This document shows positions 1 to 64,000 of a DNA stretch of 64,000 bases, one piece after another (the first letter of the stretch is position 1; each line of letters starts with the position of its first letter). The notes beneath the pieces are model-generated. The model searched no databases. It worked only from the letters and a program-made list of their open reading frames with translations, and was not told where the DNA came from. The position numbers and the translations under genes were made by a program. Location: positions 18,135 through 82,134 of the forward strand of contig JAFATA010000075.1 of the NCBI GenBank assembly GCA_019244165.1. Direction: 5' to 3'. This stretch comes from Pseudonocardiales bacterium. GTDB lineage: Bacteria > Actinomycetota > Actinomycetes > Mycobacteriales > Pseudonocardiaceae.

Positions 1-261
1 CGCGAATCCCGATTCACCTACCGGGGCCGCTCCCACCACCGCATCAAGCACGTCTTCCTCGCCCGCACCGTTGACACCGCGGCGCAGATCCCACCTAAGC
101 CCACTGAGAACGAGAAAGCCGGACTAATCGAACGCCGCTGGTGGTCCGCGACCGACCTCCGGCACTGCCCCGACAAGCTCCTGCCGGGAAGCTTGTCCGA
201 GCTGCTCGACGACCTTCTGGGTGACCGACTCAGCGACAAACCTCTGATGCTGATCGGCTGA
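1..261 (+). CDS. C-terminal part of a Nudix hydrolase-like protein (truncated by window start)
   Basis: Frame 1 is open from base 1 to TGA at 259-261; ...KHVFLARTVDTAAQIPPKPTENEKAGLIERRWWSATDLRH... resembles a Nudix C-terminus. Confidence 0.5.
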   Translation, partial: RESRFTYRGRSHHRIKHVFLARTVDTAAQIPPKPTENEKAGLIERRWWSATDLRHCPDKLLPGSLSELLDDLLGDRLSDKPLMLIG

Positions 262-466
262 GTACTCCGGGTCTCCGGCGGCCCGCGCTCGACAGCGTGT
301 CGACGAGGCAAGGCCAGGTCGGCTGCACCCACTCAATCGCGCCGGCTCGATCCGATGGCAACGGGGTCCACCACGTAGCCTTGAGCCACCTCTTCGCTGA
401 GGTTTCCACCCGGGGGTAGCTCCTCGGGGCATCGGCGAGGGGTTGCGGCGAGGGAGATCTCTGTGA

Positions 467-1663
467 GTGGACGCTGACAAGGACGTACACACGATCGGCC
501 GGCGGGTGCGCCAGATCCGCCGGGCACGGGGTAAGTCGCTGCGGGTGGTCGCCGGGCTGGCCGGGATGAGCAAGTCGGAGCTTTCCCGCATCGAACGCGG
601 AGAAACCGCGCTGGATCGCCATTCCGAGATCGTGGCCCTGGCCGAGGTGCTGCAGGTCGCACCGTCTGAGCTGATCAGGGTCGAGGTACCCGCGCCAGGC
701 AACGGGGATGCGGATACCGCTATCGAAGCGGTCCGCCGCGCGCTGATGGCGATCAACCATCGCCTGCCCGGCGGGCAGGTACTCCCCGTAGAGGCGTTGC
801 GCGCCAAGGTCGCGACCGTGATGGACGAGCACTGGCGTTGTGATAAGCCCGGCGACGTCGGTGCAGCACTGGCCACTCTGATGCGAGACCTGCACAGCTC
901 GATCGCGGCCGGTAAGGACGTCGCCGAGCTGCTCGATTTGACTATCCTCCTGCACACTCAGGTCACGGTGGGATGGCTGCGGGTGGCCGGCGCCTCGTGG
1001 GATCTGCGCTGGCAGGCCGCAGCCTTAGCGCATGATGCGGCTCAGCGCCTCGACACCCCGACCGCGCTGGGCATCGCGTTGTGGGGTGGGTTCTACGTGA
1101 CGTACGCCTCGGGGGCCTCCGATCTGGCGCTGGCCGCCCTGGACGCCGTGACCGTGCCCACCAACACCCCGGAGTCGATGCAACTAGCGGGCACGCTCGC
1201 GCTGTGCCGGTCGCTGCTGGCGGTTGTGGACTCTCGCCCGCAGAACGTGGAGGCCCCGTTTCAGCAGGCGGTGGAACTCGCCGAGCGCACGGGGGAAGGC
1301 AACGCCTACGGCATGGCCTTCGGACCCACCACCGTCGGGCTGTGGCGCATGTTCAGCCTGCTCGAGGCCCACGACTACGAGCAGGCGGTCCGCATCGGAG
1401 ACGGGCTGCATCCCGAGGTGTATCTCCCTCGCCTGGTGCAGGCCGACTACTGGGCCGACTACGGCCGTGCGCTGGCGCGGGTTCGGGGACGCCGCGACGA
1501 TGCGATCGCGGCCTTCCAGCGCTCCGAGGAGATCTCGCCCCACCGGCTCTGCCGGGATCCGCTCACCAAGGATGTGATCGCGGAACTGCTTGTCCGGTCC
1601 CGCCGGGACTCGGTCAGTCGTGAACTGCGGAGAATGGCCTACCGGGCTGGCCTGCCAGTGTAG
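467..1663 (+). CDS. XRE-family transcriptional regulator with TPR-like C-terminal domain (copy 1)
   Basis: GTG start; N-terminal HTH (IGRRVRQIRRARGKSLRVVAGLAGMSKSELSRIERGE); paralogous to 44402 and 50737 ORFs. Confidence 0.85.
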   Translation: MDADKDVHTIGRRVRQIRRARGKSLRVVAGLAGMSKSELSRIERGETALDRHSEIVALAEVLQVAPSELIRVEVPAPGNGDADTAIEAVRRALMAINHRLPGGQVLPVEALRAKVATVMDEHWRCDKPGDVGAALATLMRDLHSSIAAGKDVAELLDLTILLHTQVTVGWLRVAGASWDLRWQAAALAHDAAQRLDTPTALGIALWGGFYVTYASGASDLALAALDAVTVPTNTPESMQLAGTLALCRSLLAVVDSRPQNVEAPFQQAVELAERTGEGNAYGMAFGPTTVGLWRMFSLLEAHDYEQAVRIGDGLHPEVYLPRLVQADYWADYGRALARVRGRRDDAIAAFQRSEEISPHRLCRDPLTKDVIAELLVRSRRDSVSRELRRMAYRAGLPV

Positions 1664-1725
1664 CCCGTCCAGGCCGTCCCGGATTCGGGACCCTGCGGAG
1701 TTGATCGCGTTCACTATCGTCAGTC

Positions 1726-1857
1726 ATGACCCATGAGACCGCCGCGGAACCACCATACCCCGCGGAGAAGAACAATCGCCGGAATCGCCGGGTGCTCCAC
1801 GCCACCTGCACCGCCGCCACCGAACTATTTCACCTTCTAGGAGAGTGGCTGGGATGA
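1726..1857 (+). pseudogene. Internally deleted copy of small ORF-A (full-length relative at 51977..52204)
   Basis: Translates MTHETAAEPPYPAEKNNRRNRRVLHATC-TAATELFHLLGEWLG; matches both ends of 51977..52204 (NRRNRRVLHATC...LFDLLGEWLR) without the middle. Confidence 0.55.
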
Positions 1858-2117
1858 GCGCACCCTTGCCCGACGGCGTCTTCCACCTCCTGACCGCTGA
1901 TAACCTGGTACGCCAGACCTACGGGATCCACATCACCATCTGCGGGGAGGACATTTCCACGTCGGACCTGCCCCTCTCGTGCTACGACGAGAATAGTGAC
2001 GACTTCGGCCGCGACCCCGCCTACTGCCCCGAATGCGTCCGCGAAGCCGCCCGCTTCACCGCCGAGCCTGAGCAGCCCCGACCGGAATCCGCAGCCCGAG
2101 CGCCCACCGACACCTGA
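1845..2117 (+). CDS. Small Cys-rich protein (small ORF-B, copy 1), zinc-ribbon-like
   Basis: FHLLTADNLVRQ...CGED...C...YCPECVREAARF conserved with 45770..45997 and 52192..52449. Confidence 0.65.
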   Translation: MAGMSAPLPDGVFHLLTADNLVRQTYGIHITICGEDISTSDLPLSCYDENSDDFGRDPAYCPECVREAARFTAEPEQPRPESAARAPTDT

Positions 2118-2127
2118 GGGCGGGCAC

Positions 2128-2976
2128 TCAGCGGCCGCCGCCATACTCGCGCAGGAGACGGCGCGCATGCCGGTGCAAAGGCTCCGCGAGATCCGGGTAG
2201 TCCCCGCCATCCACCCGCAGCAGCAGACGCCCGATCACATGCAGTTGAGCGCGGATGCCGTCGGGGGGTTCCAGGATGTCGGCGAAGGTCTCGTAGACCC
2301 TGCGGGCAGTGTCGGGGGCCAGCAGGGAGTAACAGTACAGCGTGGCGGCGTCATAACCGGCGGGGGCGACTCCCCAGCCTTCCCAGTCCAGCAGGTACGG
2401 TTCGGGAGCGGTGAGGTTGGCCCATTGCAGGTCGCCGTGCGCCGTGTTCCAGATAGTGACAATAGGATCGATCTTGTCGCCGAAGAAGGCGAGCAGGCGG
2501 CGTGAGATGCCCTCTTGCGTGGCCCCGACGCGCTCTGTTGGATGAACGGCGAGAACATCGAGTGCGTGACGCAAGCTAGTCCACCATTCGTCGGCCAAGT
2601 CCAGTTCGTCGCGGAGTTCTTGGGTGTCTGAGCAGATGCGGGCAGGTACGAGGGTCATCAGCTCGGCCCGAATACTCCGAGTTTGCTCTGTCCATTCGTG
2701 AACTTGCAGCACGCGGGGTTTGGGCACGCCATGGATGGCAGAAGCATCGAGGTTGCCGGTCCAGAACTCCCCGTTGGCCCACATGCTGTGGCTGGTGACC
2801 ACCCGCAGCCAGCGGTCACCATCGATATCGCGGACCTGGCTGCCGATACTCCGATCACGCCAGCCGAACGTGGGGTCACCCAGGAGCGTAAGAGAGAAGT
2901 GCCCGGCGGCCTGCGCCAGGATTTCACACATCCACCCCCGGAACCGCGCATTGGCCTGGTCGATGTCCGTATCCAT
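2128..2976 (-). CDS. Phosphotransferase-family protein (APH/choline kinase-like)
   Basis: HGDLQWANL catalytic-loop-like motif and LLDWEGWG. Confidence 0.65.
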   Translation of the reverse strand: MDTDIDQANARFRGWMCEILAQAAGHFSLTLLGDPTFGWRDRSIGSQVRDIDGDRWLRVVTSHSMWANGEFWTGNLDASAIHGVPKPRVLQVHEWTEQTRSIRAELMTLVPARICSDTQELRDELDLADEWWTSLRHALDVLAVHPTERVGATQEGISRRLLAFFGDKIDPIVTIWNTAHGDLQWANLTAPEPYLLDWEGWGVAPAGYDAATLYCYSLLAPDTARRVYETFADILEPPDGIRAQLHVIGRLLLRVDGGDYPDLAEPLHRHARRLLREYGGGR

Positions 2977-3043
2977 GTCAACCTTTCAGGTGTCTCAAAG
3001 CCCCACCACGGGGTCGCTGGTCACGCTGTGAATAAGCACGACT

Positions 3044-3142
3044 TCATCCGTCTGGTGCGCAGTAGTAGCCGGGCCAGCATTGGTCGGGGGTGCACCTCGG
3101 ACCACAGTGGTAGCCCGGTGGGCAGTGCGGTTTGCAATCGCT
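3044..3142 (-). other. In-frame Cys-rich continuation of the radical SAM ORF beyond an internal TGA
   Basis: After TGA (3143-3145) the same frame reads SDCKPHCPPGYHCGPRCTPDQCWPGYYCAPDG-TGA, 6 Cys in 32 codons. Confidence 0.6.
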
Positions 3143-3961
3143 TCAGGAGGGCTCACACCGGGACTCCGGTGCACATTTCTGTTTCTCTGGTCCACACTGG
3201 CGCTCGACAAAGTTGCGCCGTAGCCGTCTACGAGTCGTGGCGAGAATCGCACCATCGAGGATTTCGCGTAGTGCCGATTCGCGGACGTTGCCGACAGGAA
3301 GCCACCGAGCAAAGACGCACGGCCACACGCTGCCGTCCGGAGAGATGGCTATTACCCTGTCGGCGCAGCGGCCACAGAGCTGCTCCACATTCGGCTGCTG
3401 GTCCCGCACTCCGCGCCCAACTTGACGCAGCCGGTCGAAACCAACTTCGGTGACTCCGAGCGCTTCTAACTCGGCACGAGCCTGCTCCACTCGCTGTCCA
3501 TCCTGGACCTCGATAAGCCCCACCCTAAGCGGGATCGACCGGCGCAGCGCTTCGACGATGTTGGCCTTGGTACGGGTATAGCTGTTCCTGCGCTTGGTGA
3601 TCGCCTCATGCTCGGTGGCATTATCGGAGTAGTAGCTCGTGGCCAGCCGCACACCGGGCTGAGCGAAGACACCCCACAGCTGCGGCGACACGTGCACGAG
3701 GTTACTGAACACCTCGACCTCTAACCCATCGACCAATGCATGATCCACAAACGCCGGCAACGAGCGATGCAGAGTTGGCCCACCGCCAATGAACTGCACC
3801 ATCCGCCCGCCGAGTTGAGCTACCTCATCGATAACCCGCAACCAATCCCTCGGGAGCATCGTCCCCTCCGTGCCTTTCGGTCCGGAGTCGGCATAGCAGT
3901 GATCACAGAAGAGCGAACACCGGCCTGTGATCTCCAACCACACGAAGCTCAGGTCCTGCAT
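3143..3961 (-). CDS. Radical SAM protein with SPASM-like C-terminal Cys region
   Basis: ITGRCSLFCDHCYADSGP (CxxxCxxC); LCGRCADRVIAISPDGSVWPCVFARWLPVGNV; start at 3961 (MQDLSFVWLEITGRC) preceded by AAGGTGAG; alternative GTG start at 4024. Confidence 0.85.
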   Translation of the reverse strand: MQDLSFVWLEITGRCSLFCDHCYADSGPKGTEGTMLPRDWLRVIDEVAQLGGRMVQFIGGGPTLHRSLPAFVDHALVDGLEVEVFSNLVHVSPQLWGVFAQPGVRLATSYYSDNATEHEAITKRRNSYTRTKANIVEALRRSIPLRVGLIEVQDGQRVEQARAELEALGVTEVGFDRLRQVGRGVRDQQPNVEQLCGRCADRVIAISPDGSVWPCVFARWLPVGNVRESALREILDGAILATTRRRLRRNFVERQCGPEKQKCAPESRCEPS

Positions 3962-4020
3962 GGCAAGCTCACCTTGGCCATGCGTTGCCCTGTGGTCGCT
4001 TTGTTCCGTCGGCTTGCGGA

Positions 4021-4989
4021 TCACGCCACTCGGCAGGAGGGTTCGCGGCCGGCCAGGAAGTCTTGCAGGTTGTTCAGCACGAGCATGCCCATCGCGGTCC
4101 GGCTCTGGCGGGTGGCGCTGCCCAGGTGCGGCAGCAGCACGGCGTTGTCCAGCTCACGCAGCTCGTGCGGGATCTCGGGTTCGCCCTCGTAGACGTCGAG
4201 TCCGGCACCGGCGATCGTCCCGGACCGCAGGGCGGCGATCAGTGCCTGCTGGTCGATGACATCGCCGCGGGCACTGTTGATCAGGAACGCGGTGGGCTTC
4301 ATCCGGGCCAGTGCCGCGGCGTCGATGAGGTGGGTGTTCGCGCCGCCGCCGGGCATGTGCAGCGACACGAAGTCGGCCAGCGCCAGCACCTCCCCGGTGG
4401 TGCCGACCCGGCGGGCGCCGGGGATCCCATGGTCGGGCTCGACGTCGACCGGGTCGTAGAACACCACCGGCATGCCAAAACCGAAGTGCCCGCGGCGGGC
4501 CACTGCCACCCCGATCCGCCCCATGCCCAGGATGCCCAGGGTCTTGCCGGTGACCTCGGCGCCCATCAGGTGGGTGGGGCGCCAGCCGGTCCAGCGTCCG
4601 GCCCGGACCTCGCGTTCCCCCTCACCGGCCCGGCGGGCGATCATCAACAGCAGGGTCATCGCGGTGTCCGCGGTGGCGTCGGTGAGCACCCCCGGGGTGT
4701 TGGTGACAACGATCCCGGCTTTGGCCGCGGCCTCGGTGTCGATGTGGTCATAGCCGACGCCGAAGTTGCCCAGGAACTTGGTCCGCAGCGTGCCTTCGAA
4801 CAGCTCGGCGCCCAGCCGGTCGGACACCGTGGGCAGCACCACGTCGGCCTGCTCCAGCGCGGCGCGCAGCCCCCCGGGCCCGAGCGGCAGGTCGTCCCGG
4901 TTGAGCCGCACGCGGCCGTGGCGGCGCACCAGCTCCTCCTCGACCGGCGCCGGCCAGCGCCGGGTGACGACGATGACGGGTTCATCCAC
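4021..4989 (-). CDS. hprA: D-2-hydroxyacid dehydrogenase / hydroxypyruvate reductase
   Basis: LGILGMGRIGVAVARR, INSARGDVIDQQAL, GAGLDVYEGEPEI; next to other serine-cycle genes. Confidence 0.8.
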   Translation of the reverse strand: MDEPVIVVTRRWPAPVEEELVRRHGRVRLNRDDLPLGPGGLRAALEQADVVLPTVSDRLGAELFEGTLRTKFLGNFGVGYDHIDTEAAAKAGIVVTNTPGVLTDATADTAMTLLLMIARRAGEGEREVRAGRWTGWRPTHLMGAEVTGKTLGILGMGRIGVAVARRGHFGFGMPVVFYDPVDVEPDHGIPGARRVGTTGEVLALADFVSLHMPGGGANTHLIDAAALARMKPTAFLINSARGDVIDQQALIAALRSGTIAGAGLDVYEGEPEIPHELRELDNAVLLPHLGSATRQSRTAMGMLVLNNLQDFLAGREPSCRVA

Positions 4990-5011
4990 GGCGATCCTCC
5001 AGCAGCTCAGA

Positions 5012-5100
5012 GTGGTTCTCTTGGTCCCCGGTACTGGTGGCTCTTCAAGGGTGGCCAACCCGGGGGTTGGCCACCCTTGAAGAGCCACCAAGAGAACCAC
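5012..5100. repeat. Long inverted repeat: 37-nt arms with a 13-nt insertion in the left arm and a 2-nt spacer
   Basis: GTGGTTCTCTTGG[TCCCCGGTACTGG]TGGCTCTTCAAGGGTGGCCAACCC-GG-GGGTTGGCCACCCTTGAAGAGCCACCAAGAGAACCAC. Confidence 0.9.
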
Positions 5101-5995
5101 CAAGCAGGCCGTGCTGAGCGAGCACCCGGGCCACGGTCTCACCGATGCACGACGGGTTGGGCACCATCGTGATGCCAGCGGCAGTCAGGATCTCCATTTT
5201 CTCCTGGGCGGATTCCCCGACCCCCGACACGATCGCGCCAGCGTGGCCCATCTTTCGGCCCTTGGGGGCGGACAGCCCAGCGATGTAGGCGATCACTGGT
5301 TTGGTCATGTGGTCGCGTACGTAGTCAGCACCCTCGGCTTCCTGCGGGCCGCCGATCTCGCCCACCATCACCACCGCGTCGGTGTCCGGGTCGGCTTCGA
5401 ACAGTTCCAGGTGGTCGCGGAATCAGGTTCCGTTGACCGGGTCGCCGCCGATACCCACCGCAGTGGACATCCCGATGCCCAGCGCCTTCATCTGGGACGC
5501 GGCCTCGTAGCCCAGCGTGCCCGAGCGCCCGATCACCCCGACTCGTCCAGGCAGGTAGATGTGCCCAGGCATGATGCCCAGCAGCGCCCGCCCGGGTGTG
5601 ATGGTCCCTGCGCAGTTGGGCCCGGTCAGCGTCATCCGCGCCTGGGCCTTGTAGCGCCGCATGTAGCGCTTGACCCGCATCATGTCCTGCATCGGGATGC
5701 CGTCAGTGATGCAGACGCAAAACCGGATCCCGGCGTCAGCGGCCTCCATGATGGAGTCGGCGGCGAAAGGGGGCGGCACGAACACGATCGAGGCCCTCGC
5801 CCCGGTCGCGGCCACGGCGTCTTTCATGGTGTTGAACACCGGACGGCCCAGCACGTGCTCGCCGCCCTTGCCCGGGGTGACGCCAGCGACCACGTTGGTG
5901 CCGTAGCTGACCATCTCCTCGGTGTGGAAACGCCCGATGCGGCCGGTGATGCCCTGCACCACCACGCGGGTGTGCTCATCGATCAGGATGGCCAT
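5045..5995 (-). pseudogene. mtkB: Malate thiokinase / succinyl-CoA ligase-like alpha subunit, interrupted by in-frame TGA at 5423-5425
   Basis: ORFs 5423..5995 and 5045..5374 are in the same frame; joined reading [40 protein letters not shown]. Confidence 0.75.
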
Positions 5996-6000
5996 GCCGG

Positions 6001-7173
6001 TTAGCCGACCTTGGCGCCGACGGCGGCAACCGCCTTGTGGGCGGCCTCGGCCAGGGTGTCCGCGGTGATGAGGGGCAGTCCGGAGTCACGCAGGATCCGC
6101 TGGCCCTGCTCGACGTGGGTGCCGGCTAGCCGCACCACCACCGGGACCTTGACGTCGAGCTGCTTGAACGCCGCTACGATGCCCTCAGCGACCCAGTCGC
6201 AGCGGTTGACACCGGCGAAGATGTTGATCAGCATCGCCTTGACGTTGGCGTCCTGCAGCACCGCGCGAAAGGCCTTGAGAACCCGCTGGGGCGAGGCGCC
6301 ACCGCCGATGTCCAGGAAGTTTGCCGGCTCCCCGCCCGCGACCTTGATCATATCCATGGTCGCCATCGCCAGACCAGCACCGTTGATCATGCAGCCGATA
6401 TCGCCGTCCAGGCCGACGTAGGCCAGCCCCCGATCAGCGGCGTGGCTTTCCCTGGCGTCTTCCTGGCTGCGGTCGCGCAGCTCGGAGATCTCCAGGTGGC
6501 GGAACAGCGCGTTGTCGTCGAAGGCCATCTTGGCGTCTAGGGCGACAATACTGCCCTTGCCCGTGACGGCCAGCGGGTTGATCTCCAGCATGGTGGCGTC
6601 CAGGTCTCGGAAAGCTCGGTACGCGCACCGGAAAATCCGGCTGGCCTCAGCGATCTGCGCTGGTTGCAGGTCCAGCGCGAACGCGATCTCCCGTCCTTGG
6701 AACTCCAGGAACCCCGCCGCGGGGTCGATGGTCGTACGCACCAGCACTTCGGGCTTGCTCCTCGCCAGCTCCTCGATCTCCATGCCACCCTCAGCCGAGG
6801 CGATGATCACTACCCGCTCGATGCGGCGGTCCAGCACGATGCCGAAGTACAGTTCGCGAGCGACGTCGGTGGCCTCCTCGACGTACACCCGGTAGATCAG
6901 CTTGCCGCGCGGACCGGACTGGCTGGTGACCAGCCGCCGGCCGAACATGCTGTTGGCGGCGTCTTCGACCGCGCGGTCAGAGTGGCACAGCCTCACCCCG
7001 CCGGCCGCCCCCCGCCCGCCGGTGTGCACCTGGGCTTTGACCACCCACGCCGACCCGCCGATCTCGGTGCACCGGTAGGACGCCTGCTCGGGGCTGTAGG
7101 CCAGACCGCCGCGCGGGATGGGGACCCCGAAGCGGGCCAAGATCTCCTTGGCCTGATACTCGTGGATGTCCAT
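6001..7173 (-). CDS. mtkA: Malate thiokinase / succinyl-CoA ligase-like beta subunit
   Basis: [53 protein letters not shown]. Confidence 0.85.
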
Positions 7174-7182
7174 CCGCGCCCC

Positions 7183-8136
7183 CTAGGCCCGGCCGAGGGC
7201 CGCGGCCCGGATCGCCTGGTCCAACGCGATCACCGTCTGGGCCATCCGTTCCGAGGCTGCGTCGATCATCTTGCCGTCCACCGCCGCAGCACCCCTGCCC
7301 TGCGCCGCCGCCTCAGCCAGCGCCTCGACGATGCGCTGCGCCCGCTGGACCTCAGCTTCCGGCGGGCTGAACACCTCGTTGGCCAGCTCAATCTGGCTGG
7401 GATGAATCGCCCACTTCCCGTCAGCGCCCAGCGCCGCCGCCCGGGCGGCACTGGCGCGGTAGCCATCGGGGTCGGAGAAGTCGCCAAACGGGCCGTCGAT
7501 CGGGCGCAGCCCGTAGGCCCGGCAGGCCACGATCATCCGCGACAGCGCGAAATGCCACTGATCACCGGGGTAGTCCGGGTTCAGACCACCGATGCTCACG
7601 GTGCGAGCCCGGCTGCTCGCGGCGTAGTCGGCCACCCCGAAGTGCAGCGCCTCCAACCGGCCTGGCGCGGCGGCGATGGCTTCCACGCTGGCCATCCCCA
7701 GCGCGGTCTCGATCAGCGCCTCGAGACCGACCTTGTTCGGGTAGCCGCGGGCCTGCTCCACCTGGTTGATGAGGGTTTCCACGCAGTACAGGTCCGCGGG
7801 CAGGCCGACCTTGGGCACCAGGATGGTGTGCACCCGGTCTCCGGCCCGCTCCATCACGTCGATGACGTCGCGATACATGTAGTGGGTGTCCAGCCCGTTG
7901 AACCGCACCGACACCGTCTTGCCCTTGGCTGCCCAGTCGATCTCGCGCAGCGCTTCGATCACCGTGCGACGAGCTCGTTCCTTGTCAGCGGGGGCTACCG
8001 CGTCCTCCAGATCGAGGAACACGACATCGGCCGCGCTGTTCGCGGCCTTGTCGATGAAGCTGGTGTTCGATCCCGGTACCGCGAGCTCACTGCGTTGCAA
8101 CCGGGGCTGGCGCACCGGGTGAAAGGTGTGGCTCAA
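7183..8136 (-). CDS. mcl: Malyl-CoA lyase (HpcH/HpaI/CitE family)
   Basis: ELAVPGSNTSFIDKAANSAADVVFLDLEDAVAP...; GKWAIHPSQIELANEVFSP. Confidence 0.85.
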   Translation of the reverse strand: MSHTFHPVRQPRLQRSELAVPGSNTSFIDKAANSAADVVFLDLEDAVAPADKERARRTVIEALREIDWAAKGKTVSVRFNGLDTHYMYRDVIDVMERAGDRVHTILVPKVGLPADLYCVETLINQVEQARGYPNKVGLEALIETALGMASVEAIAAAPGRLEALHFGVADYAASSRARTVSIGGLNPDYPGDQWHFALSRMIVACRAYGLRPIDGPFGDFSDPDGYRASAARAAALGADGKWAIHPSQIELANEVFSPPEAEVQRAQRIVEALAEAAAQGRGAAAVDGKMIDAASERMAQTVIALDQAIRAAALGRA

Positions 8137-9371
8137 CTGGCTCCTCCTGTGGATTCCCTGGGGAGTTCTCTGGGGGGGTCGACCTCGGCTTCCAGCGCGG
8201 CGGTCGCGCTGCGGTAGTAGTCCTGGGCCGCCGCGACACCGGCCCCGAGCTCCACCTTCGCCCCGGCGTCGGCCAGCGACATCTCAGCGCTGGCCAGCGC
8301 GGCCAGGCACATCACCTCGTTGAGATCGCCGAGATGGCCGATCCGGAACACCGTGCCCGCCACCTTGGACAAACCGGCCCCGAACGACGTGCGGTAACGG
8401 TGGAAGCCGATCCGGCAGACCTCCGCGGAGTCCACACCCTCCGGAGTGCGGATCGCCGTGACAGTGTCGGAGTACCACTGCGGAGCCCGCGCGCACAGCG
8501 ACAGGCCCAACGCGCTCACCCCGCGACGGATCCCCTCGGCGAGCCGGTGGTGGCGGGCGAACACCTGCGGCAGGCCTTCATCGAACAGCAGGTCCAGTGA
8601 GCACCGCAGGCCGTGCAGCATCGGCGTGGGCGGGGTGTAGGGGAAGTAGCCAACGTCGTTGGTCCGGATCATGTCCGCAAAGCTGAAGTAGCAGCGCTGC
8701 ATCGTCGAGGACTGGTGCGCCGCAAGCGCCTTGGCGCTGACCCCGAGCATGGACATCCCCGGGGGCAGCATCAGGCCCTTCTGCGAGCCGGTCACCGCCA
8801 GGTCGACGCCCCAGGCTTCCTGCTCGAAGGGGATCGACGCCAGCGAGGACACCGCGTCGACAAACAGCAGCGCCGGCGAGTCGGCCGCGTCCATCACCCG
8901 CCGGACAGCGGCGATGTCGGAGGTCACCCCGGTGGCCGTCTCGTTGTGGCAGACGAAGACACCCTTGATCGACTTGTCCTCGGTGAGGTGGCGTGCGTAG
9001 TCCTCCAGCGGGACGCCCTCACCCCACTCCCGGTCGATGCAGATCACGTCGAGGCCCAGCCGGGTCGCCATCGCGGCCCAGAGGTGAGAGAACTGGCCGA
9101 AACGCGACATCAGCACCCGGTCGCCCCGGTTGAGGGTGTTGCTGATCGCTGCCTCCCACGCCCCGGTGCCCGAGGAGGGGTACATGAAGACCCGGCCGGC
9201 CTCGTTGGCGAAGATCTTCTTCAGGTCGGCGAACAAGGGCAGGGTCAGCTCAGGAAAATCCGGTGCCCGGTGGTCCTGCATCGGGACGTTCATCGCGCGG
9301 CGCACCGCGTCCGGGACATTGGTCGGACCGGGGATGAACAGGTGCGTGGGTCCGTGGGGCATCGCCGTCAC
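8133..9371 (-). CDS. sgaA: Serine-glyoxylate aminotransferase
   Basis: [36 protein letters not shown] site [12 protein letters not shown]. Confidence 0.87.
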
Positions 9372-10684
9372 CGTCCTTCGGGGCTGGGTGCCTGGGGGGT
9401 GGGGGCAAGCTGCGGGTACAGCGGGTAGCGCTGGGCGAGCGCCCGGGTGCGCTCGCGGAGCAAGGTTCGTTTCCCGTCGTCCAGATAACCGATGAGTGCC
9501 TCCGTGATGATCTTGCCGATTTCGTGGAAGTCATCTTCCTGCAGGCCCCGGGTGGCTAGCGGGGAGGTCCCGATCCGCAGGCCGGACGCGACGGCCGGGG
9601 GTCGGGGGTCGAAGGGCACCGCGTTGCGGTTGACGGTGATCCCGATCTCGGCGAGCCGGTCTTCGGCCTGCTTGCCGTTCAGCGGGGATTCCCGCAGGTC
9701 GGCGAGCACCAGGTGGGTGTCGGTGCCGCCGGTGAGCACGTTGAGCCCACCGCCGAGCATCTCCTCGGCAAGCGCCCGAGCGCCGGCGCGAGTGCGCTGC
9801 TGGCGCTCCCGGAACAGCGGCGACGCGGCGATCTTCAGCGCGACCGCCTTGGCGGCGATCACGTGCATCAGCGGACCGCCCTGCCAGCCCGGGAACGTTC
9901 GCGAATTGATCTTCTTCGCGAACTCCTCCTTGCAGAGGATCATCCCGCTGCGTGGCCCGCCCAGCGTCTTGTGGATCGTCGTGGTGACGACGTCGGCGTA
10001 GGGCACCGGGTTGGGATGCTCACCGGCGGCGACCAGACCAGCGAAGTGCGCCATGTCGACGAGCAGGTAGGCGCCCACCTCATCGGCGATCTCGCGGAAG
10101 CGGGCGAAGTCGAGCTGACGGGGGTAGGCCGACCAGCCGGCGAGGATCATCTTCGGCCGGTGCTCCTTGGCCAGCCGAGCGAGCGCGTCCATGTCCACCC
10201 AGGAGGTCTCCGGGTCCACCCCGTAGGGCACCACGTTGTAGTACAGCCCGGAGAAGTTGAGCCGCATGCCGTGGGTGAGGTGCCCCCCGTGGTCGAGCTT
10301 CATCCCCAGAAACGTGTCGCCGTGCTCCATCAGCGCGCTGTAGGCGATGGTGTTGGCACTGGCACCGCCATTGGGTTGCACGTTGGCATGCTCGGCCCCG
10401 AACAGCTCCTTGGCCCGGTCGATGGCCAGTTGCTCGGCCACATCGACGTATTCGCAACCGCCGTAGTACCGCCGGCCCGGGTAGCCCTCCGCGTACTTGT
10501 TGGTCAGTACCGAGCCCTGGCAGTCCAGGACGGCCTGCGGCACGAAGTTCTCCGAGGCGATCATCTCCAAGGTGTGCTCCTGGCGAGCCAGCTCGCCAGC
10601 GAGCACCTCGGCGATCTCGGGGTCGACCTCGGCGACCGGCTTGGTGAAGAAGTCAGCGGGCAAGTCAGCGGGCAGAGCACTCAT
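9368..10684 (-). CDS. glyA: Serine hydroxymethyltransferase
   Basis: [50 protein letters not shown]; start at [13 protein letters not shown] (10684). Confidence 0.93.
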
Positions 10685-11377
10685 GGGCGAATCCTCGGCT
10701 CGTAGGGAGGTGGACGGGGCGGTCGTGGGATTGCCAGCTCCGCCAGCGGTTGGCTCGGCGCGTCGCACCGCCCTGTGTCGACCAGAAACTGTACCGACCA
10801 GAAACCGTGTCGATACAAGACCTACCGCCGCCGCGAGCCGGGGCGCCCCAGGTTTGTCCCCGTCGTCTAGGCCAAACAGGTGGACCATGTGTGATCGCAG
10901 GGTGAGCGGGTATCCCGACAAAGAGGACATTCATCGGGATTAGACCAAGGGGTCGTGCTCTACCGCGCGCTGGTCGACGAGCTCGGACATGGCCGCTACG
11001 ACACCCGAGACAGCACCGGAGGTCCAGGATGAACACCGGGCAGGACTACCACGAAGAGCCTGAGCGTCCGGAAGGTCCCGGTAGGCGCCTACCCAGCTTA
11101 CACACCACACAAGATCCAGCCTCCCCTCACGACCGCATCCCAGGACCGCAGCACCCAAGGCGTGGGCCTGCTCAACGAGGTGGCCGGCCTCCGTGAGCAG
11201 TGGCAACGCTGCGGGTGAGCTTCCAACGCTACCGCGCTTTCTTCCAACGGTTGCTCCCAGCATAATCTCAGCTCACGACCCCTCCCGGGAGCCGAGTCAG
11301 GTCGACGCGCCTCGGATGCAGGGCCTGACGTAGTCACTGACCTGCATATCCGCTATTTTACCGCCATTGTTACCGGA

Positions 11378-11470
11378 ACCTCGCTTTCCTGTAAGCCGAA
11401 ATTATCATGACACCGGAACGCTCGAATCCCAGCGCGGCACCACGAAGCCGCCGCTGGTCAAGTGGAGCAC
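11378..11470 (+). pseudogene. Degenerate 3' end of a class II DAHP synthase gene (remnant)
   Basis: Aligns with 20319-20410: LAFL*AEIIMTPERSNP versus LAFLVAEMIMTPERSNP. Confidence 0.75.
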
Positions 11471-11533
11471 GTACCCGGTGAACCGGGCTTGGCGCATCGA
11501 CTCGCTCGAGATTAATTGAGTTAAGAGGCGACA

Positions 11534-12787
11534 ATGAATATGCAATACCGGGTCGCCACCACCGATAGGCGCATGCGGCACATGCCGGCAACGCGGCCGG
11601 GCCGGTGGTGGTCGTTCCTTCTGGTGGCGTCGTGTCTGAGCGCCGTCTATGCGGGCGGGAACATACAGAATCCACTTTACGGTCTGTACCAGCGGGCGTT
11701 CGGTTTTCCAACGGCCATAGTGACCGCCGTGTTCGCCGCGTACGTGGTCGGTGCGCTGGCCGCGCTAGCGTTCGGTGGCCGGCTGTCCGACCAGCTCGGA
11801 CGGCGTCCGGTCCTGCTCGCCGGCCTTGCACTCTCTGCGATCGGTTCCATGCTGTTCGCTGTCGCCGACGGTCTGCCGCTGATGTTCCTCGGTCGGGTGG
11901 CCCAGGGGCTGGCGATCGGCCTGGTCTCTGGGACGGCCTCAGCCGCGCTGGTCGAACTGCACCCGACCGGCGACCGCCGGGTCGCGGCAGCCGTGGGGAC
12001 CGCGTGCACGAGCGGTGGCGCCTGCGTCGGCTCCATGATGGCAGCGCTGTGCGCCCAGTACGCCCCCGCCCCGCTGCGGCTGGTGTTCGTGCTGCACGTC
12101 GCCGCGTTGGTCGTGCTGGCGGTCATCGCGCGTGCCGTTTCGGAGCCTGTTCAGACAATGGTCACCACCTGGCGGGAACTAAATCTGCGGCCGCAGCCAT
12201 TGGCTGTGCCGCACCGGCAGCTTCAGGCTTTCCTCGGCACAGTTGCCAGCGGATTCTGCGCCCTGGCGGTCGTCGGCCTGTTCAGCGCCCTGACACCCAG
12301 TCTGCTGCACGACGTGCTGCGGATGAACGGAGTACTCGTCAACGGCTTCGTCATCTTGACGATATTCGGCATCGCGGCGATCGCCCAGGTTGCCAGCTCA
12401 CGCCTGGGTAACCTGGCGTCCACGCTGGGCGGGCTGCTGGCGATCATCGGTGGGTTAGCGCTACTGGTGATAGTGCTGCACACCGGTTCGCTGCCGGTGC
12501 TCGCTACGTGCATTGTCGCGCTCGGATGTGGAGAAGGAATGGCGCTGCGAGGCAGCGTCGCGCTGCTGAACGACGCCACCGAACCGCAACGCCGGGGCGC
12601 AGTCAACTCCAGCTACTTCGTCATCGCCTACTGCGGCATGGCGCTGCCGGTGCTCGGTGTCGGCCTATATACCCACGGTGCCGGCTTGGTCGCCGCGACC
12701 GACGCGTTCGCCGGGGCGATCGGCATGATCAGTCTACTGGCCGTGGGGTTGCTGGTATGGGCTGGTCGGCGCGTATCACCCGGGTGA
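11534..12787 (+). CDS. MFS transporter
   Basis: GGRLSDQLGRRPVLLAGL motif and multiple hydrophobic TM segments. Confidence 0.85.
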   Translation: MNMQYRVATTDRRMRHMPATRPGRWWSFLLVASCLSAVYAGGNIQNPLYGLYQRAFGFPTAIVTAVFAAYVVGALAALAFGGRLSDQLGRRPVLLAGLALSAIGSMLFAVADGLPLMFLGRVAQGLAIGLVSGTASAALVELHPTGDRRVAAAVGTACTSGGACVGSMMAALCAQYAPAPLRLVFVLHVAALVVLAVIARAVSEPVQTMVTTWRELNLRPQPLAVPHRQLQAFLGTVASGFCALAVVGLFSALTPSLLHDVLRMNGVLVNGFVILTIFGIAAIAQVASSRLGNLASTLGGLLAIIGGLALLVIVLHTGSLPVLATCIVALGCGEGMALRGSVALLNDATEPQRRGAVNSSYFVIAYCGMALPVLGVGLYTHGAGLVAATDAFAGAIGMISLLAVGLLVWAGRRVSPG

Positions 12788-13444
12788 GGAGTTTTCAGGA
12801 GCCGGGGCCGCTGCGCCAGGTACCAAAGCCTGCCCACTCACCCATAGTCGGCGGCATGGATCCGTCGGCGTAGGTCAGCGACCGGCTCCGGGGGCTGGTC
12901 GGTGTCGCTGTCTTGATCATACGGCGGCACAGCCTTCGTCCTGGCGAAACAGAAACCGCGAAAGAAAGCATAGCATCCGGTTAACTGCCGATGAAATGCG
13001 AAGGATTACCCATTTTGAGTAGTCTGAGCGATAAGATCAAGTTTGAAAATTTAACTGGTAATTTACAGTCCTGGCATACATCGTTCATTCATCATTTACA
13101 GGAGCCGGCAACCCCTAGATGTACAAAACCGCCACCTTATTTCCTGGATGCGGAAGAGAGATCGCGAAGGGGGGACCTGTACCGGACAGACTCGCCGCAC
13201 CGCCGGCGCAGGAGTTCTACCGCCCGGGCGGGACGCAACCTGGGTGGACTCGTAGCGTGGTCATGCTGGTGGCCTAGTCGCCCGACCACGAGGTGCTGGT
13301 AGACGTACGGGCGTCGCTGTCCGTCTGGTGGTATAGCTCACCGACTATCACAGTCAATTTCGTGCCCGACGTCCACAAAAGGACGGTTGGGTTATCACGG
13401 CTCGCCTAAGAAAGCGGGAACCACCCAACGTTGGAGGAGCACAC

Positions 13445-15544
13445 GTGCACACCCTGCTCGTCGACAACTATGACTCCTACACTTTCAACCTCTTCCAGCT
13501 GATCGCTGAGGTAAACGGCACCACACCAGTGGTGATCGTCAATGACGATCCGTCGTTGGCGACGCTGCGACTGGGGAGCTTCGACAATATTGTGATCTCC
13601 CCGGGGCCAGGGCGACCGCAAAACCCGCGCGATGTCGGCTACGTCAGTGAGCTGCTGCGCCGGACCACGCTGCCGGTGCTCGGTGTCTGCCTCGGCCATC
13701 AGGCCATCGCGCACGAGGCAGGCGCGATCGTTGGGCTCGCCCCGCAGCCGAGGCATGGCCATCTCACCAAGGTCAGGCACGACGACGGGGAGCTGTTTGC
13801 CGGGATCCCGCCGGAGTTCGTCGCGGTCCGTTACCACTCACTGTGCGTCGAGGAGCCGGTACCGGCGGAGCTGGTTCCCACTGCGTGGGCCGAGGACGGC
13901 GTGATCATGGCGCTACGCCATCGGCACCTCCCTCGGTGGGGCGTGCAGTTCCACCCTGAGTCGATCGCTTCCCGCTATGGCCAAGAGCTGCTAGCGAACT
14001 TCCGCGACCTGAGTGCAGGAGTAAAAGCGAAATCTGAGGTCGCGGTTGCCGGCGGCGCTGTCGGGGCGGACCGCACCGCGCAGACCCCGCCCCCGATGTC
14101 ACTCCGGCTCGCCGTCGCGGTGGTACCGAAGGCCGTCGACAGCGAAGCGGTGTTCCTCGAGTTCTTCGAGTCGTCACCGACCTGCTTCTGGCTCGACAGC
14201 AGCCGGGTCGAAGCCAGGCTGTCCCGGTTTTCGTTCCTCGGTGATGCTTCGGGCCCGCTGAGCGAGGTGCTCAGCTACCGGATCTCTACCGGCGCGGTGA
14301 AGGTGGAGGACGCCGGCGGCGTTCGGGTGGAGAGCGGCAGCATCTTCGACGTGCTCAACCGCAGGTTGCGAGACCGGCAGCTTGTCGACCCGGACCTGCC
14401 GTTCGACCTCAGCGGCGGTTACGTCGGGTACTTCGGCTACGAGCTCAAAGCCGACTGCGGTTCGGAAAACCAGCACACCGCGGACACGCCCGACGCGATG
14501 TGGATCTTCGCTGACAGGCTGGTCGCCGTGGACCACCAGACCGGCCTGACCTATGTGCTCGCCGTGTACGACGGCGTCGAACAGCGCGAGGAGGCCGAGG
14601 AGTGGACGAAACGGACTGCAACCCGCCTGCTCGACCTCGACCCGGCATACCCGCTCGACCCGGCCGGCTCGGACGCCGCGACGATGGACCCGGCCGATCA
14701 CCTCGTCGTCGGGCAGCAGCACTACCAGGCCGATATCGAGGAGTCGCAACGTCAGCTGGTCCGGGGCGAGAGCTACGAGATTTGTCTGACCAACAAGCTG
14801 CGACTACCGTTCCACGACGACGACATCACCTTTTACCGCCGCCTCCGCCGGGCGAATCCAGCACCGTACTCCGCACTGTTGCGAGTCGGCGGTGTTACCA
14901 TCTTCAGCTCGTCGCCGGAGCGGTTCCTGCGGATTGAGCGCGACGGCGCGGTGGAGAGTAAGCCGATCAAGGGTACCGCGCCGCGCAGCGCGGATCCGGT
15001 ACGTGACGCCCAGCTCGCCACCGAACTCTCCGCCTGTGCCAAGACGCAGGCGGAGAACCTGATGATCGTGGATCTTCTGCGCAACGACCTCGGGCGGTTG
15101 TGCGAGGTCGGTAGTGTCGAGGTCGTCCGCTATTTGGCGGTGGAGTCCTACACCACGGTCCACCAGTTGGTGTCCACCATCCGCGGTCAGCTCAACCCCT
15201 GGATGAGCCCGGTTGACTGCGTGCGGCACTGCTTCCCCGGCGGCTCCATGACGGGTGCGCCTAAGCGGCGCACGATAGAGATCATCGACCGGCTGGAGAC
15301 CGAGGCGCGTGGCGTGTACTCGGGTGCGCTGGGTTACTTCGGTCTCGCCGGCGGCGCCGACCTCAACATCGTGATCAGGACGGCGGTCCGGCAGGGCGAC
15401 GAGTTGACCATCGGTGCGGGCGGGGCGATCGTTCTCGACTCGGACACCAGGGAAGAGTTCGATGAGATGGTCCTGAAGGCGGCCGCACCGCTGCGCGCGG
15501 TCTGCCCAGCGGTGCCGTCCGATTCCGAGGTGAAGGCCCGATGA
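13445..15544 (+). CDS. pabAB: Fused aminodeoxychorismate synthase (glutaminase + synthase, PabAB)
   Basis: LLVDNYDSYTFNLFQ, GVCLGHQAIAHEAG, then SKPIKGTAPR and FPGGSMTGAPKRRTIEII; PIKGT is the PabB-type signature. Confidence 0.88.
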   Translation: MHTLLVDNYDSYTFNLFQLIAEVNGTTPVVIVNDDPSLATLRLGSFDNIVISPGPGRPQNPRDVGYVSELLRRTTLPVLGVCLGHQAIAHEAGAIVGLAPQPRHGHLTKVRHDDGELFAGIPPEFVAVRYHSLCVEEPVPAELVPTAWAEDGVIMALRHRHLPRWGVQFHPESIASRYGQELLANFRDLSAGVKAKSEVAVAGGAVGADRTAQTPPPMSLRLAVAVVPKAVDSEAVFLEFFESSPTCFWLDSSRVEARLSRFSFLGDASGPLSEVLSYRISTGAVKVEDAGGVRVESGSIFDVLNRRLRDRQLVDPDLPFDLSGGYVGYFGYELKADCGSENQHTADTPDAMWIFADRLVAVDHQTGLTYVLAVYDGVEQREEAEEWTKRTATRLLDLDPAYPLDPAGSDAATMDPADHLVVGQQHYQADIEESQRQLVRGESYEICLTNKLRLPFHDDDITFYRRLRRANPAPYSALLRVGGVTIFSSSPERFLRIERDGAVESKPIKGTAPRSADPVRDAQLATELSACAKTQAENLMIVDLLRNDLGRLCEVGSVEVVRYLAVESYTTVHQLVSTIRGQLNPWMSPVDCVRHCFPGGSMTGAPKRRTIEIIDRLETEARGVYSGALGYFGLAGGADLNIVIRTAVRQGDELTIGAGGAIVLDSDTREEFDEMVLKAAAPLRAVCPAVPSDSEVKAR

Positions 15545-16437
15545 CCGCCGGAGCGCTGACCGGCGGTCGGTGGCGCTGGGCCGGTCCCGGGTGCGGGTTT
15601 CGGCCAGCGACCGAGCCACCCGGCCTGCACGTGATCGACTCGTGGCTGGTCAGCGACGGGCGGGTCCGGGCATTCGGCATGCATGCCGAGCGGTTCGGCG
15701 CGGCCTGTTCCGAGCTGTTCGCGCTACCCTGGGCGCACACCGCGACATTCTTATGCGCGGCAATGACGCAGATTCCGTCGCGCGGGCGGTGGTTCCCCCG
15801 CGTCGAGCTGGTCGCCCAAGGCGGTGAGCCCCACTTCCAGCTGTGGGTTCGGCCAGCGCCGCCGCGGGGTAAGACGGTACGGCTGTGGATCTCCGACAAA
15901 CCGGACCTCCGCCACCGTCCCACGGTCAAAGGCACCGACCTCAACTATCTCCTCGAGTTGCGCCGGCTGGCCGTCACCGAAGGCGCTGATGAAGCACTGA
16001 TCGTCTCACCAGATCGCCGAGTCCGCGAGGGCTCGACGACGAGCATCCTGTGGTGGCGGGGCAACACGCTGTGCGTCCCGCCTTTGTCCGCAAACTTGCT
16101 AGCCGGGGTCACTCGCGCGCTCCTACTCGACGCAGTCTCCACCCGAGGACTGCGGGTGGCGACGGAGAGCCCGACCCCAACCGAACTCGACGGGCTAGAG
16201 GTGTGGGCGGTCAACGCCCTGCACGGTATCCGACCGGTGGCGGAGTGGATCGGCACTTCGATCGAAACAGGCCCGGCGACGCGGGCCGCCCGCTGGAACG
16301 CCTACCTCGACGGTCTCGCCGTGCCCCACCCCGCTGACCGACTCGCACGGGGCGACCTCATCCCGACTCCCTTCGAAAGGAAACAAGCCGATGCCAACTC
16401 AGCCAGTCCACCGCAATCCACCGAGTTTCGAGCGTGA
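15541..16437 (+). CDS. pabC: Class IV aminotransferase, 4-amino-4-deoxychorismate lyase-like
   Basis: KGTDLNYLLELRRLAVTEGADEALIVSPDRRVREGSTTSILWW; overlaps the pabAB stop. Confidence 0.8.
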   Translation: MTAGALTGGRWRWAGPGCGFRPATEPPGLHVIDSWLVSDGRVRAFGMHAERFGAACSELFALPWAHTATFLCAAMTQIPSRGRWFPRVELVAQGGEPHFQLWVRPAPPRGKTVRLWISDKPDLRHRPTVKGTDLNYLLELRRLAVTEGADEALIVSPDRRVREGSTTSILWWRGNTLCVPPLSANLLAGVTRALLLDAVSTRGLRVATESPTPTELDGLEVWAVNALHGIRPVAEWIGTSIETGPATRAARWNAYLDGLAVPHPADRLARGDLIPTPFERKQADANSASPPQSTEFRA

Positions 16438-17365
16438 TCTCCTAGCGCAGCTGTCTAGCCGCTGGGGCAAACGAGTCGCGGTCAAAAAGGACGAACTCGA
16501 CCTCGACGGGCACTTCGATCCGGAGCTGCCGGACTTCCCCGACCAGCTCGTGCCGATGCTGAACCTGCCAGCAGCCAGCTCACTCGACCCTGAGAGGCGT
16601 CAACGCATCGTCTCCGCAGCATGGATCGCCTACAACGCCAAGACCGCAGCGATCGAGAACGAAATCATCCTGCCGGCCTGCCGGCTAATGCTCGAAGAAC
16701 GGATCCCGATGCGCCGGGACGAGGTCGCGGTTTCCGCCCTGCATCAGACGATCATCGATGAGCACTATCACATCCTCATGTGCCACAATGCTGTCGGCGT
16801 GACGCGGCGGCGACGTGAGCTCACCGACCTGACCTTCGACCCGGACGGGTGGTCGGTGGTGCACGGTCTCAAGGCCTGCCGCGCCGACCTGACCGGTTCG
16901 GAGCGCGATCTGGTGGAAATCGCCTTCGCGCTGGCCGCCGAAACCACTATCGCGAGCTTCCTGTCGGTGATCTCGACCGCGTTCGACATCCAGCCGATGA
17001 ACCGGATCACCGTCGACATGCACCGCAAGGACGAAAACGGGCACGCTGTAGTGTTCCGGGAACTTGTCGCCCCCTTGTACCGGGACCTCGGCCACGGCGA
17101 CCGCGAGCTGTTCAAAGACGCGCTCGTCCAAGGGCTCACCGCGTTCCGGGCGCCGGACTTCGACCCCTGGGTGACGGTCGCGGAAGCCGGTGAGTTCGAC
17201 ATCTCGACCGAGCAGCTGGCCGCAGCGGCGTCAGGGACGACAATTCCGACGCGCGACACCGGGTCGCTACAGCTCCTGTTGGCAGACCTCGGCGTCGATA
17301 GCAAGTTCGCTGAGACTGTTGCGTCGGCGGGGAGCAAACCGGATAATGTACGCGTCATCGTATAG
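16391..17365 (+). CDS. AurF-like diiron arylamine N-oxygenase
   Basis: Diiron-ligand spacing: NEIILPACRLM, IIDEHYHILMCH, FALAAETTIA, DMHRKDENGHAVVFREL; adjacent to PABA genes. Confidence 0.8.
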   Translation: MPTQPVHRNPPSFERDLLAQLSSRWGKRVAVKKDELDLDGHFDPELPDFPDQLVPMLNLPAASSLDPERRQRIVSAAWIAYNAKTAAIENEIILPACRLMLEERIPMRRDEVAVSALHQTIIDEHYHILMCHNAVGVTRRRRELTDLTFDPDGWSVVHGLKACRADLTGSERDLVEIAFALAAETTIASFLSVISTAFDIQPMNRITVDMHRKDENGHAVVFRELVAPLYRDLGHGDRELFKDALVQGLTAFRAPDFDPWVTVAEAGEFDISTEQLAAAASGTTIPTRDTGSLQLLLADLGVDSKFAETVASAGSKPDNVRVIV

Positions 17366-17445
17366 ATTCGAGCTGTTTTCGGAATCGAGCACAGAGACTG
17401 CTCTGCGATGTTCGAAGCAGACCTCATCAGAGCTCCGGCGGCTGT

Positions 17446-17490
17446 GCTGTCTTATCTGACGCTGTCTTATCTGACGCTGTCTTATCTGAC
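17446..17490 (+). repeat. Three perfect 15-bp tandem repeats (GCTGTCTTATCTGAC)
   Basis: Read directly; lies between the N-oxygenase and aminotransferase genes. Confidence 0.95.
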
Positions 17491-17545
17491 GGTCGCCGCA
17501 TTGTCCACCTGATATCCCTTCCTCTCGCGGTAAGGAGTAAATAAG

Positions 17546-18868
17546 ATGAACCAGGCAAGAGTAGACATCGCCCCGATGACCAACGAGCGTCTGTTCGACG
17601 CGACCTATAAGGTGGTTGCCGGAGGGAGCAGCAGCAACATGCGCAACCTCGGTCTCCAGACTCCGCTGGTGGTGGACCGATCGGCCGGTTGCCGCATATG
17701 GGACGTCGAGGATAATGAGCTCATAGACGTGAACATGGGGTATGGGCCGCACCTGTTCGGATACGGCGACCCGGACGTCTTAGGTGTTGTGGCAGAGCGG
17801 CTGAGGTTAGGGGCGGTCACCGGGATTCCTCACAGGCTCGACCACGAGGCGGGTGAGCTGATCGCCGCGTCGGTGCCCACAATCGAGCAGGTGCGGTTCG
17901 CCAACTCAGGGACTGAGGCGATCGCTTCTGCGCTCCGGTTGGCCAGGCTTATCACCGGCCGAACCCTTGTTGTTACCTTCGAGGGGCATTACCACGGGTG
18001 GAGTGAGACCGTGCTTCGCAAAGCGGCCATCACCAACAGCGGTGAAGCCCCGACGGGTGCGGTTGCCGGAGCACCGGGGATGATCCCCGAGGCGCTGGCG
18101 CACACCCTACAACTGCCCTGGAATGATCCCACCTTGTTGGATGAGGCGTTCGCTGCGTACGGTGACCGGATCGCAGCGGTGATCCTCGAGCCGGTTTGCG
18201 GGAACGCGGGAGTGGTCCATGCGCAGCCAGGGTTCCTGGAGCAGGTCGCCGATCTGACATCGCGCAACGGTGCATTGCTGGTTTTCGATGAGGTGATTAC
18301 CGGCTTCCGAGTGGCGCTGGGCGGTGCTCAGGAGCTCTTCTCCATGCGACCGGATTTGACGGTCATCTCCAAGGTTCTCGGCGGCGGATTTCCTGTTGCG
18401 GCGTTTGGAGGCAGTACGGAGATCATGGCACCGCTTGCTCGAAACGAAGCGTTCCACGCCGGCGTCTTCTCGGGCAACCACGCCGCAGTCAATGCCGCGG
18501 TCGCCATGCTCGGCAAGCTCCGGCGGAATCTGCCGGTGTACAACGCCCTTGAGGTTAACGGCAGCTATCTGGAACAGCGACTGGCGGAGGTCTTCGGCGC
18601 GGCTGGACGCGCCGTACGCATCGCACGCTGCGGCTCGATAATGTCGGTAGCCCTCCTCACCCGTCCACAATGCTCGAACGCGGCCTTTGACCCGGCCGTA
18701 CCGCTCATCGACTTCGCAGCCCATCGTGGGCTGCAGTTGCTGTGCCAGGAGGCGGGCCTCTACTTCCACCCCAACCCGCTGGAACCGTGGTTCCTCAGCA
18801 CGGCGCACACTCGGGACGAACTGGACATAGTGGTGAGCACGATCGAACAGTCTCTTGCCCGACTATAG
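17546..18868 (+). CDS. Class III PLP aminotransferase, glutamate-1-semialdehyde aminomutase-like
   Basis: FANSGTEAIASALRLAR, FEGHYHGW, LLVFDEVITGFRVA, SKVLGGGFPVAAFGG. Confidence 0.85.
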   Translation: MNQARVDIAPMTNERLFDATYKVVAGGSSSNMRNLGLQTPLVVDRSAGCRIWDVEDNELIDVNMGYGPHLFGYGDPDVLGVVAERLRLGAVTGIPHRLDHEAGELIAASVPTIEQVRFANSGTEAIASALRLARLITGRTLVVTFEGHYHGWSETVLRKAAITNSGEAPTGAVAGAPGMIPEALAHTLQLPWNDPTLLDEAFAAYGDRIAAVILEPVCGNAGVVHAQPGFLEQVADLTSRNGALLVFDEVITGFRVALGGAQELFSMRPDLTVISKVLGGGFPVAAFGGSTEIMAPLARNEAFHAGVFSGNHAAVNAAVAMLGKLRRNLPVYNALEVNGSYLEQRLAEVFGAAGRAVRIARCGSIMSVALLTRPQCSNAAFDPAVPLIDFAAHRGLQLLCQEAGLYFHPNPLEPWFLSTAHTRDELDIVVSTIEQSLARL

Positions 18869-18943
18869 CTGTCCTCGGGTGCGAAGAAAATATTACAACC
18901 CGCCAGCCGGTACCTGCCTCAACCTAAACAATAGGAAGCCACC

Positions 18944-20443
18944 ATGTCCCGAGATGTACTGAGTCCTACCGAGTCTGTACTGAGCCCAATGGAGCCGAGC
19001 CCAATGGAGCCGACTGTCGTCGACCCGCCCCTGAGCGCTATTGAACGGTGGCGCTCGCTACCGGCGGCGCAACAGCCCGACTGGCCCGACCCGGTGTCGG
19101 CCCGTGACATAATGGCGGAACTCGCCAACTGCCCACCTTTGGTCGCTGCACGGGAATGCGATCTTCTCAAGCACAGGCTGGCCGCGGTAGCGCGAGGTGA
19201 GGCGTTCCTGCTCCAGGGCGGGGACTGCGCGGAGCGGTTCGACGGCGTGACCGCCGACACCGTGCACAACAAGTTGCAGGCCCTGCTGCAAATGTCGGCC
19301 GTGCTGACCTACGCTGCCTCGATTCCGGTGATAAAGGTTGGTCGTATTGCCGGACAGTACGCCAAACCTCGCTCGAAGGCGACCGAGACCCGCGACGGCA
19401 TCACCCTGCTCTCGTACCGGGGTGATGCGATCAACGGGCACGAGTTCACCTCGGCAGCGCGCATTCCCGACCCACGCCGGCTCCGGCGGATGTACGAGTT
19501 GTCGGCGGTCACGCTGAACCTCATCCGGACGTTCGCCACGGGCGGCTCCGCCGCACTGAGCGAAGTGCACGCCTGGAACCAGGCCTTCATCGCCCGTTCG
19601 CCGACTGGTCGCCGCTACCGCCGGCTCACCGGTGAGATCGACCGCGCGCTGCGCTTCATGCGCGCCTGCGGCGTCGATCCCGCCGCGGTTCACACCACCG
19701 AGCTGTTCACCAGCCACGAAGGTCTGCTCCTGGATTACGAGACCGCGCTGACCCGAATCGACACGCACACCGGACGTCCGTACGCGACGAGCGGGCATAT
19801 GCTGTGGATCGGTCACCGGACCCGCGACCTTGGCGGTGCACACGTCGACTACTTCTCCCGCATCGCCAATCCGATCGAGGTCAAGCTCGGCCCGAATGTC
19901 ACCCCAGACACCGCGCTCGGGCTCATCGACAAGCTTGACCCGCACCGTGAGCCGGGCAGACTCACCTGCATCATCCGCATGGGTACCGAGGCGATCTGGG
20001 ACAGGCTGCCCGACCTCGTGCACAAGGTCACCGCCTCGGGTGCACAGGTGGTATGGGTGTGCGATCCCATGCACGGCAACACCTTCGAATCACCCAGCGG
20101 GCACAAGACGCGACGCTTCACCGACATCCTGTGTGAGGTGGAGAGTTTCTTCGCCGTGCACAGGGCGTTGGGCACGCACGCCGGCGGCATCCACGTCGAA
20201 CTCACCGGAGAAAACGTCACTGAATGCGTAGGTGGCGGCGCCGACATCACCTTCGGGGATCTCCACCACCGCTACGAAACGAGCTGCGATCCCCGACTCA
20301 ACCGGAGCCAATCACTCGACCTCGCTTTCCTGGTAGCCGAAATGATAATGACCCCGGAACGCTCGAATCCCGGCACGGCACCACGAGGCCGCCCTGGCCC
20401 AGTGGAGCACTCACCCCGCCCGCCTAACGGGCCACGGTCATGA
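18944..20443 (+). CDS. Class II 3-deoxy-7-phosphoheptulonate (DAHP) synthase
   Basis: LLQGGDCAERFDG, RIAGQYAKPRSK, WIGHRTRDLGGAHVDYFSRIANPIEVKLGP, CDPMHGNT. Confidence 0.93.
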   Translation: MSRDVLSPTESVLSPMEPSPMEPTVVDPPLSAIERWRSLPAAQQPDWPDPVSARDIMAELANCPPLVAARECDLLKHRLAAVARGEAFLLQGGDCAERFDGVTADTVHNKLQALLQMSAVLTYAASIPVIKVGRIAGQYAKPRSKATETRDGITLLSYRGDAINGHEFTSAARIPDPRRLRRMYELSAVTLNLIRTFATGGSAALSEVHAWNQAFIARSPTGRRYRRLTGEIDRALRFMRACGVDPAAVHTTELFTSHEGLLLDYETALTRIDTHTGRPYATSGHMLWIGHRTRDLGGAHVDYFSRIANPIEVKLGPNVTPDTALGLIDKLDPHREPGRLTCIIRMGTEAIWDRLPDLVHKVTASGAQVVWVCDPMHGNTFESPSGHKTRRFTDILCEVESFFAVHRALGTHAGGIHVELTGENVTECVGGGADITFGDLHHRYETSCDPRLNRSQSLDLAFLVAEMIMTPERSNPGTAPRGRPGPVEHSPRPPNGPRS

Positions 20444-20456
20444 GAAGTTATCGATC

Positions 20457-21323
20457 CTACGGTGGTAGGCATGCCAACAGCACAGCCTGGGTAAGGTCAT
20501 CATCGAAGTAAGGGAGCATGCTGGTAAAATCCGGACAAGAGTTCACCTCAAGCACGAGCGGACCATATGCCGTTTGCAAAATGTCGATTCCGGCGTGGCC
20601 GAGCCCGAGGGCGCGGGCCGCGTTTTCGGCCAACGTGCTCTCGCGCGGTGTCAAGTCGACAGGACGTTGCGTTGCTCCGCGCCCGATGTTGCTGCGCCAC
20701 TCGTTTCCAGTGGCTGTCCGTAGCGTCGCCGCCAGTAAACGCCCGCCCGTGACGACGGCCCTTGTGCTGCACCCACGGAATTCCGTGACCTCCGGTTGCA
20801 CGATCAGAGCTCCAGGCCCTTCGGCGTGGAGCTCACGAAAGGCCTGCGCCAGGGAGGCGGCGTGCCCCGCGCGACGGACCCATCGGCCCTGCGCTCCGTG
20901 AGGGCGCTTGATAACCACCGGGTACTGAATTTCTTCGGCCACAGAGAGTGCACGTTCCAAGTCCAGCGAGCAGATAGTGCTCGGCACCTGGGGGACTGCG
21001 GCGTGTGACAGTTGGACCGCCGTCGCCGCCTTATCGTCCGCCGTCAACACGCTGTCTACCGGGTTCTGCGTGTATGCGCGCCGCGAGAGTATGCGCAGCG
21101 CATGTACCGTCACCGGGTACCCGAAAAGCATATAAGGAGCAAGGCTGGTGATGTCAATAGCACCCGCCGCGTCACGGACCACCGTTGCTCCGTTGAAGCT
21201 GATGTCGACGGTGAGCGTCGGAAGGTCGATAACCCGGACGGGAATATCAAGTTCGGCGGCCCCTTCGGCAAGTCGGGCAGGCACGTTCGTAGCATAGGGA
21301 TTGCGCACGACGCCAAGCATCAT
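20457..21323 (-). CDS. RimK-like ATP-grasp ligase (second of pair)
   Basis: YPVVIKRPHGAQGRWV...LEVNSCPDFTSM; start ATG at 21323 overlaps the upstream stop (ATGA). Confidence 0.75.
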   Translation of the reverse strand: MMLGVVRNPYATNVPARLAEGAAELDIPVRVIDLPTLTVDISFNGATVVRDAAGAIDITSLAPYMLFGYPVTVHALRILSRRAYTQNPVDSVLTADDKAATAVQLSHAAVPQVPSTICSLDLERALSVAEEIQYPVVIKRPHGAQGRWVRRAGHAASLAQAFRELHAEGPGALIVQPEVTEFRGCSTRAVVTGGRLLAATLRTATGNEWRSNIGRGATQRPVDLTPRESTLAENAARALGLGHAGIDILQTAYGPLVLEVNSCPDFTSMLPYFDDDLTQAVLLACLPP

Positions 21324-22267
21324 GTGACGGTGTCCCCTCCTCGGCGCGCCCCTCTCCGGCGCATCAGGGCGAGTTGGAGTATGGCGCCCGCGACGTCCTG
21401 GCCGGTCACGGCAGAAATACCCGCGAAGCCAGCCCAAGCGTCGACCTCGAGAACCCGAACGGTTCCGTCGTCGTCCTCGATCAGATCGACACCTCCATAG
21501 TCAAGGCGGCAGGCTTCCAATGCCGCCACCGCCGTGGATGCCGCCGGGTGCTCGGAGGGAAGCCGGGTGGGGGTTGCGCCAAGCGTGAGATTAGCCCTGA
21601 CTTCACCGGGAGCCGCTTGGCGCTGCATTAATGCCACGCAAGTACCATTCACCACGAAAGCACGAACGTCGCGGCCGCCTCCCCCCACTAAAGGCTGAGC
21701 GACGTAGTGCTCTCTGGCGAGTGGCACCAGAGACCCGAATGGCACCAGGGACCGTTGCCCGAAGTCGTCCTCCCAAGCCGCCAGGAGCTCACCCGTCGAC
21801 CCAAAAACGCGGATCCCCTCACCCCGAACCCCATGAGCCGGCTTCAGGATCACTGCTCGATGATGCGCAAGGCACTGCATGGCCTCTTCGCTCGGCTCAA
21901 CGAAAGCGATCGTGTGGACAATCGGTACCCGAGCGCGACGCAACGTGAGATAAGTCAACAACTTGTCTCGCGAACGGTATGCGGCGTCCGGTTCATTCAA
22001 GACGATGGCTCCTTCGGATGTCCACAGTTTTAATACAGGAGTCACGATTCCTTGGAATGCCGAGACCGTACGGTGCAGAATGATTCCTGGCCGCTCCGGC
22101 CGGCCGTCATAACAGCCCAGGATCCCCCCGTCCCTGCAGTGAACCTGAAGCCGGTGAGGTTCCCATGTCACCAGCCGGATACCGCGGGTCCGGGCGGCCT
22201 CACATAACAACGTCCAGTTAGAAGTTCGCACAGTGGGATAGTGCAGCACCACGATATCCTCCATCAT
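21320..22267 (-). CDS. RimK-like ATP-grasp ligase (first of pair)
   Basis: AVILKPAHGVRGEGIRVFGS...YGGVDLIEDDDGTVRVLEVDAWAGF. Confidence 0.8.
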   Translation of the reverse strand: MMEDIVVLHYPTVRTSNWTLLCEAARTRGIRLVTWEPHRLQVHCRDGGILGCYDGRPERPGIILHRTVSAFQGIVTPVLKLWTSEGAIVLNEPDAAYRSRDKLLTYLTLRRARVPIVHTIAFVEPSEEAMQCLAHHRAVILKPAHGVRGEGIRVFGSTGELLAAWEDDFGQRSLVPFGSLVPLAREHYVAQPLVGGGGRDVRAFVVNGTCVALMQRQAAPGEVRANLTLGATPTRLPSEHPAASTAVAALEACRLDYGGVDLIEDDDGTVRVLEVDAWAGFAGISAVTGQDVAGAILQLALMRRRGARRGGDTVT

Positions 22268-22569
22268 GTAGATTGTACATGCTCTAAACTGTCGCTACGA
22301 TGGCGCTCGCGACTTTAGGGGCTACTTTAGCAACACTGTTCCCCTGATTCCGGCGGGACGCCCGCTCGCGACGGGCGCTATGACCCGCGTGCTCCCTACG
22401 GTTGTGACACACCCAGGAACCGTCGCCTTGGGCGATCCAGGTTTCGGTAGGGCCGCCGTTGTTGGGCAGGAAGGTGAGGTGGTTCCATCCCCCGCCGGAA
22501 AGGGGGAGAGCGGCGAAGAGCTCAAAAGGGCTGGCCTTGTCGGCGGTAGGGCACCCGCCGCACGGATGG

Positions 22570-23979
22570 TCAACTCATCCAGTGCAGCGCCGCCCGCAGG
22601 TCGGCCACGATGTGCAGGCGCATCCTGGCCGGCGCAGCATCACCGCCTGTGGCATTGCGCGGACCGCTTTCTGGGCCGTTTTCTGTGCCGTTTTTTGGGG
22701 GCACCAGCGCGTGCCGAAAACCCAGCCGGGCGGCCTCGGCCAGGCGTCGGCGCAGCCCGGTCACCTGCCGGACCTCTCCGGCTAACCCAACCTCCCCGAT
22801 CGCCACCGTGTGCGGAGGCAACAGCAGGTCCCCGGCAGCCGACGCGACGGCGAGCGCGACAGCGAGGTCGGCCGCCGGCTCCACCACGCGCATCCCCCCC
22901 ACCGTCGCGGTGTACACGTCTGATCCCGCCAGCCGCACCCCCCCGCGGCGCTCGAGGACGGCCAGGATCATCGCCACCCGTGATGAGTCCAGGCCGCTCA
23001 CCGCACGGCGGGGGTTGGTCAGCGCGGATTCAGCGACCAACGCTTGGACCTCGCCCAGCAGCGGCCGTTTGCCCTCCACCGCCACCGTCACCGCCGTGCC
23101 CGGCACCGCGCCATCGCGGTGGGTCAGGAAAAGTCCGGACGGGTCGGGTAAGCCGGTGATGCCCTCGTCGGTGAGCTCGAAGCAGCCGACCTCGTCGGTG
23201 GCCCCGAACCGGTTCTTGATCCCACGAACCATCCGCAGCGCGGAGTGCCGGTCGCCATCGAACTGCAGCACCACGTCGACCAGATGCTCCAGCACCCGGG
23301 GCCCGGCCACCGTCCCGTCTTTGGTGACGTGCCCCACCAGCACCACCGGCAGTCCGCGCTGCTTAGCGGTGCTGATCAGCGCGCTGGCCACCGCGCGGAC
23401 CTGGGACACCCCGCCCGGGCTACCCTCGACGGCGGCGCAGGACAGGGTCTGCACCGAGTCGACGATCAGCAGGCCAGGATCGAGGGCGTCGAGGTGCCCG
23501 AGCACCGCGGCGAGGTCGGACTCGGCGGCGAGGAACAGCTCGTCGTGCAGCGCTCCGGTGCGCTGCGCCCGCAGCCGAACCTGGCCGGTGGACTCCTCGC
23601 CGGTCACGTAGAGCGCGCGCCGGCCGGCCATTGCGCAGCGGTGCGCCACCTCCAGCAGCAGGGTGGACTTGCCCACCCCGGGCTCGCCGGCCAGCAGCAC
23701 CACCGCGCCGGGCACCAGGCCGCCGCCGAGTACCCGATCGAGTTCGGCCACGCCGGTGGCGGTGGCCTGCGCGGAACACAGCTCGATCTGGGAGATGGGG
23801 CGGGCCGGGGCCGAGGGCGCACCGGGGGCGACCGCCAGCACTGGCCGCGGGCCGGTCGGTGCCACGCTGCCCCAGGCCTGGCACTCCGGGCACCGCCCCA
23901 CCCACTTGGCGACCTCGTGGCCGCAATCAGCACAGCGGTGGGTGGCCCGGCTGGTAGCGACTGATCTGCCCATAGTCAC
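22570..23979 (-). CDS. radA: DNA repair protein RadA
   Basis: CADCGHEVAKWVGRCPECQAWGS zinc finger; GEPGVGKSTLLLEVA; KNRFGATDE. Confidence 0.93.
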   Translation of the reverse strand: MTMGRSVATSRATHRCADCGHEVAKWVGRCPECQAWGSVAPTGPRPVLAVAPGAPSAPARPISQIELCSAQATATGVAELDRVLGGGLVPGAVVLLAGEPGVGKSTLLLEVAHRCAMAGRRALYVTGEESTGQVRLRAQRTGALHDELFLAAESDLAAVLGHLDALDPGLLIVDSVQTLSCAAVEGSPGGVSQVRAVASALISTAKQRGLPVVLVGHVTKDGTVAGPRVLEHLVDVVLQFDGDRHSALRMVRGIKNRFGATDEVGCFELTDEGITGLPDPSGLFLTHRDGAVPGTAVTVAVEGKRPLLGEVQALVAESALTNPRRAVSGLDSSRVAMILAVLERRGGVRLAGSDVYTATVGGMRVVEPAADLAVALAVASAAGDLLLPPHTVAIGEVGLAGEVRQVTGLRRRLAEAARLGFRHALVPPKNGTENGPESGPRNATGGDAAPARMRLHIVADLRAALHWMS

Positions 23980-24034
23980 AGACGCTAGCCGCCCACCCTG
24001 ACAAGTTCGGGGGCACCGACGCCGGGGCCTGGAG

Positions 24035-24583
24035 CTAAGCGACCGAACTGGCCGCGTTAGACGGAGTACCCATCGGGACGAGCAAGGTGACTGTGCCGGC
24101 GTTACGGAACTGGAAGCTCACCGGGGTGTTCAGCCCCGTATACAGCGGCCGGCTGGTGGTGAGCACGATGCGCAGCTCACCGGCCACCAGCGGGCTGGCT
24201 GGCCGGCCGGTTGCGGGCAGGACACCAGAAGTGCCGATGACCATGCTACCGGGCGGGATCTGCGTGGTGCCCGACACCAACACCTGGCTGGCCGCTGGGC
24301 TGGTCACCGCGATCAGCTGCTCAGGGCCGCGTGCCTGGTTGATGATGGTGAGCACCACCGGGACGGCCGACCCGGCCGGGTAGACGCCCTGCTGGTTAGG
24401 GGGGTAAGGGATCAACGCGTTGCGTAGTGCGATGGTGTTTCCGACATCGCCAAAAGTTCCATTGACGGCGGAGGCCTGGCTGTCAGTTTGGGTGATCTGG
24501 CCCGCCGCACAGCCGACCAGCGCTAGCGCGGCGGCTGCGCCGCAGGCCACGATGCGAGCTGCGACGGTGAAGGGAACCCGCAT
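24035..24583 (-). CDS. Secreted lipoprotein
   Basis: Signal peptide with lipobox (AALALVGCAAG), start at 24583. Confidence 0.7.
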   Translation of the reverse strand: MRVPFTVAARIVACGAAAALALVGCAAGQITQTDSQASAVNGTFGDVGNTIALRNALIPYPPNQQGVYPAGSAVPVVLTIINQARGPEQLIAVTSPAASQVLVSGTTQIPPGSMVIGTSGVLPATGRPASPLVAGELRIVLTTSRPLYTGLNTPVSFQFRNAGTVTLLVPMGTPSNAASSVA

Positions 24584-24828
24584 CGGCACAGCGTATCCGA
24601 CAGGCCCATCCCCTCGACCCATGCCTCGGCGCCGTGGCCCGTCGATGCGGCCCGATCGATGCAGGTCCACAGTGGAGTGACGGTGAGCTGCGCGGTACCG
24701 AAGTTAGCTGATGGGGGCCGGTCGTCGGATCCTCTGACCTGCGACGACGCTCCAGGTGGGACCTATCCCCGCGCAGCGCGATTTCCGGACGTGGTAGCCT
24801 GGAGTCAGCGAAAGGGGCAGAGGACACT

Positions 24829-25317
24829 ATGGGCTTTAAGGTCGGAGAGACCGTCGTCTACCCGCATCACGGTGCCGCTCTCATCGAGGCCATTGAGACT
24901 CGAGTGATCAAGGGGGAGGAGAAGAAGTACCTCGTCCTCAAGGTCGCTCAGGGTGATCTGACCGTCCGGGTCCCCGCTGCCAACGCCGAATTTGTCGGCG
25001 TCCGGGACGTGGTGGGCCAAGAGGGTCTCGATCGAGTTTTCGAGGTGCTGCGTGCACCCCACACCGAGGAGCCGACGAACTGGTCGCGGCGGTACAAGGC
25101 CAACTTGGAGAAGCTCGCCTCTGGCGACGTCAACAAAGTGGCGGAAGTGGTCCGCGATCTCTGGCGGCGCGAGCGCGATCGCGGTTTGTCGGCCGGTGAG
25201 AAGCGCATGCTCGCGAAGGCCCGCCAGATCCTGGTGAGCGAGCTTGCCCTTGCCGAGGGCACCAATGAGGACAACGCCGAGGTGCTGCTCGACGAGGTCC
25301 TCGCCGCAGCCTCCTGA
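24829..25317 (+). CDS. carD: CarD-family transcriptional regulator
   Basis: [39 protein letters not shown]. Confidence 0.95.
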
Positions 25318-25334
25318 CGACATCGACAACCTGC

Positions 25335-26027
25335 GTGCCGGCTCCCCGGGTCGTGGCATTGGTGCCGGCGGCCGGGCAGGGCGTGCGGTTGGCGGCCGGG
25401 ATGCCGAAGGCCTTTGTGTCACTGTGCGGCCGGCCGTTGCTCTGGCACTGTGTGCACGGGTTGCTGGAGTCCGGTTGCGTCGAGGTGGTGGTGGTTGCGG
25501 TCGGTGAGCAACACCGTGACCAGGCCCGAGCAGTCGTCGCCGAGGCTGGCGAGCGGGTGCGGATCGTCACCGGCGGGGTGCACCGCTGCGACTCGGTCCG
25601 GGCGGCCCTGCACGCCGTGCCCGATGCCGAGGTGGTGCTGGTGCACGATGCCGCTCGCTGCCTGACCCCGGTCAGCGTGATCCAGGCGGTGGTGCAGGCG
25701 GTCCTCGCCGGGCAGCCGGCTGTGGTACCAGTCCTGTCGGTGGTCGACACGATCAAACAGGTGAGCCCCGACGGCCGGGTCGTGGACACGCTGGATCGGG
25801 CGGCCTTGCGGGTGGCGCAGACCCCGCAGGGGTTCGCCGCCGACCTGCTTCGGCGGGCGCACCAGGGAGCATCCGCTCTGGTAACCGACGACGCGGGGCT
25901 CGTGGAGGCCCTGGGGGAAACCGTGGCCACAGTGCCGGGCCACCCGTACGCCTTGAAGATCACCACCCCGTTCGACCTCGTCGTCGCTGAGGTGCTAGCC
26001 GGCGCGAAAGCCACCGGTCAGGCATGA
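25335..26027 (+). CDS. ispD: 2-C-methyl-D-erythritol 4-phosphate cytidylyltransferase
   Basis: [20 protein letters not shown]...[12 protein letters not shown]. Confidence 0.92.
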
Positions 26028-26488
26028 GGGTCGGGATCGGCACCGACGTGCACGCGGTGGACGGCGGCCGGGACTGCTGGATCGCCGGGTTGCATTGGCC
26101 TGGACTGGCGGGGTGCGTCGGGCACTCCGACGGTGACGTCGCCGCGCACGCGTTGTGCGACGCTGCGCTGTCCGCTGCTGGCTTGGGTGATCTGGGTGCG
26201 GTGTTCGGCACCGACGAGCAGCGGTGGGCCGGGGCACACGGCGCCGAACTGCTCACCGAAGTGCGCCGCAGGTTGGCCATCCACGGCTGGGCGGTGGGCA
26301 ACGGTGCGGTGCAGGTGATCGGCAATGCGCCGCGGGTGGGCAGCCGCCGTGCCGAGGCGCAGCAAGTGCTCTCCGACGCCTTGGGCGGGCCCGTTTCGGT
26401 ATCCGGCACCACCACCGACGGTCTCGGGCTGACCGGACGCGGCGAGGGCATCGCCGCCGTAGCCGCAGTACTCCTGGTCCGTGCGTAA
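26024..26488 (+). CDS. ispF: 2-C-methyl-D-erythritol 2,4-cyclodiphosphate synthase
   Basis: [13 protein letters not shown]...[26 protein letters not shown]. Confidence 0.93.
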
Positions 26489-26510
26489 CGGTTGATCTGC
26501 TCACCGCAAC

Positions 26511-27044
26511 TCAAAGACTTCGAGCCACCGCCTCCACCACCGGCCGCCACGAGAAGTGCACTACTGGTTTGTCGTCTCCCTCCCGAATCACTTCGTTCGG
26601 TAGCACGTCCACACCCCACTCGGTAAGCTTTTTTAGGTTTCTGCCAAATTCAGGATGCGCCGCCAAGCTCGGCTTGACATAGGGTACGACAATGATAGGC
26701 AATGTGAGCCCGATTGCCTCGTTGAGGATGCCCAGCGCGAACGTGTCACTGATGCCGGCTGCCCATTTATTGATGGTATTGAAGGTGGCGGGCACCACGG
26801 CGATGGCGTCAGCTCGCGGCAATGAGTCCGGATCATCAGGCAGCCGGTGATCGTGCCGGATCGGGTAGCCTGTCTGCTGGGCGAGTACCGGGCAATCGAT
26901 CCAACTCGCCGCGTGTGGGGTAGGGATAACGCAGATGCACCAACCTGCTTGGTGCAGTAGCTCGACCAGTTGGTCGATGTGTCGCGCCGGTGGCGCGGCA
27001 CAGACCACGAGGTAGAGCAGCGGTCTCGGCTGATCTTCGCTCAT
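26511..27044 (-). CDS. Flavoprotein (HFCD / PPC decarboxylase-like)
   Basis: AIAVVPATFNTINKWAAGISDTFALGILNEAIGLTLPIIVVPYV. Confidence 0.7.
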   Translation of the reverse strand: MSEDQPRPLLYLVVCAAPPARHIDQLVELLHQAGWCICVIPTPHAASWIDCPVLAQQTGYPIRHDHRLPDDPDSLPRADAIAVVPATFNTINKWAAGISDTFALGILNEAIGLTLPIIVVPYVKPSLAAHPEFGRNLKKLTEWGVDVLPNEVIREGDDKPVVHFSWRPVVEAVARSL

Positions 27045-28058
27045 GGCAGCAATCCGGCCCGGGCCGCCAGTCCCCGCAAGCCTGGCGTGTCACCCCGGCG
27101 TTCCCGCCCCATCAGGATGCTGATCAATGTTCTGGCTGACGCGTTGCATGATACGGTCTGTTCAGCGACCCGCTCCGCCTCGAGTAGGTGCAGCACCGCC
27201 ACGGCATCATCGGCTTGCCCAGCGGCGACCCAGCCCATTTCCAAGTGTACCTGCGAGCGGCGACCGCGCAACACGGCAGGCAAAGCCTGGGTGTTAATGC
27301 TCTCCGCAATGTGGGCCGCTTCCTTGGCGTTGCCAAGGATGGGAATGTACGGACAACTGATGGATAGCGACGTTGGTGGGACCAAAGGCCGTCCAGAACC
27401 AGTTGCCGTCACATCCGAGCTGCTCAGCAAGCTGGCCCGCTTCGCGCAGAACGTCCTGCGCCGCGTTATAGTCACCGCGCCGCGCGGCGATGATGGCGCG
27501 CAGCAACAGCAAAGAACCTCGTACCGAGAGCGCTTCCTCCTGCCGGCAGTTCAGGTGCGGAGTCGCCGCGACGCTGGCGATATTCTCTGTACCAAGGGTG
27601 AGAATCTGTTCGGCATTGGCTAGTTCACCAGCCAGCAGGAGGGCGCATGCTACCTGGTAGGTTGCGGAACCGACCAGCGCCGGGTGCTCGATTTCGTTGG
27701 CTGCCGTCATGGCGCGATCCGCAGCCACTGACGCCAAAACGATGTCGCCTAACTTCGTGGCGAGCTTGGCTATGGCGAGGTAGGCGGCGGCCTTGCTCAC
27801 GCTCATCGGTACCGGTAGCGGCGGGCCGAGCACGGCATTGCGCAGATCGTGCAGCACGCGGGCAAGCGGATCCGGTGCGACGGCGGAACTGCCGCGCTCG
27901 ACCCTCACGTGTGATGTGCGCGAGCCCAGCGCGACAGCGGCAAGGAAGCGGTCGCGTTGGGCGTCGGAGGCATTCTCCAGCGCCTGGTCCAGGGCGCGGC
28001 GCATCCGGGCCGGGGTCCATTCCATCCCCGGAGCGTAACGCGGGGCCTGCGACGGCAT
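27041..28058 (-). pseudogene. TPR-containing XRE-type regulator, frameshifted and lacking the N-terminal HTH
   Basis: ORFs 27294..28058 and 27041..27475 give consecutive parts of one regulator (FGPTNVAIHQLSV | GNAKEAAHIAESINTQAL) in different frames; no HTH in the first. Confidence 0.6.
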
Positions 28059-28075
28059 TGCCCTACGATCGCGTC

Positions 28076-29470
28076 GTGACCCTGCACCTTCATGACACCG
28101 CGACGCGCAGCCTGCGGGAGTTCGTCCCGCTCCGCCCTCGCACGGCGTCGATTTACGTGTGTGGGGCCACCGTGCAGGGTGTCCCGCACATCGGGCACGT
28201 GCGCTCGGTGGTGAACTACGACGTGCTGCGTCGCTGGCTGATGGCCACCGGCTACGACGTGCTGTTGGTGCGCAACGTCACCGATATCGACGACAAGATC
28301 CTCGCCAGGTCCGCCGAGGCGGGCCGGCCGTGGTGGGAGTGGGCGTACACGCACGAACGGGCGTTTGAGGACGCCTACACCGCGCTGGGCTGCCTGCCGC
28401 CCTCGGCGCTGCCGCGCGCCACCGGCCACGTTCCGCAGATGGTCGAGCTGATGGCGCGGCTGATCGAGACGGGGCACGCCTACGCCGCGGGTGGTGATGT
28501 CTACTTCGCGGTGGCCACGATGCCCGACTACGGCTCGCTGTCGGGGCAGCATCCCGACGAGGTCTGTCAAGGTGAGTCCGCCGCGTCGGGCAAGCGCGAT
28601 CCCCGGGACTTCACCCTGTGGAAGGGTGCCAGGCCCGGTGAGCCATCCTGGCCGACGCCGTGGGGGCCGGGCCGCCCCGGATGGCACCTGGAGTGCTCGG
28701 CGATGGCCACCACCTACTTGGGCCCGGAGTTCGACATCCACGGCGGCGGGGTGGATCTGGTCTTCCCGCACCACGAAAACGAACGGGCCCAGTCCCGGGC
28801 GGCCGGCGACCCCTTCGCCCGGTACTGGTTGCACAACGGCTGGGTGACGTTGTCGGGTGAGAAGATGTCCAAGTCCTTGGGCAACACGCTGTCCATCCCG
28901 GCCACCCTGCGCCGGGTCCGTGCCGTCGAGCTGCGCTATTACCTGATCGCCGCGCATTACCGGTCGGCTGTCGAGTATTCGGACGGGGCGCTGAATGAGG
29001 CGGTGGTCGCCTACCGGCGGATCGAGTCGTTCGTGCACCGGGTCCGGGAGCGCTGCGGGCTGCCCGAGCCACGCACCTGGTGCGCGCAGTTCGCTGCGGC
29101 GATGGACGATGACCTCGGCACCCCGGCCGCGTTGGCCGCCATCCACGCAAGCGTGCGCGAGGGGAACACGGCGCTGGACGCCGGGGAGCACCTGGCGGCG
29201 CTGGAGGCAGCCGGGTCGGTGCGCGCGATGACCGGCGTGCTGGGGCTGGACCCGCTGGCTGAGCAGTGGCGCTCGACGTCGGGGGCCGACGCCGCATCGG
29301 CGACGCTGGCCGCTCTGGTGGACCGGTTGCTGGCCGAGCGCACCGAGGCTCGCAACCGCCGTGACTACGCAACCGCCGACGCGGTGCGGGATCAGCTGCT
29401 GGCGGCCGGGATCGCCGTCGAGGACACTCCTGATGGACCGGTGTGGACAGGTAAGGGTCATGGCGGGTAA
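28076..29470 (+). CDS. cysS: Cysteinyl-tRNA synthetase (or paralog)
   Basis: [51 protein letters not shown] start at 28076. Confidence 0.92.
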
Positions 29471-30461
29471 CTCTCAGCGCAGGGGTGCCCTGCGGAAGCC
29501 GGGCACCAAGAAGGGCCCCCTCATCGGTTCCGGCGGGCGCAAGCCCAAGGGGCTGCGTGCTCGCGGCGCCACACCGCCCGCCGAGCTGCGCCCGGGGCAC
29601 CCAGCCCAACGCCACGCCGCCCAGCCCCAGGGCACCCCACGTCAGGGCGCCCCGCGGCATCCAGCTCAGCGCGAGGCTAGCCCGGCCACGGCGGGGCGCC
29701 GTCGCAGCGGCAGCGAGCCGGGCGAGACGGTGCTCGGCCGCAACGCGGTGCTGGAATGCCTGCGTGCCGGAGTGCCGGCTAGCGCGCTGCAGGTGGCTAT
29801 CGGGGTGGATACCGACGAGCGGGTCAGCGAGTCCCTACGGTTGGCTGCCGATGCCGGTCTGTCCATTCTCGAGGTGCCCAGGGCTGAGCTCGATCGGCTG
29901 GCCGGGGGTGCCCCGCACCAGGGGGTGGCGCTGCAGGTGCCGCCCTATCAGTACGCGCTTGCCGAACAGGTGCTGGTTACCGCGTGGGAGTCCGGGACGC
30001 CACCGTTGCTGGTCGCGCTGGACGGGGTGACCGACCCGCGCAACCTCGGCGCCGTGGTGCGCAGTGCCGCCGCGTTTGGTGCACACGGACTGGTGCTCCC
30101 GCAGCGGCGCTCGGCGGGGATGACCGCGGTGGCGTGGCGGACCTCGGCGGGGGCGGCCGCGCATCTGCCGGTGGCTCGGGTTACCAACCTGGTGCGCACG
30201 CTCAAGGACTTCGCCTCCTCCGGCGTGATGGTTGTCGGTTTGGATGTCGGCGGTGCCATGCCAGTGGATTCTTTCCCGCTGGCCACCGGACCGTTAGTGC
30301 TCGTCCTGGGTTCAGAGGGGCGGGGGCTGTCCCGGCTGGTCCGCGAAACCTGTGACCTCACGGTGTCGATACCCATGGTGGGATCGGTCGAGTCGCTCAA
30401 CGCGTCGGTCGCCGCCGGTATCGTGCTCGCCGAAGTGGCGCGCTTACGTCGCGCCAGCTGA
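29460..30461 (+). CDS. rlmB: 23S rRNA 2'-O-methyltransferase (SpoU/RlmB family)
   Basis: [51 protein letters not shown]; basic N-terminal extension. Confidence 0.9.
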
Positions 30462-30621
30462 GGAGGCGCGGGAGAAGACACAGCGGGGCGAAACAGGCGC
30501 TCGGCATGCCGCGGACTCGCAAACGCCACACAGTGTGTATCTTGTCGCGGTCAGTGTTCACGATCCGGCAGTCCCGCCCATACCGCTGCCGCGTTCCTTC
30601 CGATAAGGAGAATCTGTACCT

Positions 30622-31035
30622 GTGGCCCAGAAGACCATCGTCACCCTCATCGACGACCTCACCGGCGAGGAAGCTGAAGACATTTCAACCGTTGAGTTCG
30701 CACTCGAGGGCGTCACGTACGAGATCGACCTGGCGAACGACAACGCCACCAAACTCCGTGACAACATGGCCCGTTACGTCGCGGCTGCTCGCAAAATCAG
30801 TGCGCGGCGCGCGAACGGTCGCGGCGCTGAGCGTTCAGCGGGCCGCGGGAGCGGCAGCGGCGGCGTGGCCCGCAGCGGCTATAACCGTGACACGCTCAAA
30901 GCCATCCGTGAGTGGGCCAAGCAGAACGGCCACACCGTCAGCGAGCGTGGCCGACTGCCGCTCACCGTACTGGACGCCTGGGAGACACATCACCAGACGG
31001 TGAAGAACAGCAAGATTCCCGCCTTCTCGGGCTAG
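30622..31035 (+). CDS. lsr2: Lsr2-family nucleoid protein (length longer than typical)
   Basis: MAQKTIVTLIDDLTGEEAEDISTVEFALEGVTYEIDL... and IREWAKQNGHTVSERGRLP. Confidence 0.93.
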   Translation: MAQKTIVTLIDDLTGEEAEDISTVEFALEGVTYEIDLANDNATKLRDNMARYVAAARKISARRANGRGAERSAGRGSGSGGVARSGYNRDTLKAIREWAKQNGHTVSERGRLPLTVLDAWETHHQTVKNSKIPAFSG

Positions 31036-31043
31036 GGGGTGCT

Positions 31044-31310
31044 GTGGAGACCGAGGGACCACCGTGGTTAATGATCACCATTGCCGGGGTTTCCCTGGTA
31101 GGGGTGGTGCTCACCGCCATAGTTGGTCCGCTGGTTGTGGCCCGGTTCACCGCACGCCGGGCCACACCAGAGTCGCTGGAGTCCCTGGCGATCATCCAAC
31201 GGGTCAGCGACGCCATGACGTTAATCCAGTCCGCGATCGCCGACTTGCAGACCCGCATCGGACGGCTTGAAGTGATGCAGATGACGGATGCCCATGACCA
31301 CCGTGGATGA
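31044..31310 (+). CDS. Small membrane protein, unknown function
   Basis: GTG start; single hydrophobic N-terminal segment. Confidence 0.45.
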   Translation: METEGPPWLMITIAGVSLVGVVLTAIVGPLVVARFTARRATPESLESLAIIQRVSDAMTLIQSAIADLQTRIGRLEVMQMTDAHDHRG

Positions 31311-32049
31311 GCTCACCCAGGGTTTGGACCAACTGCGGGATTCCATCACGCGAACGGCCCGCATTGCCCCGCACCTCGCGCGGCAAGAGGTCCACCGTGA
31401 AGGACGGGCCTACTTCCGGGGGGCGGTGGTGGCCTCGGTGATCACCTCCCTGCTGATCAGCCTGCCGCTGGCACTGCTCGCCGACTACCTCACGCAGCAC
31501 GCGAACGCCGACCAAGTGCGTGCCGCCCAATTCCAGTCTGAGGTGCAGAACGTTCAGCGGCTCGCGCGGAACGCCCACGATCTCGGGGTCCAAGCCAACG
31601 CCGAACTCACCCGCCGTGGCTTGACACCGGTCCTGATCCCCGCACCGGGGAGCGCCCCGGATTCCCAGGTGCTCGCCGCGGCGTCTCTCGCCCAGGTCGC
31701 GGCGAGCATCGCCAGTCAGTCCCCGGCGGTACCCACCGTGGCGCAGATCCAGGCTGCGGTCGCGCTAGCGCTGGCCAAGCTGCCCCCGCCACCCGTGGGA
31801 CCCACCGCCCAGCAGCTCACTCAGGCGGTGCAGGCCTATATCGCGGCCAACGCCGAGGGGCTGCGGGGAGCGGGGGCGGAGCGGGGAGCACCGGGGCAGG
31901 GCCTGCCGGGAACGCCGCCGGTGGGTTGGACAGTCCGGGAGTCCGACGGGTCCCTCACCACCTGCGAACGCGTTGCGGCATTCGATCCGGCTGCACCCCG
32001 CTACCAGTGCTCGCGTGGCGCATCACCGCAACGTCCCACGCCTCGGTGA
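31288..32049 (+). CDS. Hypothetical protein with one TM segment and Ala/Pro-rich tail
   Basis: Overlaps the upstream ORF; VVASVITSLLISLPLALLADYL. Confidence 0.5.
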   Translation: MPMTTVDELTQGLDQLRDSITRTARIAPHLARQEVHREGRAYFRGAVVASVITSLLISLPLALLADYLTQHANADQVRAAQFQSEVQNVQRLARNAHDLGVQANAELTRRGLTPVLIPAPGSAPDSQVLAAASLAQVAASIASQSPAVPTVAQIQAAVALALAKLPPPPVGPTAQQLTQAVQAYIAANAEGLRGAGAERGAPGQGLPGTPPVGWTVRESDGSLTTCERVAAFDPAAPRYQCSRGASPQRPTPR

Positions 32050-32192
32050 GACTCCCGAACCGATTCACCGTGGCTCACGAATGCTCAGATGCTCGTCGGC
32101 GACTCGCGAGCAACCCGGTGGGCGGTTGGAGGCCCCTCACCCCTGACCTGCTCACCGGGCTTTTAAGTTCCGCACGCCGGGCCGCCCCGGCC

Positions 32193-32357
32193 TTACCTGC
32201 CGCGGCCGAACCTGCGGGCTACCGAGAACCCGATCAGCGCTCCCCCGACGACCAAAACGATGATCACGACGAGGGTAGCTTTCCCGATGCCCGCGAGGAA
32301 ACCCCGGGCCTCGAGTTCGGCGGCGAGCAGGCTGGCGTGAGCCGTGATGAGGTGCAT
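32193..32357 (-). CDS. Small single-pass membrane protein
   Basis: MHLITAHASLLAAELEARGFLAGIGKATLVVIIVLVVGGALIGFSVARRFGRGR. Confidence 0.45.
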   Translation of the reverse strand: MHLITAHASLLAAELEARGFLAGIGKATLVVIIVLVVGGALIGFSVARRFGRGR

Positions 32358-32371
32358 GGCCCAAATCGTAC

Positions 32372-33877
32372 TCACCGGCGAATATCCTTGAGGCACAGCA
32401 CCTGGGATCGCCACTGATCGGTCGCGTGCACGCACGGCTTCTGCCACACCAGCTCGAACTCCGCTGGCTTCGGCGATGCCGGGACACGGTGGGTGTAGTT
32501 GAGCTTGAGTAGCTGGCGCATCAGCGGGCCGGACTGGTGCGCATGGAGGGCGATGTCGTGCTCGGTGCGTCCCGGATCGGAGATGAAATCGACCATCTCA
32601 CAGTTGCAGAAATAGGCCAATGTGCCGACCTCGCTGGGACTCACCACCGTCGCACCAGGCCTTATCTTGGAAATGTCCTCGGCGACGCGCTGGTACTCAG
32701 CGCGGGTGGCCCAGTTGGTGTACATCGGCGCCTTCTCCCACGGCACACCCCGCACCACCTCGTAACCAGCCGCGGCCAGCACCACCAGGGACACCACCCC
32801 GAGCGCGGCCACACCATACGGGCGGGCAAGGAGATCGGATTGCACCACGGCCAGCGCTGTCACCGCCGCGCACAGGCTAAGACCAGCGACGGCGGGTCCG
32901 TAATACCAGTGCGACGGCGGAGTGGCCAAGGTGGCGAAAACCGCCGCGTGGGAAATCCCGCCGAGCCCGAACGCGGTTGCGGCCTGACCCACACCCCTCG
33001 TGACCGAGCCACCTCGCCACCCGGCGAGCACCCCCCAGCCGAGCAGCGCAACCAGACCACATCCCGCGGCCAGCACGGTCAGACCGGCCGGCAGCGGCAT
33101 ATACCTCAGGTACCACAGCGGTCCGGTGGCGAAGTGGTATCCTATCCACCCCTGGCGGTTGTGGGTCTTCAGGAAAAACGTGTCGGGCAGCGCAGAGCCC
33201 AACACAAACCAGCTGGCCACATACCAGGGCGCCGCGACCGTCACCGCGACCAGCCCGCTGCGCAACGCCCGGCGCCGGGCCGCAGCCACGGTAAGCACGA
33301 CGACGACATCGACTACCGCGAGGTCGGGCCGGCCCAGGACTAGCAGACCAGCAACAATCCCGATGGCGCACCACCGCCCCGCAAGCGTGTAGCGCACCAG
33401 GCCAATGAACAACGCAACGCACAGATAGGTCTCCAGACCAACCGTGGAGGCCAGCAGCGGGCTGGACAGCAGCAGCCCTACCCCGAGTGGGGGCAGCAGC
33501 CGCCGGGACAGCCCGGTCAGCTCCGCGATGCGCAGCAGCCACACCGCGGAGGCGGCCATCGTGGCCATCAACAGCAGCCCCACCGCCAGCACCGGAGCAC
33601 GCACCACCGCTATGATCGCCGCCAGCAAGATCACATTCAGCGGCGAGGTCGCGGTGTTCGCCGTCAGCGAGGGGATTACCCCCCAATGCCCGTGGAACGC
33701 CAGGTTCCGCGCGTAGTCCAGCGTGATGTAGGCGTCGTCCGTCAATCCGCGGTAAGCCACCAGGAACAGCAGGCCTCCCGCCAGAGCACCGGCACCGCCG
33801 CAGGCCACCAGCGACGTCACCCCGCGGGACGCCGCAGGGCTCCGCTGAGGCAACACCAGATCCGTAGTCGTGGCCAC
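32372..33877 (-). CDS. Polytopic membrane protein, glycosyltransferase (GT-C)-like
   Basis: Many TM segments; DDAYITLDYARNLAFHGHWGV loop typical of GT-C enzymes; GTG start at 33877. Confidence 0.6.
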   Translation of the reverse strand: MATTTDLVLPQRSPAASRGVTSLVACGGAGALAGGLLFLVAYRGLTDDAYITLDYARNLAFHGHWGVIPSLTANTATSPLNVILLAAIIAVVRAPVLAVGLLLMATMAASAVWLLRIAELTGLSRRLLPPLGVGLLLSSPLLASTVGLETYLCVALFIGLVRYTLAGRWCAIGIVAGLLVLGRPDLAVVDVVVVLTVAAARRRALRSGLVAVTVAAPWYVASWFVLGSALPDTFFLKTHNRQGWIGYHFATGPLWYLRYMPLPAGLTVLAAGCGLVALLGWGVLAGWRGGSVTRGVGQAATAFGLGGISHAAVFATLATPPSHWYYGPAVAGLSLCAAVTALAVVQSDLLARPYGVAALGVVSLVVLAAAGYEVVRGVPWEKAPMYTNWATRAEYQRVAEDISKIRPGATVVSPSEVGTLAYFCNCEMVDFISDPGRTEHDIALHAHQSGPLMRQLLKLNYTHRVPASPKPAEFELVWQKPCVHATDQWRSQVLCLKDIRR

Positions 33878-33946
33878 CGCGGCATGGTGCCAGAGGACAT
33901 CAGCTCCCCGCTGAGCAGGGCGGTTACATCTCAGTAGGATCCCACC

Positions 33947-35248
33947 GTGGACCCGCTGACCGCGCTGTCGGCGCAGTTTGACCCGTTGCGCCCGCTGGAG
34001 GCGAACGAAACCGACCTGTACGTGGACTGGCAGGATCAGCTTGATACCGCTGATGACGTCAAGGTGCGGTTGGCCAACTCGATCGCCCGCAGCTCGGTGC
34101 CGGTCACGCGCCTGTTTACCGGGCATCGCGGTGCCGGCAAGACGACCGAGCTGAACCGGGTGCGCCAGCGTCTTCAGGACGGCGTCGGCGGTCGCCGGGT
34201 GTTCGTGTCGATGCTGTTCGCCGAGCGCTGGGTCCATCTCAATGACGTCCAGCCCGAGGATCTAGTTTACCAGATCGTTCGCCAGTTGGTTGATGACCTC
34301 ACGAAGGCCGGTTTCTCGTTTGCGGAGACGAAATTCCGCACCGCGCTGGGAAGTGTGCGTGACTTCTTCAAGAGCCACGTTGCCTTGGACAAGGCCGATG
34401 TGGGGATCGACCCGGTGAAGCTCAGCCTGCGGTTCGAGGCGTTCCCGACCGCTCGCAAGGAGTTCCGCAAGCTGCTGCAAGGCCTACTGCCGACAATTTA
34501 CGACCTGACCAACGACAAGATCCTGCGCCAGGCGCGAGAGTGGCTAGCGCAGCCGGAGCACGGCGGCTACGCCGACATCGCGATTATCGTTGATCAGCTT
34601 GACCGCATTCCGCGCAAGCAGCTCAACGGTTACACCAATCACGAGAACCTCTTCCTCGACCACGTGGGAGCCCTGCGGGCGTTGAACTGCGATGTGCTCT
34701 ACACCATTCCGATCGAGCTGGCTTACAGTCGGGCGCATGCCCGGCTGCAGGACGCCTACGGCAGCGAGATCCTGGCACTGCCCGCGGTCCCGGTCGCCAC
34801 TCGTGACGGTGGCGAGTTCCCCGCGGGCGTGGCGGCGCTGCGCGAGATCGTCCGGCGGCGCGTGGACAAGGCGGGTGTCGCTCTCGATGAGGTGTTCGCC
34901 GAACGGGACCTGCTAGAGGACGTCTTGCGGTACTCGGGTGGGCACATTCGGGGGCTATTCGTGATGCTGCAGTCGATCCTGCACCGCGCCGCGGAGCTGC
35001 CGATTAGCCGAGCAATCACCCAGCGGGGGCTGCGGCGCGCCGCGGCGGACCTGGCCGTGCCGTTGCGCCCGCCAGACTGGGAGCTGCTGGCGTGCGTCCA
35101 TGAGTCTCATGACAAGGTGGGAGAGGATCACGATGTCTGGAACGAGCTGCTGCGTGACCGGTTCGTGCTGGCCTACGAGGACGAAGACGGTCACTGGTAT
35201 GACCGGAATCCGTTGCTAGGACTGCGTGGGTCGGGTAGACATCGATGA
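33947..35248 (+). CDS. AAA/P-loop ATPase
   Basis: Walker A GHRGAGKTTE; Walker B-like IAIIVDQLD; stop overlaps start of 35245 (ATGA). Confidence 0.75.
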   Translation: MDPLTALSAQFDPLRPLEANETDLYVDWQDQLDTADDVKVRLANSIARSSVPVTRLFTGHRGAGKTTELNRVRQRLQDGVGGRRVFVSMLFAERWVHLNDVQPEDLVYQIVRQLVDDLTKAGFSFAETKFRTALGSVRDFFKSHVALDKADVGIDPVKLSLRFEAFPTARKEFRKLLQGLLPTIYDLTNDKILRQAREWLAQPEHGGYADIAIIVDQLDRIPRKQLNGYTNHENLFLDHVGALRALNCDVLYTIPIELAYSRAHARLQDAYGSEILALPAVPVATRDGGEFPAGVAALREIVRRRVDKAGVALDEVFAERDLLEDVLRYSGGHIRGLFVMLQSILHRAAELPISRAITQRGLRRAAADLAVPLRPPDWELLACVHESHDKVGEDHDVWNELLRDRFVLAYEDEDGHWYDRNPLLGLRGSGRHR

Positions 35249-37245
35249 ACGCGGCGGCCACGACACCGGCGGAGGAGAATAGCCAGGAGCTAGCGGCACT
35301 ATGCCGGATGCTGACCCGAGCCAGCGGTTTCCGGTTGGGATTCGTCGTCGCGAACCACCCGTCATTGCGTAGCCGGATTGCGCGGGACTGTGCGCGGACC
35401 TGTGGCGTGCGTCCCCGGGAGCTCACGCTCGATGGGCGTGCGCCGGAGGGGATCGTCACGCAGTTAGAGCAAGCGGTCGGCGAGGATCAGCCGACCGCGC
35501 TGTTCGTCTACGGGCTGGAATCCCTGCTCGACTTACGCCTGCGCCAGTCTCCGGCAATGGACCTGCTCAACCTCAACCGGGATTATTGCTGGCAGCGTTT
35601 CCCGTGGCCGGTCGTCTTCGTGGCGCCGCTGTTCGCCGTGCGCGAGTTCGCTCGTCAGGCTCCCGACTTCTGGTCGGGACGAACGGGCGTGTATCGCTTC
35701 ACCGGGGACCGCGACGACATCCACGAAACCCTGGCCGGACTGGGAATCGACTACGACTGGTCGTTGGAGGCTTCATCCAAGCTTGAGCGAGGTGAAATTC
35801 TCGACCACGTCCAGGCCGAACTCGCCGGCCGGTCGGATGAGGACCCTGAAATCAGGGTGGAGTTGCTGTCGTTGCTGGCCCGAGCCGCTTCCTTTGCGCA
35901 CGACTGGCCAAGAGAGCAGCAGCTGCTGGCACAAGCACTCCCGATCTACCGCCACATCGGCGACCGCCACGGCGAAGCGAATACGATCAAAACGCTGGGG
36001 GACGTAGCGCTCCAGCAGGACCGCTACCAGGAGGCCACGGAGCACTACGAGCAGACACTCCCAATCTACCGCCAGAGCGGCGACCGGCGCGGCGAAGCAT
36101 ATGCGATCAAAGCGCTCGGGGACGTAGCACTGCGGCAGTCCCGCTTCCAGGAGGCCACGGAGCACTACGAGCAGGCACTCCCAATCTACCGCCAGAGCGG
36201 CGACCGGCGCGGCGAAGCATATGCGATCCAGGCCCTGGGGGACGTAGCACTGCGGCAGGCCCGCTATACGCAGGCTACCGAGCACTACGAGCAGGCACTC
36301 CCAATCTACCGCCACATCGGCGACCGCCACAGCGAAGCGAATACGATCAAAACGCTGGGGGACGTAGCACTGCAGCAGTCCCGCTACCAGGAGGCCACGG
36401 AGCACTACGAGCAGGCACTACGGATCTACCGCCAGATCAGCGCCCGGCGCGGCGAAGCATATGCGATCCAGGCCCTGGGGGACGTAGCACTGCGGCAGGC
36501 CCGCTATGCACAGGCCACAGAGCACTACGAGCAGGCACTGCCGATCTACCGCCAGATCGGCGCCCGCCACAGCGAAGCAAACACGATCAAGGCACTGGGA
36601 GACGCGGCGCGGATGCAGGCCCGCTATGCACAGGCCACGGAGCACTACGAGCAGGCACTACGGATCTACCGCCAGATCGGCGCCCGGCGCGGCGAAGCAA
36701 ACACGATCAAAGCGCTGGGGGACGTAGCACTGCGACAGAACCGCTACCAAGAGGCCACCGAGCACTACGAGCAGGCACTCCCGATCTACCGCCAGATCGG
36801 CGCCCGGCACGGCGAAGCTAATGTGATCCAAGGACTGGGTGACGTGGCGCTGAAACAGTCCCGTTACGACGAAGCCGCTGGGCAGTATGACCAATCGCTG
36901 CCGGTCTACCGCCAGATCGGCGACCGGCTCGGCGAAGCGAACGCGATCAAGGCCCTGGGTGACGTGGCGCTGGCGCAGGCCCGCTATGCGGAGGCCGCTA
37001 AGCACTACCAGCAGGCACTGCCGATCTACCGCCAGATCGGCGACCGGCTCGGCGAAGCGAACGCCCTAGTTTCGCGCGCCCGGCTAGCAATCGCCACGGG
37101 TAAGCGCGCGGACGCCGTTTCGGAGATGGCCGAGGCGATCCACATTTACACCGCCATCGGCCTCACCAAGCGGGCCGAAACGCTCCAGTCCGAAGTAGCT
37201 ACCTGGGAGACCACCGGTGCTGAGATGTCGGACTACAGTGAGTGA
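35245..37245 (+). CDS. TPR-repeat protein with N-terminal ATPase-like domain
   Basis: About nine 40-aa units of the type ALPIYRQIGDRRGEAxAIKALGDVALRQxRYQEATEHYEQ plus a degenerate final unit. Confidence 0.8.
   Translation: MNAAATTPAEENSQELAALCRMLTRASGFRLGFVVANHPSLRSRIARDCARTCGVRPRELTLDGRAPEGIVTQLEQAVGEDQPTALFVYGLESLLDLRLRQSPAMDLLNLNRDYCWQRFPWPVVFVAPLFAVREFARQAPDFWSGRTGVYRFTGDRDDIHETLAGLGIDYDWSLEASSKLERGEILDHVQAELAGRSDEDPEIRVELLSLLARAASFAHDWPREQQLLAQALPIYRHIGDRHGEANTIKTLGDVALQQDRYQEATEHYEQTLPIYRQSGDRRGEAYAIKALGDVALRQSRFQEATEHYEQALPIYRQSGDRRGEAYAIQALGDVALRQARYTQATEHYEQALPIYRHIGDRHSEANTIKTLGDVALQQSRYQEATEHYEQALRIYRQISARRGEAYAIQALGDVALRQARYAQATEHYEQALPIYRQIGARHSEANTIKALGDAARMQARYAQATEHYEQALRIYRQIGARRGEANTIKALGDVALRQNRYQEATEHYEQALPIYRQIGARHGEANVIQGLGDVALKQSRYDEAAGQYDQSLPVYRQIGDRLGEANAIKALGDVALAQARYAEAAKHYQQALPIYRQIGDRLGEANALVSRARLAIATGKRADAVSEMAEAIHIYTAIGLTKRAETLQSEVATWETTGAEMSDYSE
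35934..37053 (+). repeat. Tandem 120-nt coding repeats (TPR units)
   Basis: Exact 120-nt periodicity visible at two 60-nt lines per unit; highly similar units. Confidence 0.9.
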
Positions 37246-37472
37246 CAGACGGTGAGGTAGGAGCGTGGGTAGTGTTTCCCCGTGTCAACGCTGCACACGC
37301 CCGGCACCCGTCGTGGAACAGCCACCTTGATACCTTGCGCCGGGCTGGCGTACACCTTGTTTACGGCGATGACGTGTGGCCGCTCCACGAGCCGCGCAGC
37401 GCACCAGGACGTGAATTGCCCTGGTCAGCCGTTCTCGACGTGGTGAACGCGGCCGTTCCCGTCGCGCGCTAA
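37242..37472 (+). pseudogene. C-terminal fragment of a flavoprotein-like gene
   Basis: VVFPRVNAAHARHPSWNSHLDTLRRAGVHLVYGDD resembles C-terminal part of HFCD flavoproteins; lacks N-terminus. Confidence 0.4.
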
Positions 37473-37483
37473 TAAGATCATTG

Positions 37484-37528
37484 TTTGTGTGCGTTCGGCG
37501 ACAGGATGCGTCGCCGAACGCACACAAA
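37484..37528. terminator. Long hairpin, 19-bp perfect arms, 7-nt loop (possible terminator)
   Basis: TTTGTGTGCGTTCGGCGAC-aggatgc-GTCGCCGAACGCACACAAA. Confidence 0.7.
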
Positions 37529-37603
37529 AAGCGATCAATCCTTGCCGGTAGCCAGACAATACGGATACCGGACGTTTTGTCCAGCCTTGGTGGTGCCTGG
37601 TAT

Positions 37604-38332
37604 TCAACCAGTGGACGGGGAATCCAGCGCTGTCCCGGACGGGAGTTCCCTTTGGGCGTCAGAATGGAATTCACGCTCTACGGCGCTTCGCTGCCCCGAC
37701 GTGCCCGACGACCTGTGGGGGGTGGAACTGGTTTGGTGGAGCTGGTCACCATTCGATGGCTCGTTGACAACGCTGGTGGATGTGTTGGATTTGGTCGGGG
37801 AGTGGGCTTTGACGGTCGGACTGGTTCCCGAGGTACCAGTAGTGGTGCTACCGGTTGTGCCGGATTCGGTTGCGGTTTGGTCGAGCTCCGGCGGGCCCCC
37901 CTTGGTGGATAGGTGAGTCGCGGAGTCGGCGGGAGCAGCAGTCTCAGGTGCCGGTGTTACGGCGTGGCTCGGGGCTAGTGGGGGTAGCGGGGCCGGGAGG
38001 GCTCGTGGCTGAGGGCGTGCTGACGGCAGCGGTTTCTGGGGCGCCGGGGTTACTTTAGGCTTTACTTTAGGCGCCGGGGTTACTCGGGGTGCAGGAACTG
38101 CTGGGGACACCACAGGGGGCGCCGGTACGTTGGCCGGAACCGGAATAGGCATGCTCGCCTTTGGTGGAGCGCCTGCCGCGGGCACTGTCACCAGAGAGGT
38201 CTGTCCATAGTCCACGGTCTCATCGTGGCGTTGTTGGTTTAATACCAGGGTGGTCAGTACACCGACGGCCATTGCGGCGGTCGCCAGAAAGGCCAGCATG
38301 GTTCGATTCGAACGTATCCAGTGGACGTCCAT
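37604..38332 (-). CDS. Membrane-anchored Pro/Ala-rich protein of unknown function
   Basis: N-terminal TM (RTMLAFLATAAMAVGVLTTLVL) then low-complexity Pro/Ala region. Confidence 0.5.
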   Translation of the reverse strand: MDVHWIRSNRTMLAFLATAAMAVGVLTTLVLNQQRHDETVDYGQTSLVTVPAAGAPPKASMPIPVPANVPAPPVVSPAVPAPRVTPAPKVKPKVTPAPQKPLPSARPQPRALPAPLPPLAPSHAVTPAPETAAPADSATHLSTKGGPPELDQTATESGTTGSTTTGTSGTSPTVKAHSPTKSNTSTSVVNEPSNGDQLHQTSSTPHRSSGTSGQRSAVEREFHSDAQRELPSGTALDSPSTG

Positions 38333-38520
38333 TAAGGCCCCCTCGACTCGACCCCACAGGAATCAAACCGGATTTGCGCACGCGAGAGAAATCGCAAAAT
38401 CAGGTAGTGACAGGCTCAGCAGAACTCGTGGACGGCGGGAACGCGGGACGCTGCGACGTAAGGCTTGAACCCCCCCAATAGTACCAGCCCCGACCAGGTG
38501 CCAGGGTAAGTCGCCTTTCA

Positions 38521-38829
38521 GTGCGGGTCAAGAGCTGGACGCCAGATGCTAGGACGTGCCTCGTAGATCTCGTCGTCTGCGATCGACTCTCCTGCTGCCT
38601 CGAGGGCAACTACGCGCCGGTGTGGCGGGAGCACACGATCACCCAGTTGGCTGTCCCCGGCAGCATCCCGGCCCATCTCGACGGGCGTTACCTCCGCAAC
38701 GGTCCGAACCCGATCACCGAGTTCATCTTCATCCCCCATGCACCACAGGCCCCCGAGGACGCCGCGATCCACCTGCCGTACCGGGTTCCCTACGGATTCT
38801 ACGGCAACTGGGTACCCGCCGCATCCTGA
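38521..38829 (+). pseudogene. Internally deleted carotenoid oxygenase (RPE65 family)
   Basis: N-terminal [39 protein letters not shown] fused directly to C-terminal [21 protein letters not shown]. Confidence 0.65.
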
Positions 38830-38851
38830 TGCGGCCCCTGCGGCGCTGTTA

Positions 38852-39622
38852 TCACGCCTGGCAAGCGAGGGCTATCCCGAGCAGCTGTGCGATCAGCAGC
38901 ATTTCCTTCTGGTGCTGCTCCACCAGCTCATCCCCGTGAAGTACGTCGAGGGTCAGCAGGCCAAAAATTTCTGTACTCGTGGCAACCGGAACGGAGATGT
39001 AGGCCCCGTAGTCAGCCGGGAACCTCAAGGAGTTTTCCGGATGGATATTCTGCCTAAATTCCGTCTGGCGGCTCTCCAGCAACTTAAAGACTTCCGCGTG
39101 GGCGGGATTAGTGCTGGAGAACGTCGTTTGCGGCCTCGAGTCACGTCCGGTGTAGACGCGACAGACCAGCTCCCTCTCGTGGTCGTTACATTTGTACTCA
39201 AAGTAGCACGAGCGCGCTCCTTTTATACCAGGAAACTGCGCGACGTAGTTCACCACCGCCTGTTTTGCCGCCCCCTTCGCTTCCATCCGTTCGGTCTCGT
39301 CGGGTGCGGTGATAATTCGGTCAATAATGTCCGTCAGCGGCAGCAGGACAGACCTGAGGGCGAGCTGATAATTGGCAACAGCTTTCTTGGCCAGCTGCTC
39401 GGCATCTTCTCTCGCCCGCACCTCGATCCACGTTTGACGAGCCGGCAGGAGCAGTGCCACCATGGTGGCGCCAGCACCGCCAAGCTTGATTGACCAGCCA
39501 GCCCACAGCGGCCAGCTCTCGGCGGCCTCAGCCTGGAGGACGAACGCTGCGCCGGCTAACATCGCGGCGAGGACGGTGCCACCCCACCAGTGCAGCAAGC
39601 GTGGCCAGCCGCTGTTATCCAT
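38852..39622 (-). CDS. Membrane protein with GAF-like domain
   Basis: Two N-terminal TMs then GAF-like sequence (YISVPVATSTEIFGLLTLDVLHGDELVEQHQKEMLLIAQLLGIAL). Confidence 0.55.
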   Translation of the reverse strand: MDNSGWPRLLHWWGGTVLAAMLAGAAFVLQAEAAESWPLWAGWSIKLGGAGATMVALLLPARQTWIEVRAREDAEQLAKKAVANYQLALRSVLLPLTDIIDRIITAPDETERMEAKGAAKQAVVNYVAQFPGIKGARSCYFEYKCNDHERELVCRVYTGRDSRPQTTFSSTNPAHAEVFKLLESRQTEFRQNIHPENSLRFPADYGAYISVPVATSTEIFGLLTLDVLHGDELVEQHQKEMLLIAQLLGIALACQA

Positions 39623-39803
39623 ACCGCAGAAGATAATCGATCGAGTAACGATCGTTCCTCAGTGCTTAACGATCCGCTAGAATTAAGGGCCGCGAGGACG
39701 CTGTGGGTCGCCTGAGCGAGCCGCAGGCTGGCCTGCTGCATCCAGTGGCTCCTGAGCGTTGGACCAGGTAAGATGGAGCACAGTACGCGGGAAGAGAGGG
39801 ATC

Positions 39804-40049
39804 ATGGCCGGCTGGAAGTCACCCATGGTGACAGGTGAGGTGTCCAGTCAGAAGATCCCCAGCGTGGACCCCGAAACGGAGCGGGCAGCCGCCGACGTGG
39901 TCCGGGATCCCGACGCGTACTTCGAGCGCCAACGGGCGATCTGTGAGCGGGAGGCTGAAGAGTACGTAAAATGGGCGCTCGCCCGTGCCTATTCGATGCG
40001 CTCCCGCACCAGTGTGCGGACGCTGCTTTCCCGGTTGTCCCCCGGCTGA
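39804..40049 (+). CDS. Hypothetical small protein
   Basis: MAGWKSPMVTGEVSSQKIPSVDPETERAAADVVRDPDAYFERQR... Confidence 0.45.
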   Translation: MAGWKSPMVTGEVSSQKIPSVDPETERAAADVVRDPDAYFERQRAICEREAEEYVKWALARAYSMRSRTSVRTLLSRLSPG

Positions 40050-40056
40050 GCCACCG

Positions 40057-40791
40057 GTGGTAGTGCAGCGCAACCGGTGCCTGGAGTGGGACGGCTGCTA
40101 CAACGGCCGCGATCTGGGCGGTTTGCGCACCGCCGACGGTCGCCACACCCGCTGGGGCGCCGTTGTCCGCTCGGCCGCGCCACACCTTTTTACCTCGGAT
40201 GGCTGGTTGGCGTTGCAGGAGCACGGCATCCGCACCGTCATCGACCTACGGAACGACGACGAGATCCAACCCGACACCGCGCCTCGCCCGGCTGACCTGC
40301 TTATCGTCCGTCTGTCGATGGACGCCGCGCAGGACGCCGCATTCTGGGAGCGCTGGGCCACCGGTGGGCAGTTCGGCACCCCGCTGTACTACCGGCCCTT
40401 CCTGGACCGCTACCCGCATCTGATCGCCGGGGTCCTCGGCGCCATCGCCCATGCCCGCCCGGGCGGCGTCCTCGTGCACTGCGTCCAAGGGCGCGATCGC
40501 ACGGGGCTGATCGCCTTAATGCTGCTGGCGCTGATCGGGGTGCCAGCCGAGGACATCGCCGCCGACTACGTGCTGAGCACTCATGGCCTGACGCCGCTGT
40601 TTGGCCGCCTCGGGCTGGAGGATCAAGGCCCCGTGATCGAGGAGTTCCTGGCCCGCTCGGGCACCTGCGCTCGCGACATCATCCTTTCCACGCTGGCTTC
40701 GCTGGATGCCCCGGCCTACCTGCGATCCGCTGGCCTTGGCGACGACGACCTTGCCGCGCTCCGCGCCAGGCTTCTCACCCCGACGTCCTGA
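40057..40791 (+). CDS. Tyrosine/serine protein phosphatase (DSP-like)
   Basis: CVQGRDRTG matches CX5R; NGRDLGGLRTADGR; GTG start. Confidence 0.85.
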   Translation: MVVQRNRCLEWDGCYNGRDLGGLRTADGRHTRWGAVVRSAAPHLFTSDGWLALQEHGIRTVIDLRNDDEIQPDTAPRPADLLIVRLSMDAAQDAAFWERWATGGQFGTPLYYRPFLDRYPHLIAGVLGAIAHARPGGVLVHCVQGRDRTGLIALMLLALIGVPAEDIAADYVLSTHGLTPLFGRLGLEDQGPVIEEFLARSGTCARDIILSTLASLDAPAYLRSAGLGDDDLAALRARLLTPTS

Positions 40792-40792
40792 C

Positions 40793-41359
40793 TCACGAGG
40801 TGCCGAAGGAGAAGTGCCGGTCAGCAGCGGCAGAGGCGAGCGTGACCGTCAGCGGCAGGGTGAACGACTGGCCCGCGCACCTGCGGTCGGCATTGGCCGC
40901 CATCGTCACGCGGATGATGTACGCGCGGATGCCTCCTGGCTTGATGAAGCCCACCGGAGCGTCGACTTCCTGGCTGGTGACGGTCCCGGCGGGGCACCCC
41001 CCGGGGGTTGCCCGCGATGTGCCCGCGCTGATCGAGGTGACCTGAACACCGTAGTCATTGGTGTTGTTGACGTAGAGCGGGAAGGCTTTCGTGGCTCCAG
41101 GGGGCAGGCTGCGGGTGTCGTTGTCCGGAGCGACGGTGAGCTCAACCGAGGTGGTCGCCCCGGTCTTACCGCCGCCGGCAGTGCCGATGAGGAACCCCAC
41201 GCCGACCAGCGCCAAGGCGATGATCAGGGCGAGACCATCGAAGACGCTCAGGTTGCGTACGGCGGCGCCCCACCCGTCCGCCATAACACCGTTCTCCACA
41301 ACGCCGTCCGCGACAGCGCTGTTCTCCACGGCGCTGTTCTCTACCGGGCCGTCGTCCAT
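40793..41359 (-). CDS. Hypothetical single-TM protein
   Basis: TM segment LALIIALALVGVGFLIGTAGG followed by extracellular-like region. Confidence 0.5.
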   Translation of the reverse strand: MDDGPVENSAVENSAVADGVVENGVMADGWGAAVRNLSVFDGLALIIALALVGVGFLIGTAGGGKTGATTSVELTVAPDNDTRSLPPGATKAFPLYVNNTNDYGVQVTSISAGTSRATPGGCPAGTVTSQEVDAPVGFIKPGGIRAYIIRVTMAANADRRCAGQSFTLPLTVTLASAAADRHFSFGTS

Positions 41360-41519
41360 GGCAAGACTCCCTCCAAGACCCAGTCACCCACGAGCGCTGC
41401 GACTGTCCGTGGCCAGAACGCTGCGCTCTGTCAGGTCTCAGGGACAGGCTATGCGGTGCCGCCGGGGCCGGTGCCGCCCGGGTGCCGCTTGCTGGTACCG
41501 GTAGCGCCTTGATCATGGG

Positions 41520-42902
41520 TTAGAGGACCTTAAGCTCCTCGATGACCGATTCAACGGAGGATTTGGCGTCACCGAACAGCATCGCGGTGCCCGGAGAGTA
41601 GTACAGCTCGTTCTCGATGCCGGCGAAACCAGGGTTCATCGAGCGCTTGAGCACGATGACCGATTTGCTCTGGTCGACGTTGAGGATGGGCATGCCGTGG
41701 ATCGGCGAGCTGGAGTCGGTGCGGGCGGCGGGGTTGGTGACGTCGTTGGCACCGATGACCAGCGCGAGGTCAGTGCGGGCGAACTCGCCGTTGATCTCGT
41801 CCATCTCCTTGAGCTGCTCGTAAGGCACGTCGGCCTCGGCGAGCAACACATTCATGTGGCCGGGCATCCGGCCGGCCACCGGGTGGATGGCGTACTTGAC
41901 CCCGACGCCCTTCTCCTCCAGCAACTTGGCCATGTCCCGCACGGCGTGCTGGGCCTGGGCCACCGCCATCCCGTACCCGGGCACCACGATGACCTGGTTG
42001 GCGTAGGCCATCTGGACTGCCGCATCGGCGGCGCTGGTCTCCCGGACGGTCCGCTCCCCGATCTCCCGACCGGCTGCGGCACCACCCCCGCCGAACCCGC
42101 CGGCGACGATCGCCGGGATGGACCGGTTCATCGCCTTGGCCATCAGGTTGGTGAGAATCGAACCCGAAGCGCCGACGATCATACCGGCGACGATCATTGC
42201 GGTGTTGCTCAGCGCCAGCCCGGCCGCCGCGGCCGACAGCCCGGTCAGCGCGTTAAGCAGCGAGATCACCACTGGCATGTCGGCGCCGCCGATCGGCAGC
42301 ACGACCAGCAACCCCACCGCCGCGGCGAACACCAGCGTCCCGATGATCAACAATTCCGAGTCGTTGCCGAGACCGATCGCGACCGCGCAGGCCAGTGCCG
42401 CCAGCACCACCAGCGCGTTGAGCAGCTGCTGGGAGTTCCCCAGGCTGATCGGTCGGCCGGGGATGAGTCCTTGCAGCTTGCCGAAGGCCACCAGGGAGCC
42501 CCAGAACGACACCGACCCGACGATCGCGCCGAACAGCGAGGCGACCATCACGTACGTGGGTTCCCCGCTGAAGGCGGCGGTGCTGTTGAACTCCACCCAG
42601 GCGATCAGCGCGACCGCACCGCCGCCGACACCGTTGAACAGCGCCACCATCTGCGGCATCGCGGTCATCTTGACCCGCTGGGCGGCCGGCACCCCGATCG
42701 CGGTGCCCAGCGCCACGCCCAGCACGATGAGCGCCCAGTTGCCCACCCCGGGGACGATCAGGGCCGCCAGCACCGCGACACCCATTCCCACCGCCGCGAT
42801 GAGGTTGCCGCGCACCGCGGTGCGCGGCCCGGTCAGACCCATCAAGCCATAGATGAGCAGCGCGAAGGCGACGATGTAGAGGGCCACAGTCGGGGTGGTC
42901 AT
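41520..42902 (-). CDS. pntB: NAD(P) transhydrogenase beta subunit
   Basis: VPGYGMAVAQAQHAVRDMAKLLEEKGVGVKYAIHPVAGRMPGHMNVLLAEA. Confidence 0.95.
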   Translation of the reverse strand: MTTPTVALYIVAFALLIYGLMGLTGPRTAVRGNLIAAVGMGVAVLAALIVPGVGNWALIVLGVALGTAIGVPAAQRVKMTAMPQMVALFNGVGGGAVALIAWVEFNSTAAFSGEPTYVMVASLFGAIVGSVSFWGSLVAFGKLQGLIPGRPISLGNSQQLLNALVVLAALACAVAIGLGNDSELLIIGTLVFAAAVGLLVVLPIGGADMPVVISLLNALTGLSAAAAGLALSNTAMIVAGMIVGASGSILTNLMAKAMNRSIPAIVAGGFGGGGAAAGREIGERTVRETSAADAAVQMAYANQVIVVPGYGMAVAQAQHAVRDMAKLLEEKGVGVKYAIHPVAGRMPGHMNVLLAEADVPYEQLKEMDEINGEFARTDLALVIGANDVTNPAARTDSSSPIHGMPILNVDQSKSVIVLKRSMNPGFAGIENELYYSPGTAMLFGDAKSSVESVIEELKVL

Positions 42903-43231
42903 CGCTGCTCGTCACCCTGTTCCTGATCACCCCGGGTGCCGGCCCTGGCGGGTTGCTTGCCCTTGAACATTCCCAGCATCCGGTCGGTGACCAGGAAGCC
43001 ACCGACCACATTGATGGTGCCGAACGCGATCGCCACGACCAGCAGCAGCTTGTCAAAGGGGGTGAGATCGTGACTCAAGCCGAGCACCAGGATGCCGCCA
43101 AGCAGCACGATGCCATGGATGGCGTTCGTGCCGGACATCAGCGGGGTGTGCAGGGTGTTGGGCACCTTGGAGATCACCGCAAAGCCGACGAAACCGGCTA
43201 GCACCAGGATCGCCAGGTTGGCCAGCAGCAT
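42899..43231 (-). CDS. pntAB: NAD(P) transhydrogenase alpha2 (membrane) subunit
   Basis: VLAGFVGFAVISKVPNTLHTPLMSGTNAIHGIVLLGGIL. Confidence 0.93.
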   Translation of the reverse strand: MLLANLAILVLAGFVGFAVISKVPNTLHTPLMSGTNAIHGIVLLGGILVLGLSHDLTPFDKLLLVVAIAFGTINVVGGFLVTDRMLGMFKGKQPARAGTRGDQEQGDEQR

Positions 43232-44364
43232 CAGCCCTCGCCCCCTTCCGGTTCACGGGTGACGCAGGAGCGCACCAGTACCTCGTCATCGGGGTCTGGC
43301 CGCAGCCGGCCCTGATCGTCCACCATCAGCTCCAGGAGTGACTGCACGTTGCGGGCGTACAACTCGCTGGCGTGCTCGGGCATCGTCGCCGGCAGGTTCA
43401 GCGGCGAGGCGATCGTCACGTCGTGGCGCACCACGACCTCGCCCGCCTCGGTCAGCTCGCAGTTGCCCCCGGTCTCCCCGGCCAGATCGACGATCACGCT
43501 GCCGGGCCGCATGCCCTTCACCGCCTCAGCGGTGACCAGGATGGGGGCCTTGCGTCCAGGTACCAGCGCGGTGGTGATCACGATGTCGAAACCACTGATC
43601 GCCTCGGTCAGTCGCTGCTTCTGCTCGGCTCGCTCGTCCTCGGTCAACTCACGAGCGTAGCCGCCCTCGCCCGCCGCCTCGATGCCCAGGTCGAGCCATT
43701 TGGCGCCCAGCGAGCGCACCTGGTCGGCGACCTCGGGCCGGACGTCGTAGCCGGTGGTTCTGGCCCCCAGTCGCCGGGCGGTGGCCAGTGCCTGCAGCCC
43801 GGCCACCCCGACCCCGAGCACCAGCGCACTCGCCGGCTTGACGGTGCCGGCGGCCGTGGTGAGCATGGGGAAAAACCGAGTGGACAGCTCAGCGGCCAGC
43901 AGCACCGCCTTGTACCCGGCCACGTTAGCCTGCGAGGACAGCGCGTCCATCGACTGGGCGCGGGAGATCCGGGGGATCGATTCCATGGCGAAGGCCCGCA
44001 CGCCCGCCTCCCGGAGCTTGGTGGCGATCTGCGGGTCGGACCGGGGGGCCAGGAAGGCGATCAGCACGGTCCCGCGACGCAGCCGCCCGATCTCCTCGTC
44101 GGTCGGCGGGTTCACTTTGACCACGACGTCGGCGTCCCAGGGGTCCTCGATGCTCGCTCCGGCCTCGATGAACATCTCGTCGGACATCAGCGCGCCCACA
44201 CCAGCACCGGACTCGACGACGACGCGTATTCCCTGGCCGGCCAGTTTCTCGACCATCTTGGGCACCAGAGCGACCCGGCGCTCACCGTCCCGCGTTTCCC
44301 GCGGGACGCCGACCCGGGTGCCTGGGTAGTCTTGCGATGAGCTCACCCGCAGAGCATCGAACAT
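43231..44364 (-). CDS. pntAA: NAD(P) transhydrogenase alpha1 subunit
   Basis: VGVPRETRDGERRVALVPKMVEKL; VLGVGVAGLQALATARRLGA; start set at MFDALRV (44364), since the longer ORF runs antisense through an XRE gene. Confidence 0.92.
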   Translation of the reverse strand: MFDALRVSSSQDYPGTRVGVPRETRDGERRVALVPKMVEKLAGQGIRVVVESGAGVGALMSDEMFIEAGASIEDPWDADVVVKVNPPTDEEIGRLRRGTVLIAFLAPRSDPQIATKLREAGVRAFAMESIPRISRAQSMDALSSQANVAGYKAVLLAAELSTRFFPMLTTAAGTVKPASALVLGVGVAGLQALATARRLGARTTGYDVRPEVADQVRSLGAKWLDLGIEAAGEGGYARELTEDERAEQKQRLTEAISGFDIVITTALVPGRKAPILVTAEAVKGMRPGSVIVDLAGETGGNCELTEAGEVVVRHDVTIASPLNLPATMPEHASELYARNVQSLLELMVDDQGRLRPDPDDEVLVRSCVTREPEGGEG

Positions 44365-44401
44365 GATCGGCGCGGCGTCCAGTGCGGGGTGAGCAAACAT
44401 C

Positions 44402-45625
44402 GTGTATCGCCGCGGAGCAGGGGGCTTGTTCGTGGATGTTGACGAGGATGCGCGCATGATCGGCCGGCGGGTACGCCTGATCCGCAAGTCCCGGCGTAAG
44501 TCGCTGGAGGTGATCGCCGGGCTGGCCGGGATGAGCAAGTCGGAGCTGTCCCGCATCGAACTCGGCCAACGTGCCCTGGACCGCCGCTCCAAAATCGTGG
44601 CCCTGGCCAACGCGCTGCAAGTAGCCCCCTCCGAGCTGACCAACGTTGACGTACCCGCGCCCGGCAACGGGGACAATGACGCTGCCGCGGAGGCGGTGCA
44701 CCGCTCGCTCATGGCGGTCAGCCGCAACCGGCCCGGCGGGCAGGTACTCGGCGTCGATGAGCTGCGCAGCCGGGTCCGGGCAGTGCTCGACGCCGAACGC
44801 CAGTGCCGGTGGATCGAGATCCGTGCCGCGCTGCCCATGCTGATCCGGGATCTGCATACCTCGATCGCCGCCGGTCGGGACGTAGCCGAGCTACACGACC
44901 TGGCGGTGACGCTGCACGTGACAGGCGCGGGTCGATGGCTGCGGGTCATGGGCGCCGGGGTGGAGCTGCGCTCACTCAACACATTGGTGGCCCGCCAGGC
45001 CGCCGAGCGCCGCGACGATCCGACCATGCTGGGCCTGGCCGTGTGGTGTGACGGGCTGGTGATGATCTCAGCCGGGGACTTCGAGCTGGCCCAGGCCGAG
45101 CTGGACACGGTCACCGTGCCGACGAACACTCCGGAGTCGATGCAGCTGGCGGGCCAGCTCGCCCTGTGCCAATCGTACGTGGCTGCGGTAGACCAGCGCC
45201 CGGCGGACGTCGATGCGGCCCTGGACTACGCCAGCGAGCTGGCAGAGCGCACCGGGGAGGGCAACGCCTACGGGTTGGGGTTCGGTCCGACCAACGTGGG
45301 CCTCTGGCGGCTGCAGGAGGCTGCGGAAGTCGGGGACTACGCGCGCGCCGCCGCCATTGCGGAACGCCTGGACCCGCGGGTGCACCCCAGCCGGTCGCGT
45401 CAGTCTCATTACTGGATGGATTACGGCCGGGCACTGGCCCGGCTGCGGGGAAGGCAGGATGACGCGGTGGTGGCACTGCGCCGCAGCGAGCTGCTCAATG
45501 CGCTGGAGATGCAGCGCGATCCGTTCGTCCGTGAGGTGCTCGGCGAGTTGCTGGTCCGCTCCCGCCAAGACGCGGTGGGCCGGGAGCTGCGGGGTATGGC
45601 CTACCGCGCCGGCCTGCCGGTGTAA
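44402..45625 (+). CDS. XRE-family regulator with TPR-like domain (copy 2)
   Basis: MIGRRVRLIRKSRRKSLEVIAGLAGMSKSELSRIELGQRALDRRSKIVALANALQVAPSEL. Confidence 0.87.
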   Translation: MYRRGAGGLFVDVDEDARMIGRRVRLIRKSRRKSLEVIAGLAGMSKSELSRIELGQRALDRRSKIVALANALQVAPSELTNVDVPAPGNGDNDAAAEAVHRSLMAVSRNRPGGQVLGVDELRSRVRAVLDAERQCRWIEIRAALPMLIRDLHTSIAAGRDVAELHDLAVTLHVTGAGRWLRVMGAGVELRSLNTLVARQAAERRDDPTMLGLAVWCDGLVMISAGDFELAQAELDTVTVPTNTPESMQLAGQLALCQSYVAAVDQRPADVDAALDYASELAERTGEGNAYGLGFGPTNVGLWRLQEAAEVGDYARAAAIAERLDPRVHPSRSRQSHYWMDYGRALARLRGRQDDAVVALRRSELLNALEMQRDPFVREVLGELLVRSRQDAVGRELRGMAYRAGLPV

Positions 45626-45769
45626 CCCATCCGAGGCGCACTCCCCCTCGTTTCCCTTTATGGGGAAACCGGCTGTTGCTGATCAACCATTGTCGTCGCT
45701 CATGGCCAACGCGACTAACGACCTACCAGGGCACCGGCGGACACAGTCGATCGCCGGAATCGGGCTGGG

Positions 45770-45997
45770 ATGAGCGAACCATTGCCCGACGGTGTCTTCC
45801 ACCTCCTGACCGCCGATAACCTGGTACGCCAAAACCACGGGATCCACATCACTGTTTGCGGGGAGGACATTCCCACGTCGGACCTGCCCCCCTCGTGCTA
45901 TGACGAGAATAGCGACAACTTCGACCACAATCCCGCCTACTGCCCCGAATGCGTCCGCGAAGCCGCCCGCTGGAACGCCGAACCTGAGCAACCTTGA
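45770..45997 (+). CDS. Small Cys-rich protein (small ORF-B, copy 2)
   Basis: MSEPLPDGVFHLLTADNLVRQNHGIHITVCGEDIPTSDLPPSCYDENSDNFDHNPAYCPECVREAARWNAEPEQP. Confidence 0.65.
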   Translation: MSEPLPDGVFHLLTADNLVRQNHGIHITVCGEDIPTSDLPPSCYDENSDNFDHNPAYCPECVREAARWNAEPEQP

Positions 45998-46000
45998 ACG

Positions 46001-46165
46001 CCAGTAGGCTGGGCTGATGTCCGAACGGGTCGAGCCGAACGTCTCCGATGTCGCCGCTGGGCAGGGGGCTGATCATGTTGCCGCGCTGATCGCGGGGCGC
46101 GCTCCGGAGGCGGTGCGGCGGCGCGCCGCGCTCGGTCTGGTTGTCTCGGGCGGGCGGCACGAGAT
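46001..46165 (+). pseudogene. Truncated 5' fragment of the BpsA-like gene (intact copy at 53449)
   Basis: GCCAGTAGGCTGG.CTGATGTC and DVAAGQGADHVAALIAGRAPEAVRRRAALGLVVSGGRHE match the 53449 gene start. Confidence 0.75.
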
Positions 46166-46248
46166 GTCGCATGACAGCGGGATCATGGAAAATTCTGCCC
46201 TGAGCCCGGAATAGGAACTCCTCCGGCCAGCAAGGGAGCCAGGGAACG

Positions 46249-46419
46249 ATGATCGCCACCACAACCGAGAGCCCCGCCGGGGTTGAGGACGCTTTCGACC
46301 TTGACCTGCGGATCATCAACGACGTTCCCCCTGGCCACCCGCTCGCCGCCTGCAAAGGCAATACCGATGACGGGTGCGACCCCAGCTGCGCCTCCGCGTG
46401 CGTCACCGGCGGCATGTGA
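46249..46419 (+). CDS. FxLD-family lanthipeptide precursor (not in supplied ORF track)
   Basis: MIATTTESPAGVEDAFDLDLRIINDVPPGHPLAACKGNTDDGCDPSCASACVTGGM; FxLD motif in leader, 4 Cys plus Ser/Thr core; immediately upstream of LanB. Confidence 0.87.
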   Translation: MIATTTESPAGVEDAFDLDLRIINDVPPGHPLAACKGNTDDGCDPSCASACVTGGM

Positions 46420-46435
46420 GACCCGCCGTTCCGCA

Positions 46436-49400
46436 ATGAAGTCGCTCTACCGACATACTGACGTCGCGCTGCTTCGGGCCGCCGCCGCGCCGTTGACCAA
46501 CGCCCCCGACCAGTGGCCCGACCTGACTGATACCAGGGCGTGTCGCGGCTGGTTAGATCAGATGTGGTCCCGAGTCGATCTCGTCGACGCTGTCCGGCAG
46601 GCCAGCCCTTCCCTAGGCGACCGTGTGGACGCCATCCGTGCCGGTCAGGCCGTGAGCGACAAGGAGATCCGCAGTGCCACCCTGTCTACCGCGCGCTACC
46701 TGCTCCGTAGCATCGGCCGCCCCACGCCCTTCGGTCTGTTCGCCGGTGTGGCACCGATGACCTTTGGAAAGACGGCTCAGGTGCGCTGGGGCGACGATCA
46801 TCGGGCCATTGCCCGCGTCAACACCGAGTGGCTGGCCGACATCATCGCTCGCGCTGAGGGATGCCCGGAGCTGCTGGAACGGCTTCACGTGGTGGTCACC
46901 GACCTCGCGGTGCGGCGCGGTGAGCGACTCGAAGTGCCGCAGGGGCCCAACCGGGCGAGCATCCGGTACACCAGCGCGGTCGCGGCAGTGTGGGACGCAG
47001 CGGCAACCCCGGTCCGATTCGGTGCCCTGATCGACAAGCTGGCCGAGGACTTCACCGTCGACCGGCTGACCGTCCGGGGCCTGCTCACCGAACTCGTGCG
47101 CCAGGGGTACCTCCTCACCAACCTACGGGCCCCGTTCACGGTCACCGATCCGCTCGCTCACCTGGTGGATCGGCTGCACGACGTCGAAGCGGACACCCTC
47201 CCCGCCGCCGCACCCCTGATGCGCGAACTCGAAGCCGTCCAAGCCGAGCTGGCCCGCCATAACCACAAGATGACCACGAGGGCCGAGCAGCGCCGCGTAC
47301 GCGAGACAATCACGCGCCACATGCGGGGGCTATCCCAGGCCGGGCGCACCCCACTGGCTGCGGACCTGCTACTCGACTGTGATGTCCGGCTGCCCCACCA
47401 CGTCGCCCAGGAGATGGAGCAGGCCGCCAGCGCGCTGCTGCGCCTTACACGGCGGCCGACCGGTGAACCGGCCTGGCGGCACTACCATGCCGCATTCGTG
47501 GACCGGTACGGCACCGACACACTGGTGCCGCTCACCGCCATGCTCGACCCGGACGCCGGCCTGGGGTACCCGGCGGGGTATCGCGGTAGCGTGCTGCCCG
47601 CGCCGACGGCGGACATTTCGGAGCGTGACGAACGGCTACTGGCGATGGCCTGGCAGGCGATGGCCGACGGTACCCGCGAGATCATCCTCACCGACGAACA
47701 GGTTCTCGACCTGACCGACGAGACGTTCGATCAGCGGTACATCCCGCCGCACGTGGAGTTGTCCGCCCGCATCCACGCCGCCAGCGCACAGGAGTTGGAG
47801 CGCGGCGAGTTCACTCTCACCGTCGCCCCCGCCCGTTCCGCCGGAACGCTCACCAGCCGCTTCACCCCGATGGCCACCGGATCTGGCCTGGCGGGGACGT
47901 ACCGGGCGTTGCCTGCCGCCACCGAAGGCGCACTCCGTGCGCAACTGAGCTTCGGGCCGCTCTACCCGCACGCGGAGAACGTCTGCCGCGTCCCTGCATA
48001 CCTAGATCACGTGCTCCCGCTCGGGGAACACCGTGAGCCCGGCGACGACACGCTGCTCACGGTGGACGACTTGGCCATCACCGCGACCCAGGACCGCCTG
48101 CACCTGGTCAGCATCTCGCGTCGCCGGGTGGTCGAGCCGCAGGTGTTTCACGCACTCGCGCTGGACAAGCAGCCCCCGCCGCTGGCGCGGTTCCTGGCTC
48201 AACTGCCCCGGGCGTTCAGCGCCGCCTGGTACCAGTTCGACTGGGGTCCACACGTCGGGCTGCCGTTTCTGCCCCAAGTGCGCTACCAGCGCACCATCCT
48301 GTCCCCCGCGCAGTGGCGGCTGGCCGCCGAGGACTTACCCCCCGATCAGGCTGGTCAGAGTGCGTGGCGGCAGGTTCTTGAGCGGTGGCGGCGCCAATGG
48401 GGATGCCCTGAGGCGGTTGAGCTGCGCGACGCGGACCGCACGCTGCGCCTTAACCTCAATGAGTCTGTCCACGCCACTCTTTTGCACGCCCACCTGCGGC
48501 GGCACGGGCAGGCCATCCTCTCCGCGGCCACCCCAGCAGCCGAGTTCGAGTGGATCGATGGCCATGCCCACGAAGTCGCGCTGCCCCTGGTCACGACGCG
48601 CACCGCCGCACCCAGCCCGCTACGCGGCTGCCTGCCCGAGGTGACCAACACCCACGGGCACCTGCCCGGCTCCCCGGAGGCGACCTGGCTCTCGGCGAAG
48701 GTCTATACCCATCCCGAGCGGATGAACGAGATCATCACCGAGCACCTGCCCACGCTCCTGGCCACTCTGGGCACCACGTCCTGCTGGTGGTTGCGCTACC
48801 ACAGCCCGCAGGAGACCGACCACCTCCGCCTGCGCATCCGCACCGAGGGCAACCACTACGCTGCCTACGCGGGCGCAGTCGGTAAGTGGACGCAGCGGAT
48901 GCGACAGGCGGGGATGGTCGGACAGCTGGTCCTCGACACCTACTACCCCGAGATCGGCCGCTATGGGCACGGCGTGGCGCTGGAGGCGGCCGAGGACGTC
49001 TTCGCCACCGACTCGCGCGCCACCGCCGCTGGACTGCGGATCCTGCCCACCGCCGCCCACCCCACCGCGCTGGCCGTGGCGAACATGGTGGGCATTGTTA
49101 GCGGCTTCCTCGGCGGCATCGCCGAAGCGATGGACTGGCTGGCCGCCCGGCCGGCTCCCACCACGCCTGCACGGGAACGGGCGGTGACCGACCAGGCGAT
49201 TCGGCTGGCCATGGCCGATGAGCTGCGGAAGTTGCCCGGCTGGGCGGACGAGGTTGGCCAGGCGTGGCAGGCACGCGCCGACGCGCTGGCTGCCTACCAC
49301 ACACAACTGCCGCCGGAGGCGGACATAGACGTCGTGGTGGAGTCCCTGCTGCACCTGCACCACAATCGGGCCATCGGCATCGACCCGGTCAGTGAGCGGA

Positions 49401-49456
49401 CGTGCCGCCGCCTGGCCCGGCAGGCCGCGATCACCTGGCGAGTGCGGCAGCACTAA
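46436..49456 (+). CDS. Class I lantibiotic dehydratase (LanB) with C-terminal SpaB_C-like elimination domain
   Basis: PTPFGLFAGVAPMTFG; long LanB-type ORF with C-terminal LATLGTTSCWWLRYHSPQETDHLRLRI; start MKSLYRHTDVA at 46436. Confidence 0.88.
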   Translation: MKSLYRHTDVALLRAAAAPLTNAPDQWPDLTDTRACRGWLDQMWSRVDLVDAVRQASPSLGDRVDAIRAGQAVSDKEIRSATLSTARYLLRSIGRPTPFGLFAGVAPMTFGKTAQVRWGDDHRAIARVNTEWLADIIARAEGCPELLERLHVVVTDLAVRRGERLEVPQGPNRASIRYTSAVAAVWDAAATPVRFGALIDKLAEDFTVDRLTVRGLLTELVRQGYLLTNLRAPFTVTDPLAHLVDRLHDVEADTLPAAAPLMRELEAVQAELARHNHKMTTRAEQRRVRETITRHMRGLSQAGRTPLAADLLLDCDVRLPHHVAQEMEQAASALLRLTRRPTGEPAWRHYHAAFVDRYGTDTLVPLTAMLDPDAGLGYPAGYRGSVLPAPTADISERDERLLAMAWQAMADGTREIILTDEQVLDLTDETFDQRYIPPHVELSARIHAASAQELERGEFTLTVAPARSAGTLTSRFTPMATGSGLAGTYRALPAATEGALRAQLSFGPLYPHAENVCRVPAYLDHVLPLGEHREPGDDTLLTVDDLAITATQDRLHLVSISRRRVVEPQVFHALALDKQPPPLARFLAQLPRAFSAAWYQFDWGPHVGLPFLPQVRYQRTILSPAQWRLAAEDLPPDQAGQSAWRQVLERWRRQWGCPEAVELRDADRTLRLNLNESVHATLLHAHLRRHGQAILSAATPAAEFEWIDGHAHEVALPLVTTRTAAPSPLRGCLPEVTNTHGHLPGSPEATWLSAKVYTHPERMNEIITEHLPTLLATLGTTSCWWLRYHSPQETDHLRLRIRTEGNHYAAYAGAVGKWTQRMRQAGMVGQLVLDTYYPEIGRYGHGVALEAAEDVFATDSRATAAGLRILPTAAHPTALAVANMVGIVSGFLGGIAEAMDWLAARPAPTTPARERAVTDQAIRLAMADELRKLPGWADEVGQAWQARADALAAYHTQLPPEADIDVVVESLLHLHHNRAIGIDPVSERTCRRLARQAAITWRVRQH

Positions 49457-49471
49457 TCCGGAGGGAGCTGG

Positions 49472-50740
49472 ATGACCACGACCGATACCCAGGCCGAGGA
49501 CCTGCGCAACAGCCTGATCGACCACATCCGGGAAGCTGGCCACCTCCACTCCAGCAGCATCGAACGAGCACTGCGGACAGTGCCCCGCCACCTGTTCGTG
49601 CCCGAGGCCACCCTCCAGGAGGCCTACGCCAACAAGGCCATCACTACCAAGCCCGGTCCCGAGGGTGGCAGGCCCGCGAGCTGTGCTTCCCAGCCCACGG
49701 TCGTGGCGATGATGCTCGGCCAGCTCGATGCCCGCCCCGGCGATCGCGTCTTGGAGATCGGTGCGGGCACCGGCTACAACGCCGCGCTGCTGGCCGAACT
49801 CGTCGGGGCGAGCGGCGAGGTGACCACGGTCGACATCGCCCCGGACGTGAGTCGGCAGGCCCAGCTCGCACTGGAGGCAACCGGCTACGGACGCGTGCAC
49901 GTCGTCACAGGCGACGGTGTGCGCGGCGCGCCAGAGCATGCTCCCTACCAGCGCATCATCGTCACCGTCGGCCCGTGGGACTTACCGCCGGCCTGGTTGC
50001 ACCAGCTCGCTCCCGGTGGCCGTCTAGTGGTGCCGCTGCACTGGCGCGGGCAGGCCCGAAGCGTGGCCTTCGTCCACGAGAATGGTGTTCTGCAGGCCCG
50101 CGACAGCCAGCTCTGCGGTTTTATCCCGATGATCGGCGAGGGGCAGGACGGTGAGCGCACCGGTCGTATCGCCGAGGGTGTCGCCCTGTACTGGGACCGG
50201 GACCAGCCCATCGACGTGGAGGCGCTCCAGGGAGTCCTCGAGGAGCCTGGGACCACCGTGTGGTCCGGGGCGTCGGTGGTCCCCAATGAGTCCACCGATC
50301 GAATCTGGCTACGTCTGACCGGCACCGAGCCGGGAACCTGCCGCTTCGCCGCCGCTCCCGACGCTATCAACTCCGACCTGTGTAGCCCCGCCTTCGCCTA
50401 CCGCAGCCCCGGCGTGGTCGAAGGCGACTCGCTGGCCTATCTCACCTTGCGCGGTCCCGAGCCCGACGCCGTCGAACGCCGCTGGGAACTCGGTGCCATC
50501 GGCCACGGCCCCGCCGGGGCGCAGCTTGCCGAACGCGTGTGCGACCAGATCCGCGCCTGGGACCGCGACCGCACCGAACAGCCCGTCATCACCGCCTACC
50601 TGGCAGGCGTGCCGTTGGGTGAACTGGCAGGCGGGCAGGTCATGGACAAGCAGTTCACCCGGCTCGTGGTGGCTCCACACACCCGTTGTGGGAGCCTCCC
50701 CATGATCACGGCAGGTAGACGGACAAGGATGCGCTCATGA
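49472..50740 (+). CDS. PIMT-like methyltransferase of FxLD lanthipeptide systems
   Basis: EAYANKAITTK...ASQPTVVAMMLGQLDARPGDRVLEIGAGTGYNAALLAELVG. Confidence 0.82.
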   Translation: MTTTDTQAEDLRNSLIDHIREAGHLHSSSIERALRTVPRHLFVPEATLQEAYANKAITTKPGPEGGRPASCASQPTVVAMMLGQLDARPGDRVLEIGAGTGYNAALLAELVGASGEVTTVDIAPDVSRQAQLALEATGYGRVHVVTGDGVRGAPEHAPYQRIIVTVGPWDLPPAWLHQLAPGGRLVVPLHWRGQARSVAFVHENGVLQARDSQLCGFIPMIGEGQDGERTGRIAEGVALYWDRDQPIDVEALQGVLEEPGTTVWSGASVVPNESTDRIWLRLTGTEPGTCRFAAAPDAINSDLCSPAFAYRSPGVVEGDSLAYLTLRGPEPDAVERRWELGAIGHGPAGAQLAERVCDQIRAWDRDRTEQPVITAYLAGVPLGELAGGQVMDKQFTRLVVAPHTRCGSLPMITAGRRTRMRS

Positions 50741-51910
50741 TCGGTCGGAAGGTGCGTCTGATCCGCCGCAGCCAGCGCAAGTCCCTGGAGGTGGTTGCCG
50801 GGCTGGCTGGGATGAGCAGGTCGGAGCTGTCCCGCATCGAGCTCGGCCAACGCGCACTCGACCGCCGATCCAAGATCGTGGCCCTGGCCAACGCGCTGCA
50901 AGTAGCCCCCTCTGAGCTGATCAACGTTGACGTACCCGCGCCCGGTATTGGGGAAGGCGAGGCGGTAAAAGCGGTCCGGCGCGCGCTGGTCGCGGTCAGC
51001 CGCCACCGGCCCGGCGGGCAGGTCCTCGGCATCAAGGAGTTACGGAGCCGGGTCCGGGCCGTGCTGGACGCCGACCGCCAGTGCCGATGGGTCGGGGTCG
51101 ATGCCGCGCTGCCCGGGCTGATCCGGGATCTGCACACCTCAATCAGGGCCGGTCGGGACGTGGCCGAGCTGCTCGACCTGGCGGTGATGCTGCACGTAAA
51201 TGGCACGGGTGCATGGCTGGGGGGCATAGGTGCTGGGGCGGAGCTGCGCTCGCTCAACATGTTGGTGGCCCGCCAGGCCGCCGAGCACCGCGACGACCCG
51301 ACCATGCTGGGTCTCGCGGTGTGGGGTGACGGGCTGGTGATGCTCTCAGCCGGAGACGTCGAGCTGGCCCGGGCTGAGCTGGACGCGGTCGCCGTGCCGA
51401 CGAACACCCCAGAGTCGATGCAGATGGCGGGCGAGCTCGCCCTGTGCCAGTCGTACGTACGTGGCCGCGGTAGACCAGCGCCCAGCGGACGTGGAGGCGG
51501 CCATGGACCACGCCAGCGAGTTGGCCGAACGCACCGGGGAGGGCGATGCCTACGGGTTGTGGTTCGGCCCCACCAACGTGGGCATCTGGCGGTTGCACGA
51601 TGCTGTGGAGGTTGGGGACTACGCGCGCGCCGCCGCCGTTGCGGAAGACCTGAACCCGCGGGAGCACCCCAGCCGGGAGCGTCAGGCCGCGTACTGGAGC
51701 AACTACGGTCGGGCGCTGGCCCGAGTGCGGGGACGGCAGGATGATGCGGTGTTGGCGTTGCGCCGCAGCGAGATGCTCTACGCGACGCGCATGCAGCACG
51801 ACCCGTTCGTCCGCGACGTGCTCGGCGAGTTGGTAGTCCGGTGGCGTCGGGACACCCCCATCGGTCGGGAGCTGCGGGGGATGGCCTACCGCGCTGGTCT
51901 GCCGATGTAA
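50737..51910 (+). pseudogene. XRE-family regulator (copy 3), frameshifted by a 4-bp tandem duplication
   Basis: TCGTACGTACGTGGCC at 51451-51466 versus TCGTACGTGGCT in copy 2; ORFs 50737..51744 and 51461..51910 together restore the full protein. Confidence 0.85.
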
Positions 51911-51976
51911 CCCATCCGGGGGACGTTTCCCCTTGAGGGGAGATCCACTGCTGCTGATCAACCATGGTCATCGCTC

Positions 51977-52204
51977 ATGACCACGAGCAATCGCCGGAAT
52001 CGTCGGGTGCTCCACGCCACGTGCATGCTGCACAAAGGCCCGATAGGCTTCGTCAACCTCGCCGTCCGCAAGGTGGAGGCCCCCTCCGCTGTGGCGCCCG
52101 AATTCATCGAGTTTGACCCGCACGTCACCGGGACCTGCGTCATCCGCCTCGACGAAACCGCCGCGAAGCAACTGTTCGACCTCCTCGGGGAGTGGCTGAG
52201 GTGA
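51977..52204 (+). CDS. Small protein (small ORF-A, full-length)
   Basis: MTTSNRRNRRVLHATCMLHKGPIGFVNLAVRKVEAPSAVAPEFIEFDPHVTGTCVIRLDETAAKQLFDLLGEWLR. Confidence 0.6.
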   Translation: MTTSNRRNRRVLHATCMLHKGPIGFVNLAVRKVEAPSAVAPEFIEFDPHVTGTCVIRLDETAAKQLFDLLGEWLR

Positions 52205-52449
52205 GCGAACCATTGCCGGAAGGCGTCTTTCACCTCCTGACCGCCGACAACATGGTGCGCCATCCCTTCTATGGGACCTACATCACTGTCTGCGGGGAGG
52301 ACGTGCCCGCGTCGGACCTGCCACCGTTGTGCTACGACGACGATGACGGCGACATCGTCCGCAACCCCGCGTACTGCCCAGAATGCGTCCGCGAGGCCGC
52401 CCGCTGGAACGCCGAGCCTGGCCAGACCCGACCACCCACCGACACCTGA
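52192..52449 (+). CDS. Small Cys-rich protein (small ORF-B, copy 3)
   Basis: EPLPEGVFHLLTADNMVRH...CGEDVPASDLPPLCYDDDDGDIVRNPAYCPECVREAARW. Confidence 0.65.
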   Translation: MAEVSEPLPEGVFHLLTADNMVRHPFYGTYITVCGEDVPASDLPPLCYDDDDGDIVRNPAYCPECVREAARWNAEPGQTRPPTDT

Positions 52450-52985
52450 TGGCCCACAGCGAGGACCGGATGCGCAAAACCATCGACGCCGCCGATGTGT
52501 GCGCGGTGTTAGTTTCGGGCGGCTTGGATTCGTTGGCTGTGCTGGTCCGGTTGTGTCAGATTTCCGCAGGGACCGGCCGCCGGGTGCTCGGTGTCTGCGC
52601 CGAGATGACCGACGATTGCGGGTTGTCGAACGTTCCGGTGCTTGAGCGTTTGCTACGAGATCTGCGACTCGACTGTGAGCTTCTCGTTGTGCGGCGCCAC
52701 GAGTCGCCGGATGCGGCTCCTACCTGGTCTCCAGACGGGCCGAGGCTTGATGCTCTACCCGAGGTGAATCGGCTCGTATGCGCACGCGCTGCTACGGCTG
52801 GGGCCACGCTGGTGTTGCACGGTAGCGGTGCTGATGGCGCCGCGTTGCGTGAGGGCGTGGCGTTGGTTGCGCCGTGGCTGCCTGGGCGAACGCGAGCACT
52901 GTCCTACCTCGCGGCGGATTGCCCGCATCTGGCAACGGCGAGCGTTCCCCGGCTCATCGGGGTGCGGTACCGCGACATCGTTTAG
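52449..52985 (+). CDS. PP-loop ATPase-like protein (asparagine-synthase-domain-like), short/possibly truncated
   Basis: VLVSGGLDSLAVL PP-loop and LHGSGADG; ATG overlaps preceding stop. Confidence 0.6.
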   Translation: MAHSEDRMRKTIDAADVCAVLVSGGLDSLAVLVRLCQISAGTGRRVLGVCAEMTDDCGLSNVPVLERLLRDLRLDCELLVVRRHESPDAAPTWSPDGPRLDALPEVNRLVCARAATAGATLVLHGSGADGAALREGVALVAPWLPGRTRALSYLAADCPHLATASVPRLIGVRYRDIV

Positions 52986-53227
52986 CAGCGGATAGACCGG
53001 TGGATTGACGGTCTGGTGTCCTGGCATCGGGATTGTCACGCAGACTGGGCTGCTATGGCGGCATGGGACTCGATGGCTCGCGGGCGTCCGGTTCCCACAC
53101 CTGGCCCGAATCAAATGGGCGAGTCCGTTCGAAGCATCGCGGGCGCGCGAAGTGTGCCTACTGGCGCGCGAAGCGCCTGATAGTGGAGCTATTTCCGGAG
53201 AGTGAACGGCACATCCGCGCAAGGACT

Positions 53228-53288
53228 GATCACGGTTTGTGTGCCGTAGGCGACAATACGTGTCGCCTACGGCACACAAACCGTGATC
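53228..53288. terminator. Long hairpin, 28-bp perfect arms, 5-nt loop (possible terminator)
   Basis: GATCACGGTTTGTGTGCCGTAGGCGACA-atacg-TGTCGCCTACGGCACACAAACCGTGATC. Confidence 0.75.
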
Positions 53289-53448
53289 TCGAGCTTGTTC
53301 GGAAAAAAGACTCGCTGCTCCTCGCGCGGGTGGCTGCGGTCGAGGAATGGCTCTCGGGCGCCGAGCGGATGAGCTACGACATTGCGTGACGCCGTGCAGT
53401 GGCCGGAGGAGGTCATCGGTGGCTGATCGATGCCAGTAGGCTGGACTG

Positions 53449-55146
53449 ATGTCTGAGCAGGCCGAGCCGAATGCCTCTGATGCCGCCGCTGGCCAGGGGG
53501 CTGCTCATGTTGCCGCGCTGATCGCGGGGCGTGCTCCGGAGGCGGTGCGTCTGCGTGCCGTGCTCGGTCTGGTTGTCTCGGGTGGCCGGCACGAAATTCC
53601 GCACCTCGTGCGCAGTTGTGGCCTGTCGCGTCAGTTGGTGCTCGGTCTGTTGCGCAGCGCGGGGGCTGACATCGGGTGGGACGGGGACACCGTGTGGTTC
53701 GCTGGCGTCCAGCGGGATTATCAGGAGCTGATCGCGGCGGAATCGGCGTCCTCGAGTCATGCTGACGACTCTGTTCCTGTTGTTCTTGTGGAGCGGATGC
53801 GCGGCATTCTCGCTCGCGTTCCACCGCCGATCCATGGACTTGACCAGGTTCCGGCGACGGCGGAAACGGTGCTGCGGCGGGCACGATACCTCGCCCGCGA
53901 GTTCAATCTCGACCAGACGCGTCTGCTGTTCATCGGTGATCACGACTGCACGTCGCTGGCGTTCGCTGTGCTCGGTGTCGCACCGCGCTCGGTGACCGTC
54001 GTCGATATCGACGAACGGCTACTGGCCTTCCTTGCCGGCCAGCCCCAGGCGGCCGACGGGTCGATCACCCCATTGTTCGCCGACCTTCGGCTTGGGTTGC
54101 CCGAATCGGCGCGGGCGGCGCATGACGTGGCGTTCACCGACCCGCCCTACACCGCTGACGGCGTCGGGTTGTTTGTCGCGCGCGCGGTGGAGGGTCTGAC
54201 GGAACCGGCCAAGGGACGGATTTTGGTGGCGTATGGCTATTCGGAGTCGACACCGGCCCTGGGGCTCAAGGTGCAACGCGCCCTCACCGATCTGGAGCTG
54301 CTGTTCGAGGCCGTGTTGCCCGACTTTAACCATTACGATGGCGCCCAGGCCATCGGTTCGCGGGCTGACCTCTACCGACTTCGGCCAACCAAAAGAACGG
54401 ACCGAATCGCCCTGCGCGCCCTCGCCCGGTACGGCAAGACCATGTACACCCACGGCAGCCAATCCGAGGAAAGCCGCGACGGCAGCACCAGAGCAGCCGC
54501 AGAAGACACCGTGGCTCAGAGTGTGGTGGAGCAGTTCGGTGGCGGCACTGCCCCCTTGCTCGTCGGCGCCGGTTGGGCGGGACACAACGTGGTGCCCATC
54601 GAGGGTTTCCTGTCTGCGGAGAAATCATCGCGGCAGGCCGAAACAACGATCATCGATCTCCGGCCGCTGTTCGGGTGGTCACTCATCCGGGCCGCGTTGA
54701 CCGCGACCAGCGAGCGGACCATCATCATCGCGCCTCGGGATGCCTATGGGTTACACTCGGCGACCGAGTCCGCTTATCTCCGCGCGGCGCTGGAACCTAG
54801 CTACCAGGTCGAGAACATTCAGCGTTCCTTCTGCGGCACCGACTCCGCCGTTGTCGAGCTTCGACGCACCGCCACGGAATCCGTCGCGACGAATGTCTGG
54901 CGCCGCCCACACAGCAGGGCCGCCACCACCTGGCGCGAAAGCCTGATCGCCGCAGCCCGACTGCACGGAACCGAACTGACCAAGAACCAGGCACGAACGC
55001 TCATCGAGCAGACACAACTTACCACCAGCGTCACCGATCACCATCTCATCGACCTCCCCATCGCTACTCTCGCGCGGCTTCACCAAGCGATTGACGAGAC
55101 GGCACGCCCCTACTCGGTCGGCGATGGCCACACTGGGCTCATATGA
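53449..55146 (+). CDS. Bis-aminopropyl spermidine synthase (BpsA)-like methyltransferase-fold protein with extra C-terminal region
   Basis: RLLFIGDHDCTSLAFAVLG...VTVVDIDERLLAFL...HDVAFTDPPYTADGVGLFVARAVEGL. Confidence 0.65.
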   Translation: MSEQAEPNASDAAAGQGAAHVAALIAGRAPEAVRLRAVLGLVVSGGRHEIPHLVRSCGLSRQLVLGLLRSAGADIGWDGDTVWFAGVQRDYQELIAAESASSSHADDSVPVVLVERMRGILARVPPPIHGLDQVPATAETVLRRARYLAREFNLDQTRLLFIGDHDCTSLAFAVLGVAPRSVTVVDIDERLLAFLAGQPQAADGSITPLFADLRLGLPESARAAHDVAFTDPPYTADGVGLFVARAVEGLTEPAKGRILVAYGYSESTPALGLKVQRALTDLELLFEAVLPDFNHYDGAQAIGSRADLYRLRPTKRTDRIALRALARYGKTMYTHGSQSEESRDGSTRAAAEDTVAQSVVEQFGGGTAPLLVGAGWAGHNVVPIEGFLSAEKSSRQAETTIIDLRPLFGWSLIRAALTATSERTIIIAPRDAYGLHSATESAYLRAALEPSYQVENIQRSFCGTDSAVVELRRTATESVATNVWRRPHSRAATTWRESLIAAARLHGTELTKNQARTLIEQTQLTTSVTDHHLIDLPIATLARLHQAIDETARPYSVGDGHTGLI

Positions 55147-55223
55147 TCGTCATCGGGCCAGCTCATCGCGAGGGGACAGCCCGTGGGTCGACGGCTTGGC
55201 AACTTCTAGTCATACTTCTGACC

Positions 55224-55508
55224 ATGACGACAATGCCACTCGCCGATGTCAAGGCGCGCCTATCCGAGCTGGTGGGGAGGGTCCACGCGCATCACGAACG
55301 AGTCACGGTGACGGTGCACGGCCGACCGTCTGCGGTGCTCATCGCAGTGGAGGATCTGGAGGCGTTGGAGGAGACATTGTCGGTTCTGTCCGATCCTGAA
55401 ACTCTGCGGCGCTTGGTTCAGTCCGATGCCGAGCTGGCGCGAGGCGAGGTAGTGGGTGCTGAGGAGTTGGCTGAGTCGATGGCGGCACGACGCCGACACT
55501 CGGCGTGA
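55224..55508 (+). CDS. Phd/YefM-type antitoxin
   Basis: MPLADVKARLSELVGRVHAHHERVTVTVHGRPSAVLIAVEDLEALEETL. Confidence 0.87.
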   Translation: MTTMPLADVKARLSELVGRVHAHHERVTVTVHGRPSAVLIAVEDLEALEETLSVLSDPETLRRLVQSDAELARGEVVGAEELAESMAARRRHSA

Positions 55509-56020
55509 GCCACGAGTCGGTGGAGCGCTTCTCGCTGCGCGTCACTCCCGCCGTCCGGCGAGCGCTCACTGAGCGGCTTCCCGAGTCGGTCGCGTTCGCC
55601 GCGTTCGAGTTCATCAACGGACCGCTGCTGGACAACCCACACCGTGTGGGCCGACGTCTTTTGGCGCCACTGGATGATCGGTATAGCGCTCGGCGCGGCA
55701 GCTACCGGATCATCTACCGGATCGACGACAAGGAGCAGACGGTCGTGCCGGAGAGGTCGCAGGAGAGCCTGACGACGGCCAGGTCGATGCGTTGCAAGCA
55801 GCGTGCCGCGACGATGAGCCCTCATCAACGTCGGTTCACCCCTCGGAGCCGTCCGGGCCGTCCTCCTCGTCGGGTTCTGTCATGGGAAACTGCCGGTGTT
55901 CGTGACGCTCGCGCACCTCGACGTGCGCCTCGACTGGCGTCCGATCGCGCACCGTTTCGATCATCGAAGCCAGGAACTGGTCGGCCCGCAGATCCGGCGG
56001 CGTCACATCGTTCCGGATAG
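55505..56020 (+). CDS. RelE/ParE-type toxin, atypical C-terminal extension
   Basis: VTPAVRRALTERLPESVAFAAFEFINGPLLDNPHRVGRRLLAPLDDRYSARRGSYRIIYRIDDKEQTVV; tail runs antisense into the endonuclease gene. Confidence 0.7.
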   Translation: MSHESVERFSLRVTPAVRRALTERLPESVAFAAFEFINGPLLDNPHRVGRRLLAPLDDRYSARRGSYRIIYRIDDKEQTVVPERSQESLTTARSMRCKQRAATMSPHQRRFTPRSRPGRPPRRVLSWETAGVRDARAPRRAPRLASDRAPFRSSKPGTGRPADPAASHRSG

Positions 56021-56749
56021 TGACTCCCTCGAAACAGGCGCCGCCCCCTCCTCTCCCCATTCAGCGACCACCATGCAGGTGGTGTCATAAACGTCCATCT
56101 CGGAGCGCAGCTTTCGCAGCATGTCAATCGCCGACTCGAAACGGCCAGGTTTCTTGAGAATCGTCGAGCGAAACACGAACAGAAACCCGGTCGCAGCGAG
56201 CGAGAACCGAGCACGCAGGTTCTTTGCGTCCCCGTAGGACTCCTCGAAACGGTTCTTCAAGTTGTTGCCGAATGACGAGACCATTGATTTCGTCGACACC
56301 ATCAGCTCGGGGCCACGTGACCACTGCGCGATGACAACATCGACCTGTTTGGCGTAGGCTCTTCCGAGTACCTTGGCATCGCGTGGCGCCACCGTCGCAT
56401 TGCGTATCAATTGGGCCTCGAGTTCACCACGCAGCCGCTGGGGCAAGCTTCGCAGGAGGAGGCCCACTTCGCGCGGCAGCACGCGGGGTTTGGTCAAGCG
56501 TGGCCAGACCTCATCCGCGGGGAAGCCAGCCCGCCGCAGCTCCGTGGCAACCCACGCATCGATTGCGTTAGCGAACCGACCGGACTCCGAGCCGCTACCG
56601 GCGTCAATCGGGATCGCCAGCAGCATCCGGAGCAGGTCGTAGTCTGGTTCATAGCGACGGCCCGCTGGTGTGATATGCCACGGATTGCCGATGCCACCGC
56701 GACCACGAATAGCGTCTTCGAAGATGTCGAAGACATCGCCTTTCGCCAC
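55836..56749 (-). pseudogene. Restriction endonuclease-like protein with apparent frameshift near 56043-56058
   Basis: ORF 56003..56749 partnered with a DNA methyltransferase; natural-looking continuation in another frame (CFEGVTIRNDVTPPDLRADQFLASMIETVRDRTPVEAHVEVRERHEHRQFPM). Confidence 0.55.
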
Positions 56750-56765
56750 GCGCTATATCCCTCAG

Positions 56766-58481
56766 CTACTCGGCAGCGGGCGCTGGTTCCGACCGGGTCA
56801 GCCGACGCGAGCGCAACGCGTCGGCGGCCGCGAGAAGCTGCTTAACGTGATGGGGCTCCACTCCCATGACGTCACGCAGGAGCACGTCGTCCACCTGCGT
56901 GACCACCTCAGTCCAGCGACCGGCTGCCAGCCACTCGTCGAGTAGCCTGCTCGATGATTCCAGCCGTTCCCAGGCTCTCTGCAGGTCATCCGGCGCCGGC
57001 ACCGGGAGCAGGGCTGCCTCGCGTGGCTCCATCTTGAGGATGCCCCCACCGTAAGAACGGCCGAATACCTCAGCGCCCAGCAAGGAGACGCTGTTCAGAG
57101 ACACGAGCGGTAGGGCCGAGCGCGCGATCCGGGGTGCGCCTGGCAGCAGTCGAACTCCGTGCATCGAGTTGACGAAGGTCGCCTCGGCGGTGTTGGCGAT
57201 CAGCCGGGGATAGCGATGACTCATATAGGTGAAGAAAAGGTCCGGCGGTGGCACAGCGGGGGGCCGCCACCACGGGGAGCGGATCGTGCATTTGTAAGCC
57301 TCGTGCACTGCCTGCTCCCGTCCCCGGGCGAGGTATGCCGCCAGAGCCCTTGATCGATCATTCGCCGCGGGATAGAGCAGCCACACCCGCTCGCCTTGAG
57401 CGCGCAGCTCAGTCCACCGCTCAGTGGAGAAGTCCAGGCTCCGTAGGTGCTTCGTCCCCGGCGGGCAGACCTTCATCACGTGGCGGCCCTCAATGAGGCG
57501 GTACCGCACGCGCGTCTGCTCCGACATCGTGAAGTAGTGATTCGCACCGGTCACCGTACCCAGCTCGGGCTTACCGTAGCTGGACAGTGGCGTGAAGCGC
57601 TCGCTGCTCACGGCCTTGAACAAACGTCGTTGCCGGTTCGGCAATAACAAGTCGGTCCACTTGCCGCTGTCCGAGGGCGTGACGCTCAGGTTCGTCATGG
57701 GCCGGATCGAGACGAGGTCGGCGGCGTCGTGAAGGCAGTAGAGCGAGAAGGCGTCGCAGCCACCGCTGCCACTCGCCAGGACCAAGACCACCTTTTCGGT
57801 CGCGTCCGGGAACTGCAACCGCTCGAAAAGCACCAGGTGCACTTGCTCGAAACGCCGCCGCAGCCACGCGCGGATCGGATCGGCATACCCGACGGTCAGG
57901 AGTTCGGCGGGCAGCACCATCGCCAGTCGTCCGTCCGGCTGAAGGAAGCCACCGGCATGGACGAGAAGTGCCGCCCAGGATGAGGCCAGACCGGACAGCC
58001 GGACGTGTTGGCGGAGAGCCGCCTGCCGCGATTTCGCTCGCGCCTCGCCGATATGACGCTGATAACGGACAAAAGGCGGATTGCCGATCACGGCGTCCAT
58101 CACGGGCAGCGGCGCACCCAGGTGCTCCGGGGTAGCAATCTCCGGGGTAGCCCCCGGGGGAGCAATATCGAAAAAATCCGCAGCCAGCAGGTGTGCGCTC
58201 AGGCCCTCGGTCTCCAGGACGGTGCTTGCCCGGTCCAGCGAGGCCTCATGAAGATCTACACCGAAGAGATGCTCCTCCAGGTCGCCGTCCTCCTGGCCGA
58301 GCGCACGCAACCGTAGCCCCGCCGAGCGCAGGAAGGCCGCTTCTCCGCAGGTCGGGTCCAGAATCCGGGCATCCCGGTCACCACCGACCGCCCAGTCGGC
58401 CAGGTAGTCGGCGATCTGCGGCGGGGTGAAGAAAGCACCGCGTTCCTTGCGGACGGCGGGACTGTCCTCAGGTCGGATCAT
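56766..58481 (-). CDS. N6-adenine DNA methyltransferase (type II/IIG-like)
   Basis: ERGAFFTPPQIADYLADWAV; ILDPTCGEAAFLRSA; DAVIGNPPFVRYQRH (NPPF). Confidence 0.87.
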   Translation of the reverse strand: MIRPEDSPAVRKERGAFFTPPQIADYLADWAVGGDRDARILDPTCGEAAFLRSAGLRLRALGQEDGDLEEHLFGVDLHEASLDRASTVLETEGLSAHLLAADFFDIAPPGATPEIATPEHLGAPLPVMDAVIGNPPFVRYQRHIGEARAKSRQAALRQHVRLSGLASSWAALLVHAGGFLQPDGRLAMVLPAELLTVGYADPIRAWLRRRFEQVHLVLFERLQFPDATEKVVLVLASGSGGCDAFSLYCLHDAADLVSIRPMTNLSVTPSDSGKWTDLLLPNRQRRLFKAVSSERFTPLSSYGKPELGTVTGANHYFTMSEQTRVRYRLIEGRHVMKVCPPGTKHLRSLDFSTERWTELRAQGERVWLLYPAANDRSRALAAYLARGREQAVHEAYKCTIRSPWWRPPAVPPPDLFFTYMSHRYPRLIANTAEATFVNSMHGVRLLPGAPRIARSALPLVSLNSVSLLGAEVFGRSYGGGILKMEPREAALLPVPAPDDLQRAWERLESSSRLLDEWLAAGRWTEVVTQVDDVLLRDVMGVEPHHVKQLLAAADALRSRRLTRSEPAPAAE

Positions 58482-58547
58482 GGCCAGATCGTATGGCGAG
58501 GGTCTGACAGAACTGGCGGCGGAGCGTGGCGTGTCTCGTACGAGGGG

Positions 58548-59975
58548 TCACGAGGCGCCGAGGGCGTCCAGGAAGGAGCGCGCCCAACGCTGCACGTCGT
58601 GGGTCATCACCTGCCGGCGCAGGGCCCGCATCCGCCTGCGCCCCTCCGCGGGATCGGCGGTGATGGCCGCTTCGATGGCGTTCTTGATGCCGTCGAGATC
58701 ATGCGGGTTGACCAGGAACGCGCTGGTCAGCTCGGCCGCCGCGCCCGCGAACTCGGAGAGCACCAGCGTGCCGCTCAGGTCGTGGCGACACGCCACGTAC
58801 TCCTTGGCCACCAGGTTCATGCCGTCCCGCACCGGGGTGACGAGCATGACGTCCGCGGCCACGAAGAGCGCGGTCAGCTCGTTACGCGGCATCGACTGGT
58901 GCAGGTAATGCACCGTGGGGTGGCCCACCCGGCCGAACTCACCGTTGATCCGGCTGACGGCCTGCTCGATGTGGTTGCGCATGCGCCGGTAGTGCTCCAC
59001 CCGCTCGCGCGACGGGGTAGCCAGCTGCACCATGACGACGTCGTGGGCGGAGATCCGGTTCTCCGCATACAGCTCTCCCAGCGCGCGCAGCCGCACGTCG
59101 ATGCCCTTGGTGTAGTCCAGCCGGTCCACCCCGAGGACGATGGTCGCCGGGTTACCCAGTTCCTTGCGGATTTCCGCGGCGCGCTGGCGGATCGGCCGGC
59201 TGCGGGCGCATTTGTCCAACGCGGTGGAGTCGATGGAGATCGGAAAGGCACCGACCCGGACCGTCCGGTCGCCAGTGGTGACCTGGCCAGGCTTGGTACC
59301 CATCCCCACCGCGCTCTTGGTTGCCAACATTCCGGTCAGCCGGCGTGCCAAGATCAGGAAATTCTGCGCGCCACCGGGCAGCTGGAACCCGACCAGGTCA
59401 GCGCCGAGCAGCCCGTGGACCAGCTCGGCGCGCCAGGGCAGTTGCATGAACAGCTCCACGGGCGGGAAGGGAATGTGCAGGAAGAACCCGATCCGCAGGT
59501 CCGGCCGCAGTCCCCGGAGCATTTGGGGCACCAGCTGCAGCTGGTAGTCCTGTACCCAGACGGTGGCCCCCTCGCTGGCGACCTTGGCGGTGGCTGCGGC
59601 GAATCGCACGTTGATCTTGACGTAGGCGTTCCACCAGTGTCGATGGAACATCGGAGGAGCCACCACATCGTGGTAAAGCGGCCAGAGCGTCGCGTTGGCG
59701 AAGCCCTCGTAGTAGTCGGTGAGCTCCGCGCTGGACAGCGGCACCGGATGCAAGGTCATGTCGCCATCGGTGATGGGCTCCACCTCGACGTCGGGGACGC
59801 CCGGCCAGCCGACCCACGCGCCGCGACGCGAGCGCAGGAACGGCTCCAGCGCGGCGACCAGCCCGCCCGGGCTGGACTTCCACTGCTGCGTGCCATCGGG
59901 CAGCCGTTCCAGGTCCACTGGCAGCCGGTTGGCCGCCACCACGAAATCTGCCCCCGTGCTCGTGGTGTCGGTCAC
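58548..59975 (-). CDS. otsA: Trehalose-6-phosphate synthase (GT20)
   Basis: [59 protein letters not shown]. Confidence 0.95.
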
Positions 59976-60104
59976 GGGTTACCCTCCTTGTCCGCACCGC
60001 TACCCACCGAGACTAGCGGCGCGGGCTGCCGGTCCGCTGATCGTCACCGGGACGGCTGCCCAACACCGCCACACTGCGGTGCACTTACCATGACTGTCGC
60101 GTCC

Positions 60105-60180
60105 GCCGGCGTAGCTCAACTGGCAGAGCAACCGCCTTGTAAGCGGTAGGTTCGGGGTTCGAGTCCCCGCGTCGGCTCCA
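60105..60180 (+). tRNA. tRNA-Thr(TGT)
   Basis: Acceptor GCCGGCG/CGTCGGC, anticodon arm ACCGC-CTTGTAA-GCGGT, T-arm GGGGTTCGAGTCCCC, encoded CCA. Confidence 0.93.
60139..60180 (+). repeat. attL-like 42-bp direct repeat (3' end of tRNA-Thr)
   Basis: GTAAGCGGTAGGTTCGGGGTTCGAGTCCCCGCGTCGGCTCCA, identical to 63669-63710. Confidence 0.95.
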
Positions 60181-60318
60181 GTTTTACCAGGGAAATTACT
60201 TCCTTCGATTGATCAAGACCCTCGGCGAGCATAACGAGGGTATCGAAGAAGTGTTTGCCGTGTTTGGCGGCGGTGGAGAGGATGTCCGTGCTACGAGGGA
60301 AGCTCAGACCGCGTGTCA

Positions 60319-61050
60319 TCAGGCGTTGTTGTTGTGGATCAGCTGGTTGAGAATGGCTTGGCATTCGATGAGGTTGGCTGCGGTGTGCGGTGCGCCGGCA
60401 TCTCGCAGTTCCTGGGTGCTGGTCGTGCCGGTGGCCACGCCGATCACTTGCACCCCGGCTGCTAGCCCCGCTTCCACGTCTTTCGGTGTGTCGCCGATCA
60501 GGACTGTGGCGTCGTTCCGGAACATCACACCAGTCCGTTGGGCTGCTCGTTGTTGGGCGATCGTGACTAGCTTGGGTCGTTCGGGGTCGTCGTCGCCGTA
60601 GGCACCGGCGTCGAGGTCGAGGTAGTGGTCCAGGTGGAAGACTTCGAGTTTGATGCGGGCCACGTCGCGCAGGTTTCCGGTTAACACGCTTTGGTAGACG
60701 GTGGGACAGTGCGCCAGGCTGGCGAGGGTGTCGTGTGCGCCGGGTAGCGCTCGGCCTATCGTGCGTAGCTCGTCCCGTGCGTCGTGGTAGTTCTGGACTA
60801 CGGCTCGCGCTAATCGTGTGATCATTTCGTTGGTTGGTGTGATGTCGTTGAGTCGTAAGCTTTCCGCCATGATGTCCAGCTCGGTCCGGCCGGAGATCGT
60901 CGCTAGGGTGGCGAGGGGTTTGCCGGTGGCGGCGGGGAAGGCTCGATCGTAGAGGGCGCGGCCGACGCCCCGTGTTTCGATCAGTGTGTGGTCGAGGTCC
61001 CACAGCACGAGCAGGCGGGGTGCGGGCCGGGAGGGGAGTGCGGTGGGCAT
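60319..61050 (-). CDS. HAD-superfamily phosphatase
   Basis: LLVLWDLDHTLIETRG; VLTGNLRDVA; VLIGDTPKDVEAGLAAG. Confidence 0.87.
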   Translation of the reverse strand: MPTALPSRPAPRLLVLWDLDHTLIETRGVGRALYDRAFPAATGKPLATLATISGRTELDIMAESLRLNDITPTNEMITRLARAVVQNYHDARDELRTIGRALPGAHDTLASLAHCPTVYQSVLTGNLRDVARIKLEVFHLDHYLDLDAGAYGDDDPERPKLVTIAQQRAAQRTGVMFRNDATVLIGDTPKDVEAGLAAGVQVIGVATGTTSTQELRDAGAPHTAANLIECQAILNQLIHNNNA

Positions 61051-61146
61051 GAGCGCAGTCTGCCATCGTTAGCCTGGCTGATCGGCGGTGTACGATTTGC
61101 GCCGCTCACGCCCCAGGAGCTTCGACGCTGGGGAGGGGATGAACGG

Positions 61147-62370
61147 GTGGACGAGCGGTTGGCTGGGCTAATCGGTGCGCGGGTGTGTGCTATTCGGGTG
61201 GCCAAGCACCAGACTCGGGTGGTCGTGGCGGGCTTGAGCGGCATTACGACTGATTACTTGTACCAGATCGAACGCGGTAGGAAGCTTCCTGCTATTCCCA
61301 TGGTGATTCAGCTTGCTCGAGTGCTCGGCGTGCCGGTGTCCAGGCTGCTGGAGGGACCGGAGGCTGCCGCCAGCGAGCGGCCGGGCGGGACCGATGTCGG
61401 CATGGTGCTGTATCGGGCGCTGACCCAATCGGTTGTGCCGGACGAGTCGGATGAGCCGCCTCCGGTTGCTGAGTTGGGGGAGCGCGTGCGGTCGGCGTGG
61501 CGGATCTGGCAGAGTTCCCCGTACCGCTACAGCGAGCTGGCACGTCAGCTGCCGGTGCTGATTACGGATACCGAACTGGCCGAACAGCGCTACCAGCGCG
61601 AGGGTGAGCGATCGGAACGTCGGCAGGTGCAGTGCTGTGCCGTTGATCTGTATGGCTTGCTGCGTACGGTCACCAAGCGGGTCGGCCGTGTCGATCTCTC
61701 TCTGCTGGTGGCGGACCGGGCGATCCGGGCGGCCGAAGCTGCCAGTGATCCGCATCGTCTGGCTGCGGCGCAGTGGAACCTCGCGCATGTTCTGTTGGCT
61801 GACCATGAACCCGAGGGCGCGGAAGCCGTCGCCGTGCGGGCGGCCGAGACAATTGCTCCCTTGGTGCAGGCCGGCGATGGGGACGCCATGGCGCTGTGCG
61901 GGGGGTTGAGGTTGCTCGGCGCCCTGGCCAGCGTCCGGCAGGGTCAGGTCTGGGCGGCTCGGGAGCGCGTGCGGGCCGTGGTGGAACTGGCGGAGCGAAC
62001 CCGTGAACGTAACGCTTACTGGACAGCGTTTGGACCAACGAACGTCGCCATGTACGCGGTGAGCGTGGAAGTCGAGGCGGGGGAGGCGGCTGAAGCATTG
62101 CGGCTGGCTGAGCAGGTCGACCCCGATCGCTCCCCATCGATTGAACGGCGGGTGGCCTTTCTGATCGAACAGGCCAAGGGCTATACGCAGCGGCGGGACT
62201 ACGCCAGTGCTTTGGTGCTGCTCCAGCGGGTCAGCCGGGAAGCACCAGAGGATATGGCCCATCGGCCGGCAGCTCACCAGCTCCTGCGCACCGTCATCCA
62301 CCGTGGTCGGCGCGGCGTTGCCGCTGAAGCCGCGCAGCTCGCGGATCGCTTTGCCCTGCCTATCAGTTAG
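61147..62370 (+). CDS. XRE-family regulator with TPR-like domain (distinct subfamily)
   Basis: HTH region QTRVVVAGLSGITTDYLYQIERGRKLPAIPMVIQLARVLGVPVSRLL; long helical C-terminal part. Confidence 0.8.
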   Translation: MDERLAGLIGARVCAIRVAKHQTRVVVAGLSGITTDYLYQIERGRKLPAIPMVIQLARVLGVPVSRLLEGPEAAASERPGGTDVGMVLYRALTQSVVPDESDEPPPVAELGERVRSAWRIWQSSPYRYSELARQLPVLITDTELAEQRYQREGERSERRQVQCCAVDLYGLLRTVTKRVGRVDLSLLVADRAIRAAEAASDPHRLAAAQWNLAHVLLADHEPEGAEAVAVRAAETIAPLVQAGDGDAMALCGGLRLLGALASVRQGQVWAARERVRAVVELAERTRERNAYWTAFGPTNVAMYAVSVEVEAGEAAEALRLAEQVDPDRSPSIERRVAFLIEQAKGYTQRRDYASALVLLQRVSREAPEDMAHRPAAHQLLRTVIHRGRRGVAAEAAQLADRFALPIS

Positions 62371-62664
62371 ACCCGAGCCGCGAGTCAACCCGAGCTGTCA
62401 GTCCGGGTTACCGGCCAGTCACCTGCCTACAGTCGTACTCAGGCACCTAGCGCTGCGGTGCTGCACCACAAACCCCGACAGTGGCGCGGCACCGCGTACT
62501 CCGTTCAGAGCCGGGATGGCCGCTGTGATCCCCGTGGCTACCGGCCACCACACCGAGGGCGGGACGATGATGACGATGCCAGTCACAAAGCAAGATCATG
62601 TCAGTCTGAGTGGGCACCGGAGGAGTTATGACCGGGTGTCGGTCGTCGGGCCGACGGTGGCGGG

Positions 62665-63105
62665 GTGGTGCTGGTGATCCGCCGTGGTCCGTCGGTGTAT
62701 CAGGCCAATGGTGAGTTCATGTGCAAAGTGTTGTGCAAAGCTCTGGCTGATGGGGTGCGGGCCGGGCTGGGTACGGAGGACGGGATTGGCTCGCTGCGGT
62801 GCCGGGTCAGCGGTGCGCTCTACGTCCTGCTGCTCATCCACCAGGTGGATGAGCAGGGACGCTGTCAGTCGTGTCGTCGTCCGGGTGCGATGTTCGGATG
62901 GCGTCGTCGGCCGTGTGGGGTGCACCGGGAGGCGAGTTTCTGGCTGCGCCAACCGGACTGGTTCCTGGCGTCCCGGGGCAGACCGGGGGCGCCGGTCGGC
63001 CCACTGATCCCCACCGAGGATATCCACTACACCCGGGACGGCGACTCACCGGACCAACCCGGACGACATCGAGGTCCTACCCAGAATCACCCCGAACATG
63101 AGTAA
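62665..63105 (+). CDS. Hypothetical protein with CxxC and C/H residues (WhiB-neighbour-like)
   Basis: GRCQSCRRPGAMFGWRRRPCGVHREASFWLRQP. Confidence 0.5.
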   Translation: MVLVIRRGPSVYQANGEFMCKVLCKALADGVRAGLGTEDGIGSLRCRVSGALYVLLLIHQVDEQGRCQSCRRPGAMFGWRRRPCGVHREASFWLRQPDWFLASRGRPGAPVGPLIPTEDIHYTRDGDSPDQPGRHRGPTQNHPEHE

Positions 63106-63203
63106 TTCGCCCACCGGAACCCCTCCAGACCCCGGTCGCCCCGCCCTTGCCTCCCCCAGTCCACCGGGGCGGGGCGGCCGGACCCGGACATGGGGGGACC
63201 AGG

Positions 63204-63528
63204 GATGATCCTCGATGAGACCCATCTCGCTTCCTTCAGCGGCGCCGCCCACTACACGCTGCAGGACCTGCGCACCGCCAGCCGGGCGGTGCCCTTGTTA
63301 CGTCACGCTGTGGAGAACTTCGGTTCCAGCTACACTCGAGCGTGGGCGCTGAACTTGCCGGAGCCCACGCGATCGCCAGGGACATCGACACCGCGGTCAC
63401 CGTCGGTCATCAGGCCGTCGATGCGGTCACGGCACTGCACTCCTCCAGACCTATGACCGGCTGCGGGTCCTGAATACCGCACTGCAACCCCTGCACACCA
63501 GCCCCGGTGTCGCCGAGCTGCGCGAGTG
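63204..63528 (+). pseudogene. C-terminal remnant of an XRE/TPR regulator with frameshifts
   Basis: Reading across frames: HLASFSGAAHYTLQDLRTASRAVPLLRHAVENFGSSY...AGAHAIARDIDTAVTVGHQAVDAVTALHSS...YDRLRVLNTALQPLHTSPGVAELRE. Confidence 0.55.
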
Positions 63529-63668
63529 ATCACAACGCTGGTGTGGCCGACGTGACACCACATGTGACGCGAACTGGCGCCCACCGGAGCCGCTGTGGCC
63601 ACCAGAACGATCACTGTAGACAGCGAAGTCGCTGGTAGCAGTCAAGGTCAACGTGGATGGGGCGTCTG

Positions 63669-63710
63669 GTAAGCGGTAGGTTCGGGGTTCGAGTCCCCGC
63701 GTCGGCTCCA
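63669..63710 (+). repeat. attR-like 42-bp copy of tRNA-Thr 3' end
   Basis: Identical to 60139-60180; no 5' tRNA half upstream. Confidence 0.95.
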
Positions 63711-64000
63711 TTCTTCCGAGAGAGAACGCTCTCCAAACGAAATCTTGAACGATCTGCGCACCGGCTGTCCAGCCAGGTCGAGGAGCACCGAAACCCTCGC
63801 ACTAACGCCACAGTGGACAAGTTAAGTAGCCGTAATGAATTAACCTATTCAGCGCGTGACGTGATAGTGTAATTCCAGTCGCCATGGAAAAGGTGCCGGA
63901 TTATGGGTATAGAATCTTTCTGCTGGTCGGTGAGTTTGATTTTCGTTGGGTAGAGGTTGGGGTCGAGTTCGCAGCGGACGGCCAGTCCTGTGCTGGTCGT

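Follow-up and report, generated by a model that had tools for sequence, protein, structure and literature searches.

Methyltransferases of the PIMT type are the commonest auxiliary enzymes of class I lanthipeptide clusters (PMC13001092; PMC10787088; PMC7268733), and the conserved core Asp of such precursors sits in a TxDGC motif (PMC13001092; PMC10787088). In the lanthimiditide system OlvA/OlvB/OlvC/OlvSA of Streptomyces olivaceus NRRL B-3009 (JACS 2019; PMC13001092, PMC7268733) the methyltransferase OlvSA converts the core Asp by methylation to an aspartimide and then mainly to isoAsp, and it modified only peptide that had been processed by both OlvB and OlvC, so that LanC must act before OlvSA (PMC13001092). 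The same review notes that these methyltransferases and their LanCs do not seem to have evolved together (PMC13001092). Imiditides and pamtides are made by the same methyltransferase family, with its C-terminal extension (PMC10787088, PMC13001092), but in those systems it acts as the primary enzyme and LanB is absent. Thioether peptides formed without any LanC are represented by the class V triantimycins, which use LanK/LanY for dehydration (cited in PMC12328550). A large lanthipeptide survey was anchored on the LanC domain, by a PF05147 search with class I assigned only where a LanB lay near (PMC7268733), and cassettes without LanC are therefore invisible to surveys of this design.

The locus analysed here, in a 64,000-nucleotide stretch of a Pseudonocardiales metagenome-assembled genome (MAG; the stretch is hereafter the window), resembles the olv system, compared by description, in its conserved core Asp, its LanB and its PIMT-type methyltransferase (MT). 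The olv cluster has its own LanC acting ahead of the methyltransferase, whereas the window cassette has none; in having a class I LanB it likewise differs from the triantimycin system and from the imiditides and pamtides.

The FxLD precursor and its partner enzymes

The locus comprises the following features, in window coordinates.

46207..50684, + strand: A-B-MT cassette, the extent of homology with the orthologous block L124 (alignment to Pseudonocardiales MAG CP_BM_ER_28)
46249..46419, + strand: LanA, FxLD lanthipeptide precursor, 56 aa (translation, TIGR04363, homologues, core motif)
46436..49456, + strand: LanB dehydratase, 1006 aa (PF04738 glutamylation and PF14028 elimination domains, both complete)
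49457..49471, + strand: LanB-MT junction of 15 nt, the site of lanC in clade relatives (alignment of junctions)
49472..50740, + strand: LanSA, FxLD-system PIMT-type O-methyltransferase, 422 aa, with a C-terminal extension (TIGR04364)

The precursor gene runs from ATG 46249 to TGA 46417-46419 with the LanB ATG directly downstream, exactly where an earlier note, made from the sequence alone, had placed a hidden FxLD precursor missing from the list of open reading frames. Its omission from that list is real and trivial, because a product of 56 aa falls short of the usual 60-aa cut-off and because mechanical calling started LanB at TTG 46283, overlapping the precursor in another frame. The TIGR04363 match (E = 1.5e-10, 40.9 bits; 39.9 bits at genome scale) exceeds the curated cut-off of 30 bits and is not a chance hit but marks a genuine FxLD precursor, a confirmed member of a known family. 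A PDB sequence search with the precursor returned no relative, the best match (E = 1.3) being at chance level. The leader carries an FDLD box (F16-D17-L18-D19), as had been read there, and the core contains the four Cys (35, 43, 47, 51) and their potential Ser/Thr partners (T39, S46, S49, T53), together with the conserved-Asp motif T-x-D-G-C of the FxLD family as T39-D40-D41-G42-C43. Close homologues, with the near-invariant core C-x(3)-T-D-D-G-C-D-P-[TS]-C-A-S-A-C, adjoin close LanB homologues on their 5' side in Saccharothrix, Actinokineospora, Streptoalloteichus, Frankia and two MAGs; these are the homologous precursors on whose existence the earlier note had made its reading depend.

The LanB is full length, with both domains that a class I system needs, and keeps 54/54 near-invariant columns, in the window and L124 alike. 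The methyltransferase matches TIGR04364 at 430.6 bits against a cut-off of 320 bits, over model positions 1-392 of 394 and thus including the C-terminal extension, and keeps 33/34 near-invariant columns, the one change being D159Q. The partnership of LanB and PIMT-type methyltransferase that had been proposed for the precursor is borne out by these family models, one of which had been named as a check. Promoter and terminator scans of the locus found nothing.

As targets of the methyltransferase the Asp residues of both TDDGC and CDP had been suggested. The Asp of T-x-D-[G/N/E]-C is common to nearly all precursors extracted in the survey described below, which makes D41 the expected and likely target and upholds the first suggestion; the CDP Asp (D44) is conserved among these precursors only within the window's clade, and the second suggestion is not retained. 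The proposed aspartimide/isoAsp chemistry is supported by the family models and by the characterised relative OlvA/OlvSA (PMC13001092), and is already described for these 'lanthimiditides' and their TxDGC motif.

Absence of a local LanC

There is no PF05147 (LanC) match on the window's contig (C78), a point that the earlier note had passed over, and since the local LanC is missing the window does not hold a complete class I cluster. To place this absence we surveyed 60 loci, which cover the neighbourhoods (18 kb in most cases) of FxLD precursors in other genomes of the family, together with relatives at the level of class and genus, and located the A, B, C and MT genes in them with purpose-built profiles. 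In 67 of the loci LanB is nearly full length and is followed by 1.5 kb or more of sequence; LanC adjoins LanB in 64 of these, including L084, in which lanC overlaps the end of lanB. The three exceptions are all within the window's genus: the window, its orthologue L124, and a locus on another contig of the window's genome (L032 on C67, 5887-10619). This last has the order MT-A-B with intact LanB and MT, each without two near-invariant residues; its precursor (MDATTPSTADDELDLDVRF...KECTDDECEHTRGCT) is unusual and was not among the matches of the TIGR04363 search. In the open-licence literature, a narrow scope, we found no relevant description of LanB clusters without a LanC.

The dominant gene orders in the survey are MT-A-B-C and A-B-C-MT, and the window falls inside the A-B-C-MT clade in both the LanB tree and the MT tree. 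This nesting indicates that a LanC once lay between B and MT and was lost, so that the A-B-MT order looks like A-B-C-MT after one clean deletion. The A-B-C-MT clusters of Pseudonocardiaceae and Frankia (e.g. L125 of Saccharothrix coeruleofusca, L126 of Actinokineospora iranica and L130 of Saccharothrix sp. ALI-22-I) share the orthologous core TDDGCDP[TS]CASAC, a LanB about 70-73% identical and the MT, but have lanC between lanB and MT where the window and L124 do not. The RBS-like stretch 5' of the window MT start is similar to the junction between C and MT in L130, which does have LanC.

An orthologous cassette and evidence of selection

The L124 block, apparently the same record as contig C45 of genome G153 in the window's genus, is 83-88% identical to the window cassette at the nucleotide level, and a single unbroken alignment spans its B-MT junction, which is the same as in the window. 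Comparison of the two gives dN/dS of 0.32 for LanB (neutrality p = 2.7e-20) and 0.23 for MT (p = 1.7e-16; both from a simple site-count test), values within those of seven LanC-bearing pairs (0.22-0.35 for LanB, 0.12-0.26 for MT). For the 56-codon precursor by itself dN/dS is 0.41 and purifying selection is not significant (p = 0.06). By these ratios LanB and MT have been under purifying selection since the window and L124 split, and this is the main argument for a cassette that is functional with no LanC beside it.

A rearranged order A-B-MT-C in L124 was considered and rejected. The LanC scrap on its flank, 60 aa long, is a remnant of a different type of cluster: it shares 80% identity with the LanC on contig C40 of the window genome and clearly less with the LanCs of the cassette's clade.

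LanCs elsewhere in the two genomes

The window genome, a 3.7-Mb MAG in 85 contigs, encodes three single-domain LanCs, on contigs C10, C40 and C18, each with a LanB of its own next to it, so that the LanC of a class I system is present in the genome if not at the locus. The C40 LanC keeps 48/48 near-invariant residues, that of C10 47/48, and the divergent C18 LanC 39/48. In the L124 genome LanCs are found at C118, C192 and C195. In the LanC tree no assembled LanC of either genome lies in the cognate A-B-C-MT clade, and a LanC acting in trans would therefore be heterologous. At the C10 locus a stand-alone LanB elimination domain (PF14028; L010, 5230-6168) lies directly 3' of the LanC.

Proposed maturation and its alternatives

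The reading that we favour, with moderate confidence, is of a class I lanthimiditide-type FxLD cassette that lost its LanC by one clean deletion and remains functional through the LanC of a sister FxLD cluster in trans. LanB would dehydrate Ser/Thr of the core, whose two Thr, two Ser and four Cys could suffice for four rings; thioether rings would then close, one probably from T39 to C43, and the methyltransferase would methylate D41 within this T39-C43 ring to give an aspartimide that may open to isoAsp. Since the characterised methyltransferase needs a cyclised substrate and that of the window is under selection, rings probably do form on the window peptide, by analogy with OlvA, and a sister LanC is their simplest source, most likely that of C10 or C40 and less so that of C18. 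Counting against this are the putative nature of sister-LanC action on the window peptide, the heterologous character that such an enzyme would have, the 87-88% completeness of both MAGs, which means that a cognate LanC could be unassembled, the many broken FxLD clusters in the genus, and the p value of 0.06 for the precursor.

Its main rival, which we think unlikely, is that maturation is free of LanC: the dehydroamino acids made by LanB would close without a cyclase, or the methyltransferase would act on uncyclised dehydrated peptide, with other rings or stereochemistry as a result. Ring formation without LanC is reported in class V (triantimycins, cited in PMC12328550), and a weak hint comes from position 46, which is Ser, the source of the more reactive Dha, in both LanC-less orthologues and Thr in the LanC-bearing clade relatives compared. 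However, this Ser represents a single evolutionary event and is also seen in other clades at loci that do have LanC (L069, L072-L074), intact LanCs exist in the window genome, and OlvSA was active only after both OlvB and OlvC had processed the peptide (PMC13001092).

Rather less probable again is that the locus is a relict, a cluster that lost LanC and is now decaying like other broken FxLD loci of the genus. Such loci are common in both genomes. In that of the window, the C80 locus (L012, 6114-7384) has its LanB in pieces and a truncated core, and in the C40 locus (L011, 6863-11417) LanB and MT are each split by a frameshift while LanC and precursor are intact, breaks that could be decay or MAG errors; in G153 the FxLD loci of C28 and C20 are also broken. 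The D159Q change at a near-invariant site of the window MT points the same way. Against decay, two 4.5-kb copies have split since LanC was lost and yet keep intact frames and, in LanB and MT, the dN/dS of complete clusters.

We regard it as improbable that the cognate LanC was moved rather than lost and sits in sequence that the assembly of these MAGs does not reach. With completeness of 87.95% (window genome) and 87% (L124 genome) there is room for it, but both MAGs would need to have missed it, and no LanC found belongs to the cognate clade. An artefact that dropped lanC during contig building, conceivable in a MAG of so many contigs, is close to refuted by the recurrence of the junction in a second MAG, at 88% nucleotide identity and in a different genomic setting.

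If the cassette does work, cyclisation is uncoupled in it from precursor, dehydration and Asp modification, and it provides a natural setting in which to ask whether a single LanC acts on several FxLD peptides in a cell. It is in addition a natural experiment on whether the methyltransferase must have a cyclised substrate.

Flanking repeats, proposed mobility and genome context

The cassette lies between two direct repeats.

44441..46171, + strand: left direct repeat, with a regulator of the XRE type at 44402-45625, a small ORF at about 45770-45997 and the 52 initial codons of the gene present whole at 53449 (alignment)
50722..53603, + strand: right direct repeat, with a frameshifted XRE copy, the small ORF and the start of the 53449 gene (alignment)

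The repeats are 82-88% identical in three blocks. The XRE copy of the right repeat is frameshifted near 51460, and about 1 kb (52421-53431), unique to this repeat, contains most of an Asn-synthase-like ORF (52383-52985). The 565-aa product of the 53449 gene (53449-55146) matches the C-terminal domain of branched-chain polyamine synthase (PF01861, 107.8 bits). A second copy of the gene's first 52 codons lies 5' of the precursor (46017-46172), so that the left repeat ends in a truncated copy.

The flanks of the window and L124 cassettes are unrelated. The L124 cassette sits inside a decayed C40-type cluster, with an MT remnant on its left (84-88% nucleotide identity to C40 of the window genome) and the LanC remnant on its right (86%). 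In the window genome's own C40 a scrap 5' of its MT (L011, 4628-4811) has a window-type LanB piece abutting a C40-type LanC piece, which suggests that an arrangement similar to that of L124 was once present in the window genome also. The best reading of these sequences is that the cassette is transferable between sites, and we would guess that it moves by homologous recombination between FxLD loci and their neighbours. A wider proposal, which we put forward tentatively and with rather less conviction than LanC supply in trans, is of a mobile cyclase-less cassette of precursor, dehydratase and Asp methyltransferase that moves into other FxLD clusters and is selected without a LanC of its own, drawing on a shared LanC pool or on LanC-free class I closure.

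Aspartyl-methyltransferase peptide clusters show a large and very uneven expansion in the genus. The window genome has 46 PCMT-family (PF01135) matches at E <= 1e-15 in its 3.7 Mb, against 0 to 38 in ten congeners, and 19 hits to TIGR04187, an ATP-grasp peptide maturase, of which some are partial and several directly adjoin PCMT matches. Elsewhere in the window, the ORF at 35245-37245 contains tandem 120-nt repeats (about 36000-37139; at least 8 copies, 66-89% identical to the first), which correspond to a 40-aa protein repeat in an array that may start before 36000.
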